Origin: Adineta ricciae
Taxonomy: Eukaryota; Rotifera; Eurotatoria; Adinetida; Adinetidae
Assembly (NCBI GenBank): GCA_905250025.1
Contig: CAJNOJ010000066.1
Location: 124,001 to 188,000 of the forward strand
Direction: 5' to 3'
DNA: 64,000 bases
The notes under the pieces were generated by a model, which did no database searches, was not told the origin of the DNA, and was given only the letters and a program-made list of their open reading frames with translations. Every line of letters starts with the position of its first letter. Position 1 is the first letter of the stretch. Below are positions 1 through 64,000 of the stretch, one piece after another. Both the position numbers and the translations under genes were made by a program.

Positions 1-1299
1 ATGTGAGATATGGAATTCTCCAATATGTTTTCTTTCGTTTTCCTCATATATATATACATATGTTTTGTTCGTTCTGCTGACCTCGATATGTATTTCAGTG
101 GTCTTCTCCTTTGAGTCATGTATATATGTAATAGTACAGGTATTTTCCGATATAATCATATTGGAAATATCCGGTGGATCAGACATATATATAGACCACG
201 TTTCTTAGCTTAAGTGTGTGCATTTTAGTTGTTCGTTATTAACAATAAAACCTTGCTTACACTCTTAAACGGATCTAACAAGTTCAATGTTGAAAATGTG
301 TAAGCTTTGTACTTGTACAAACACCATACTATTTGGGTTTATGAAGTAAAACATTTGAAAGATTGATTTTAGGATCAGTTGTTATTTTATCAATGTATAT
401 AGTTTTTCAGATAAGACTGATTTTCATAGAGTACGTTCATTGTATTGATGATTTCGATAAGTTCTTCTTCGGCTTTCAAATTCATCAATCAAATGTTTTT
501 GTTCTCAGGTATGAAAAAACATTTTTGACAATGATTCTATACCACCGAAGAAAAGAGCTGAAAGCTTTGTAATATGTTCTATTCTCTATTTCCGAAGTAA
601 AATATTGCTACCTAGGATGAGGAAATATGAGTTTATTCCTATTAAATACGCAGTTAAATCTGATTTATCACATACAAAACGTGATCTTCTTGAATGTTCT
701 ATTCATTGAAAACAAAATCTGAACGTTCGATACTCTCATGATAATAGCACAATCGTAATAGATGGAAACTCCCAACATGCTGTTAATAATAATTAATTTT
801 CTTTCTTCTCGTATGAAAAACGCTTCCTATGACAGCTCTACTCAAATCCTCCCGACGATAAACTCAAAGAACTCGAAATGATCGTGCTGTATTTTCTTTT
901 TTTGTCTTTTTACGAAGCAAATAGAATCAATTGAATACTCTTCTGTTATTTAATTCTAGATTTATTCAATTATAGATGCTGAATTTAGTTAGATCGTCTC
1001 AAATTCGACGCGATTGTCTAAGGAGAATCTTCAACCGACCAGACAGTTCATACCGAGAATTCAGTTCGATTATTCCAGAAGTATTTCTTCACATGCAATG
1101 ATTATCAGTCAATTAGAGTATTTCACCTATGTATGGTCGCTCACTATTGAGGATGTTTTCATTGCCAATATGTGGATGAAATGAATACACAGATACAAGA
1201 CAAAATTTATTAAATTAGACCGATAAAGAATACACTACACTATGCGCTAGGTTATCTGATATGAATAGTTTTTGAAAAAGTAACTAATCCATTTGATCT
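1..1299. other. AT-rich stretch without a recognised gene
   Basis: No ORF here resembles a known family. A 41-codon ORF at 976-1101 (+) sits directly behind a TATAG acceptor-like sequence and has basic, coding-looking composition, but it is too short to support as a gene. Confidence 0.4.
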
Positions 1300-1760
1300 T
1301 CACATTCGAGCCCAAATGAACATGCCAAGGAGCATAAATAATGTGCTAAGGGATAATTTCGATGTAACTGCAGAATTGCAGAAGTCTTTTTCACAGCAAA
1401 CGCTAGCTGCTTGTGAACCGCCATCAACCTAAAAAGTTTTATATGAGGGAAAACAATTTAGTACTGAAATTAGTGAAAAAAACGAGGATTTTACTTGAAT
1501 GTTACAGATGTCTTTGGCACAACCACGAGTAACACCGCCGGCCAAAGCTCCTTTGTAGCATCTGTTCTCATCACTGCCACACGTTTTGATCGTCTCAGCC
1601 AATGGCTTACAGTTATTTAAGCACATATCGTGTGAGTAGCATTGAAGTGCTAAGTAGAGAGTAAATGAGTGCATTTTCGAAAGAAATTCCGCAAAGAACT
1701 ACCTTCACTAAAAGTAAAACAGCTTAACAATGTAAGTGCAGTTATGATCACTGATTTCAT
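1300..1760 (-). CDS. Secreted GPI-anchored Ly6/uPAR-domain protein, three exons
   Basis: Exons run 1760-1703, 1649-1495 and 1428-1300 and splice in frame to a protein of about 113 residues. The first exon is a classic signal peptide (MKSVIITALTLLSCFTFSEA) followed at once by LQCY, the usual start of a Ly6/uPAR three-finger domain. Cysteines continue through the second exon, and the third contains CCEKDFCN, the C-terminal CCxxDxCN signature. The protein ends in a hydrophobic run (about 17 residues after SAVTSK) suited to GPI-anchor addition. Family members are extracellular receptors, ligands or modulators, and no specific partner can be named. The splice phases (1, then 0) agree. Secretion and anchoring are inferred from the sequence. 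Confidence 0.8.
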
Positions 1761-2953
1761 GTTGTTATTTTTGTTGTTGCTGATCTAAGAAAAAATATAC
1801 GGGAGTATTATATTGATAGTAAGTATGTTAAAGTGTCGAGCCAAGCAATGAGTACACTCGCCTCTCATATTTTGACTGCGTAGATGAAGAAGAAAGGCTA
1901 GACAAAGATGAAAAATAGGAAAGACCGAGAAAGATAGAACTCGTCAGTTTTTCTTTTCTTGTTCTCAGTTTTTCTCTCTCTGTTCACCATCTAGCTTGAA
2001 TGTTCCTTCTACTAATCGAAATACGAGGAAAATATTCTCTACTTGTCTCGAACTCTCTACTAACTAACAGTGAAAAAACAAATAGAATGATGATGGTGAA
2101 TAAATCGAGGAACGCAGTCTAACCAGGGAGAAAATATGACAATGATGTTTTCAATTCAGATGGATAGGAATTTAGATTCGTTCTTTTTCCTCTTCTTTTC
2201 CTTCATTGGGACTTTCACTGCTCGCAACTAATCATTTCATGTTGTCTATGTAAAAACACAAATACGATCTCAAAAAAGAAATCTTCCTTCCGCATCAATC
2301 AACAGTATGACATTAATACCCTGGATGGAATTTCTCATATTTTCTTCTTTCGATCTATGATCATCATGAAATTGAAAATATTTTTTAATCAACAATAATC
2401 TATATTGAAAAATTACTAGAAAACAAAGAATATCGTATTTACATATGTTCATCATATGAAATATAAACCTGTATAATCATATTCATGGATAAAATCCAAA
2501 TATTCAATTAGTCAATGTTGTTTTGAGGGAAGAGATTGGCTTTTTTTGATAATTTACGTATCAAGTCAACAATTATGAAGAAAAATAAAGTTTGAGACGA
2601 AACTTCTAAATATAGGACTAGAATAGATGGTATAATTACAGATTGATCTATAGTTATTACTTCACAGAAAGATCTTTCGAGAGCAATGGGACTTCGTTCG
2701 TATGTATTCAAGATATTGAAGATACAAATGGAATCATTTTAGTAATAAAAGTTATTCTTGATTCATTCATTATCAGAAGATGCTTGAACTGGAACCGAAG
2801 CTTCACCAGCGTCATCTATAGATCTGAATTTTCAACGGTGGAAACGTTCCACCAGCAATGAAACAATGAAATAACCTGTACATTTTGATACTTATTTTAC
2901 ACGAAATTTCTCAACTAGAATTGCTATTTCTTGTTTAAAATCAAGTATAGACA
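1761..2953. other. Intergenic region between the Ly6-type gene and ISY1
   Basis: Short ORFs occur on both strands (for example 2508-2711 - and 2643-2861 +), but none resembles a known domain. The region presumably holds the promoters of the two divergent genes. No specific element was recognised. Confidence 0.4.
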
Positions 2954-4081
2954 ATGGCTCGTAATTCAGAAAAAGCAATGACCGCCCTAGCTCGCTGGCG
3001 GCAATTACAATTGAAAGAGCAAGGAAAACTTCGTGTAGATCGTCGTCCAGCTTTGGCGAGCGAAGAAACAAACGTGAAGAAAGCAGAACGGTGGCGATAT
3101 CAAGTAGTTCGTGAAATAGCACGCAAGGTAGCACAAATTCAAAATGGTATGCATAGAATTGTCTGGATAAATTTTCCCTCTACTCACTCGTCTGTTCGAT
3201 TTTAGCTGGTCTCGGTGAATATAAAATTCGTGATCTCAATGATGAGATCAATAAATTACTAAGAGAAAAATCCCATTGGGAAGATCGTGTCAAAGAACTT
3301 GGCGGACAAGATTTCAAAAAGACAGCACCGAAAATGCTTGACAATGAGGGGAAAGAAGTACCCGGTAATCGTGGATATAAGTAAATGAAAATAATCTGCA
3401 ATTGAATATCAAACTAGCTCTGTTCTGCTGTCTATTTAAGATACTTTGGTGCTGCAAAAGATTTGCCTGGAGTACGGGAACTATTCGAACAAGAAGGTAA
3501 GAAATCGATCGGTTTTATTTCGAGGTTTTTATGAGATATTTGTACAAATTTTAGCGCTTCAACATCAGAAGAGGCCACGTGGTGAGTTACTGAAAAATAT
3601 CGACGCAGATTACTATGGTTATATGGATGATGACGACGGATTACTCGTTCCAACTGAAGAAAAATGCGAGAAAGAAGCCATTCGAAAGAAGATTGAAGAA
3701 TGGAAAAATAAGGAAACACATGAGACTGAAATGGATGAAGTTTATGTCTTACCTGAAATGAATGTATGTTCTAGAAAGCAATCTTATTGAATCTGAATGC
3801 TTGTTTCTAGTCCGATGACGAAGATAATGTTGCTGGTCGATCGTCTCGAACAGATGTGGATGTTACATCAAAAGATCATCTGTTCATTGCACATGTGCCT
3901 GTTCCTAGTCAAAAAGATGTAAGTTGTATTTGGAAATCATACTTTTATTGTACACAAATGTTCTTGCATATAGATCGAACGTGCTTTATTGGAACGGAAA
4001 AAACAGGAACTACTTGCAAAATATGTATCTGATGATTTATTGAAAGAAGAACAAGAATCGAAGGATTTACTCGGAAAATAA
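2954..4081 (+). CDS. ISY1: Pre-mRNA-splicing factor ISY1 homologue
   Basis: ISY1 is a small component of the spliceosomal NineTeen/XAB2 complex and acts in the nucleus around the catalytic steps of splicing. The N-terminus MARNSEKAMTALARWRQLQ is nearly diagnostic. Further family blocks follow: KKAERWRYQ, KVAQIQN|AGLGEY, LNDEINKLLREK, a KELGG block, EGKEVPGNRGYKYFGAAK, a DYYGYMDDDDG block and FIAHVPVPSQ near the end. Six exons are split by short introns; the first two are 3147-3205 and 3381-3440. All joins keep frame, and the gene stops at GGA AAA TAA. It is the first gene of a close series of four on this strand, and only 146 bases separate its stop from the ALG12 start. Confidence 0.95.
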
Positions 4082-4209
4082 AATACTTTTTGTAAAAAAA
4101 TCAACCATCCAACAAACGTATCTCTGTGGTGTTTTCTTTTTCTATTTGTCGTCTGTTACAAATAAACAAAGTTTCTCGAAATAGACTTTGCCAATGAACG
4201 TATTCTTGT

Positions 4210-4220
4210 GATAATTTCAG
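4210..4220 (+). promoter_or_regulatory. Candidate trans-splice acceptor before ALG12
   Basis: A pyrimidine-rich 3' splice site (ATAATTTCAG) ends at 4220, eight bases before the ALG12 ATG, and no donor exon for this gene is visible in the 146-base gap. Rotifers are known to use spliced-leader trans-splicing, so this is read as the leader addition site. That reading is an inference. Confidence 0.5.
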
Positions 4221-4227
4221 ATCGAGA

Positions 4228-6189
4228 ATGCATTGGTTATTAGCATTCGTCCTTCTTTTCATTGTCTGTCTCATTCATCTATTCATTTGTCCATTCACCA
4301 AAGTCGAAGAAAGTTTCAATTTACAAGCAATCCACGATTTGCTCATTCATCGTTTGAACGTATCGAAAGTAAGATTCATAATTGAAAGAAAAGAAAAGAA
4401 ATAAGAATCTGTTTTGTATTTTAGTATGATCATTTAGAATTTTCAGGAGGTATGAACATGAAAAGGACAATTAGAAGGTATAGCATTGTGTTTCTTAAGT
4501 GGTACCTCGAACATTTCTCGGACCGATTCTAATTGCGATGTTAGCATGGCCATTCGCAGATAATTCCACTGTTGATCATCTTTACCTACAGTATATTGGT
4601 AAACAACGAACAATCGTTTCACACGAAATAATGAATTTGATTTCGTTTAAGTTCGCATTATCCTTGGTTTATTAGTCATTTCTGGTTTAACTCATTTATA
4701 TAAGTCTTTAAAAGGTTATTGTGATATATCAACACGACGCTGGTGGTTGTTTGTGATTGTGACACAGTTTCATTTTCTGTTTTATGCAACACGAACGTTA
4801 CCAAATATCTTTGCACTTGTCATTGGTTCGTGTTGATTTACTACAAACCAGCAACATGATTTTCTCTGTTTAGTTTTGCACTCGTTCGCGTTTTGGCTTG
4901 CGGGACGAGGAAAATCGCTTGTTTGGACATCAGCTTTTGCAATACTAATCTTTCGATCTGAATTAGTCGTTTTATTGGGTTTAATTTTATTGCAAGAAGT
5001 GTTCATTCGACGACGTTTGACTTTTACGAAAACGCTCGTGAATGGCTTATTTGCAAGTGTTTTAGCCATTGGTAAATGATCTGCATTCTTTTGTTATATA
5101 ATGATTGATTAATTCTATCTCAGGATTAAGCGTAATCGTTGATAGCTACTTTTGGCAACGACGGCTATGGCCGGAAGGCGAGGTGTTATATTTTAATACA
5201 ATTTTAAATAAAAGTTCACATTGGGGTGTATCCTTTTTCTCAAAAGAGAAGAGAATTTTCGAAAATCTAATTGATTCTTTTGCAGAATATTTTCCTTCAC
5301 TTTCATCTTCTTCTTTCGATAGACATTTCCATTTCTCTGGTATTTCTATTCCGTTCTACCACGAGCGCTCGGTGCATCGCTGATTCTTCTCCCATTAGGT
5401 TTAATTATCAATCGTAATATTCAATGGATTATTTTCCCTAATGTTTTATTCATTCTGATCTATTCCATTTTACCACATAAAGAACTTCGATTTATCATCT
5501 ATACATTTCCAATTTTGAATGTAGCTATTGCTCAAGGCTGTGCTTGGTTGTTCGTATAGATTTCTCGAAATATTCTTGCTGAATCTATAGTGAGCTTCTT
5601 TCTTTTCACACAGATTTCAAACGAGACGACGTTGGGCATTGATTGTCAAACTCGTTGTTTTGGGTTTACTAGCCGCGAATCTACTTCAAACAGGTATCTC
5701 ATTGTTTGCGTCACATTACAATTATCCCGGAGCACATGCTTTACTCAAATTGCAATCATACAAGAAATGTAAATGACTATCGGTCGTCCGAATTGTTCAA
5801 AAACAAAGTTTTCAATCATTTTAGTCGATTCATCAGCAACGGTGCATATTGATGTATATGCCGCAGAAAATGGAGTATCACGTTTTCTTGAATTGAATCA
5901 TTGGACGTAAGTGATACTGTTCTTGTCACATAATTTTAATCATGATTTGAGCTTTTTTAGTTATAATAAAACGGAAAACTTAACTGTTGATGTTTTATCT
6001 TCGGACTTCGATTATTTACTGGTTGAAGCAACGAATGATGAAGATCATCATTTACGCCCGTACTTATCTCGAGGTCAACAAATAATTGATTTTATTCGTG
6101 GATTTAACGGGTTTTATCTGGACCATCAAATGTTGTTAAGAATGCGTTACACACCGAAAATTTATCTTTTAGAAAAGGAGAAAAATTGA
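4228..6189 (+). CDS. ALG12: ALG12-type dolichyl-P-mannose alpha-1,6-mannosyltransferase
   Basis: ALG12 adds the eighth mannose (alpha-1,6) to the lipid-linked N-glycan precursor in the ER lumen. It is a multi-pass GT-C enzyme. The first exon encodes a hydrophobic segment and then [18 protein letters not shown], the family hallmark containing the luminal catalytic acidic pair. Conserved blocks follow: [31 protein letters not shown] (ALG12-type), [38 protein letters not shown] and HFNYPGAHA. Several short introns interrupt the gene, and the joins checked are in frame. The protein ends IYLLEKEKN. Hydrophobicity across the exons fits about ten or more membrane spans. It is second in the four-gene series. 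Confidence 0.95.
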
Positions 6190-6488
6190 AGATATTCGAA
6201 AAAAAAATAAAACGATGACATCGAAGAATTTTGTTAAGTAATAAAACGATGAAAACTACTAAGATAAAATCGAAATCTTCCCCTCCCAAGAAATAAATCG
6301 TCACATACCGAAAGTTTTCTTCTACCTATCAAATATTACTCAGGTAAATGTCATTGAATCCTTTTTGCATAGAAACTACGAAGAGGATAGTTCGTCCCTA
6401 TTGATGATATCATCATTAAACCAGTGGGAAAAGATTGATAGGTGGAATTCGTTCGTTATCGTATCTTGAATTTCATCAATCAAAAACA

Positions 6489-6503
6489 TTTCCTTTCTTC
6501 TAG
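6489..6503 (+). promoter_or_regulatory. Candidate trans-splice acceptor before CPSF1
   Basis: A strong polypyrimidine tract with acceptor (TTTCCTTTCTTCTAG) ends at 6503, 20 bases upstream of the CPSF1 ATG in the 334-base gap after ALG12. No partner 5' exon is evident, so leader trans-splicing is inferred. Confidence 0.5.
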
Positions 6504-6523
6504 ATTAGTAAGAAATCGTCACT

Positions 6524-9500
6524 ATGTTTTCGATTTATAAAACTATCCATCCACCAACCAGTATTGAACACGCCGTTTGGGCTTGTTTTATATCTCCAGT
6601 AGAAAATAATTTACTATTAACTAGTGCCAATCATCTTTATGTTTATCGTATCAATAAGCAAACTAATAAACTAGACTGTTTACATACGTTTGTTCTTTGG
6701 GGCAATATTTGTACAATTACACCTTGTCGTGCTGGCTCATTGATGAAAGATGCGTTATTTTTATCGTTTATGGACGCGAAACTATCGTTAATTGAATTCG
6801 ATTCCAGTACACAAGATTTGAAAACTTTATCGATGCATTATTTTGAAGATGAATTAGCCAAAGAAGGCCAATGGTTCAACTTTTCTCAACCAATTGTTCG
6901 TATAGATCCAGATATGCGTTGTGCATGCATGCTTATTTACAATTCCAAACTTGTCGTCATACCATTTTACAGTCAATTAGATAGAGAAATTATTACAAGT
7001 GATACATTTCCAAGTACTGCAGGTAGAAATAATTGATTTAATCGAACGAAAAACAATGTCTGAGTTTTAGGCTTAACACCTGGTGGATCGAGAAATTCAT
7101 CGTTACCTTCGTATATCATTCAATTGAAAAAACTTGATACATCACTAACTGGCCGCATAATTGATCTACAGTTTTTACATAGTTACTATGAACCAACATT
7201 ATTCATTCTTTGCGAATCAAGTCGAACCTGGGTCGGACGTGTAGCTGTCAAGAAAGATACTTGCTGTAGTGTTGCATTATCCATCAATGTTGCTCAAAAA
7301 TCAAATCCGGTCATATGGCCTGTAGATAAATTACCATATGACTGTTTGAGTTGTTTACCAGTACCAAAGCCTATCGGTGGTATACTTGTGCTAGCAACAA
7401 ATTCTATAATCTATCTCAATCAAAGTATACCGTCATATGGTGTGGCGTTAAATACGTTAACACGTGAATCAACGAAGTACCCTCTAAGACCATTGTATGA
7501 TCTTAAAATTGCATTGGATGCAGCTGAAGCGATGTTTATATCGAACGATAGGGTCCTTATATCGATTAAAACGGGTGATGTATATTTATTAACATTACAT
7601 ACGGATACAATGCGAACTATGAAAGAATTTACATTCGATCGAATTGGATCAACTGTCTTGTGTAGTTGTGTAAGTAGAATGATATATATATATTGATGTG
7701 TTTATTACTTTGTCTTGTAGTTGTGCAAATGCGATGATAATTTGATATTTGTTGGCTCACGTCTTGGAAATTCGTTGTTACTTCGTTTGAATGAGAAGGC
7801 AATTGTTGATCCAACATCGATCGATACAATTGAAACAATGAATGGGGATGAGAATACCAACAATGGAACTGATACCGATGAGCCAACTGAGGCAGCCAAT
7901 GAGCCTCCAACCAAAACGGACTCACTCGATTCCGAGATGGATATAATCACTCCAAATAATAAAACCGATATTATATTCTTCTCCAGTGAATCCGGTACGA
8001 TGGAGTCAAAAAAGCAAAGTCATACTTACTCATTTGAATACTGTGATAATTTAATTAATATTGCACCATGTGGCTACGCCATCATTGGCGAAGGTGATAG
8101 TGAAGAAACACGCCTGATTCAACGGCATGTTCTTCCCCAATACCAAACAACACAATTAGATTTTGTTAGTACATCAGGCACAAGTAAATGTGGCTCGGTT
8201 TCCATCTTGCAACAGACAATCAAACCCGACCTGATCACAACTCAAGCTCTCCCTGGATCGATTGATATGTGGACGGTGTATTCATCGGAGAGAGTCTCTG
8301 AACAAAAACCCGAACATTCATTTATTTTGATTAGTCAAGAAACTTCAACGTTAATATTTCAAACGGGAGCTGACATCATCGAATTGGAACAGGGAGGTTT
8401 TATAACTAATGAACAGACAATTTATTGTGGAAATATTGGCGAGAAATTAATTGTACAAGTAACACGATTACATCTTGTTCTTTTACGTGATAGTACACAG
8501 ATACAAACGATTTCCTGCGAAAATAATCCTATTCGTTTCGCTACAAGTCTGGATCGATATTTAGCGATTTTAACCACACATGGTGTTATTTATATCTACA
8601 TACTGCTTCAAGATGAAAATCAGCCACCGAAGCTTTTAGAATACTACAAATTAACGGATAAAAAATATACTTGCATTAATCTATATGTGGATCAGAGCGG
8701 TTTGTTTACAACAGCTGTCGATTCAGGCGTTCCATCTCATGTAACCAAAATTAACTCTCCTAGTCATGGAACAATTTCATCAACAAAAACGTCTGTGACA
8801 ACGAATCCACTTACCGCAGCAGAATTTCCTGGTGGTGGTGATGATGAAGATGAATGGCTATACGGAGGAAAGACGTCCGAAATACCGTCAGCATCAACAA
8901 CGAACGTTGAAGCCATGGAAAGCTCCAACAACATCGGCCATCCAGAAAATTCACTCGTAACAGAGAAGAATGAAGCAGCGAAAGTAATTCCAATTACACG
9001 TTGGCTGATTGCAATGAGCAAAGATGGAACATTAACAATCCATGAATTGATGCTCGACGAAACTCTGCTCCCAACTTTATGCTTCGAAATTGCTCGATTT
9101 AATAGTGCTTTGAAAATACTTGTCGATACACAAGATTCAAGCCCGCCGATGACAAATTATTTGGGAAAAATCGAAACTTCATGTTCAGCTTATGTTTACG
9201 AATTGTTAGTGATTGGTCTAGGACCAAAAAAAGATCGAGTACATCTCATTGTAAGTATGAAATCGAGATCAATTTTTTTCTTCAAATTTCAATCCCTATG
9301 TTCTTCTCTCAGGCACGAATTGACGAAGATCTCGTTTTATACGAAGCTTTCCCGTATCAATATCTACCTGAAGATCGATTAAAACTACGTTTTCATCGTG
9401 TGACATGCAATGCATTAGTTCGAACAAAGAAATTTAGTACCAAGAAGAATGCAGCAAAACGACAGAGAGATGCTGTACAATCGCAACAAAGTCAAGGAAA

Positions 9501-11583
9501 GACAAGTGTCAACCCTCAAGAAGTAACAGACATACCTTGATTTGCTTCACATCCTATCTGACCATTTTCTATTCCAGTTACTTCCAGTTCAAACTGATTT
9601 ACTTGACGACGAAATGAATGAATATCAGCGAATGTTACTTAGACCTTTCAATGACGTTGCTAATCGTTCAGGAATATTCATTTGTGGTACACATCCATAT
9701 TGGCTAATATGGTTCGATGAATTTATATACCTAGTACAGTTTTGATTGAAATCTTTTCTAGGTCGAAAGGAAATCTGCGTACCTTTCCGATGAATATCGA
9801 TGGCCCTATAAAAACTTTTGCGGAATTTAATAATGATAACTGCCGAAATGGTTACTTGTATTTCAATCAACGAGATGATCTAAGAATTTCTATGATGCCA
9901 TCCAAACGAATATTGGATACACCATGGCCATTACAAAGAATTCCATTTAAACAAACAGGTGGGAAATTTGTTTACCTTTTCCTGTTAAAAAAAAACGTTT
10001 TTCTTTCTCTCTGTTTAGTGCATTTCTTGTGCTATCATGTCGAAAGCAAAGTAAGTTAAAGATGTGGAAATTTATGTGAGTTGATTTAATGTTTCAGTTA
10101 TATGCTGCCACGATAAGTACCAATGAATATACACATATCTTAGTTCTACCGTCTGGTGAAGATCGTGAAACGATTACATACCAAAAAGGCAAAATTTATT
10201 GAACTTTTTTGATAAATTATTCGATGATTTCTTTGTAGAAGCCAATTTCCTTTCGCCTATTCGTGAACAATTCTATGTTCAACTTTATTCAGCAATTAAA
10301 TGGGAACCAATTCCTAATGCTCGGTTAACCATGAACGAATGGGAACATGTGACTTGTATGAAAACGATTGCATTAAGATTTCAAGGCAATCTCATGAAAA
10401 CATATGTCGCTGTTGGAACGGCGAACTGTTTCAATGAAGACGTGGTTAGTCGAGGACGTGTCATTCTATTCGATGTGATTGAAGTTGTTCCAGAAGTCGA
10501 TCAACCATTAACTAAACACAAACTAAAAGTAGATGAATTTGTCATAGAAAACTTCATACACACTTCTTGGTTTCATTAGATTGTTCATGATCGAGAAGAA
10601 AAAGGTCCTGTCACTGCTGTCGACTCTATTCTTGGTTATTTGGTAGCGGCAGTAGGCCAAAAAGTTTACATTTGGCAATACCAAAATAATAGTCTCAAAG
10701 GTATTGCATTCGTTGACATTCAAATCTATTGCCATCGAATGGTTACGATCAAAAACTATATTCTTATTGGTGATGTGCACAAGAGTATTGCTTTACTACG
10801 CTATCAAGAAGACATGCGTGTATTATCCTACGTGAGCCGTGATTCAAGACAATTGGATGTGTTCGCCACAGAGTTCTTCGTTGATCAGAATCACGTACAG
10901 TTCGTTGCTACGGATGTCGATCGAAATATGTATATTTATGCTCATGCACCAACACAAAAAGAAACACAAGGTGGCCAATGGCTACTGAGAAAATCAGATT
11001 TTCATATTGGATACGCAGTGACGTCAATGACAAGAATTCTTGTTAATACGAATAATCTAACAACGAAACAAAATTTTGAAAATAAGCAGGCTTTATTGAT
11101 GCGTAAGATACTTTTTCACGGCATTTCTTATTGACATTAAACTGTATTTCTAGCAACTCTTGATGGCGCTATCGGTTGTCTTGTACCGTTAAATGAGAAA
11201 ATCTTTCGACGATTAGCCATGTTACAAACTTCTCTCACAACAATGTTTCCTCAATATGGTGGTTTAAATCCTCGAAGTTTTCGGTAAGTCGAGGTTTACG
11301 ACGAATTTTTGTGATCATCGATTGATATTTATACATTTCAGCTCGTGCAAGTCACGTCGAAAACAACTGGACAATCCACAAAAGAATACTCTCGACGGTG
11401 ATCTACTTTGGCGTTATTTTGATCTTAGTTTCATTGAACGCAATGAATTACTCAGTCGGCTTGGAATGCAACCAGATCAGGTAATGTCAGCATAAGCAAT
11501 ATGTTTCTCATTCATTGTTTTCCTCTGTATTTTAGTTTCACGAAGATCTTACTGACATAGCACGAGCTGCAACTCTATTCTAA
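6524..11583 (+). CDS. CPSF1: CPSF1 (CPSF160), cleavage and polyadenylation specificity factor subunit 1
   Basis: CPSF160 is the large triple beta-propeller scaffold of the nuclear mRNA 3'-end processing complex; with WDR33 and CPSF30 it recognises AAUAAA. The N-terminus ([17 protein letters not shown]) and LYVYR block match the first propeller (MMS1_N-like). The block [13 protein letters not shown] with [15 protein letters not shown] and [14 protein letters not shown] matches the middle region. [17 protein letters not shown] and the terminal ATLF match the CPSF_A end. A central exon (about 7721-9250) carries acidic, low-complexity linkers, including a DDEDEW patch near residue 380 of that exon. 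Exons are long and introns short; the first exon, 6524-7022, ends in phase 1 and rejoins at 7071. It is third in the series. Confidence 0.95.
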
Positions 11584-11705
11584 TTGTTAAATATACATAG
11601 AACAATACTTGTTTTTTCTTCTTCTTTTTTTCTCTGTGTGTATTTCTTTGTGAATACAAACAAAATAGCTCAGATGTATGGCATATTTTGATTGTTGACA
11701 TGTGC

Positions 11706-11721
11706 TTTTTTCTTGCTGTAG
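11706..11721 (+). promoter_or_regulatory. Candidate trans-splice acceptor before ATP23
   Basis: A T-rich acceptor (TTTTTTCTTGCTGTAG) ends at 11721, 15 bases before the ATP23 ATG. Only 153 bases separate the CPSF1 stop from that ATG, which suits a downstream gene of a polycistronic unit. The role is inferred. Confidence 0.5.
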
Positions 11722-11736
11722 ATCAAGAGAATTACT

Positions 11737-12639
11737 ATGGTTTTCGAAAGTTTGTTTGGGACGAAAAAGGCGCCTGAACCTTCTTCTCCTCCGCCAGTAC
11801 TTTCACAAGCAAAAGTAGAAACTGATATCGAAGACGATCGCTACATAAACGCAAAGAAAGATTGTCGACCAACCGAATTAGAAGATTATGGTTATTACTT
11901 TTTCCCCGAAAGATTTGGTAAAGAATATAAAATCACATTTCCTCAACGTATCTTACAATTATCCATCCCATTCGATTCGGCAACCCGTGATCTAGCAAGA
12001 AAGATCGAATGCGAAAGATACATAATCAAATCGATCGAGTCCAATCCATTGATTAAAACTCTTGTGCAAGCACTTGCTGACCATAACTGTCCGATCGATC
12101 TCTCACGTCACTTTAGTTGTGAACATTGTGATGCTGCTATGCCGACTGGCATGTTTGATCCAGCCACAAATCAAATCGTTGTCTGCCAAAACCAGATATC
12201 TTCCTTCGACAATTGTATCATCACCGGACTTGTACAAGCATTTGATTATTGTCGTAACAAGTTCGATGTACATAATCTACGGCATTTTGCGTGTAGTCAA
12301 ATACGTGCATTGAATTTTACCGACTGCGGTTTGCTCAAAGGATGTTGTAAGTAGACGAATGATTGGCCAAGAGAAATACTTGATAGAGAATGCTTCTTAG
12401 ATGTGGATTTACGGGTTAAACGTCGGTATCATGCATGTTTAGAAAAAGAAGCTGTACAACGATTGCGCATGATGCGTTCTGTCGAAGAAAAAGAAGCTAA
12501 GCAGATAGTGAAAGATGTTTTCCGACCATGCCGACACGATTTGGAACCATTTGGACAAGAACCGAAACTTCAATGGAAGAATAACTATATTTACAATGAT
12601 TACGAACGATATCGACGTTGGTCACAAACAACCTCATAG
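11737..12639 (+). CDS. ATP23: ATP23 homologue with the metalloprotease motif lost
   Basis: ATP23 is an intermembrane-space protein of mitochondria that matures the F1Fo subunit Atp6 in yeast and also acts as an assembly chaperone. Two exons (11737-12346 and 12401-12639) give 282 residues. Family blocks are clear: RHFSCEHCD, the NQIVVCQNQI strand, AFDYCRNKFD, LRHFACSQIRALN and a C-terminal VKDVFRPCRHDLEPFG. The usual T-HELIH-AFD helix instead reads ITGLVQAFD, so both zinc histidines and the catalytic glutamate of HExxH are replaced (T, G, Q). The rest of the fold looks maintained and the ORF is open, so this appears to be a protease-dead protein rather than a decaying gene. The N-terminus has an extra proline-rich segment of about 40 residues. 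Confidence 0.9.
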
Positions 12640-12974
12640 AATATCTTCAGTTTTGTTTTATTTAGTTAATTGTTTTTCTTTTGCTGTGGTTTGTTATTAA
12701 CAAAATAGAGAGATAAAATACAGTTGTTACTCATTTCTATCCAACGTTCAAAGGTTAATTGCGAGAGAACTGTGCACAAAGGTGATATTCGATTCGATAG
12801 TTTATTTGGACAAGAAAATAAATCGAATTTCCTTACGAAATAATCATCACAGTTGAAATTTCAAAACAATCAAAAGATAAAAACTTTACTGCATATATTC
12901 TCGATTACATTAAAATAAATTACAATTGAATCTGATATATAAAATAAAAATAACATATGAAATGAACTACTGTA
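12640..12974. other. Short convergent gap between ATP23 and the phosphatase gene
   Basis: This 335-base AT-rich stretch lies between two stop codons of converging genes and should hold both 3' UTRs. No further feature was seen. Confidence 0.5.
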
Positions 12975-15493
12975 TTATTCTTCATCTTGAAAGGTAAGTA
13001 AAACGGTGAAGTTCTCGCGAAAGATGTGCCATGTTTTCGATTTGTGAGGATTATCCAATTCATCACGTTTAAGAAGAAGTCTGAAAGAAAAAATTTCATT
13101 CGATGAAAGAACTTGGTGAACTACATACGAGTTATTTTCGATAAAGGATGTGTTAAACCAAAAGTAAAACGCGCATTTATCATAGTTTTTCGGTACATTC
13201 TAATTCGAGAAGAAAAATTAATATTTGAATCAAGAAATACAACATTCTCTACTTTGTTAGTTGAGAAGAACATCACTTTCACATCACCCTTCACTGGTGA
13301 TAAACGAATATCCGAAATAATGATTTTGTCTTCGTCTCTTTTATGTTCACACTGAAGAGACAACGAACATAAACATCTTTATTATAATCAATACAACTTT
13401 GTTTTACTTTGCATGAATTGGTCTCAAGTTGATTATCCTGTTTTAGTTGAAATGTACCTAATGAACCATCATAGCTTCCAACTGTAAAGAATAAATCACT
13501 TCCATCACCATTTCCAACAGCTAAAATACAATCATTTAAGAAAGATTTGTCGTCATTAGTGAAAGTTCAGATATTTACCAGCGATTGCTGTAACAGTAAT
13601 TGTATTTAATCTCAAGACTTTCGGTGGTGGCATTGCATGGTTGTAAACATGAAGAATCTTTTCATAATAATGAACATATCGAGTTTGAGAAGGTGTTTCG
13701 ACACCTTGATACTGTTTGCCATGACGTAGATCAGTTCGTCCTTCAGCAAATAAATCTAAAGCTTCCTAAAATACATCAATGAATCATTCTTCATTAAGTA
13801 ATTCTGCTTAAGATGAAAGAAGACTCTTTTCTTACCTGAGCAGTTTTGCAAACATTCGTTTTCAATAATGCAACTGATATCATAGTTCCCGTTCGACCCT
13901 TTCCACCTTTACAATGAACAGCAATAACATTCTTAGGATTTGCATCGAACCATTCGGTTACTGAATCTGCCATTCGAATCGTATCGCTAGACAATGCTAA
14001 ATACAACTCTATCAAACTCATCAGTCGACTTTACCTTAGTCTTGGTACATTATGGTCGTCGATTAGAATACGTTCTACTCGATTATGAAAATGCACTGTA
14101 TCATAATAACGCTCACCTGAAAAAGAACCATTTATTTCTATAAAATTGAACTTCCAAAAGAAAATCTTACTGCAAAGATTATACACCCGATAATGATCAC
14201 CATATGTTAAATCGAGATAATGACCAACATCCTATTGATAGAAACGAAAAAATGTATTCCTTAAATCTAATCCATATCTATATCTGTCAAAAACATGAGA
14301 GGCCAATCACCCAAACAGCATCCTCGAGCAAAAACAGACGCACAACATATTCTAGCGGTACGAATAATCATTATGTTCGATAATTTGAAATCGCAAGTGC
14401 ATGTCCGAAACTTCATTCATTCGGTTCACTTACAACGATATCATTTCGAAAGAAAGCATCTGTGCCTTTACTTGGAAATGACATGGCAATAATTCTATCT
14501 AAATAAGTGTACAGGGCAGGTTGATATTAGGGTAATTCTTTTCCATAAGCAAACACATTTTTGCTAAAGAAAGCTGATCATGGAACTTACCGCTGATACA
14601 ACATAAATCAAGATCAAAACCGTTGCCAATCGTTCGCTTTTTATTCTGTCCAACTAAATGACGTGAACCTGTTTTGAAGTGTTCTCGATGACGGATAATA
14701 CGTATAGTTCGAACTAGATTTATCACACGAAATATACGCGGTAGAATAACGATTCTAGTTGAGCAGAAAAATAGCTCTCGAAATATTCGTTGTCGAAATT
14801 CGACATACTTTGCAGCTTTTCCTTTGGTGCTATCTATATTCAAGATGACGATATTAACAATCAGACCCAACGTCATCACAACCAAATCAAGTATTTCCAT
14901 TTTCTTTTGAAAAAATTCACCACTGTTAGAAAACGCAACAAAAAGTCTTAGACGAATATATTGAATTTTTCAGTTCAATCTTACCCTTGGGCGAGAATAC
15001 GAAGAGCAATATCGATCATGAAAATGATTGATAAAATCAAACTAATCACATTTAAAACTTGAGCGTCTTCTGCAAAAAAAAAGATATAACGAAGTATATC
15101 ATTCAAAACTAGTTTGGACAAGTAGAGTCTACCTTGCGCAATTGAAATTATAATAATAATCAAATCGGCAATGAACAGGACTGCGATGGCTGTTCGAAAA
15201 ATGATACTTTCAATCAAACGACGAAGTTTATACTGAAACAAACTAATTAACAGGAGAATTGCATGAAATATATGTTTCATGTAGTTTTTCATTTAACTCA
15301 CTCGAACGGAGTTTGATGATCTGATTTCTTTTCATTCATCGACAAGACTCTACACATAGAAAAGAACTCAAAATATAATTAATGAGGAAGAAATTTTCAA
15401 TATTTACACGTCGTTGAAATTGATTCGTATCTGTCCATCTGTCTCGCTGGTGATTGGTGATGACCTCGTAGCACGATAGGTAGGATTGTCCAT
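12975..15493 (-). CDS. Voltage-sensing phosphoinositide phosphatase (VSP/TPTE family)
   Basis: VSPs join a four-helix voltage sensor to a PTEN-like 3-/5-phosphoinositide phosphatase and C2 domain in the plasma membrane. The start at 15493 reads [16 protein letters not shown]. Hydrophobic segments S1 ([20 protein letters not shown]), S2 ([20 protein letters not shown]) and S3 ([18 protein letters not shown]) precede an arginine-rich S4 ([20 protein letters not shown]). A basic linker with QNKKR and GFDLDL follows, then IAMSFPS, a YNLCSERYYD block, DDHNVP and the P-loop [12 protein letters not shown] with catalytic Cys and Arg present. The C2 part includes [19 protein letters not shown] and a DNPHKSKTW block, ending TFQDEE. 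Many introns of about 50-60 bases separate the exons, and the joins I traced keep frame. The symbol is left open because TPTE/TPTE2 naming is vertebrate-specific. Confidence 0.93.
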
Positions 15494-15809
15494 CTGAAAT
15501 TATTATTCATTATCACATCGAATCGATCAACAGCTCACATGTACTGATTGTTTTAACAAACAATGACTTAGGTTTCATCAAAAGAATGAGACAATGAACA
15601 TATAGGTAGAAAAATAATCTATACATGTAAATTTGATCATGCACGAATAGATATATATATATATATATATAAAACGACACGAAGATTTCTCTAGATGCTA
15701 TTGCATTTTTGTCGAAAAAAGATTAGAGATTATTATCTCCAACGAGTTTGGAATAAATTGCGTGAGTATATAGAACAAATAAACAAAAAAAGAAAAGTAG
15801 CTCTGTTAT
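15494..15809. other. Gap between the VSP and SCaMC genes with an acceptor at the VSP start
   Basis: On the minus strand an ATTTCAG acceptor abuts the VSP ATG at 15494. It suggests a 5' UTR intron or leader trans-splicing of VSP downstream of the carrier gene. Otherwise AT-rich, with a dinucleotide run at 15651-15671. Confidence 0.45.
15651..15671. repeat. (AT)n microsatellite
   Basis: An uninterrupted AT dinucleotide run of about 21 bases in the intergenic gap. Confidence 0.9.
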
Positions 15810-17732
15810 TCAGTCATCGATATCGAATAGACGTGAGAAATATTCGAATGTTAGGTAGGCAACGGTCGATGCAGGAAGAACTTTGATCAAGTTTGGCAAT
15901 GAACCAAAATAAAAACCACGCCAACCATCAATTCTAATTTTTCAAACGAAAGTTTTTTCATTTCTTTCTTTCAGAACAAAAGATCTCTCAAGAAATCATT
16001 ACCTCCATATTCTACCCATCATTTCAAACATATTCTCTGGTACGATCTGATACTGTTGCCTTGTTCGGATAAGATACAATGGGTATGACGCATACATAGC
16101 TGCTAAAGCACTGATATTTGAGATCATTGTAAGTGTCGCAATACCTAACAAAATACACAGAAAGATAACGACTGTTATACGATGATGAAAGATATTTGTA
16201 CATACTGGGTTCTTCTAGTGACGTAACTTTTTCACGGTAAACACGCCGGAGGTATTCGTAAAGAGCAAAGTCGATGCCAGCAGCAGGAAGTACTGGAGTC
16301 AGAAAATAGATGCATGATCAATTATTTCGAACACTTTTCATGTGTTTTACCTCCAAGAGAATTCGCTATATAGCCTCGATAGAAGACTCTCCAACCTTCA
16401 GTTTGATAAAGTTTTCGAATAAGATCCATAATTGAACTATATTGTCCAGTTGTTCGCATGGCGGCTAAACGAAGAGCATGTATTAAATTGACACAAAATT
16501 TTTCTCTTACCTTGTGTTTTCAACACTTCCAACGGATAAATGCATGTCTGAGCAATAAAACCAGATAAACATCCTAGACCAAATAATTCTTTATTTGACA
16601 CAGGTGAAACAATCTACAAATGACTGTTCTAATGATTTCCGTTAGCTAAACTACCTTCTTACGATTTCATCATAATCACCACGAAGCTCTCGAAACGTTT
16701 CAAAAATGCCTTGTCGGAGTGCCATTTCCGGTGTCATCTTAAACACAGCAATTCCATTGCCACGCCAAAATGATCGAATACCTTTCACACCACGTCCACC
16801 TTCTCCATATAAAGCACTTCAAATATAACAAATTGAAATCGATCAACACGAACGACGCTCGATAGTTACCTTGCTGTATTTAGTAACTTTTTCTTTCCCA
16901 TGGCTTGCATATAGATTTTCAATCGATCTAATGGTGCGGTTACGGTTCGACTAACCATGCCCGATAGTGCGCCAGCGATGAAATGCCGAGAATAGAAACC
17001 ATTTTCGCGTTCTTTTTCCGTATATGAATTCGGCATTTGTTGTTCGTTAATTGTATCTAATTGTACACCACGTCGCCATGAACGAAGTGATGCTTCGAGT
17101 TCAGTTGAAGGTGCGAAACGAAAATATGTTTGCCATTCGGAAAACGTTATGTTGAAATCTTTGTCTCGATCGAGTACTTCGATAATCTTCATAAGATCTT
17201 TCTTTTTCAAAACGATTTTCAAACGCGAAAATGCCTTAGCTAATTCAACTGGATCAACTAGAGAATCCAACACAATCCAGAGATATGAGTTTCACAGCAA
17301 ACATCATTCTTACCAACACCATCTTTGTTCAGATCGATTTCTTCAAAACTAAACCAATAAAATTGAAATCTGACCTTGTACTAACAAAAGACGGTTACCT
17401 TAGTTTGAGTTGTTTTTGTCTTTCAAGCATTATCTGAAGAAACTTTTCTCCATCAATTCGATCACCTTTTGGTTTCAATGATGAGACTACGAACGAGATG
17501 GGAAATACAAATAGGCACTTCAATTTTGATCCTACTCACGAAATTTTCTGACTTGTTTCTTTCGTTCTGGTTTCGATCGGTTATCTTCATCAATGCGTTG
17601 TAATGCTGCTTCTAAATCAACGATGCGTATTCGTCCACCTCCATCTTGATCGAGTTCATGAACCAGATTTTCGAGTTCGTGAAAACTTTCTTCACTTTGA
17701 TCACGTTTGTTCTTTCGACCAAAGCTGAACAT
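15810..17732 (-). CDS. SCaMC-type calcium-regulated mitochondrial ATP-Mg/Pi carrier (SLC25A24/25-like)
   Basis: These inner-membrane carriers exchange ATP-Mg for phosphate and are switched on by cytosolic calcium through N-terminal EF-hands. EF-like loops are visible at DQDGGGRIRIVD, DLNKDGV and DRDKDFNITFSE; the first has Asp instead of Glu at position 12. The carrier domain begins FIAGALSGMVSRTVTAPLDRLK with the PxDxxK signature, and repeats with YPLEVLKT-like and GWRGFYFGSLPNLIKVLPA segments follow. The protein ends FEYFSRLFDIDD. The start MFSFGRKNKRDQ lies 13 codons before the first EF region, and an AAATTTTAG acceptor lies about 14 bases upstream. The exact paralogue (A23, A24, A25 or A41) cannot be settled by eye. 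Confidence 0.9.
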
Positions 17733-18081
17733 ATGGAGAAAAGACCTATCGTCTAAAATTTATTTCAAACACAAAACATATAGATTGATTTGGATATACA
17801 AAGTTCAAAATAGATATTTCGTAGTTTTTAATTAAATGAATGTATCGAATAGAGAAGATAAATATTGGACCTAAGTTACAAATAGCACAAACACGAAACA
17901 TTGTCGATGGAATTTACTTCAAGTGGTTTGTGAAATAAATTCACTGTTAGGTGAAACGGATAGCGAGAGAGAGAGACAGACAGACAGACAAAAAATAAAA
18001 CTATTAAACAGATATGAACAGATGTATCATGACTAGATTTGATGAATTTTGATTGAGATGAAAGTATATTCAACGGTGGCT
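17733..18081. other. Short gap between the carrier and the myosin gene
   Basis: AT-rich sequence between a myosin stop and the carrier start on the minus strand, containing a short GAGA/CAGA run near 17967-17990. No gene was seen. Confidence 0.4.
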
Positions 18082-21000
18082 TTATTTCGTAAATGGTGGA
18101 ACGATCGCGATGGGTAATTTTGCCGCTGTATTGAATGCATTGTTAATTAACATTGGACGAGTTGTATAGAGTTTCGAAGAATATGGATAAGGAGGATTTG
18201 CATAATATGAGATTGGCAATGTAGATGTGCTCTAAATGAAAAAATAACTCTTTGGTAAAAAAAGAATGAAGGAGCAACTTAGCAGATTTTAATAAACTGC
18301 TCAAGTTATCGAATGCTGACGAAGTGAAATCTCTGACAAATCAAATATTCAAGTAGTTGAACTATAGAATTTAAGCAAGCGAAGAACAAAAGCATTAATG
18401 TTCTGTTATCTCCTACTCTTTCATTTGATTAATTAGGTGTGTTCTAAAAACAGATGTATTATGTCGAAACAAAATCAAGGAGTGAAGTCGTTTGATATGA
18501 TTTACATGAGTTCGATTGGCAATACTTTTCGTCGGCTGAGAAGAGCGATTGTTCGGAGCATTCGGCAGAGGTGTTAACGAATCATGATCATACTGTGACC
18601 AATCCGCCTTGCATGGATCTGTTAAACGACCATTCCAATTCGACAATTCATGCTGCAAAGGAAAAGAAAAGCAAGTGGCTATGGAAATAGAAATCGGACT
18701 GGAAACTCACTATTCGATAGTAGTCAATTAATTTCTCGAGTGATTGATGAACTTTTGCTTCGCCAATAACGTTGTATTTGAGATTCTTCAATTGATTTAT
18801 CATATAATGCCGACATCGATCTTCAGCACTGAATATACAATGACATTTACTTTAGAAGTTTTTATCTCGCACAAGGTAGTTACCGGAATGAGAGTGAAAA
18901 ACCAAATCGACTTTCACTTAGTCGAATGAGAAAACAACCAATGGGCTGATTTTTCAATAAATCTTCTGCGCGACTAGAAGAAAACCCCGACATAGGGCAA
19001 AGCGTTAAACTCAGTTATTCGATTCGACTTACTGTCGAGTGATATTTCCATGAAACCAACTAGGAAATGTACCATTGTGACATACGTATGGATATTGAGT
19101 ATCACGAAACCATCTGCAATAAAGGAGCTTTTTGTCAAAGAAGACAAAGATTTTGATTGACAAACCTTAAACACGATTCACGTTCACCAGGCGAACCATA
19201 TTTGAGTGTCAAATGAGAAAGTAAGGAATCATAATCAAGCATCAGTTGGTTAGTAGTCAAAGTACTTGTTGGAGTACTCGGAATCGATGACATTTTGGCT
19301 GCTGGTAGAGAATATTTACCAGCAAGTCCACTATTTACCAAATGTGACGAGGAATTCAGTGAACTCTCACGTACCGGTGGACGAGGACGAAGATCATGCT
19401 CTGTAATAACAGCAGGCGTTGGTTGACCTAATAAATACATGAATATTTTACACTTTTATCTCCTTATCTTGTTAGATGAGATATACCTGGTAGTTTATCA
19501 TTCAGTTGAGTCAATGTGTATACATATCGGTTATTCAAATCTTCAATGTAAATACATAGATCATTCGTTTCATTTCGATAATTTTTCGATGCTAATTTCA
19601 GTTGTTGAAATAATTTTCTCGCTGTGTGACCACGCTGAACTATAAATACGAATCAAACAAAAGATTGTTGTTCATTACGTTGTAAATATGATTTACTGCG
19701 TTGAATTAATAGAGCTGCTTTGCGATATTTGTTCATAAGTTTTTCCAATTGTTCCGGATGATAATATTTGAGAAAAACTTTCGTTTTCCTGTACGAAAAC
19801 ATACTGTTGAAAAAATCGGCTTTTTTTTTAATAGACAGATTTTCTTACCCTAATTGCCATTCACTTAATTTCGTTTCTTCGAGAATATGGCGACATGTAT
19901 TCAATGGTGAATCAGAAGAACGAAGTCTTGATAGAAAACCATATCTGTAAAGCATTACATGTGCATGAAATAACTCGAGATTAGAAAATTTGATTTACTT
20001 TCGTATGAATTCTTCGAACGTTAATCGTACAGAGTATCCTTCCTTGCGAATTCGCGTTGTTTCTAACATACCACAATAGCGAAGCTAAACGACGAGGCAG
20101 ATAAATAGTTGATATTCGTTGGAAAACATCGTACCTGTGCGCGAACGAATGTAGCATCGAATAAATGTGCTTGTTTCTGTTGATTTGGTTTAAGACAACG
20201 CATGAATACTGGATGTGATGCGCACATACGATCCATAAGAACTTGCAAAGAATTCTATGGAACAAACAATCATGATCACGTAGTCTTGACAAGAATATCT
20301 ACTTACGCGGTATTGAGCACCAACAGTCAGTCGATTTCGAGCATCTTTTTCCGCTGCTGTTCGATGTTGCAGCTAAAATAAATCGAAAGTAGATTTTCTA
20401 ATCAGCCTCTGCAATTCATTCCTACTCGATTATTCAAATGAATAGTTCCATCCGATGGGTTTCCATGGAAAAGTAACCGTATGAGATCATCTTGGCTATT
20501 CTTGAGCATATCGACGACACTGTCCGACAGTGTATCCCGATTTTTCTCCAGAAATCCTAAGGCACAGTATGACACTTTGCCAGCATAATGATGAACCGTG
20601 AATGAATATTTGTTATTTCGATTGATCGAATAGCATTCATGTTTATTTGTACCAAAGTGATAATTCAATTTCTCAACAAATGTTTGATCAGTTGCCTGTC
20701 AAATCAATATTCATCGGCATTCTTTGATAATGACTTTAGATTATTTCTTACTTTCGGAAGTCGACTTTCGTCATCTAATAACGAAAGAATACCCAAAGGC
20801 TTGGCCATAAACAATTCCTAAGGAAGAAAGTTTTTATCTCAAAGAAAACAATAGTTAATCTTACCAATAAGGAGTGGTTATCCGTAAATGATAATGTTTC
20901 AGCGACAATGCCTTCGCTTTCATATTCCGTCATTTCCATACGAAAAATATGCTAAATGAAAAGTAATAGAAAGGAAAACCTATGTTTAGATTTGAGTACT

Positions 21001-22858
21001 TGATTGAAGAAATATTGAATTTGTTCATTGGCTAGATTAATGCACAATTGTTCGAAGCTATTCAATTCAAAATGTTCAAAACCTAGATTAGAGTTTTCAT
21101 GAATAGAACTCCAGTCAAGAGAATCACAAATGGTTTTCTCTACAAACCATAAATATCCAAAAGGCCAATTTCAGCGATTTGATAAAATTCTTGTGAAGGA
21201 TAAGGATTATTCAATGTTTCATTTATTTTGCCAATCAACCAAGAAAATAAACGAGCATAGAGATGTTTCGATAATGCATCACGTGCATCTAAACATGTGT
21301 AGATCGTAGTTATCTCAAATGGAAAATCTCAATAATCTACCTTGACTGGATTGTAGACTGAATTTTCTAGTCACTCTTTCATTTCGCGTCAATGTTGTGA
21401 TCGTTGTCAGACATTCCATAATCAAATCCGAATTTACACCAAACATATTCTGAACGACGATAAAAATATATTAAATATTTCAAAAAAAGAGAATGACTTG
21501 ACTCACAGCAATGATTACGAGATTGTTTTTGGTTTTTTCTTCGTCGAAATTTTGTCGAGTGAAGCCTTCGTCGTCAGTGGAAAACTCCAAATTACCAATA
21601 GTTAAAATACCAGATAGGATACGAAACATGGAATGTTGTTCCTGAAGAAATATATCAGCATTTCTTACTCAATTTCTTGAATGAAGACATACTTTATCAG
21701 TAAAATTCAGCAAACCCATTGCATTCACTACTTCATCTAACGAATTACCAGCACCAGTATGTTGTAGATCGGTTGATGAACTTGTCAAGAGGTATCTTGA
21801 AAAAACGAAATTGATTGAAATGAATCTAATTTTTAGGAAAACTATGAATTGTCTACCGGTAGTCGTATTTTGTATGAAGACACAGCATATTTTTTACTTC
21901 TGACGGGAGATAATCAAATAAATAGCAGAAAATATGGAAATTTCGTTCGCCTGGACTTTGTGTTACGACACGAGATTTTTCTAATAGATAATCGCTTATC
22001 TGAGCACCAATCACTGAAACAAAACTCGTCGTCTGAATCAACACTATTTTCTTCAATGCATGAAAATTACCTTTGCCATTCACGAACTTGAGAGCGATAT
22101 ATTTTCCGAATCGACTTGAATTATTATTCATCACAGTTTGTGCATTGCCAAAACTTTCCAACAAAGGTGTAGCCTGAAAGTTTTAACAATAGTTTCCGGT
22201 TAGCTTCGAAGTATACCGATGTTTACTTGTAAAATTTGTTGTTCCAATTGAGAACTGCCTCCACATAGATACATCAATTGTTTCAAAAATAATTTTGTAC
22301 TTTCTGTTTTCCCTGAACCTGATTCACCACTAGAGCGAACAACGAAATTGATACTTTTAGAATTGCTTTGTACAAGCAATATGTGTCTCACCTGATTACA
22401 CAGCATTGTTGATTGTAAATACCGTGACAAACATTTCGATAAACAAGGTCCACGAGTGCATAGACATGAGGCGGTTTATGAATATCAGTTGAATAACGAT
22501 AAAGATCACGAATCTAATCGATACGTAATAAAGAAATCATATTTATTACCTTGGATCTATAAAATATGTTGGATACTAGACGTTTACCTTTGTAGTATAG
22601 AGACTTGTTTCGTGAAATGGATTGACAGCAACGAGGATATCTCCAAGATATGTCTAAATAGTATGAGAAAAGTAAAAATCGATGTTGAGTAAGAGAAAAA
22701 TAACTTACATAGATCAGATCTTTTTCATATCGTTGCTTCAGTTGTTCAAGTAGAATATCTTCTGTTAAAAAACTAAGTTTAGCAAGATCATCGTAGTGCC
22801 CATCTTTAGATAGAGTATCCTTATCAGAGACGAGTAATTGTTGCTCTTGTGTCAACAT
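18082..22858 (-). CDS. Unconventional myosin (class III-like motor) with an IQ motif and C-terminal SH2 domain
   Basis: The motor begins near [15 protein letters not shown] and [20 protein letters not shown]. It has the P-loop [12 protein letters not shown], switch [34 protein letters not shown], switch II LLDIYG|FEHFE, the HHYAGKVSY and GFLEKN blocks, and FMRCLKPNQ before the converter. One IQ motif follows ([17 protein letters not shown]). A linker of about 130 residues then leads to a canonical SH2 domain: [27 protein letters not shown] (FLVRES-type, with the phosphotyrosine-binding Arg), [17 protein letters not shown] and [17 protein letters not shown] segment resembles the SH2D2A/HSH2D-type extension. 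The likely last exon (about 18231-18082) is tyrosine-rich and ends IVPPFTK. All tail joins I traced are in frame. Length is about 1,150 residues (estimate). Actin and ATP binding are expected from the family; phosphotyrosine-dependent targeting is inferred. Confidence 0.88.
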
Positions 22859-23517
22859 GATTTTAACATCTGAAAGGCAAATGAAATTAAACGAGAAGAA
22901 GAGGTAAAACGAGGGTGTAAGGACAAAAGCTAAGATGATCCAATATCTAGTTTAACGCGCCGAGTATTCTCGTTGTCAATAGTTTGGATTATTTATGCAC
23001 GGTGTCATCAGAACATGCTCAACACCTTTTTCGGTTAGATGGTGCGCGTGGACGACCACGATCACTTTTCTTGTCTCTCATCCATATGCAAATAAAACTC
23101 ATCATCAAAACAAAAGAAAAAGAAAAGGAGGAGGAGAAAGAAGAAGAAGAAAAACATACACCATCACAACATCTACACAAAATAGGCAATTTAGGACGTT
23201 CTTTGTCGTTCAATCGGATAATCAATCTTCTCCTTCATTGAACTAGGTCATACGTTCATCTTTCTCCTACGAATATAAGGTTAATGACACAATCAAAACA
23301 ATGTAAAGAAAATCAAGTCTTCTGATCAACTCATAGCCTTTCTTTTTCCAACAATGTATCACACAAAGTATTTATATAAGAAAAATAACCGAACAAATAA
23401 GAGAGCGGTTCCTTTTCTTCTCTATCACACACACACGCAGACATACGCATCATCACCGGAAATCAAACGATTAATATAGTATAAATATATACATGCACAC
23501 GCATACAAAACATCAGT
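22859..23517. other. Region between the lipase and myosin genes
   Basis: Contains a CTTTCAG acceptor on the minus strand at about 22870, eleven bases before the myosin ATG, and an AG-rich purine run near 23110-23155. No kinase domain, as class III myosins carry, and no other gene was found here. Confidence 0.5.
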
Positions 23518-24959
23518 TTATTTCTTCTCATCGAATTGACCGGTAAGTACTTGAGCAACATAATTGATTGTTGTTGGATGTCTCAGAATAGCTAGATGTT
23601 CAGCACCAGGAATTTCTAAACTATGTATATCGGCTTTTTGTTTACCTTCCCAGTTCTTGAACCCTAGTAAACTTCGAATATTCACTGTCCCATCGCCATC
23701 ATCAGGTAGACAAGTAGGTTGTAGATCGGGAAATGTACGATTATCGTATAGAAATGCGCCAGGAGTTGACATACCACTACCATATAACTGATGTATTTCA
23801 ACTTCCGGTGGTTTTAATTCATCAAGTAAATCTTTATTATTGAGCCAATATTGATAGCCAGTTGGAAATTGTATATCATTAAAGAGAGCTTCATAATCAT
23901 TGACAGTATAATTACGCTGCGGTGTAACAACAAGCACTTCATCTTTACCCCAAAAGTTGACACTGGGCATGACGAATGCAGTTGATGGGGCGGAACGTTG
24001 ATAAGGTCGAACACGGATAGGAGACACAACATAGACCTATATAATCAAAACAAAGCATAGTTTTGTATCTTGTTTTCGAAACTATGCAGATCGATCCATA
24101 TAGAGGCTATTTAGCACATATCTTACATCAATGTTGTCCCCGCTGATCATCAATCGAAGTGCTTTTATTGCGCCGCCCCACGGTGAAGCGATGTTGATCA
24201 TGGATTTGATATATTTTGCTCTGAATGCAGGTGTTTGTTGATGAAGCCAATAGAGAGAAAATGGACCTAAGAAAACTTTTCATTATGAGAAAAAAAAACA
24301 GTTGGCTACTAACCTCCCATACTATGTGTCACAAGTACGACTGGTGTTTGATTGTTTAATTCATATGTTTCAATGACTAATTGTGTGAAATTTTTAAACC
24401 ATTCATCTTGCTCGTCCAGACCCCGTCGAAAATCATATCTAATCGATGTATAGAAGAAAGACTTTTTTCTCTATCTGAAAATGTCACGGTGAACTTACGG
24501 AGCTCCACGTAGATTGACACCTCGCGTGAAATTAAGTTTTACCAGATTTTGTATAATTTGTGCAAAGTATGATGAATAGTAAAAACCTGATGAATCGAAA
24601 TATTCGACAGTAGATGTTTGCCCAAAGCCTGGTATTTGCGTTTCTACGCCTTCTAAATTCGATGTTTTTTTTGTTGTTTCATTATACAACAAACGCATGT
24701 TGTCCACAAAACAATCGATGACTTCAGGAGCGATCAACTCAAGATTGAGCCATAGTTCAAACCAATCTGAATGACGATAACAGAAGAAATGTGGTGGAGG
24801 TAACGTACGATTTAATCGTGCCCAAATTTGCGAACCACCATCACCAGGAATAAATATAGCTGGATATTGTATATCAGCAGCATTGATATGATTGAAAATC
24901 GAAATGAAAAAATACAAACACAAACAGAAGAGCATACAATCGATATTGTGTATGTACAA
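23518..24959 (-). CDS. LCAT/PLA2G15-family secreted or lysosomal acyltransferase/phospholipase
   Basis: Members are alpha/beta hydrolases that transfer or hydrolyse acyl chains of phospholipids (LCAT in plasma, PLA2G15 in lysosomes). A signal peptide is visible around residues 8-27 (CMLFCLCLYFFISIFNHINA). Family blocks follow: IPGDGGSQIWARL, SDWFELWLNLELIAPEVIDC, DNMRLLYN, PGFGQTSTVEYFD and NLRGAPYDFRRG. The nucleophile motif VTHSMGG is at about 24322-24342, and ASPWGG follows. The acid LPDDGDGTVN and the histidine in GAEHLAIL complete the triad. The four or so introns are short. Sequence blocks (LNLE, NLRGAP) look closer to PLA2G15, but the eye cannot exclude an LCAT-type assignment. Confidence 0.92.
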
Positions 24960-26146
24960 ATGTAAAGAATAACGAATAATCTAGAAAGCAATAATTGAAA
25001 TACTAAAGGATTAGATCATTCTTCTCATACACAAGCTAACTGAATGGCTTTCATTTCATCGTGAGCGTGAGAGCAGATAAGAGTATGTATGACACATCGA
25101 ACACCAAATGATTTTAAGCCAATCGAATCCAAATTGGATTAGTCATTTAGTTTTAATCTATCATACGAAAATGGATACTTTCATTCTTGAAGTATAAAAT
25201 AATATTTTATTCAAAATGTTTCGCATTGCTGAAATAGGAATTAAACGAAAATTTATCTTATGGCGACATCTGCATCGGCTAACTCCAACAGACAATTTTC
25301 TATTCGTGTCGTCTATGAAGTGAAACATATGAGCATGAGTCGACGATTGCACTGCTCATTGTTTCACCCTCAATATACTTACTGATCAGTAAAGATAATA
25401 GAACAGTTTAAACATGTAATACTGACGTTCATTGCTAAAAGATTCTGTGAAGTGTTGAGAGGATTGATAGAAAGAACAACACTGAGTATTCATTGATTGA
25501 TTTATTGTAGAGTGAGAAGCAAGATAAACAATAAAAATAATCTCTTGCGAACAAAGTATGGTGTAATGAGACATACACATTCACAGATGGAAGGCTAACT
25601 CTATACAACACTAACGATTCTTCGTCCTTCTGAATATGATATAAATGAGATCGGGGAATATCTTCTGAAATGAATAATTCTTTCAGAGAGCATTGGTAGG
25701 AACATATTCTTATGCCGGTTGAGAAACAATACAAGAATGTTAAGTATCAGTGAACATTATTCAGTTACTAAGTATGTAATTGTTACTGAATAAGTTCAGA
25801 TTGATGTACTTTGAGTAGCCGAAGACAAAATATTCGTTGTTCTTCGCATTCGTCTAATTGAAAGGATGTGAAAAAATATTGCTCGATACGATTCAAATAC
25901 ACTTCTAATTGTTCGTTATCACACGCAAAACAAGTCATTACATAATAGAAGACTATTTTACTGCAATATTTTTTACTATACGAAAAGATCAAAGGGAATC
26001 CAACTGATAAGATTGTCATGTTTTTCTAGATACATAAATAAAACTGCCTACTTCTTTTTTTGAATCATTGAATTGTTGAAGAGCATATTTCATAGGAGTC
26101 AAGAATCGTACACATCTTATACCAGACTCATCTTAATCTTGATGCA
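24960..26146. other. Region with possible gene remnants but no recognisable gene
   Basis: Minus-strand ORFs at 25435-25734 and 25783-26019 have partly coding-looking composition (for example FTSFQLDECEEQR), but they show no family signature and no consistent exon structure. They could be relics or terminal exons of an unknown gene. Confidence 0.3.
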
Positions 26147-27448
26147 ATGTCACAACTCTGCGTTACACCAAAATGCCAACGAACATCGCGAGCTGACTGT
26201 GATTGCTGCAGACAACCTCTTTGTTTGCAGCATTTAAATGAGCATAATGCAAAATTAATGTTACAGTTAAATCCATTAACTGATGATCTCAATTCGCTGA
26301 ATGTTCGGCTGAAGGCAATCGATGTCTTTGAAATAACTCACAAAGGTCGTCAACAACTTGAACAATGGCGAAAAGATTGTCACGAAGAAATCGACCGTTT
26401 ATTTCAAACAAAGTGCCACGAATTAGATCGTCTTATTGCCGATAGAAAAGCCGAGAACGAAGCAGAAGGCCTGCGTATAAGAAGCAAGATTGACCAGCAC
26501 ATTTCAAATGAGGAAGTAATGCAACAAAATATTGATTTATTAACATTAGAAATCGTTCAACTCAAAGCAGCAACTAGTCAAATCGAACAAACCCAAATTC
26601 AAATCGATGTTCGCCCTCTAATTATAGACAGTGATTCAATTAAAATCAGAGAAGTAAATGAACAGGAGATAGATCTAAAAAGCATCTCTCATACCTACAA
26701 ATGTCTGAAGAGTCCCATTGGAACTTATATACCACTGGCTAGTAACAATGACTTTTTGTTAATCCATGAAAAACCGAATTTATGTTTGATTGATCGAGAA
26801 TCTAACATCGTGAGGCGAACTCTGTGCAACTCTAATATGATCATGGATATGTGCTGGTCATCAACGTTAGGTCAGTTTATTGTTATTGGTAAAGAGCATA
26901 TACTTTTCATCGATGCAAAAACTATGTTCCTCAACCGCGTAAACAATAGTCAAAACCGATCGTGGTGCTCGTGTACGTGTTCGCGTAAATCTTTGTTTTT
27001 ATCAACTAATGAAAAAGGGTCATCAATTGTAGAGATGACATTGTTACCTTCGATCGATATCGTCAACGAATGGAAACGTCCTGTTACATGTGCAGAAAAC
27101 GAATTCATCAATAGAATAGCTTTTGAAGATGACGCACTCGCTATGGTCGTCAACGATAGTGGAAATCTGGTACGAATCGAGCTTCGATCGTGCAAAACAC
27201 TGGATCGTATTTGGTCATTATCACTGAATATTGTACGTACACAGAAAATGATATTTTCCTGCTGCTCACTCAGACTTTCCGAATGGTTAGTGACAGATTA
27301 TGAAAACAAACGTCTACTGCACATTACAAAAGATGGTAAACTAAAAGCAAGCGTAGAATACGATGAAATACCATGGTGTGCGGAAATGTTTGGGTCGGAC
27401 ATCTTAGTGGTACGCGCGGGACGCGAACTCAGATTTTATAAATTTTAG
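26147..27448 (+). CDS. B-box zinc finger, coiled-coil and beta-propeller protein (TRIM-like without RING)
   Basis: A single open frame of 433 residues. Residues about 5-35 carry a B-box-like zinc cluster (CVTPKC, DCDCCRQPLC, LQHLNEH). Residues about 35-160 are a charged heptad-type coiled coil (QLEQWRKDCHEEIDRLF; EIVQLKAATSQIEQ). From about 185 to the end the sequence has repeated short strand motifs typical of a propeller (LCLIDRES, FIVIGKEHILFIDA, LLHITKDGKLK), ending LVVRAGRELRFYKF. No RING is present, so ubiquitin-ligase activity is not supported. Genes of this build are numerous in rotifers, but no function is known. It is the intact copy of the block repeated at 30.7 kb. Confidence 0.75.
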   Translation: MSQLCVTPKCQRTSRADCDCCRQPLCLQHLNEHNAKLMLQLNPLTDDLNSLNVRLKAIDVFEITHKGRQQLEQWRKDCHEEIDRLFQTKCHELDRLIADRKAENEAEGLRIRSKIDQHISNEEVMQQNIDLLTLEIVQLKAATSQIEQTQIQIDVRPLIIDSDSIKIREVNEQEIDLKSISHTYKCLKSPIGTYIPLASNNDFLLIHEKPNLCLIDRESNIVRRTLCNSNMIMDMCWSSTLGQFIVIGKEHILFIDAKTMFLNRVNNSQNRSWCSCTCSRKSLFLSTNEKGSSIVEMTLLPSIDIVNEWKRPVTCAENEFINRIAFEDDALAMVVNDSGNLVRIELRSCKTLDRIWSLSLNIVRTQKMIFSCCSLRLSEWLVTDYENKRLLHITKDGKLKASVEYDEIPWCAEMFGSDILVVRAGRELRFYKF

Positions 27449-28002
27449 GACAAAACACCCATATTCTATTTGTATACGATTCCGTCCGTCATAAAGCTAA
27501 GAATACTTTACTACTTTGAAAATAAATAGTCACGAAGAATCTGAACGTTGTATAGTGACGGATATGTTTAACTGCTTGCCTTATAAATCGCTGTGACAAA
27601 ATCAGTTATCGTAAACAAGACAAGTATCATTCTCATTCAGTACAGTGGCGTCATCTATATTAGTGTGGTTTAAATATCCATTGTAATTTTAATAAAAAAA
27701 TTTAATATATTTTTTTGCATTTGTAATTATAATTTCATATGCATGGTTTTCCTTTTGAATTCTTTCAGTTAGTATCTTACATTCACATTCTGGTTGGTCA
27801 TCACAATTTGATCTTGTTTATTAGTCAGTCCAAATCCAAAAAATTCTCACAAATAAACATGCAGATATACATTGAATTTTCCAAATAATTCCCTAAATTT
27901 GAATTTTGAACTATCTCTATCAAAAGCCATCGTTTCATCTTCTTCTAGATCTTGTTCTCTTCTTTCATCGATTTGTTTTCTTACGAACAAGAAACTAACA
28001 TC
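27449..28002. other. Spacer between B-box gene and RPL17, part of the duplicated block
   Basis: Noncoding, closely matched by 31588-32153. It contains the RPL17 5' flank, with pyrimidine-rich tracts (TCATCTTCTTC, CTTGTTCTCTTC) before the ATG that resemble ribosomal-protein gene 5' ends. Confidence 0.5.
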
Positions 28003-28568
28003 ATGGTCCGTTATTCACGTAAGTTTATTTTTTAATAGATCAGTCTTCGCATCTTCGAGCGTTTGCGTTTGTTAGGAACTGTTGAAAACCCAGCAAAATC
28101 ATGCAAAACGCGTGGCGCTTATTTACGTGTTCACTTCAAAAACACACGTGAAACAGCCAACAACTTGAGACGTATGACTTTACGACGTGCAACTCGTTAT
28201 TTGAAGAATGTTGTAAACAAAAAGGAAATTGTTCCATTCAAACGTTACAATGGTGGTGTCAGCCGCAAGGCTCAAGCCAAAGTCTTCAAAGTCAGTCAAG
28301 GTCGTTGGCCAAAGAAATCGGCCGAGATTCTTTTATCACTATTAAAAAATGCTGAATCGAACGCTGATGTTAAAGGTCTTGATGTTGATCATCTTGTCAT
28401 CGATCATATTCAAGTGAATCGCGCACCTAAGATCCGCCGTCGAACATACCGTGCCCATGGTCGTATTAATCCTTATCAATCATCGCCATGCCACATCGAA
28501 ATCATCTTGAGCGAAAAAGAAAATGTCTTAACACGTAACGGTGGTGCAGTTGAAGATGAACCAGCAGC
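28003..28568 (+). pseudogene. RPL17: 60S ribosomal protein L17 (uL22), copy A, cut off at an N
   Basis: Exon 1 (28003-28018) encodes MVRYS plus one base and joins exon 2 at 28076. The frame then follows the complete copy at 32154 up to the EDEPAA codons, with only a few silent differences visible. At the N (28569) the match stops and TGA follows at once. The lysine-rich C-terminus (about 22 residues) present in copy B is therefore missing. The loss could be a true truncation or an assembly join, and the position of the N favours the latter. Confidence 0.85.
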
Positions 28569-28569
28569 N
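28569..28569. other. Ambiguous base N at a sequence discontinuity
   Basis: A single N stands exactly where homology to copy B stops inside an RPL17 codon. It probably marks a collapsed gap or contig join. Confidence 0.75.
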
Positions 28570-28714
28570 TGATTATGAGAAACAATAGTATATGGGTATG
28601 ATTCGCCGAAAAACACTCAACATTTTCATCAGATCGGTCGAACAAGCTATGGGCGGACGGATTATTCTTCGATCATATTTTCCAAACGATTGAATCGACT
28701 TTGAGTGAGTTGAA

Positions 28715-29730
28715 ATGTTTTCAAAAGTATCTGAAGAATTGTTGTGTACTTTAGGTTTTCATTCTACTAAAACTCGACTTGATAATATTCGTTTGCAATT
28801 CCCCGAACTGGGTAATTTGAACGAACGAACCATGGGTGAAATCCGTGATGAAATGAAGACGTATCAAATCAATGCCATGTATATTCTCTTGGACTTGAAA
28901 CAATCCTATCGACTATGTTGGATCGTTCAAATGACACGACGATGTGCTCAGATGCTTCTAAAATATGGATCAATTGCGATTATTCAGTTTTATGAAACAG
29001 GAATTCTTGCAGATAATGAATATTCACACATATTGAAATTAATTGAGAACAAATTATTCAAGCTCGAATATGGAAAGATCCGAGTGTTTACAAATCAAAA
29101 GAAAGAAATCAAAGAGTCACAAATGTTTATCTAATTATTCGTGGTCTTGTTCAGCATAAAAATGGTACATCAACTACTTATTATAAATGTGGTAGTATCA
29201 TCGGAGCTGATGCCTTTTTTAATAACAAATCCTCATCGAATGGAACTTATTATGCAAGTTGTGGACTCGTGGAAACATTTGTGATTGACGCAGCTGTGTT
29301 GCATAGTTTATTATCTGATGAGAAAATATCTCGTTCGATCTATAATGAAATAGCAGCACATGTGATTACAAATAACTATCGAAGTTTAGTACAATTAACT
29401 CGTCCACAACTGAAAGCTTTCCTAAATGAGAAAGCGATATTTTATGAAAATCAATCGAATCTAACGATTGAGCTTCAACCAAATCAACAACTACTTCTCT
29501 TATCAGGAACAATTTCTTGTTATTCAACCAATAATCAGTGAACAGAATATCGATCTCGGATAATGTGCGAACTGAATTCATCGGGTATCGCTTGTACATG
29601 GGTAGATGAAGATGAATTACGTTACTTAAACTCTGAAAACAATGAAAATCAAGTTCCAGGAAGAAATAGTTCTACGAATTTAGTTGAAGCGTTTAATAGC
29701 AGGAAAAAAATACTGCGAACAATGACGTAA
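28715..29730 (+). pseudogene. Decayed exchanger-like gene with a cyclic-nucleotide-binding domain
   Basis: The first frame (28715-29134) contains MTRRCAQMLLKYG and ETGILADNEYSHILKLI, a pattern like the helical linker after the membrane part of NHE/SLC9C-type exchangers. It stops at 29134. Overlapping in another frame, from about 29107, comes VYLIIRGLVQHKNG, KCGSIIGADAFF and SCGLVETFVIDAAVLHSLL, typical of a cyclic-nucleotide-binding domain. About 40 residues expected between the two are absent. That frame stops at 29541, and the continuation (IQPIISEQNIDLG) is again shifted. Repeated frame breaks and missing segments point to a relic. The SLC9C assignment is tentative. Confidence 0.5.
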
Positions 29731-30695
29731 AAGAAAAGCTCGATTCCACGAAATAAACGAAGTATTTTGCTTGCAAACTTATATCAGCGATGACGCAGAC
29801 CAAACAACTAAGAGCGGGTCGCTTTCTTCTCCTTACGAAGACTTAGGCATGATACCCTTCGAGATTTTCTCCCACTTCTAAGATGTTTCCTTACTTTTTC
29901 CCATTTTTGAAAATATTTTCAGATAGATCAATCAAAGTTTTAATCCTTGTCTCGTTCGATGTCAAAATAGATTTGTTTCCTTTTCGTAAACTTCTTCTGA
30001 TCTTAAAAACGTTTAGTCATGTAGTGCAAGGTAGAACCTATTTCACCATTCCCAACCAGCGATCTCATCATTAGCAAACACCGATGCTACCGAATAGTTT
30101 CCAGATATTTGTTTTGACATTGATGATCTAGAGAATGAATTTAGGTCTGCTTATGATTTTCTGGTAAGCACCCAGGTTGACTTCTGCATAAAAATCAGCT
30201 GAAAAGTGACAGACTATTTGGAGTTTATTGTCAAATCATATTTATCGATTCGACTTTAAGATCCAACCAGTTTTTGGCAACTACGCTGAATAGTCACTAG
30301 ATTACATCTTTGGATTATCATAGAGACGTCAGTCAGAGTATTATGTCGAAAAATGAAAATAGCTCTATCGAAGGTTTGAATGGAAGTGAAAGATGAAACG
30401 AAGTAAATACGTATACTATCGAATAATTTCAACGTTGCCTAATATCTTCTACCTGCCAGTAGTGCTATATCTTAGAACTGACTTTTTCACTTATTCCATT
30501 ATAAAAAAAAAACTAACTTCAGATTAGTGATCTTCGACCCCGAAAACCTTTCATCAATCGTTTGCTAATGACCATGGTTAAGTTTTCATTCATTTATTGA
30601 ATGCTGTAATCTGATAGGATTATGCAAACAAGCAAACTTTTTGCATTTCAACGACCAGACTTATGACGCTATAACCCTTTCTTTCAGAAAAGGGA
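29731..30695. other. Noncoding stretch between the relic gene and block copy B
   Basis: No family resemblance was found in any frame, and short ORFs such as 29883-30074 look random. Confidence 0.4.
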
Positions 30696-31587
30696 AAAAT
30701 GCCAACGAACATAATGCAAAATTGATGTTACAGTTAAATTCATTAACTGATGATCTCAATTTGCTGAATGTTCGGCTGAAGGCAATCGATATCTCTGAAA
30801 TAACTCACAAAGGCCGTCAACAACCTGAACAGTGGCGAAAAGATTGTTGCGAAGAAGTCGATCGTTTATTTCAAACCAAGTGCCATGAATTAGCTTGCGT
30901 ATAAGAAGCAAGATTGACCAGCATATATCGAATGAGAAAGTAACGCAACAGAATATCGATTTATTAATATTAAAAATTGTTCAACTCAAAGAAGCAACAA
31001 GGAAAATCGAACAAATCCAAATCCAAATCGATGTTCATCCTCTAATTATAGACAGTAATTCAATTGAAATCAGAGAAATAAATGAACAGAAGATAGATCT
31101 AAAATGCATCTCTTATACCTATAAACGTCTACAGAGTCCTCTTGGAACTTATATACCACTGGCTAGTAACAATGACTTTTTATTAGTACACCAAAAACCG
31201 GATTTATGTTTGATTGATCGAGAATCTAATACCGTGAGACGAACTCTGTGGGACTCTAATATGATCATGGATATGTGCTGGTCATCAACGTTAGGTCGGT
31301 TTATTGTTGTTAGTAAAGAGCATATACTTTTGGTCGATGCAAGAAAATATGTCTCTCAATCGCGTAAACAATATTCAAAACCGATCGTGGTGCTCGTGTG
31401 CGTGTTTGGTCACTATCACTAAATATTGTACGTACACAGAAAATTATATTTTCCTGCTGCTCACTCAGACTTTCTGAATGGCTAGTAACAGATCATGAGA
31501 ACACACATTACAAAAGATGGTAAACTAAAAGCAAGCGTAGAATACGATGAAATGCCATGGTGTGGACACGAACTCAGATTTCACTAA
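30696..31587 (+). pseudogene. Broken copy of the B-box/propeller gene (copy B)
   Basis: The sequence tracks the intact gene at 26147-27448 but has lost the first codons and the zinc ligands, with a jump from CCAACGAACAT to AATGCAAAA. A further deletion of about 43 bases after CATGAATTA shifts the frame and creates a stop (residues ...CHELACV). A deletion of roughly 230 bases removes the centre of the propeller near 31405, and small losses affect the C-terminus. The surviving pieces are still very similar to copy A, so the decay is recent. Confidence 0.85.
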
Positions 31588-32719
31588 ATTTTAGGACAAA
31601 ACACCCATATCCTATTTGTATACGATTCCGTCCGCCATAAAGTCAAGAATACGTTACTACTTTGAAAATAAATAGTCACGAAGAATCTGAACGTTGTGTA
31701 GTGACGGACATGTTTGACTGCTTGCCTTATAAATCGCCGCTGACAAAATCAGTTATCGTAAACATATGACATAAGTATCATTCTCGTTTAGTACAGTGGC
31801 GTCATCTATACTAGAGTGGCTTAAATATCCATTGTAATTTTAATAAAAAAAATTAATATATTTTTTTGCATTTGTAATTCTAATTTTATGTGCATGGTTT
31901 TCATTTTGAATTCTTTCGGTTAGTATCTTACATTCACATTCTGGTTGGTCATCACAATTCGATCTTGTTTATTAGTCAGTCCAAATCCAAAAAATTCTCA
32001 CAAATAAACATGCAGATATACATTGAATTTTCCAAATAATTTCCTGAATTTGAATTTTGAATCATCTCTATCAAAAGCCATCGTTTCATCTTCTTCTAGA
32101 TCTTGTTCTCTTCTTTCATCTATTTGTTTTCTTACGAACAAGAAACTAACATCATGGTCCGTTATTCACGTAAGTTTATTTTCTAACGGATCAATCTTCA
32201 CATCTTCGAGCGTTTGCGTTTCTCAGGAACTGTTGAAAATCCAGCAAAATCATGCAAAACGCGTGGCGCGTATTTACGTGTTCACTTCAAGAACACACGT
32301 GAAACAGCCAACAACTTGAGACGTATGACTTTACGACGTGCAACTCGTTATTTGAAGAATGTTGTAAACAAAAAGGAAATTGTTCCATTCAAACGTTATA
32401 ACGGTGGTGTCAGCCGCAAGGCTCAAGCCAAAGTCTTCAAAGTCAGTCAAGGTCGTTGGCCAAAGAAATCGGCCGAGATTCTTTTATCACTATTAAAGAA
32501 TGCTGAATCGAACGCTGATGTTAAAGGTCTTGATGTTGATCATCTTGTCATCGATCATATTCAAGTGAATCGCGCACCTAAGATCCGCCGTCGAACATAC
32601 CGTGCCCATGGTCGTATTAATCCTTATCAATCATCGCCATGCCACATCGAAATCATCTTGAGCGAAAAAGAAAATGTCTTAACACGTAACGGTGGTGCAG
32701 TTGAAGATGAACCAGCAGC
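30696..32719 (+). repeat. Duplicated block, copy B
   Basis: Direct repeat of 26170-28568, about 4.1-4.5 kb downstream. The homology covers the damaged B-box gene, the spacer and RPL17, and copy B continues past the copy A break into the RPL17 C-terminus. Confidence 0.9.
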
Positions 32720-32777
32720 GAAAAAGAAAGAATCAAAGAAGAAACTTAAACGACAAAAGATGCAAAACCGAGAATAA
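32154..32777 (+). CDS. RPL17: 60S ribosomal protein L17 (uL22), complete copy
   Basis: RPL17 binds 25S/28S rRNA and lines the peptide exit tunnel of the large subunit. Exon 1 (32154-32169) and exon 2 (32227-32777) join in phase 1 to give [16 protein letters not shown] and a protein of 188 residues. Hallmark blocks are [85 protein letters not shown] and [13 protein letters not shown]. The basic tail ends [16 protein letters not shown]16A begins 240 bases downstream on the same strand. Confidence 0.97.
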
Positions 32778-33017
32778 ATCTTTTGTCCATGAGATCTTCT
32801 CCAATATTATTACAAGATATTCAACAAAAGATAAAAATAAAAGAAAAATCCGTTGTTAACTTTTTTGTTTTGAGAAACATTATGTTCATGTTTCTTTTAA
32901 TAAAATCCAAACATCCAACGATGGATAGACGAAAAACCAACATCACACATTCATTTTTCTCTTTTGTTACAAGAATAAACATTTTACTATAAAATCAGTT
33001 GTAGATTTTCTACTCGA

Positions 33018-36000
33018 ATGTCTGTATTTACTCGAGCGAAGAATGGTTTGTTTGGACAAACAAAACCACGAAATCCACATTCGCTTGAAAACCTTAAGTA
33101 AGTGCCGAACAAAACCACACAACCAGTAATCAACTTCTCGTCTCATTCAGATATTTGTACGGAGTTCTAAATCGAAATCCAACAGTATCTGATGCCAATC
33201 GAGATTTGCTGATCGAAACTCTACGATGTATATCGGAAATTTTCATTTGGGGTGATCAAAACGATAGTTCAGTATTTGAGTAAGTCATTTCGATCATCAA
33301 CTTCTCTGACAATCCTGCTTTTATTCCAGTTTGTTTCTTGAACGTGGCATGCTGACGTATTTCTTAAATTATATGCGTCAAAAGCACGGACGTTACATAT
33401 GTGTACAAATTTTACAAACACTCAATATTCTCTTTGAAAACATTCGTCACGAAACATCTTTATGTAAGTGAAATTTCTCGAAACACTCGCTTCACACTAA
33501 ACCTACAACATTCATCTAGATTATCTTCTATCGAATAATCATGTTAATAGCATAATTGTACATAAATTTGATTTTACTGACGAAGAAATAACAGCATATT
33601 ATATATCATTTCTTAAAACATTATCGCTGAAATTGAACTCGCATTCAATAAACTTCTTTTATAATGAAGTATGACCGAGATTTAATCTTGAATGTTGGTG
33701 ATAATTGCTTTGTAATGTTTTTAGCGCAATAATGAGTTTCCGTTGTATGTGGAAGCAATCAAGTTTTTTAACCATTCGGAAAATATGGTTCGGATTGCTA
33801 TCCGTACATTAACGCTCAATGTTTATAAAGGTAAAATTTCTTCAAACTAACGAATAATAAAAGTTGCTCTCTCTTTTTCTCTATAATAGTCTCCGATCCA
33901 GCCATGCATCGTTTTATATTAGATCGCACAGCCACGGAATACTTTTCTAATCTTGTTTGGTTTATACGTAATCATATTCTTGACTTTGATAAGATTCTCC
34001 GAAACAATCGAGAGTACGTAAACACTTTTACACTCATTATTCTGCTATTGAGAAACGTGTTTATTTAGTATTAATAATCGTAGTCATATATTCTGCAGTT
34101 TGGAAGAATATCTTGATCATATACATTATTTACAAGATATATTCTTACTTGAAGTTCATAGTTTAAATAATGTTTTAAAAGATCAGCTCATGAATCGACT
34201 TTTGATACCGGTTTATGTATTTTCATTGATCAAACGTGATAGATTTTCTCGATTGAAGGTATGCTTTGAAGAAATTATCAAGAAACATTCCTTTTCATTG
34301 TTTATGAAGGATACGAGAATTATGCTTGACCAATCATCTGCCTTCTTTCTACTTGCTGAGGTATGTAAATCGACCGAAATCTTCAACTTTCATATAATAT
34401 TCTCTTGAAGATCTTTCTTGTCATTCGCTATCGGCCAGTTATTGAAGAATTAGCAGATATCATTCTGTCCGCTGACATTGAAACAGTCGAAGCTGTCCAA
34501 CGTCGTTACGGTGAACAAGTATAGTATCTATTTCTTTGATTCTTTCGAAATAATCCGTCATCTACTCTCTTAAGGTCACATATAGTTTACCTCCAACGGC
34601 ACTCGATGTTTGTCTGGCGAAGACTGAATCTGTTCAGAGTAAGATCTATTCCGGTATGCATACCCCTTACTTTCTTCATTGAGCTATGATTTGTGTATGT
34701 TTAGATGCCACATTGAATGCTTTGGATGTGCATGATAATACAACTCGGCGTCGTCTTGAAAATGATCATACTCGAGCGCGTTCAGCATCGTCATCGCCAC
34801 GACATTTCTCAGCAGATAACCAACGGGTTGGTGAGACTCATGTGAAACCAGCTAGTTTATATGTATCGAATTGGACCGATGATGAAAAAGCTAAACGTAG
34901 CAAAGATCGAATGAATTTCAATGAGAGTCAATTGGCTGTGAGGTAGCTTTCTTCACAAAACTTTCTTTTCTTCCTCTATCGTTCGTTTCTATCCTATTTA
35001 GACCGTACTTTCAATCACTAGTCGAAGCGTTGAATTGCACGGAAAGCGATCAACTATGTTTCTATGCCTTAAGCGTTCTTCTAACTATGACAACGAATCC
35101 ATGTAAACTTCAATGCCATATTCAAATCGATTGTAAAAATGATCTGTTTCTTTTCAGCTGTTGATAGTGTTATTCTCGAATCAGTTGGTTTAACTGTTAA
35201 ATCTTCAGATAAAAAATTCTACAACACCGTCATAGTCGATGAACTTTGTAAAATTCTAGTTTCATCTACTACTCAAGGTAAATCAATAGCTTTTCAACTT
35301 GAGTTTTCGATAAACTTCTTCTAGATTCGAATATTCGTCTGGTGTCACTAAACTTGGCAATAAATCTTCTGAAGAAACTTGTTTACAACGAAGACGATAA
35401 AGTTTCCTATCTATCGGATCATCATTTAGCACGTATCGAACAAGCACATGAACAAATCACACAAGATTTAAGAAGACATTATCGGGTAAGTTTGCAAATC
35501 GACTTTCAACCCAAAATATACCTCTCATCTGTATTCTAAGGAACAAGAGATGTTTCTCGACATGTTTGAAGATGAATATCGTCAGATGCAATTGAATCCT
35601 ATTCAATTGGAGTATTTACTCAAAGATGCATGCATGTTATATCCACCGACCACGACACCGTTGAGTGGAGTTGAGTTTATTAAACGTTTGCCATCGGGCG
35701 ACATCGAACGAGCAAGACGAGTAAGTGAACGTATTGAATGGATCAATATAATGTTGATGCACTCTTTTTTTTCAGGCTATTCGAGTGTTCTTTCTTATTC
35801 GAGCCTTATCATTAGAATTAAGAGTGACGTCCGAAACGGAATTACCATTGACCAAGCCAGAAAATTTGGTGAAAGAAAATGACAAACTAGATTTAAGTAT
35901 GTTAAATAACAATGAGATATATGTGATTTGCATTTTTTGCGTCTTTTGTGTTTAGACAACAGTGATTTGATTGCATGTACGGTTCATATGAAAGAAAAGT

Positions 36001-39000
36001 AAATTACTACCCTTGATTTGATTTGAATCTTTCGTTTCGTTTATAGAAAAGATCGTCGTTTCCTTGTTACCGATCCAATGCAATTTATTCTGATCGAACC
36101 AGATGTGAAAAGATTAGGATGGGGCATAGTCAAATTCTGTGATCTAATGCAAGTGAGTACCATCATCAGAGTGATTATTTCATCTAGCTAACGATTTATC
36201 TTTTTTTCCTATCTAGGATGTCGAAGTAGCCAATGATAAAGAAGATACACGTTCTTTACATATAACCATTCACAAACCAGTCAGTAATGCTTATGTCAAA
36301 TCGAATCCTCCAATTCTCAATGCTAAATTTACATTCGATGATCACATTCGTTGCATGACTGCTAAACAAAATCTAAGCAAAGGCCGTCAAAGGTACTTCG
36401 TTATTCATTGGGATTTTACATTTCACACTAAAAATCTTCTGTTGTTTTATTTCTTTAAAGAGCTCGTCAAATTAAATTATCAAAAATAGCCACACTATTA
36501 GACATTCCTCTTCCTACGAACACAAATAATCCGTCGAATTATTTAACATCGGCCACAACCACATATGCTCAACATCAACTTGGTAAGGATTTCATTTTGA
36601 TAACTGTACGAAATTCTCCGGTCGAGTAATCATTAATTGTTTCTTTCGCTGATGAAATTCGTTTGACTTTTGCATAGCGCAGTTCACTTGGTTCAATGAA
36701 TAGTGGTTGCATTGAATAGATTTGTTTTTTAAGTAAACTCGATGATTTTGAATGAACACGACGCCGATATTGACATAGACATTTGTGATTTTTACAAGCA
36801 CAATTAGCATTGAATAGTGTCCGATGTTGGGGCAGCGTAGGAGAAGAATCTGAATCTAAACGAATAAGTGAATAGGATTTTCTGAGATAATATTTATCCA
36901 ATGTTCGATGACGATAGATGAAATAGATAAGAAAGATAAATATTCCAAAAGCTATGCAAAGTAATATCAACCAAACAACAAGGATTTGTTTATCCGATGT
37001 TCGAAAGGATTTCGGTAAGATATTTTTACTTGCATTTAACAACCAAAGAAAGAATGGCGAAAGTGTATGTGTTGTTGACGATGTTATAAGTGAGTTTAAT
37101 TTTGTGAATGGGAGAGGGATAATTGTATGAATCGATTCCGAATGAGTTGAACTGGAATTAAAACAAACGAAATATTCGTGCGATCGATTGATCGAAAACG
37201 TTGAAATCGCATGATGTCGTTCAATATTCCAAATAGCTAGAATGGTTAGATTTGTATTGACTTTGCTTAGCCATGCATCAGCGACCGTAGAAAGTATGCA
37301 AGTTAAATTTTGTTCGTGATTTTCATCTGTTGTGATCAGAAGATTAGCCTTTGATCGAAGAAAACATTGTTGAGCGACGAGACTTGCATTTTGATTTTGA
37401 AATTCCTTTGGTGAATAACAATTTGGAATGGGCTGACTGGCCTCTAATCGTAAAACGTTTGTACATGAACAATACCAGTGATTCTTGTTTAAATTGATGA
37501 AACTAAGCGATTGTCGAGGTAATATGTTTGGAAAGATTTGTTTCAAATAGTTATTATTCAAATAGAGTTCTTTCAGATAGATTAAGTTCACAAATGTTCT
37601 TGTCTTAATTAAAATCAAACGATTGTAACTGAGATCAAGTTTTTCTAACGAAGGAAAACAGAACGAAAAGTTTCGATTGAGAATCCGAATTGAATTATAC
37701 GATAGATTTAATGTTTTGACATTCGATAAAATCGATAATGATGGGTACGAACTAGACAGTGATAAATGTGTTAGATTAGCATAGATAATTGCTAATGAAT
37801 TCAAGTAATTCCAATGAGTATAATGATCAATATACAGAGTTTTCATAGTGCAGTTAATCGTTGTAAAAGATTGAAGAATTGAATGAACTTGTTCTTTGCT
37901 ATGTTGAAAGAGGTCAGTTGTTTGATTACAGATAATTGTAAGTTTTTCGATATGTGTACGATTGGTTGGTAGTGTATTGTAGCATTGATAACATGAATTC
38001 AACGAACAAGTTGAGCACGATGAGTTCGAAGGAGAAACTTTTGGAAAAAGGATCATTGTTATGAAAAGACTTTGAATGATTTTCATGTTGTATCATCAAA
38101 TGATTTACTGTAAAATGCAACGTCGATTTTTTTTTCTTGCTTCTTCTTCGTCTCACACCGTCAACCATCGATTGATTAATCTGAATAGTATGTGTACACT
38201 TCTATATGTTCATTCATACACGCGTATCTCACGTTTATTATCATTACGTATCATCGTTGTAAGTGGGGGGCGAGCCAGATGGTGTCTTAATAGAATAGAG
38301 ACAATCAACTTCGACAAAATGATGTATGGTAACTGTCATCTCACAGAATAAACTATACAATCATGAATGTTATCAAATTGAATCGTTAGGAGACACAACG
38401 AAAGAGTAGTTGATCGATGAGATCTAATGAAAACTTAATCACTTTTTCTTTTCTTCAGGATTCTCTTCGCCAGCGTTACCAAATCATCCGGGTAAGTCAA
38501 ATATACCCATTTTTCAATTGATACATTAGTTCAATCAATCTTATACAGATTACAGCATGTTTAACATTCGTCATACGTATAAAAGAATAGATTAATGCTG
38601 TCTTATCGATTACTGACTTTGTTTTTTTTTGCCTTAATGAGATTTATTGTATGAAAAAATTCGAAAAACAAAATTCGTTTAATAATCACGCTTGATTCTC
38701 TTTGACCTGCTGATTATTAAAATATTTTTTTACTTAAGGTCGTGCAGCTTTAGTATCAGGTCCAAAGCGGCAATCAATCAGTCATAACATTCCAGCCAGC
38801 AATCGATTAATTACATCTACGACAACAACATCTTCAACGCCATCGTTTAGCAATGTTGAACATGTTCGACGGTATTCACTTTCGCGAACACATTCGGAAC
38901 AACCATCCAAAGAAGGAAGTGAATCGTCTACACCCTCATCGAGTCGTCGAACATCAACATCAGATACCAATGAGAAGTCACAAAGAGGTTTGTAAAGCAG

Positions 39001-39359
39001 AGAAACTTTCCAATTGTAAAACAAGTTATGATTGCAGATAGTAATATATCGAATTACAATGTCAACGCGCCGAAAAGTCTACGTGAATGGCATGAACAAC
39101 CAGTTAATCTTAGCGAACAACCACCGCTTTCAGAGAAAGTGAATGTTCAAATTCTTTCACCTAATAGTGATCGAGTAAGAAAATCTTATGTGATGATCGT
39201 TCCATAATGTGTGCATTTGCTTTTTTTCAGACAACTGCTCGCTTTTTCGTTGACAATGATCTTGCTACACTTGTCATACCTAATGGAGAATCGAAATCGG
39301 AAGAAATTCATTCTATAGCAAGTGAACCAACAAAAGATTCATCCAATGAAAATGAATGA
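33018..39359 (+). CDS. CLEC16A: CLEC16A (Ema/GOP-1) homologue
   Basis: CLEC16A is an endolysosomal membrane-associated protein with roles in endosome maturation and mitophagy. The N-terminal FPL region is strongly conserved: [89 protein letters not shown] and [20 protein letters not shown]. Later blocks include [42 protein letters not shown], a [11 protein letters not shown]-like segment and ITIHKP. The C-terminal tail is serine/threonine-rich ([17 protein letters not shown]) and ends SNENE. Introns are short except for 36583-38458 (1,876 bases), which contains an antisense gene. The joins at this intron are in frame ([14 protein letters not shown]). Confidence 0.94.
36575..38086 (-). CDS. 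Single-pass leucine-rich-repeat membrane protein nested in a CLEC16A intron
   Basis: One uninterrupted frame of 503 residues. A signal peptide ([17 protein letters not shown]) is followed by a cysteine cluster. About four to five LRRs follow ([42 protein letters not shown]), with an LRRCT-like cap ([15 protein letters not shown]...C...C). Many N-glycosylation sites are present. A transmembrane helix lies at about residues 370-395 ([20 protein letters not shown]), with a cytoplasmic tail of roughly 110 residues rich in Arg, Ser and Tyr. The gene is antisense to CLEC16A, and its stop codon lies inside the CLEC16A exon, overlapping it by 8 bases. Receptor or adhesion function is plausible, but no ligand can be named. 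Confidence 0.88.
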   Translation of the reverse strand: MKIIQSLFITMILFPKVSPSNSSCSTCSLNSCYQCYNTLPTNRTHIEKLTIICNQTTDLFQHSKEQVHSILQSFTTINCTMKTLYIDHYTHWNYLNSLAIIYANLTHLSLSSSYPSLSILSNVKTLNLSYNSIRILNRNFSFCFPSLEKLDLSYNRLILIKTRTFVNLIYLKELYLNNNYLKQIFPNILPRQSLSFINLNKNHWYCSCTNVLRLEASQPIPNCYSPKEFQNQNASLVAQQCFLRSKANLLITTDENHEQNLTCILSTVADAWLSKVNTNLTILAIWNIERHHAISTFSINRSHEYFVCFNSSSTHSESIHTIIPLPFTKLNSLITSSTTHTLSPFFLWLLNASKNILPKSFRTSDKQILVVWLILLCIAFGIFIFLIYFIYRHRTLDKYYLRKSYSLIRLDSDSSPTLPQHRTLFNANCACKNHKCLCQYRRRVHSKSSSLLKKQIYSMQPLFIEPSELRYAKVKRISSAKETINDYSTGEFRTVIKMKSLPS

Positions 39360-39783
39360 AAGGATGATGATTTTCCTTCTCTTCTCTTTTACTTTTGAGT
39401 TTGTGTCTTTCATCAATAATTTAACTGGTGGAAATATTCGAATAACAGTTTCTTTTTTAGAACGGGTATATGCGTGTATGATTTTCTTTTTTTTTTGTAT
39501 ATTTGTTTGTGTGTCGATTTAGAGAATGTAAGCTAATTTATCATTATTCTCATTCTGTTCGTTATATTCAAATAAATATATTTATTTTTTTCTCTCACGG
39601 TTATTATATTGAATATAAATAAAAAAAAAGATTACGATTAGATCTTCCATTTGTAATCTCGCTTTTCAAGTCGACGGGAACATTTTATTTTCTTTCAAAT
39701 CTAACATACAAAAAACAAACAGATCAGCTTTATCTAGCGGCAAAGATGCATTTACTCGCTGTTCATCTGACGAGAAATATGTT
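39360..39783. other. Convergent 3' gap between CLEC16A and WDPCP
   Basis: AT-rich 3' UTR sequence; an AATAAATATATTT at about 39570 could serve as the CLEC16A polyadenylation signal. No gene was seen. Confidence 0.5.
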
Positions 39784-41901
39784 TTATACAGCATGGATTT
39801 TGTCTAGTAGAAATCGACAGATGTTTTCATCGAGTTTATAGTGTTCAATTGCAGATTCTAGGATTTCTTTGATATCTCCGTATTGTTTAACATCCATAAC
39901 TGGATATCGTTTTTTAACTGCTTTAGAATTTTCGTTTTCATCTTCGCTTGACGTTACCGATAAACCGCTTTCATTGTCGTCATAATCTGTTTCCTTATCT
40001 CGAGAATTCAATTGTAATCTTTCTGCACAAATGTTCATAATGTGTTTCTCGTTGTCATAATCACATGCATAATAAAGATCAAGATAGATGGCTCGGTTGT
40101 CCAAATGTTTGGCTAATTGCAATGCTTGAGAATAGTATTTGCTTTTTAGTAGATAGTAGAAGAATTTCATCGCTATTTGATTAATAAATGAACGATTGCG
40201 TAAGATACTTGCATCGTTGATTGGACGTAGAGGTGCATAGAATGTTCGGAGAATTTGTTCGAGATAAAATGATTCTTTTGAAGTCATTCGACGAAATAAA
40301 TCTTGAGAAAGGTAAGATATTGCTAAACGACAATCATTATCTTGTCTTGTCCAGTCTAAGCACCATAATAGATCGATAATATATTGATAATTTTGTGTAT
40401 TCAAATAGAATTTGAATAGCGAATGAATGTTTTCGAAAGGAAAATGGACATCAATAAGACCGACTGGGCCACCTTGAGAAAATTGAAGGAGAAATGTTAA
40501 ATTTGATGAGGATGAAGTTCGTGTGAGTAACTGATTGATTGCAATAAGATGCTGATCAAGATTCAGTAATTGATGAAAATTTAATTTTTTAAACGAAGAC
40601 AAAACAGGCCAAATAGGATTCAATGCAATATCATAGAAGATTATCGAACCTTGCTCGTCAGCTATAGCAAACAATAGATTATCAATGATCCACCATAAAC
40701 CAGTTAAATTTCGTGATAAAGCACAAGATTTCGAACGTTGAATATGATTGATTTCATCAATTGAAAGTAACGTTCCATCAATCAAAGAAACGATTGTATA
40801 ATTTGACGAACGAATAACGTATAGAATAGATGATGGCAAGGATGTAATGTGAACAAGTCGAAGAGGAACCGAACGGAAGTTTTCATAGAAATAAATACTT
40901 AATTCGAACGTACGTTCGACGCCATTCTAGAGAAGTAAGAAAAATGCTAGTTGCATTTGTTCTACATAAAACCAAACAAGATTTACCTTATCAAGATGTT
41001 CATTCATTTCAACTGTTGTCAACCCCGATGAAGTCGATGAACAATAATACGGATTTGATGTTTCGGTTTGAATAGAATACATTTTCTCCTTCAGATCTTT
41101 TTCATTTTCTAGTAAAAAGACTATCGACAAGCAATTGAACCTGGATTTTTTCTGGTCACCATCGACGAGATGAGTATTCGTTGAAATTCCTTCGGCTAAC
41201 ATTGACCACCAAACAGTTATAGTATGAGCATCATGATTGATGTGAAACCATCGTCGAACAGGTATCGTACTTGAATAGGGTGGTAATTCTTCGCTGATTA
41301 GTCGAACGGATTCATTGGCAAGATTAAATTTTGAATCAAATGAACGGATCGGAGTGTTGAAACGAACCAGGTCAATTTTTGATAGTGTCTCATAGATAAC
41401 ATAGAATCCATGAGAATTAAGATAGAGATCAGAGATGGTTGCTGTAATATGGAATTTTTTTGCTAAAGTGGTTTTGTCGATGGATATATCTTTCAATGTT
41501 CGACTGATTTTATCGATGTGAAGAAAAACGAATGTACCGTTAGAAAAGACGAGAAAAATAACGTCGAAACGCAGCCATATTGTACGAATAAGTTTTAATG
41601 TGGAAAGAAGATTATCGAATTCAATTAGTTTGTCGCGTAGATTATGAAAGATTTTGTTCGAAAGATGAAATGGTAATGAACGCGAAGTGAAATAATCGTT
41701 GTATTCATCGTAATAAGTCGCTTTCTTTGGAGCTTTGTCCGTCGCTGAAGATGAATTGGAATGAAGGAACGGAAGAATGGAAGATTTAACTGGCGGTGGC
41801 TTTTGTTGGTAACTATGAACACTTATATCACGCTCATGAAGACCAGCATACTTCAAAGTCCATAATTGAAGGGAACAAAGTAAGGAACAATCAGCAGACA
41901 T
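39784..41901 (-). CDS. WDPCP: WDPCP / Fritz planar cell polarity effector homologue
   Basis: Fritz is a CPLANE-complex protein that acts in ciliogenesis and planar cell polarity at the ciliary base. Two exons, 41901-40987 and 40926-39784, join as LDK|NGVERTFELS. The N-terminus begins SLQLWTLKYAG with YYDEYNDYF, and a region of WD/propeller-like strands follows (TFVFLHIDK; FCxx-type blocks). The C-terminal alpha-solenoid carries the distinctive blocks LLWCLDWTRQDNDCRLAIS, LRTFYAPLRPINDASI, FFYYLLKSKYYSQALQLA and LDNRAIYLDLYYAC. An acidic tail follows and ends FLLDKIHAV. The low intron number is unusual for this window. It is divergent from the next gene, with a 526-base spacer. Confidence 0.85.
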
Positions 41902-42427
41902 GATCTCGTTGAAGACAATATGCTGTGCGCTTCATAAAAATTGTCCGAATGCGATCGCCATTATCCATGACGTATGTCAAATGATTACCTAGACGAAGCC
42001 ATCATGAAGAGGATAAGTATTTCAATGTAAAAAATTGAATTAAGTTGAGTTATTTGAATAATAACCAGTATGTTTTGGAAATTCTAAGATTTTTCAGGAA
42101 GAATAACAGCGACATCTATCATCCAAATTCGATGTTCGCAAATTTGAATACAATTAATTTGTTGGTTTAGTGCTGCGAATCTACGATCGAAAACGGAACT
42201 ACAGAAGACAATCGTAGTGTTTTATGTGTTACTGGTTGGTAATTTGTGTACGAAAGATGTTTGATTGGTGATTTCGTCTATTGATATTCTTAAAAAACAA
42301 AACAAAATAAACAAACAAGATATTTTTCTTGTTCTTACTGCTTCGAAAAAATTCACCACTCTTATGTGTTAATTTGTTTCGACCTCTCCATAATTAATTG
42401 TGTCTGTTTGTCAAATCTACATCCACA
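41902..42427. promoter_or_regulatory. Shared divergent promoter region (WDPCP / FGFR1OP2-like)
   Basis: Start codons of two divergent genes lie 526 bases apart, so their promoters must be within or overlapping this AT-rich spacer. No TATA box or specific site is clear. Confidence 0.4.
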
Positions 42428-44639
42428 ATGAATCTCTCGCTTGACACGATATTAACCAATGCGCGTGAACTTGTCTCCCGTTTACGTCGTGATGATGCCA
42501 CAGCTGACACAGCTGTAAATCAAGCACAATATGTTCAAGAACGGATTCTCAGTATGAAACAGGTAGGCAAAGATACTCTTCTCTTGTTCTTTTATTCGTT
42601 TTCGTCACAACTCGATTTGTATACTTTGTAGTATGGTGATGATCTTGCGGAATTGAATGATATTAGCGCTCATCGTCCCAAAACAGCAATTCTGTATAAT
42701 ATTCAAAAAGAAAATCGTCTCATTAAGTAAAAGACCTGAAATGTTTCTCTTATGATCTATTTTTGATTGTCTGTAACTCATTATTAGACAATTACAACGC
42801 GAAAATGAAGAATTGAAGCAATTAGTTACGGAACATCGAAGTGTTCTTGAAAAGATTATGTACAAATATCGACAGGATGTTCAGCGACTTATTTTAATGG
42901 ATAAAGAAGAAAGCCAAGCTGTAAATTTATTTAATGCTTCATTAGCCCAGGTAATTTTCGTCATCTAATATCAGTAATAGGTACGTGTGCATACGAGAGA
43001 AAAAGAAATAATTATTCATCTGTAATTATCATCGGGATACATGACTTATTTTCGTTGGTATAAACAAAAATTAATGTTGACATCGAGGAAACTAGACGAG
43101 GTAGTAAAATGCAATCGATTTCGTCCTCCAAACAGCGATTAGTCTAGTGCAAAAAATATTTTCATCGGGAACGTTTGTTGGATACAATTGAAGTCCTTCG
43201 TCTTTCTTTTTAGGATATTCAAGACAAATCGTCGAAGATTCATGAGATGGCAACAGTCATGCGACGAGCTATCGATATCGACGATACAAATAGTGCATCT
43301 CAAGAAGAACGCATTCATGCTTTATTACTTGAAAATCGCGGCTTGAAAGAGATTCTTGCTATACATGAAAACATTCAACGACCTAAGCAAATATCTGAGG
43401 TTTGTGTCGAGCCATACTGTTTCTATGTCAATATTTTAGTTAATTTCTTACATGAGTGATCAATTTATGATATTTTTCTTTACTTACTGTAACTAAGGAA
43501 ATCATATAATGCAATATAAAGTAAGACGAACTTTATTTCGTGGGAGGAACGAGAGAATATCACAGTTTACTCCATATAGAAGAATTTTTTATTGACTATG
43601 TCAATATGTATTCCTATGTATTTATCTTAGGAAATCAAAGTTAGAGTTTTGTTCGTTGGTTTGAATACAACCGAGTTTGCCTCGCAAACCATCGAAGTTT
43701 CCTTTTGCTCTTCTGAAGACTTAAGCTTCGACTAATGGAATCGATCGATTGTTTTTCTAATTTGTTCGTGGAATATCTGCGTCACTCACATCAGAATAGA
43801 ATGTTTGACCAGGTGCACTAGATGTCAATATTTTCAGAGAAATATTTTCTCTAACAGAATAGATTACCGAGTGCAAAATTAGCAATGACCTAATTGAGAA
43901 AAGTTGCCACCTATGCTAAAAACAAAGATCTTATTGAACGCAACATACATATTATTTACACTTGAAAGTGTTAATGAAAATGATATTTCAATCTGCGGAA
44001 CATATTATATGTCAGCGCCATATTCTTGAGAGAACATAAATATGATTGAGTTCATAAAGTACGACCAAGCCAATGCATTGAATCGCGATAAAATACATTA
44101 ATCTTCAATCTGTTACTGTCATGAAATATCTTTACTTCTTTACTACTCGGTGATGATGTCAAGAAAAGAAAGTAGCTTTATTTATGTAAATACATCTATT
44201 TATAGTGACAAATTTCAATCTCATTAACTAAAGGAATAGATTTTCATATGTGATGCATGTGCATGGTGCTCAGAGAGCTTTGATATGAAGTTCAAAGAAT
44301 CTGAAAGAGGATTAGTCCGGTTAATGACAACATTAAGTATTCATAGAGTTATGAAAAAATTATAGATAACCATTGAGATTTTTTATTGCGAAGTAGAACG
44401 AGAAAGTTTCTTTTAAATATTTGTGCAAGTATTTCATTATCTTCTATCCATAATTATGACTTGATAATAAGATAGACTATTTATTTTAGTCTATTACGGG
44501 AAAACCTAGCAATTTACAAGCAACAAATGTCACATCGCAAGTAAATGTGTCTTTATCACCATCATCATCTTCTCCCATACCTCCGTCATCTGTTATTTCT
44601 GATCAAACTACTGTCAATTCAACAACATCTTCTTCTTGA
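42428..44639 (+). CDS. FGFR1OP2/SIKE1-family coiled-coil protein (STRIPAK component)
   Basis: The family are coiled-coil adaptors of the STRIPAK phosphatase-kinase complex. The start MNLSLDTILTNARELVSRLR and the motifs YGDDLAELNDISAHRPKTAI, IQKENRLIKQLQRENEELKQ, LEKIMYKYRQDVQRL, IHEMATVMRRAIDIDD and ERIHALLLENRGLKEIL follow the family order closely. Exons join at phase 0 or 2 without breaks. The last exon (44491-44639) lies behind an intron of about 1.1 kb and encodes a Ser/Thr-rich tail. This intron (43401-44490) contains no recognisable gene. Whether it corresponds to FGFR1OP2 or SIKE1 cannot be told, as the split is vertebrate-specific. Confidence 0.88.
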
Positions 44640-45259
44640 TATTCGAACTAGCAAATCGAGCTATGTTTTCTTCCTTCTTCTCAATTCCTATCATCATCGT
44701 CATTCCAATTGTATATTTGTCTTGTTTTTCGAAAAATTTCATCTTGTTTTCTTGTTTGTCATCATCCCTCCTACAATCTTTTTCATCTAGTCGTGTTTAA
44801 CAACAAAAGAAATAACTTCTTCGGCAAATTTGATTTCTTCTGTTTATAAATGTTTGTGTAGTAATGTACTCATTTAATGTAACATAAGGAAATGAAAACT
44901 TTCTGTTTTTTTTTCTTTCTTCAGATTAATACTGTCAAAAAGAGAAGGTTGTGCGTCTGCAAGGCACTCTTGTGAAAGACAATCACATTCAATAGGATCT
45001 TGTGACATAAAGAAAAAAAAAGCAGATGTGATTTTTCTCGTTAGATATTCATATGTTTGGATTTTCTTCATTTCGTTGTTGTTGTTGTTGTTTTCTTGAT
45101 AGATGAGATTCTATTAATTATTATGATGAATGTTCAATGGGATAATATTGGCCTATTGTTATTTCGGGTGAGATCACTTGATTTCTTTTGAAATTCGAGC
45201 TTTGTTTTTCTCATCTTTAGAATTGACAAGAAAAACATTGATTTGTTTTGTGAGTGAAT
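44640..45259. other. Intergenic region before the receptor phosphatase
   Basis: T-rich sequence with a short TTG repeat near 45075-45092. It could hide upstream exons of the phosphatase gene, but none is supported. Confidence 0.35.
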
Positions 45260-48200
45260 ATGATCACAACGAAATCATCAGTAGAAAAACGAATATTCAA
45301 TTGGCAAGAAAATCAGCAGGTGAGGATGGAACGAATTTTTATTTGCGCAGTTCTTTTTTTGTCTACTTCGGGGGGGATTGGGATGCTGAGAAAACATACG
45401 ATCGAATACTAATATTGGCAACCGTTAGGAGCGTGATGATTTGTTCGACCGGATCAGTGTTTTTTTCCCCGTTATTCACATTTCAATTATCTCTCGTATT
45501 CGTTCTCGTTCTCTGTGCGTGCTGGAAGCTCCATTCGGTCTCCTAATCCCATTTTCAATGTCTTTCTTTCTCCACCCACTCTGTTCTTTCTTTGCCTATC
45601 CCTACAAACGCATGCACACACACACACACTCGTATTTCATCGTATTTCCGTCGATTAGATCTTAAATAAAAGCAGTGAATCGATCAAAAACTCGAGAATT
45701 TTGAATACAAGTTTAGTAAGCCGAAGTTCAAGTTATTTTGTCAATGTCACCATGACATTGATTGTACGCGATCAAGTAAGTATGAAATTCAAACCTAAAC
45801 ATGTTGAAATAATTGAGGAAATAACGATAATGTTGTCGTCAATTTGTTTCTTTGACAAACATGTTGACACAATGCGAAGAGTTGAAAATAATGAGATATT
45901 TTGGTTCCGGTAGACATGATGAAAAATCTGTAATGTTTTTCTTTCTTTTATTGTCTAGAGAGAATTTCTTAGTCAATGTAAGTTTCTTTTTATTTCGAAC
46001 ATTATTTATACTCTTATTTTGCTACCACAATGGCAAACACTTGGCTCGTTATGCGCATCTATATATATATATATACTTCTCTTACTGCGCATCTTTCTTT
46101 TATTGGCAGCAGTTCCTTTTGCATGCGTGGGTTCAAATTATTGCTATATTCGATCACATATTTTCTTGATGAAATGCTTCTTAAATAATAAGTGCGTTTT
46201 CAACGCTATCGCTGCTACTGCTTTCTTCTCCTTCTTCGATCTATTTCGAGCATCTATAGACGAAGAAGAGACAAAAAAGATAGAATGGAACAATATAAGT
46301 GCTGTTAATGTGTATGGTTCATTGAAAGGAGAAGAATGAGGATAGAAAGCTCGACATTCATGTCTATCTTCTCTTTTTTTGAAAGAAGAAGAAAAAAAAG
46401 AAGAAATGATGAGTAGGCTGTCTGTTGTTATTTTGAAAGATGATCTTACATTGATGAAAAGAGAAGTGTTGATGTCAAATAGAAGGCAAGAAAAGAAATC
46501 ATATCTGTTAATGACAGCTGTCAACTGAATGCATGTTCAGTGAGGTAGATCATTACACTGACTGATAAAATCAATTCATACTTGTTTTTTTTTCTCTTCG
46601 TTTACAGTCGAATACCGAAAATGATATTGGGTCCGCTTTGTTTTGGACGAAAAATTTGGTCTACTTATCAGTTGGAACCGTTGTAATAGCAGCACTTGTC
46701 ACCTTTCTAGCAGTGGTAAGTATTGCTCGTTGTTCTGCGTGTTATTCATTTGAAAGCAATGTATTATCAATAGGTCTTTTGGTGTTCGAAACAACAGAAA
46801 ACATCGAAACTCAAATCTCAACCATCGGAACTAACAGCATTTTCAACGAATGCAATCAATGTCAAGACACCAAGACCAAAAGAAATCAAACTATTTCCAA
46901 TCGTACCGAAACTAGTTCAGCCTGGTTCGCCATCGTTAATCCTTCCAACAATCGAAAAGAATGAGAACCTGACAGATACATTCAATACCGATGCATATTC
47001 AACAGCTGGTTCATCGTCATCATCGGTAGCTGCAGCAACGAAAAAGTTTCGAAAGAAAAATTTGCTCGAAAGGTAACTTGTTTCGTTTCTCGCGACTTTT
47101 GTCCTTCGGACTGTTAATGAAAAAAAACACTGAGCGGAGGCGTTCGATGAGAATCATCGAGCAGCTGCGAAATTAGATGGCGATGAAAAATATGCGTCTA
47201 CGTTATGTGTACAAACCGATAGGTGCGCACGGAGGCGGACATGATTTTTTTCTCTTTTGTTTTTACTTATGATGTATGTATCGCGGTAGGTGTTTTTCTG
47301 CTTACGCCTACCATTGATTACTTACACATTCTTCTCGCTTGACGTAGAACATTGAACATAGTCAAGGGAAAACGACAAACAAAATTCGATTATTTATCTG
47401 AAAAAATAGACTTGAAAAAGAAATTCTGCAAATAGAAGTAATAGAAAAAAAAGATACACTTGAAAAAAGTTATTAAATATAAAGAGTTTTTTTTTTCTTC
47501 TTGAACGTAGGTGGTTATTTTTGTTGCCTGAAGGTAATAGAGAAAAAATGCGCAAGAGGATAAAAAAAGAGGAGGTAGAAGGATGTTCTATAGCTTTTGA
47601 ATTATTATAACGATGTGCAGATAAGAGATAAACTTCTTTGCAGTATGCTTGTCAGATTAAAGTTCAATTATTCAGTATTTAAAGAAATATTAATCATTAA
47701 AATGAAGAGGAGAAGAGTTACGATGACAAATAGAGTGCGCGAAAGTCTCGTTTTCTTTTTCTTTCAGAATACTCATGTAATGAATAAGAATGGAAAACCA
47801 TAGCAAAGCAGAGGCGCAGGGAAAGAAAGAGAAAGGGGCGAGAAGAAAAAGAAAGAAACACAAAAACGTCACTGTTTCTTTTTTTACATTTGCTTTCTTT
47901 CATAGCATTAATGAGGGAGTATGTTTAGATTATCATATCTGGAAATCTTTGACTTCTATTTTTCTTTCGAATTCGAGTTAGATATGAGTAATTAGAACAT
48001 TTCAAATATGCTCGCGATGACAGCAACAATTCAACACTTTTTTTGTCCTTATAAATCCGACTCGTATTCTAAGATTTCATTAAATATAACCGACGGATTA
48101 TAATATACATCTAATGGAAGTCGAATCACCAACTATATGTTGTTCATATTGGAGTAAACCAGCATCGTTGTTATTTAAAAGAAGGTACGATATTTGCTAA

Positions 48201-50102
48201 TCATTTTCTAAACTTAACCGAGCGATTGCCACTTTCTAAAATTAAAATAAAGATCGTTTTTTTTGGAAAGAACATTAACAGGAAATAAACATGTATATTT
48301 CCGCTGTCAAAGCAAATCAAATTAGACGGGTCATGACTGCAACGTAGCAGTCTGAGAAACCCCCATGGAGCCAACTCGATTTTACTTTTTGACGTCTTCA
48401 CAAGTCTGATGAAAAGCATATTTGTTCATTTAGGCGTGGTTCGAATAATTCATTGACAATATCCATCGCTCCAAAACATCGTCTCATCAATAGTCCGCCA
48501 GCTGATTGGTAAGTTCGTATTCTAGTGGAAAAATCAATTTTTAACCGATACTATTTCCATTTTAGTCCTCCGGATGAATATCTATTGACCGCCACACGAA
48601 AACTAACGATTGATGAACTACATAAACATGCACAGGATGCTCGTTCGCTTTACCATGAATTTTGGGTATGTTATTTCAAAAGGCAATCAACAAATGTTTA
48701 ATTGTATTCTGCATCTGAATCTAGACAATTCCAACAAATCATCTCGAAAAACTCCGAATCTGTGGTGCTGGTACAAAGAATCGTTACGGAACAATCATTG
48801 CTAGTAAGATTACTTTCAACAATAAATCGCTTATTTTCATCTGATTCTTTTCAACAGATGAACATTCTCGAGTGAAACTACCCGAATTATCTGGTGATCC
48901 ACTTTCCTCCTATATCAATGCCAATTATGTGAAAGGTTTTCCCGATGAATCTCGTACATTTATTGCCACACAAGGTCCACTTGCAAATACAATCATTGAT
49001 TTCTATCGAATGATCTGGCAGGAACATGTGCCAGTTGTGGTGATGATTACGCGTTTATTCGAAAAAAATAAAGTAGGACGAATTCGAGCGAAGTTGATAC
49101 GAAACTGAAATGCGGCATTTAGGCCAAATGTGAAAGATATCTTCCAGATTCACGAAGTAATCAGTACGGACCGTTTCAAGTCCATGTCAAATCAGTTTCT
49201 CATCAATCAGATTATGAAATACGTCGTTTAATAATTGAAGTAGGAGATTCTTTTGTCCTTGAAAACGATCATATGACTATTTTGATTTTAGTTCGAAAAT
49301 GAGCAACGTGAAGTCGAACACTATTGGTATACCGGTAAGAACAAAAAAGAACAATCGAAAGGTGTGGGAGATATTTAATATTTGATTCTTTTGAATAGCA
49401 TGGCCTGATCAATCCTGTCCGGATGTCACACACCCCTTAATTGAACTTGTGAAAAAAGTGGAAATGAGTCGAATCGAGTTGAATAATACGAATAAAGCTG
49501 TTGGTCCGGTGGTTGTTCACTGCAGGTATATATTTGTTCTTTTGTTCACATTTGGAAAAAGAATGACGCCATAGACTTAGTTAGAAGTGTGGCATAGGTC
49601 TTCTGCGATCACAATAAGTAGCATGAAACAAAGCGACCTTCTCATTTATTATTCGATCCGTTGTGTTAATACATAATTAAATCGTTGGCCTTGCATGTCT
49701 ATCTACTTATCTTTTTTAGTTTTGTATATTTATATCTCTAATGTGTTGAGACGCGCGTAGGTTGATACGATGAAAAGATCACGCTAGAAGAACAGAAATA
49801 ATTGATAGCATGTTTCGACGTAATAAATTTTAATTATTCAAAATTACCACGACGTAGAACTTCGGAAGTAAAACAAATCTTTGTTTGCTTATTTTAGTGC
49901 TGGTATTGGACGAACCGGATGTTTTATTGCATTGAGCAATGGTATTAAGCAACTCGATAACGAACATATTGTTGACTTTGTTCGCATACTTTGTGATTTA
50001 CGTCGAGATCGTGGTGGAATGATTCAAACGAATGATCAATATCAGTTTGTGTATCAAGCATTGAGCGAATACGCTAGAACGTTGCAATCCTCAGCATCAT
50101 GA
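45260..50102 (+). CDS. Receptor-type tyrosine phosphatase of the PTPRR/PTPN5/PTPN7 (KIM) group
   Basis: These phosphatases bind and inactivate ERK/p38 through a kinase-interaction motif (KIM). Exons at 45260-45319, 45659-45775, 46608-46715 and 46774-47072 join in frame. They give a short extracellular part, a membrane span (YLSVGTVVIAALVTFLAV) and a basic cytoplasmic linker. The linker joins 48434 to create LLERRGSNNSLTISI, a textbook KIM with the regulatory serine. The catalytic domain follows: DPLSSYINANYVKGF, TQGPLANTI, MIWQEHVPVVVMI, HYWYTAWPDQ, the P-loop HCSAGIGRTGC and DRGGMIQTNDQYQFVYQ. All catalytic residues are present. The 5' end is uncertain: no signal peptide was found, so further upstream exons may exist. 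Confidence 0.87.
48114..48183 (+). promoter_or_regulatory. Alternative first coding exon of the phosphatase
   Basis: Starts with ATG (MEVESPTICCSYWSKPASLL) and ends in FKR plus two bases before a GT donor, in phase 2. It therefore joins the KIM exon at 48434 in frame (FKRR|RGSNNS). It would give a short form without the membrane span, as in vertebrate PTPRR. The exon is supported by frame and splice sites only. Confidence 0.55.
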
Positions 50103-50682
50103 TCCGTTACTTTTTTTTTCTATTTTCATCTCGTTTGTTTTTCTTTTTCATTGGTTGTCGATTGTTAGGTATTCTTCATTCGTTTATCTTCCTTACAGAT
50201 ATAAATTTATATTGGTGTGAGAAAAAACAGACCTCGTATTTGAAATAATACTTTATTTTCTTAAATGATCTTTACGTAATAGTGTGTGTGCGCGTGTTTA
50301 CGGTCTCTAATACTATTTTTCTTTGTATTGTTTTAACCAAAGATGACTCCTTTGCAAGGAGTATGTATATTTTTGAGAAAAAAAAACTTTAAAAAAAAGA
50401 GAGAAATACAAACGATCCCGGTAGTGACGCTATTTTTTAAACGTTGGTGTGTAACTCATCGAATGAACTCGTTTTATTTTATTTTTGTTTTGTTTTGTTT
50501 TTTTGGTTAGGGAATTTGTGTTGTTCTTCAGAACCCATTAACATTCCACTGTACAGTCGTATGATTTTATTGTGTTTTGTTTTCTTGATTATATAAAACA
50601 AAATGGATATACAGTAAAGGTTATTTTGGGAAGAAAAAGACGAGAGATTGAAGATCTGCATTTTTCTTTTTTTCGGTAGATT
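50103..50682. other. 3' UTR and spacer before NDUFA9
   Basis: T-rich sequence after the phosphatase stop. A long pyrimidine tract with TTCGGTAG lies about 4 bases before the NDUFA9 ATG and may be another leader acceptor. Confidence 0.45.
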
Positions 50683-52633
50683 ATGTCCACGGTGGCTTTA
50701 CAAACGAGTAAACGTTCACTTGTGAAATTACGTGCAGTCACATTACATATCGACTGTGCCTATGCATCCAACGATGCATCACTGCGATCGGCAAAGCCAG
50801 CAACATCGGTGACATTTGTCGGAGATAATTTACCCATTAACATGGGCTTGAATGAAGTCAAGTCACTTCGTTTAACTGATATGAGACGTGGCAGTGGTGG
50901 TCGAGCAAGTTTCAGTGGAATTGTTGCAACAGTTTTTGGCGCACAAGGGTTTGTTGGTGGTGTAACAGTGAATCGACTCGGTACCGCACAAACGAAATTC
51001 TTTTTCAAATCATCGTTTTCTCTTAATTTCCTTTTTTTTAACAGCAAAAGAAGGTTCGCAAGTAATTGTTCCCTATCGTGGTGATGTGTATGGTTTACGA
51101 GAACTCCGTGTCCTCGGTGATCTTGGTCAAATTCTATTTACAGTATGTAATATCTAGTCCTGAATCGAATGTCTTTTCCTCATAGAGGTTCTTATATTCA
51201 AGTATCATATGACACATCTAAAAACCTCCGAATCAAAATATAGGCAGACATATACTGATTCAACTCTTATTAAGTGCGCATGAGTGGGAAGATAGATCTG
51301 ACATGACATAGATTTTACTTTGTTTGGATAATTGACATATTTGACGGGACTATTTTTTAGCCATTTCATGGAAAAGACGAGGCATCAATTCGTCGTGCTC
51401 TGGAACACTCAAATGTCGTTATCAATCTAATTGGACGTCAAAGTGAAACTCGGTAAATCGATTTTGATCGTCATTTTTCCATTAATGTGCATTCATTCTT
51501 TCAATAGAAACTTTTCGTACGATGATGTTCATGTTAAAGTAGCGCGATCTATAGCGCGATTGGCACGTGAATGCGGTGTACAACGATTGATTCACTTTTC
51601 AGCTTTAAATGCTAGTCCCAATCCGCCAGCGATTATTATTCGCAAACCATCGCGATTTCTTCAATCGAAAGTAAGATTTACTATTGAAGTAAAAAAGAAA
51701 ACATAAGTCAACGAATTCTCACTGTTTTAAGTATGCTGGTGAATTAGCTGTGCGTGAGGAATTTCCTGATGCAACAATCTTTCGACCATCAGCTATTTTT
51801 GGAAATCAATATAATGATGGATTTATTGCATATCATTTCTCTCGATGTAAGATTGTCTGAGATATATCTTCGTGAAAAAGTATCTTTCCATTTAAGGGGT
51901 TCGACCGTCATCGTTTCTACGAGTCCCACTCTATGCATCAGGAGAAAAAACTATTAAAGCACCTATATATGTAAGTGATTCATTGCAATGTTCATTTAAT
52001 ATGATTGTTGGTTCTGAAAACGTCTTAGGTAAGCGATGTTTCTAACGCAATCTATGCAGCTATTCGAGAACCAATGAGTATTGGACAAACCTATGAGATT
52101 TATGGGTAAAAAAAAGGAGAGTCGAGCTCGAATACAGCTACTATTCTCTTTATTTTAATAGACCTGAACGTTATCAATTACGAGAATTAATCGAATACTG
52201 CCTCCGATACATGCGTCGGAAAAGTGTTATTACACCACTGACACCCGACGTTTTGTAAGCGAGTTTTTGTTCAAATGAAACGATTTCTATGCTTATATTT
52301 TAGTGTGAAAGCAATAGGAAATTACTTCTTTCATAAAAGTCTTTACAATATCGATCGTATGCAATGCGTAAGTTCTCTTCAATCTTGTTCTACTTTCTTA
52401 AACCGAACGAATCATTACAGGCTTATGTTTCGGACACATTTACACCTGGCTTACCTACCATTCGTGATCTAGGCATTGAACCAATCAAATTTTCAGATGC
52501 CATTGGAAATATTATGGCTTCAATGAGAAAGAGTGGTCGATATGTTGAAAATCCAGAAGATTTCTTGATACCTGACCCGCCGAAACCACTTTCACAAGAA
52601 TTTGAACTTTCATACAATGTATCCTATCCTTAA
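50683..52633 (+). CDS. NDUFA9: NDUFA9, accessory subunit of mitochondrial complex I
   Basis: NDUFA9 is an atypical short-chain dehydrogenase-fold subunit at the Q-module of complex I. A mitochondrial-type N-terminus precedes GGRASFSGIVATVFGAQGFVG, which holds the nucleotide-binding glycine motif. EGSQVIVPYRGDVY, LRVLGDLGQILF, HSNVVINLIGRQSET, HFSALNASPNPP, RPSAIFGNQYN, a KAPIYVSDVSNAI block and YEIYGPERYQLREL follow, all in the family order. The C-terminal blocks FTPGLPTIRDLGIEP and PLSQEFELS end at 52633. Several short introns separate the exons; one join is FLQSK|YAGELAVREEFPDAT. Confidence 0.93.
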
Positions 52634-55396
52634 CTTTGTTATTATGATCATTCTTTTATGTTTGAGAGATATCCAAGTAGTAGTTTACGGACATTTTTTC
52701 ATTTTCCTTCTCCATATAAATAAAAGAACACTTTTTACAACTAGTAATATGCATTTATATTGGATTGAAATTGTTATTTTCTGTCCTGAAACGACCGTTT
52801 TCTTTTACCTAGCAATCTACTAATTAGTTGACAGTTGTCCGTAGAATGCATTGTGAATGCAAAATAATCGAATCTGAAGAAAACTTTTTGTAAAGCCGAT
52901 ATTTCTTTGATCTATGAAAAACAATATGAATTGAATAACGACAAAGAAAATCGTCTCGCAGAGATTATCTCGATATGTGCGATTGATACGTGTTCTTGTG
53001 GATATGATCTTGTCTGGTTCTTTCTTAGATCTCTTGTTTGAATCTACATGTACCTGGGAATTCTCGACTAGTTTGAGTTTTTGTTCATTGCTTTTATGCT
53101 TATCTATGTTTCGAATTGTGTATACAACAACGCATATTGATTACAAGCGAAGAGAAATGAGCAAAAAACTGTGATTAATTTCGATTACACCAGAAACTCT
53201 ACAGATACTATCGACTAATGATCATTCAATTACATAGATATTAATCAATCTTCTAAAAACTACAAATAAATACGTGAAATTTGTATATATATATTTCGGT
53301 TAACTTCAAATTTTCTATTTTCGTCAGAGACGATACCGGATAATCATGTATCTGAAAATTGTGCGACCAGCTATCGGTTTTAGTTCCTTTATCCATATTT
53401 CTATTAGCATTATTTTCACATTTTTCGGTTTTGCGAGCAATTTGTGCATCAAAACGCACTTTGATCAACATATATTAATTCGACAGAAAATACGATGTTA
53501 TATATTTCGAACAGACAAAGCAATTCTCTGCAACTGCTTGTTACACTAAGTTTAATGTAACAAATGATTACTATAACATGCGAACAGATTTTGCCTGACT
53601 TTGTGCACAAAATCAACATTATCTTAAAAAAGGAAATTAAATCTAAACTTAATTATTTACCACATATAATAACCTTTCACAAATAGAGCATTTTTTTCGT
53701 GTGAACTACTAACAAACATAATCAGCAGTGACGATGATTGACGTGTTTGAAGAGAATTTGTCGTTTGAATGAATTCATCTGCAAAACTATAACCTTCGCT
53801 GTTCTTATTTCCAAGTAATCACCTATTCATAAGCATGAGTGTTCTACTCGAGAGTCGACAATCGATTTTTCCCGTCAATCTATATCATTCATCAAATTTT
53901 GATCTCTATTCAGTATTAATTATTAAATATTACAATGCCATATTTTTTTGAAAGTTGATTGGTATTAGAATGTAAGACAGTTTCTGACTTTTCGGCTATT
54001 AGGAGCAAGAATTGCCGATAAAGACTACTACTAGACCACATAAATGTAATTCTAAACTTCATTTCCGCGATATAAATAGTAATATGAAATTGCGTATTTC
54101 ATCGTTTACACAACGGAAGAGCGTGTTGACAATGATACGCAGTTATGTGAATGAAATGTGTGATTTACAAATAAATTCGAGTTTTTCTACTATTTCGTAG
54201 TGAAAAGCCGAAAGTAAAAAGTAATTTTCTTTCGTATTCACTCGATGAACGTCAAAATTTGAATCCATTTCCTAACAGAAGACGACAGAGTACATCAATG
54301 GTCATGTTGACTTGAGTGTGTTGTATGGAAAATAGAAAAACATTTGGAAATATCAATTTCTCGGATCCAATTCTATTAATGTGACAGTAATCTAAATGTT
54401 CCCATGAGACCAACATCTACTTCATCTTTATCGAGTACAACCCTTGAGAACAGATGAAACATGAGAGAATCGTACCATCATGTTTAGAAACATAGTGAAG
54501 CTCATTAAAAAATCTTCTGAAAGTATCCAGGTAGAATCGGAAAAAGTTAGTTGAGCAGAAAAAATCAAATGAAGAAAGACAAACATGCACACGACATAAG
54601 CATATATAACAATCAAATAAAACCTTGGAGCTTGAATCGTCCAATGAAGTGTAAACAACCCAAACTACTCCATTCAAACGCAACCTTGATAGAAATGGAT
54701 TCGCTGGTAAATGTCATTCCGCCACCGACGGCACGTTCAGATTACTATTTCAATCAAATCTCATATGGAATGCAATCGTCATCGTTTTGATTGTTTTCAT
54801 ATTCTTTAAATACGGTCAGATAATTTGTGTGACTTCCGCTGTAATTTATTTTGTTTTTTTTTGCCGCCCTGAATGTCTTCACGAGCAGAATTCCCCCGAG
54901 TAATATTATCTGTCGAACTGTCTGTCATAGTTAATTTTTATTTATTTCTATTAATGAAAATTATAAACTAAAGTAAAGTATGCGACTTAATAATCAAACT
55001 AATAATGAAAGTTCCAACATTCTTCCCTTGTCAAAATTATAATTCGCATGTCAAACGGAAGTGTTGAAGTGCCTCTCTTTTCTGTTCTTCATGATGAGTA
55101 CGCTGCTTGCCTGGTTAACTAAAACTATATAGTGCACGGCTTTAGTCGCCATGCGAGGAAAAATGCTTGTCATATTCCAAGTTTTTCGCTTTTTTTTCTC
55201 TTTCAAAGTCTCGTTAATACTTGTTTTCTTTGTCACAATTATTTCTCTTAACAGAATGATCATTTATTCAGTTTGATGTGAGCGACTGGCATCTCAAAGA
55301 GTTAGTCAACGCCTGGTTTAACACGTTCAATAAAGTTCATTGTAGTCGGTCGTTTAGCGACGAAAAGAGAAAATTGAACTAGTCAGTTATCAAAGC
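52634..55396. other. Long intergenic region without a recognised gene
   Basis: About 2.8 kb of AT-rich sequence. ORFs such as 54012-54200 and 54551-54790 are short and unlike any family. It presumably includes the upstream control region of the KChIP-like gene. Confidence 0.4.
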
Positions 55397-57516
55397 ATGA
55401 AACGTCTACAACATTATTGTAAGTAACAACCGGTTTTTTTGTACAATTAATGAAATACGAACGAGTATTGAAGACGATGGATAGAAGATCGATGAAAAGC
55501 CTCTTTTTCGTTAGTTCGGGTGAAAGGGGTTCTTGAAATAATGAATCTGACTAGAAATGCTTGACTCTTGCTGTTATTTCCTGCTATTTCTATTATTCTA
55601 TAGTATATGGTCTCGCGTGCGCTTGTTGTACGGCTCCTCCCTCATGTCCGCTTTCATAATATAATGAAAAACAAAGATTCTTTTTTTCTTTCTATCTCTC
55701 CTTCTGCGTGTCTTTCTCCATTCAAGATTCTCTCTGCGTCTTCATTTTCCGTCGTGTTTACTTACTGGGTGTTAGAAGACGATATATCAAACAATAAAAA
55801 GAAAACTCATCTAACAACAAAGCAATCTATATAACTGTGTACTCACGTATTTAATCGCATAGCGCATCAGATTCCCGTTGTAAATACTACATAAAAACTT
55901 CGCTTATCTTTCAAAAAAAAACCAATTCTATCGATCAATGTGCGTGTGCAAACTCAAGATGTTATAGCAATAGATTTCGTGAAACACTTAGAAGATCGTC
56001 GGATAATTCGAACCGAGAATTTCAAATATCAATCAAGTAGAAAGGAATACTGATGGAATCTTTTTCATGTAAGTGTTTTAACTAACCTCAAGTTTTCTCT
56101 CACTTTCCTTTTCTTTCTTCTAATCCGTAAGACGTTAATCACCATGTTGATATCGAGATTTATTACCGCATAGACGGACCCTAATATTCGCCTAATAAGT
56201 AATAATCAAAGCCTAAGAGCATAGATAAGAAGTCTTTAGTACATTAATAAAAACCAAAGATTGTCTTCTGTCTTTGCGAGACAATATTAAGTACGCGAAA
56301 ATTGTGTATTGACATGCCAGAACTTGTCTTTCATATAAACATTGCAGAGAAGATACGAACCAGCTGTTATTGTCAGTCTGAATAGTGCATAAACCGAAAG
56401 AAAACGATCGTGAAAGTATGAAAATATCAGAAGGACATTGATAATAACATTTCTGATGTAATCTACAGACAAACGTTCATACAATACTATTGACTAATAA
56501 TCTCTTCGATGAACATTTGATGTTTATTTTAGCGAATGATGATGATCCAATATCAATTTTTCCTAGTGAAATACGTAAAGTACCAAAAAGTTTAGAAGAT
56601 GTTGTACGAACAACAAAATTCAACAAATCAGAAATACGATTGCTCTACAAAGGTTTCAAACAAGTATAATTCGACAGTGTTGGATGAAAAGATCTCTTTT
56701 GAAGCATGTGTTTATCTTTTGATAGGAATGTCCAAGTGGTGCAGTGACTGAACGTGAATTTCAATCAATTTATTCACATTTTTTTCCACATGGTGATTGT
56801 CAACATTATACGCGTTTTCTGTTTCGTCTTTTGGATCGCCGAAAACGAACGTATTTCACCTTTGAAGTAAGATTACTCTCCAACCGAGTACTTTTCTTCT
56901 CTTCATCAATAGTACCGACGGGAACTCGAGATAACATCGGTACTTCTCATCTTATAAATCATTTATATTCGAAGTGTCAATCAAAAACAAATGAAAGAAC
57001 GATCGAAAACATGCTATTCTATCTATACTTTTAGGATTATGTTCAAACATTATCAGTACTGATTCGTGGCACTATCAAAGAAAAACTGCAATGGATCTTT
57101 CGCTTCTATGATATATCAGATGATGGAAAGTTAACGAAACAAGTATGTAAAGTTGATTTCAGATATTCATTATTGACATTCTTTGCTATTCGTTAGACAT
57201 TTGAAACAATCCTTCGTTCATTGTATAATCTTCTTGGACCTAATAGTTATATTCACCAACCGGTTACTGAAGACACCCTTGCAAAACATTCAGCTATGCT
57301 ATTCGAAGTAAAATTCTTTCAAATAACCTACTTTTCCTATTTAGTATCGTGTAGAAACTTGATTTTCAACATGCTGGCACTATCAATTTTGAAGATTTTG
57401 AGAAATATTGTCTATGTGTATGTAAAGAACTTCTATTGGTCATTATTGAATTGTTTCATCTTTAGAACGAACAATTGATGCATTCAATCAACATACTTTC
57501 ATCGACTGCGATTTGA
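55397..57516 (+). CDS. KChIP-like (Kv channel-interacting) EF-hand protein
   Basis: KChIPs are neuronal calcium sensors that bind Kv4 channels. The core (exon from 56533) reads FPSEIRKVPKSLEDVV, FNKSEIRLLYKGFKQ|ECPSGAVTEREF, IYSHFFPHGDCQHYTRFLF, FEDYVQTLSVLIRGTIKEKL, then WIFRFYDISDDGKLTKQ and LRSLYNLLG, closely following KChIP. The last exons give FEKLDFQHAGTINFEDFEKYC and NEQLMHSIN, ending STAI. The EF-hand 4 exon uses a CGTGTAG acceptor. All calcium loops look defective at key positions. Exon 1 (55397-55418, MKRLQHY) ends in phase 1 and fits the common exon; an alternative is at 56053. Confidence 0.86.
56053..56068 (+). promoter_or_regulatory. Alternative first coding exon of the KChIP-like gene
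   Basis: ATG plus four codons (MESFS) ends in one base before GTAAGT, the same phase as the 55397 exon, so it splices in frame to 56533. Vertebrate KChIP genes also vary the N-terminus by alternative first exons. Use of this exon is inferred. Confidence 0.5.
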
Positions 57517-58264
57517 AAGATCGCTATTTAATTGTTGTGTCTTCTTCTTTTAAAACTTGTGTATACATTTACTTTTAAAAATGTAATAAAAATCCCAATG
57601 GTTTAATCAGAGCTGTTTACAATTAGTTGGAAACACAATTGATTATTTTTCTCTTTTGTCTAACATATAAAACTACAGAATTATCATTCACGAAGATCCC
57701 GACGTTATCAGATATGTTTTTTTTTATCTTGGTAATCCATCAGAAAAGAAGCAAATTCTAATGACAAATTTTGTACTATGATTAGACAGTTGATATACTT
57801 GAAACATCATTTTTCTTCTCTCTTCTGTTTTGATCATCAGAATCACAATCGCGAAGTACACATATTAAACCATCTCATGAGAATTTCACTTTTCGAATAA
57901 CTTAATTAGTGTTCCAATCAATGACAAGTCTATCTCCAAGGATTAACAAGATCTTCATGTAGAACATAATCCAATTTCGCAGTGATATGTTTTGTTTTCA
58001 ACGAATGACTAATCGATGAAAACGGATTATCACAATGAGGTGGTATTTCCACAGGTGTTTTATTAGATATACAATAAGAACAGAAAGAAAAACTTCGTAG
58101 GATTTGATAATATAAAAAAAACAACAATATCAATAAACACATCAATCGAATTCAATTGTCCATTGCGAATGACTTCCACTCTCATTATTTTAATACCTCA
58201 ATGTAGACTTATTCTTTGCAATGAATCTAAATTAGAAAAGGAGATTTTAATCGATTGATGAGTT
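57517..58264. other. Convergent spacer between the KChIP-like gene and CDC73
   Basis: AT-rich 3' sequence; a short minus-strand ORF (57930-58145) shows no family signature. Confidence 0.4.
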
Positions 58265-60319
58265 TCACTTGAATGAAACATACTGATCAAGAGAATCCCA
58301 AAACGTTCGCAGACGAGCACAGTCAAGATGACGTTTGTTTTGATCCAATTCAATGAGATGTACTGACCATTTTGCAATATTTGCATCTGTTTTCAATTGT
58401 CCCCATTTGATGTGGTATGCTTTAACTAATTAAGCATCAAATGAGACATTTCCTTTTCAAAGAAATTGTCAACATACTTTTTTGAAAGATTTCTACTGGA
58501 TTGCCTCCCCATGGCCAGCCTTTGAATTGCCAAGCTGGACCTTGTGCAAATACAGCGACCACACGTTCATCCCTATGTTACATAAAACATAAATATACTT
58601 CAATGTGTTCTTATTAACCAAATCGCCTACCAATCTTGCTTCGTTAATCGAAGTGGATCATCAGTGATTCGATAGGGCACTGTTAAATTTCCCTTTTTAC
58701 GTTGTATTAATATGTCTCCATCACGTTTCGTTCCACTGGCTTTACCTTCTTCAGTTGAGATGTATCTAAATAATAAAATTACATGTTTTTCTCCGTGTAT
58801 GAATATTCTAATGAGATTTACTTCATATCTTCAAGTAATTCTTTACAATTATATCTTGTTATCAGTGATGTCAGCGCGGGTGGAATAATTATGATTGGTG
58901 TTCGCGATGGACGTTTCGATGAATCTGCATTCGTTGATTGTAATTTGTCAGTAGCCGGAGTGAGCGGTTTGGGTATTGAAGAACTTGCTGCCGACTAACA
59001 TACGAAGAAGGAGAATGTGAACGATATGGAACTGAAAGATCTTACCAGAAGTTTATTTGGTGTTGCACCTTCAGTCACTGTTTTCAATGTTAAACCGTGA
59101 TATGAAGCATGTGTATCGATTTTGAATTCCGAATCATCTCGGGGCACGAACTTCTCTTGATTATATCGAGAATAACCTTCAACAGGCGCACGTGTAGTTG
59201 TCTGAAGAGAAAGGAGAATACATTAGGAAAGGAAGATTTGAAGATTGGGAACACCTTACATCACGAACTGGTGATACATGCGCAGCAAGTGCTTCTTGTT
59301 TTTGTTCACTTTCTTCTCTAGCTTTGATCGAATTCAATATGGAAAGAATATCTTTAGCGAAATTCTATGGAAATCAAATGTTCAGTTGGAATCCGAATTG
59401 AAAAATTTTCATCTTTACTTTGTTCGAACTTTGCAAAACCGTCGAACGATTTCTCCACGTTCGTTCACGTTTCATAATTTCAAATGTATCTGCTGTGATT
59501 GATACTGGTTCGGTGCTTGGCTCTGGCGTATCTTCGTTTTCTTTGAAATCGACAATTTTATCACGAGCTGTCGCACGAAATTTAGCTCGAATTTTAAGAA
59601 TAGCTTCTGTTGACAGTTCTCCGGACAATGGACGAATTTGATCAGCAGCTAATTCTTTGCTTTTGCCATCAAATTTCTTCTCTCGGCGATTTTTAATCTT
59701 TTCAATATCATCATCTTCAACACGAGGAATTTTAGCAGCATCCATGCGAGGATCTTCGGCAGGCCGTTTGTTCACTGAAAAAAAGAAGATATTCCATAGA
59801 CAGATCGACTTTTCAGTTGTCAATCAACTGGCAAGTTACCTTGCAATGGCCGCTGCATAGAAATCTCCAATGAAGCATTCTTATCGATACGATCCGCTGT
59901 AGTTGTTTGACCGGTAAGATATGCGAGCAGCTCTTTACGATCTGGACGACTAATAGCTGGAATATTTTTTTCCTAAAGAAAAACAAACCAATGCATTGAG
60001 CAACTTATTCGCCTCGTCGATCGACTACATACGCCAGCTTTTTTGACATAGTTAGCATGTTGTAAGTCAACATTCTTCAAAAGGAACACAATACTTTCAA
60101 GAGTATAATAATCTTTGGGTGTGTTGTCTTTTCCAGTACTAAAATGAAAACATGCGTGTAGGAAAAACCCATTGGTAAATGAATATACCCATAAACAAGA
60201 TAATTTGTTTTAACATCTTTTGGATACGCAAGATCATTGAAAACAAATCGATCACCGTCGATTGTATACTCTTTGTTTTCGATTGTAAATTGTCGCAGTA
60301 GACTAAGCGCATCAGCCAT
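58265..60319 (-). CDS. CDC73: CDC73/parafibromin, PAF1 complex subunit
   Basis: CDC73 is a PAF1-complex subunit that works with RNA polymerase II in the nucleus. The start [51 protein letters not shown] and [13 protein letters not shown] match the N-terminal domain. [19 protein letters not shown] carries the basic nuclear-localisation region. The later block [27 protein letters not shown] is conserved. The C-terminal Ras-like domain has [47 protein letters not shown] and [17 protein letters not shown], ending SFK at 58265. Introns are short and traced joins are in frame. Confidence 0.96.
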
Positions 60320-60863
60320 GTTGTAATATCAATCAAGATGAGATTTCAATGTGAGTAGGTAAGTAGTGAATACAAGAAGATGCAGTACCAGTCAAAAAAT
60401 AAAATAAATAAATAAACAGGCCCTTATTTTCTAATTGGTTTACTGCAATCAACCAATCAGATCTATCGAGGAGCGCTACATTCGTCGTCAAAATTGAACC
60501 ATTGAGCATCTATTGTTATTGTTATGATATAGTTGGTTCGCTTTTCACATTTGTTTTTTCCCTTGCTGATAAACAAATGAAATGCGTCATGAAAATTTCA
60601 TATTGACTTTCAATGGAAATATTTTTCTCGTTTTCTAGATTGATTTGAACAGTATTGAACGTACAATGTGCTGCATGTGAGAAAAAAGAACGATTTCTGT
60701 AGAGGACCAAGAGTCGGACGAATGTTGCTCTTCCAAGGTTAATAACATTCAACGAAGCGGCGGCGACAGCAGCCGCTTGTCTGTTTGTTCAAGGCAATTG
60801 CGAAAGAAAAAGAAGAAAAGGCAGACCTCCTCTATTCATACGCACATACAGGGTCGATTGCGA
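60320..60863. other. Upstream region of CDC73, ending at an N
   Basis: Noncoding 5' flank of CDC73; the sequence to its right ends abruptly at 60864. No element was identified. Confidence 0.4.
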
Positions 60864-60864
60864 N
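60864..60864. other. Ambiguous base N cutting the ankyrin gene
   Basis: The ankyrin frame that runs leftwards (minus strand) ends at this N inside an exon and no continuation is found beyond it. Likely an assembly join or collapsed gap. Confidence 0.75.
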
Positions 60865-63298
60865 GAACATTGACGAGTCCATCGCGAGATGCATAGTGAA
60901 TGGGGTAGAATCCGTCGGTGTCACGTTGATCGAAGAGGATGCGATAGTTGTCACGTTTGAAGAGAGCAGTGCCGATGGTGTCGATAGGAAGGTTCTGCAT
61001 GATGGTGACATGAAGAAGGTTTCGATCAGCATCATCTCGATAAGACAAGGATGCATTTTTAGAAAGGAGGAAACAGACAGCATGGACAGAAGAGTTGAGA
61101 GCAGCAAGAATGAGTGGTGTTCGTTTTGAAACGTCTCGAGCGTCGATGTCAGATCCCTGTTATAGAATGATTCAATTACACATAAGGATGAGTGTAGGTA
61201 TCTCACTGATTCCAACAGGTATTCTATGACGTCTAGATGATCACCCATAGCCGCTCTATAGAAAAGACGGTTCAATAAGAAAATGACAGTGTGGCACTCA
61301 CTTGTGTAACGATGTCATGCCTTGGACATCGGTCATACGAATAACTTTTGGCACAAGTTGTGGCTGACAAGTAAACATTAGCTTGGTGAGCTCTATAGAT
61401 CCTTGTGAAGCTGCTAGATGAACTGGTGTAGATAAATCGTCTTGTTGATCATCGATAGAGCCACCATTATTCAAACAAATTTCCACGGCTTCAGTATTAC
61501 CCCCTGGGTTTTTAGAAGACAAGAATGTTAGTTTTTGATGATTACTTAAGGAAAAGTGTGAATACCTATAACTGATGAATGTAATGGTCGGTGGTTTTCA
61601 GCGTCACAGATATTCAATAGCTCGGTTGTACCATTCTCCATCAATTTCGCTAGAATGAAAAGTAAAGTAAAGTAGGCTGAATGAAAATGAATTCATTTAC
61701 CTGTTTCAAACAGATGATTAAAAACACGGTTGCTGCTATTCAGTGCAGCAACGTGAACAGGATAGCTGCCCACTTCACTCTTTATGTATATATTAGCGTG
61801 ATTATTTGTCTATTATGATCAAAATGCTGTGTAAAGATTCAAAGATGAAATCAAATAATAACTGACCAGGATTTTGGCAGCATCGACATTGTCAATTAGT
61901 GCAGCATAATGAAGTGGCGTTTTCTTTCTTTCACCTGGTAAGTCAACCAGATGAGGCCTTTTAGAGATAAGAAGCTACATAAAAGGAAGAAATGTATTGA
62001 AACAAGTTATCATATTCATAAATATAATTTCGTCTCAATCAAGGAATGACCAAAAGAAGTTATTTCGTCCGTTCTTTGAACGTACTTTGAGAGCATTGAG
62101 TTGATTGTGTATAACACCTGTATGAATAGCTGCTTCTTGTTGTTTGTTCAACTTCGAATCGTCGACTAGATGTTCCAGAAGAAATTCAATAGCAGCCAAG
62201 GCATTGTTGCGGACAGCGTGATGTAACGGAGTCCAACCATTTTTGTCTTCAATATTCAGATCTAAATAATCACTGTCATTTTATTACATGTAGTGAAATA
62301 GTTTACAATCTAATGAATAATCTAGCATCGGAAGTGCAGAAAAGTAACGCCTTGTTTGTGTTGTAACAACACATTTCTCCCAAGATTTAAAGTTCAACTG
62401 TGTTCTTTCTCGTTCTTCTAAACTTGTTCAATCAATATGTTAATCTTACCGCCTTGATATTGAGCGACCAAAGTTAAAATCGCAACTTTGTTACGTGCAG
62501 CAGCATTGTGTGCTGCACAAAGGCCAGTAGGATTGAAAACAGTTAGTTTTGATGGATCTTCCGAAATGTATTTTTCAAATTCTTGTACATTGCCTGTCCC
62601 GGCGATCTAATATGACAAAGAAAACAACAGATGGCAAAACATCAAGAGCTGTAATTGAAAAGTAAAGTGAGAGACAAAAGAGGTTCATAGAAACAAAATA
62701 AAAGAGTAATTCGAAGTGTCTAGACCTTCATAAAACAATTCTCATCTTATACTTGAGTTTTATGCGCGCTAACAAACGATCAAAACACAATTAACATTTA
62801 GAAACGATATGTTCTATTTCGGAGATTTTACCAAACTGATATCCTCATTCTTCGACGTTATCTTCTTCGGCTTTTTTCTCCGACATTTTGCTCTTAGATG
62901 TGTTGCCATCTTACCGATTTTCAGATGATAAGAAATAAAACACTGCTGCTCTTACTCGAACAACATAATGTGGACTATCAGAAACTAGACATATATTATG
63001 TGTAGCTTCATCGTTTCCTGCCGTGATTATTGTCGTTGTCTCGATTGATTCAGTTGTTTTATTCAAAGGTGGCTTGAAGTGTGGTAATTGTTTCGTAAAT
63101 TTGAGAAGTCGATCTTTTGGTAAACGTCGAAATAAATGTCGAAACTTTGCCGGTAGTTCCTGCTGAGAATGTTCAGTAGTATTCAAATACTCCGAAGATT
63201 TCTCGATACTAGTTAAAAAGACAAAACTAAGTATTGAATGGTGTTCGTTTCTGCATAGATAAACAAACTTACCTCGTATCAATACTTGCAGAACACAT
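60865..63298 (-). CDS. N-terminal ankyrin-repeat part of a TRPA1-like channel, truncated
   Basis: TRPA1 channels are cation channels with a long N-terminal ankyrin stack. Exon 1 at 63298 reads MCSASIDT and splices to a non-repeat segment (FRHLFRRLPKDRLLKF). Ankyrin repeats follow, as exons: GNVQEFEKYISEDPSKL with GLCAAHNAAARNKVAILTL, then EDKNGWTPLHHAVRNNALAAI, GERKKTPLHYAALIDNVDAA, SYPVHVAALNSSNRVF, NHRPLHSSVIGGNTEAV, STPVHLAASQGSIELTK and GMTSLHKAAMGDHLDVIEYL. The order and the later blocks (KRTPLILAALNSSVHAVCFL; DRNLLHVTI; DGFYPIHYASRDG) resemble TRPA1/painless. No transmembrane part is present, because the sequence stops at the N. The TRPA label is a judgement from ankyrin order. Confidence 0.65.
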
Positions 63299-64000
63299 TG
63301 TCGTTCAATTTTGACAGTTGGAAAGAAATGTCATCGACGATATGCTTTTCATGAATGTTAGTATATTATGATAATATTGTTTCAGATATTAAATAACAAA
63401 AAAAGAATGGGACTAGTCATAGTTTCATCGTTTTGAGTTTTATTCATTGAATGTCATTTATTCACCATGGGAAATAGACAAGAAATGTCACACGAAGCTC
63501 TTTTTTTTTCTTTCTAATTGTCAACAATTGTGTGAAGATATGCATTAACTCCTGAAGGAACTCATATGGAACTCTATTTTCCCTTTCAAACAAAGGATTG
63601 CAAAGTGCACATATAATAGCTATAAATAATATGCAATGATAAGCAACAGGAGCATCGATGCGATTGATAGTATTTTGTTTTCTAAGGAATATCCAAAATG
63701 TGAGTGACTATTGATATCATACTCATGAGAAACTATCTATGTCGACATAACAGCGAATCTTCTCGTGAACTCTATCGACCTGGCTTATATCTTCTTACTT
63801 AACATTGTTCCTGACAGAGAATTTATCAGATGATTCTTAAATAGTGAGATGTCAAGTGGAACATCTCAATTAATATTATTACTCTGATGCACTGCTATAG
63901 ATGAAAAACACATTGTTGTTCATTCACATTCTAAAACATGTGGACTGTATTCGAAATGATACTTGATAAGCAACGCTAGTATGTGTTTCTTTTTTACAAT
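63299..64000. other. Upstream flank of the ankyrin gene, no gene recognised
   Basis: AT-rich sequence to the window edge, without a coding signature or repeat of note. Confidence 0.4.

Follow-up and report, generated by a model that had tools for sequence, protein, structure and literature searches.

We identified a gene for an unconventional myosin with a C-terminal SH2 domain in a 64,000-nucleotide stretch of DNA from the bdelloid rotifer Adineta ricciae, which we call the window, and we assign it to myosin class 28 (XXVIII) with a probability of roughly 0.93. The protein is a not-yet-named rotifer member of a class whose architecture is itself known and widespread in animals, and it adds a rotifer to a myosin class that spans sponges to birds.

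Gene structure and protein layout

The features of the gene, with the basis of each call, are as follows.

18082..22858, minus strand: whole coding gene of the probable class-28 myosin (26 exons, 1051 aa)
19697..22858, minus strand: exons 1 to 19, motor domain plus the start of the IQ motif (Pfam, exon borders)
22299..22328, minus strand: P-loop [10 protein letters not shown], residues 114 to 123 (motif and alignment)
22102..22128, minus strand: switch I NNNSSRFGK, residues 163 to 171 (motif and alignment)
21148..21157, minus strand: switch II DIYG(FE), from residue 394, running on into exon 11 (motif and alignment)
20183..20197, minus strand: CLKPN, residues 607 to 611 (motif)
19614..19706, minus strand: single IQ motif IQxxxRGxxxR, residues 716 to 727, split by a 57-base intron
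19222..19496, minus strand: tether predicted to be disordered, residues 767 to 838 (pLDDT <50)
19095..19112, minus strand: WFRDTQ, residues 858 to 863, in a predicted helix just ahead of the SH2 domain (motif and model)
18717..19058, minus strand: SH2 domain, residues 876 to 951, exons 22 to 24 (Pfam)
18910..18933, minus strand: FLIRLSES, from residue 898, with Arg901 of the phosphotyrosine pocket (motif and alignment)
18429..18443, minus strand: alternative 15-base last exon (NTPN, stop) (deposited model P0002)
18082..18231, minus strand: exon 26, coding for the bdelloid-type tail at the C terminus; YAN (Tyr1012) lies at 18196-18204 (motif count)

When the exons were joined at their GT-AG borders, which all introns of the gene have, the spliced frame from 22858 to 18082 gave 1051 codons followed by TAA, exactly the extent given in the original prediction. 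There were no internal stop codons in this 26-exon frame. The protein consists of a motor domain (residues 23 to 695), one IQ motif, a neck helix, a tether predicted to be disordered, a helix with the WFxxTQ motif, and the SH2 domain (residues 876 to 951).

A deposited A. ricciae protein, P0002, is identical to the window protein letter for letter over residues 1 to 1002, after which it takes the exon at 18443..18429 in place of the distal exon at 18231..18082. The tail encoded by the distal exon is nearly unchanged in P0001 and P0003 to P0006 and more diverged in P0007, P0008, and P0009. The deposited model P0001 reads through the 57-base intron, which breaks the IQ motif. A DNA search of the rotifer's own genome with the 90-base SH2 exon, which a diverged copy could escape, found only the exon itself (1 match) and no second copy.

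Two neighboring genes, one for a myosin and one for an SH2 adaptor, could have been wrongly joined in one model. The Didymodactylos model P0009 does join an LCAT gene to a class-28 myosin, and SH2-only relatives are known in vertebrates, but the reading frame and splice borders in the window are continuous across all tail exons, and the same parts are joined in separate models from Adineta, Rotaria, Brachionus, and many phyla. Moreover, 20 of the 120 homologs listed (the best 120 of 7,935 matches, with 7,970 candidates scored) carry both domains on transcript-like contigs that are 1.02 to 1.56 times the length of the coding bases; these are all the rows of source 'lgn'. P0007 has 2,994 coding bases on a 3,072-base transcript-like contig. 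On the frame, the splice borders, the separate models, and the transcript-sized contigs, we rejected a pair of misjoined genes, which we consider very improbable. The predicted gene model supports a single gene that encodes a single protein with both motor and SH2 domain, as had been proposed from the agreement of splice phases across the tail exons.

Motor domain, neck, and SH2 tail

Pfam analysis of the joined protein, which had been suggested as a check, matched Myosin_head at residues 23 to 695 (E value of 9e-205) and SH2 over the full profile (positions 1 to 77 of 77; E value of 7.6e-19). Chance is excluded because of these E values, and the two matches bear out the earlier reading of a full myosin head and a complete SH2 domain with FLIRLSES at residue 898. 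The motifs claimed for the head were all found, with DIYG at residue 394 and CLKPN at residue 607. Across 69 aligned sequences, which we chose from the 120 homologs listed, the invariant residues are G114, E115, S116, G117, G119, T121, and E122 in the P-loop, N163 and N165 to K171 in switch I, and D394, I395, G397, F398, and E399 in switch II. The ATP-binding and active-site motifs of the motor are thus intact by sequence.

The IQ stretch [16 protein letters not shown] begins at residue 712 and contains the one IQ motif that had been claimed. Pfam listed no IQ match in the window protein at an E value of <=0.01, but it did so for the Didymodactylos and Brachionus relatives. The predicted structure has one helix at residues 698 to 766, which would form the neck, and a fold search returned the myosin X motor as its first match.

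In the tail, a predicted helix at residues 852 to 867 holds the WFRDTQ sequence, and the pattern WF..[TS]Q is present in 119 of the 120 homologs listed. The SH2 region forms a block with pLDDT of 83 to 93 in the predicted structure. Since an FLVR pattern scan matches anywhere in a protein, we judged the pocket arginine by alignment, where both R883 and R901 were invariant in the 69 sequences. The alignment supports the prediction of an intact phosphotyrosine pocket. A [DEQ]Y..[LF] stretch C-terminal to the SH2 domain is conserved in 92 of the 120 homologs listed, and its usual form is absent from bdelloids, including the kin of the window protein.

Assignment to class 28

Both PF00063 and PF00017 were annotated in 120 of the 120 homologs listed, which range from sponges to birds and include cnidarians and vertebrates. 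Within these best 120, identity to the window protein is 63 to 100% for named bdelloids, 48% for Brachionus, and about 40 to 47% for other animals. A search of other lineages for myosins with SH2 domains had been put forward as a check, and it shows that the combination is not unique to this gene. With homologs from sponges to birds, we rejected an invention of the myosin-SH2 protein in rotifers only.

The original prediction had offered the protein as novel, there being no characterized animal myosin of this kind. The novelty does not hold. According to PMC2375034, Odronitz and Kollmar named class XXVIII in 2007, with an IQ motif, an SH2 tail, and a short coiled coil in the definition and with members from Nematostella, Xenopus, chicken, and some fishes. 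Later papers extend class 28 to Capsaspora (PMC5583752) and describe myosin III-like proteins with a C-terminal SH2 domain in choanoflagellates and filastereans (Sebe-Pedros 2014; PMC3942036). The remark on characterization still stands in that our searches of paper listings, whose coverage left out most subscription journals, returned no functional study of class-28 myosins.

We placed the motor in a 33-row tree that came from a quick search with no bootstrap; its root was one motor from the same genome, and it lacked classes XVI, 36, and 80 and the choanoflagellate SH2 myosins. In this tree, the 19 class-28 motors cluster in a single clade (SH-aLRT, 99), with the 18 other than the window motor labeled by their SH2 tails and not by published labels, and three mammalian MYO3A motors fall outside it. 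The sister to class 28 in that rooting is a set of nine motors from the same genome, of unassigned class, and not MYO3A. The window protein has the motor grouping, the SH2 tail, and, by sequence, the one IQ motif of class 28. As to the short coiled coil, the predicted structure offers a single helix at residues 698 to 766.

Many homologs carry the database name 'myosin-IIIb-like', and human MYO3A shares 43% identity with the window motor, which would fit an origin from class III, with the kinase lost and the SH2 domain acquired within rotifers. However, relatives with an SH2 tail are also present in sponges, cnidarians, and vertebrates, which means that the SH2 gain was not a rotifer event. 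The motor is also 45 to 50% identical to eight class-28 members outside the bdelloids, and MYO3A lies outside the class-28 clade. A Pfam scan found no N-terminal protein kinase domain in the window protein, the gene upstream is LCAT-like, and the HRDxKxxN kinase motif is present in 0 of the 120 homologs listed. Without a kinase domain or motif, and with MYO3A outside the clade, we rejected class III membership and give it very little chance.

Bdelloids are known for foreign genes, and this reputation would be consistent with a horizontal transfer of the gene into bdelloids. However, in the 33-row tree the window motor groups with those of A. steineri, Didymodactylos, and the monogonont Brachionus (SH-aLRT, 99), as vertical descent predicts. 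We rejected horizontal transfer on this grouping and regard it as exceedingly improbable.

Probable kinship with the SH2D2 adaptors

Outside the myosins, the closest relatives that we found for the SH2 module, which is of the HSH2D type, are two adaptors of vertebrates, HSH2D and SH2D2A. Among solved structures, human HSH2D was the best match to the window tail at 80 bits (next, 60), and a profile of 15 tails scored HSH2D at 130 bits. With that profile, the highest-scoring individual SYK domain among the five alignments listed reached 60.6 bits. In one tree, HSH2D and SH2D2A are sister to the vertebrate class-28 tails (97/96). AU tests of a separate origin for the SH2D2 adaptors, in which the adaptor rows were few (3 and 2) and on long branches, gave P values of 0.096 and 0.159, which do not reject it. 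The window protein is not an SH2D2 adaptor because a full motor is present, and we rejected its membership in that stand-alone, motor-less family.

We tentatively propose, at slightly less than even odds, that the SH2D2 adaptors (HSH2D/ALX, SH2D2A/TSAd, and probably SH2D7) are class-28 tails whose motor was lost after an early-vertebrate duplication. If this is true, these adaptors of lymphocytes would amount to myosins without a motor, and class-28 myosins would be the place to seek their original actin-cortex role. Such descent would give the adaptor family a concrete origin and predicts that adaptors and class-28 tails have a class of ligand and a role of the WFxxTQ helix in common. None of the papers listed in our searches links SH2D2 adaptors to myosin by title or abstract start, and a review (PMC9783222) does not mention 'myosin'.

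Proposed function

We infer the function of this myosin throughout from its sequence. The motor would pull or tether on actin, the IQ site would carry one calmodulin-type light chain, and the long neck helix is predicted to lead into a tether of some 70 disordered residues. Glu337, an acidic residue, occupies what we take to be the 'TEDS' site of the motor. The residue at this site can elsewhere need phosphorylation, and the acidic residue here suggests that a heavy-chain kinase is unneeded. Because the SH2 domain would dock on tyrosine-phosphorylated partners, an active kinase at a membrane or a site of adhesion would recruit actin-based force there. The preferred ligand may be pY-x-N, given the kinship with HSH2D, which is listed as a pY-x-N reader in a table of the review (PMC9783222).

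Among the 120 homologs listed, YxN occurs in 8 of 9 bdelloid-group tails versus 5 of 111 others, with A, I, or S as the middle residue in bdelloids, and it is a possible self-ligand of the SH2 domain. The domain could then be mainly an internal latch: once Tyr1012 of exon 26 is phosphorylated, the tail would fold back onto the SH2 domain of the same molecule or two tails would be linked, and use of the 15-base last exon would yield a form without YxN. The enrichment, the tabulated preference of HSH2D, and the alternative exon are all consistent with such a latch. However, the nine bdelloid-group tails are close kin, two of them from one species, so they represent few independent YxN events, and P0008 has no YxN while P0002 has no exon 26. 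In addition, the alternative exon comes from a deposited model only, and the pY-x-N specificity of the window SH2 domain is putative. We consider a latch as the main role unlikely and retain docking on tyrosine-phosphorylated partners as the proposed function.

Comparison with known systems

MYO3A of class III has a related motor, but with a kinase domain and no SH2 domain (Pfam annotation of 120 rows listed, all mammals where named). The SH2D2 adaptors HSH2D and SH2D2A have WFxxTQ ahead of the SH2 domain, as class-28 tails do, and SH2D4A has WFxxEQ at this position. Shark HSH2D and SH2D4A have PCGQ or PSGQ...YxxL after the SH2 domain, which is absent in crocodile SH2D2A. The SH2D2 adaptors and SH2D4A have no motor domain, whereas the window protein has a full one. 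The choanoflagellate and filasterean SH2 myosins combine a motor and an SH2 domain like the window protein, a likeness drawn from their description in PMC3942036. The class XXVIII myosins, as defined in PMC2375034, share the IQ motif and SH2 tail with the window protein, and both are without a kinase domain. The SH2-tailed motors of vertebrates, cnidarians, and others share one clade with the window motor, and relative to the 2007 class XXVIII list in that source, the window protein adds a member from rotifers whose C-terminal tail is of the bdelloid type.

Gene structure and protein product

The minus-strand gene has a single frame from an ATG at 22858 to a TAA at 18082, comprising 26 exons with GT-AG joins (3,156 bases, 1051 residues). 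We looked in the spliced frame for an internal stop, which the original prediction had singled out as evidence against a myosin motor fused to an SH2 domain, and found none. Pfam analysis of the joined protein, a check proposed at the same time, identified Myosin_head (E 9e-205) and a complete, full-length SH2 domain (E 7.6e-19), and every motor and SH2 motif named in that prediction is present in the spliced protein. The myosin-SH2 feature is real and was correctly read. The locus contains the following features:

23518-24980, minus strand: LCAT-like (lecithin:cholesterol acyltransferase) gene, sharing the strand of the myosin gene and lying immediately upstream of it
19640-19696, minus strand: 57-base intron within the IQ motif
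18429-18443, minus strand: one possible last exon
18082-18231, minus strand: the other, distal possible last exon, the only one with the YxN tail
about 16651-17759, minus strand: gene pieces with EF-hand and mitochondrial carrier matches, downstream of the myosin gene on the same strand

Residues 1-1002 are identical to the deposited A. ricciae protein P0002, which has a different last exon. Aligned with the A. ricciae protein P0001, the window protein matches at 1027 of 1051 positions; the 19 gap columns fall at the intron within the IQ motif, which P0001 does not splice out. These matches place the window in a bdelloid rotifer, most likely A. ricciae. P0001, from another copy, keeps the matching stretch as 19 residues that spoil the motif. 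In P0009, a deposited Didymodactylos model, LCAT is fused with the class-28 myosin; because this model fuses both, it suggests that the LCAT-myosin order is shared between bdelloid families. The downstream pieces appear like a calcium-dependent mitochondrial carrier.

Homologs and class assignment

We examined the best 120 of 7,935 homolog matches (7,970 candidates scored), and all 120 have both domains in a precomputed Pfam column. Among relatives with names, those of Adineta, Rotaria, Didymodactylos, and the monogonont Brachionus have motor and SH2 domain joined. The 20 of the 120 with source "lgn" have contig-to-coding length ratios of just 1.02 to 1.56; the homolog P0007, with 77% identity over 99% of the window protein, has 2,994 coding bases on a 3,072-base contig. 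Because a 25-intron gene could hardly fit on such short contigs, we took the 20, which carry both domains, to be transcripts. The open frame and the same join in separate rotifer relatives bear out the claim of one gene rather than two.

The gene is a rotifer member of the class-28 (class XXVIII) myosins, which have a motor, IQ, and SH2 tail, and it is ordinary in kind. The original prediction knew of no characterised animal myosin of this kind, which fails as a claim of novelty: class XXVIII was named in 2007, with members then from Nematostella, Xenopus, chicken, and some fishes (excerpts of PMC2375034). The published definition of the class also includes a short coiled coil. In excerpts of a 2017 revision, class 28 now includes Capsaspora, and rotifers are mentioned for class 36 only (PMC5583752). 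The architecture had been proposed for searching in other rotifers, flatworms, annelids, and choanoflagellates; it is present in other rotifers and an annelid, and excerpts of a 2014 study describe choanoflagellate myosin III-like proteins with SH2 domains and filasterean ones with C-terminal SH2 domains (PMC3942036). By name, the listed homologs come from sponges, cnidarians, molluscs, an annelid, a brachiopod, a bryozoan, echinoderms, and hemichordates and, among chordates, from lancelets, sharks/rays, bony fishes, salamanders, a turtle, an alligator, and birds; no mammals were seen by name among these best 120 of 7,935. Many carry the database name "myosin-IIIb-like," and in a sea-star egg study a "myosinIIIb-like" appears in the list of SH2 transcripts, where it is curiously classed as a tyrosine kinase (PMC11593052).

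Architecture and possible mechanism

The P-loop, switch I, and switch II are intact, and there is one IQ motif. The nearest solved motors are myosins VIIa, X, and XV by sequence and myosin X by fold search. Glu337 occupies the TEDS position, where 91 of the 120 listed relatives have E/D and the pattern was unmatched in the other 29. Structure prediction for P0002 (mean pLDDT 76.5, pTM 0.68) gave a well-predicted SH2 domain, helices at 698-766, 835-846, and 852-867, and disorder at 767-838. The SH2 pocket residues R883 and R901 are invariant in 69 aligned sequences. The protein would act as a motor on actin and carry one light chain, and its flexibly tethered SH2 domain may attach it to phosphorylated partners.

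YxN occurs in the exon-26 C-tail of eight of nine bdelloid-group sequences, as YAN, YIN, or YSN, and in 5 of 111 other tails; the nine are the window protein, P0001, and P0003-P0009, with P0002 uncounted for its other last exon. It is possible that this tail is a self-ligand of the SH2 domain, a reading based on few independent events.

Kinship of the SH2 module with SH2D2 adaptors

SH2D2A, HSH2D, and SH2D7 form one family, and HSH2D is tabulated among pY-x-N readers, in excerpts of a review (PMC9783222). The best solved-structure match of the window tail alone is human HSH2D (2cs0; 80 bits, next 60). HSH2D (2cs0) also ranked first (130 bits) when the query was a profile built from 15 class-28 tails, followed by SYK at 103 bits with its two SH2 domains summed; the best single SYK domain scored 60.6 bits among the five alignments printed. 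A coelacanth class-28 tail, searched against proteins 149-474 residues long, had 31 matches among 53 candidates, and most of these matches resemble partial class-28 models. Partly interleaved with these were a shark HSH2D homolog (143 bits) and crocodile SH2D2A (123 bits); SH2D4A scored 83-85 and PTK6 far lower, at 41-42. Several vertebrate proteins among P0121-P0133, deposited under the names "SH2D2A-like," "SH2D4A-like," or "HSH2D," share 63-76% identity with a class-28 tail and seem to be incomplete class-28 models under wrong names.

The rotifer SH2 region matched shark HSH2D at 45% (116 bits) and crocodile SH2D2A at 42% (110 bits), compared with 127-129 bits for two vertebrate class-28 tails, 134-150 for most non-bdelloid invertebrate ones, 119 for Brachionus, and 63-69 for SH2D4A. 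The likeness of class-28 tails and SH2D adaptors reaches past the SH2 domain itself. WFxxTQ precedes the domain in HSH2D and SH2D2A, as in class-28 tails, whereas SH2D4A has WFxxEQ; PCGQ...YEEL follows it in shark HSH2D but not in crocodile SH2D2A. Bdelloids lack the usual form of the post-SH2 stretch, present in 92 of the 120 listed homologs.

In a whole-module tree with sponges as outgroup, shark HSH2D and crocodile SH2D2A join six vertebrate class-28 tails (97/96), which form their own clade beside them (92/97), with the lancelet outside this group. An SH2-only tree with three SH2D2 rows and six outgroup SH2 domains groups those rows with the same six tails (82/97) and sets the class-28 and SH2D set apart from the outgroups (91/94). 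AU tests do not reject class 28 as its own clade (p 0.096, SH2-only; 0.159, whole module), and the SH2D2 rows are few, with long branches; both count against the sister grouping. As a lesser finding, these sequence comparisons point to kinship of the SH2D2 adaptors HSH2D and SH2D2A with the class-28 SH2 module. By title or abstract start, we found no published link of these adaptors to a myosin, with most subscription journals outside the scope.

Comparison of the motor with class III myosins

A tree of 33 motors, made by quick search without bootstrap and leaving out two own-genome rows of <380 residues, placed the 19 motors labeled class 28 by their SH2 tail in one clade (SH-aLRT 99). The window motor groups with A. 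steineri (100), Didymodactylos (100), and Brachionus (99); it is 90% identical to A. steineri, 70% to Didymodactylos, and 45-50% to eight other class-28 members. Three mammalian MYO3A and eleven other own-genome myosins fall outside the clade. With one of the eleven as root, the sister group of class 28 consists of nine own-genome motors from this set, and MYO3A is more distant; class III is therefore not shown as the nearest kin. Pfam found no kinase domain in the window protein, and the HRDxKxxN kinase motif occurs in 0 of the 120 listed relatives. Human MYO3A, the class III comparison, shares 43% motor identity with the window protein.
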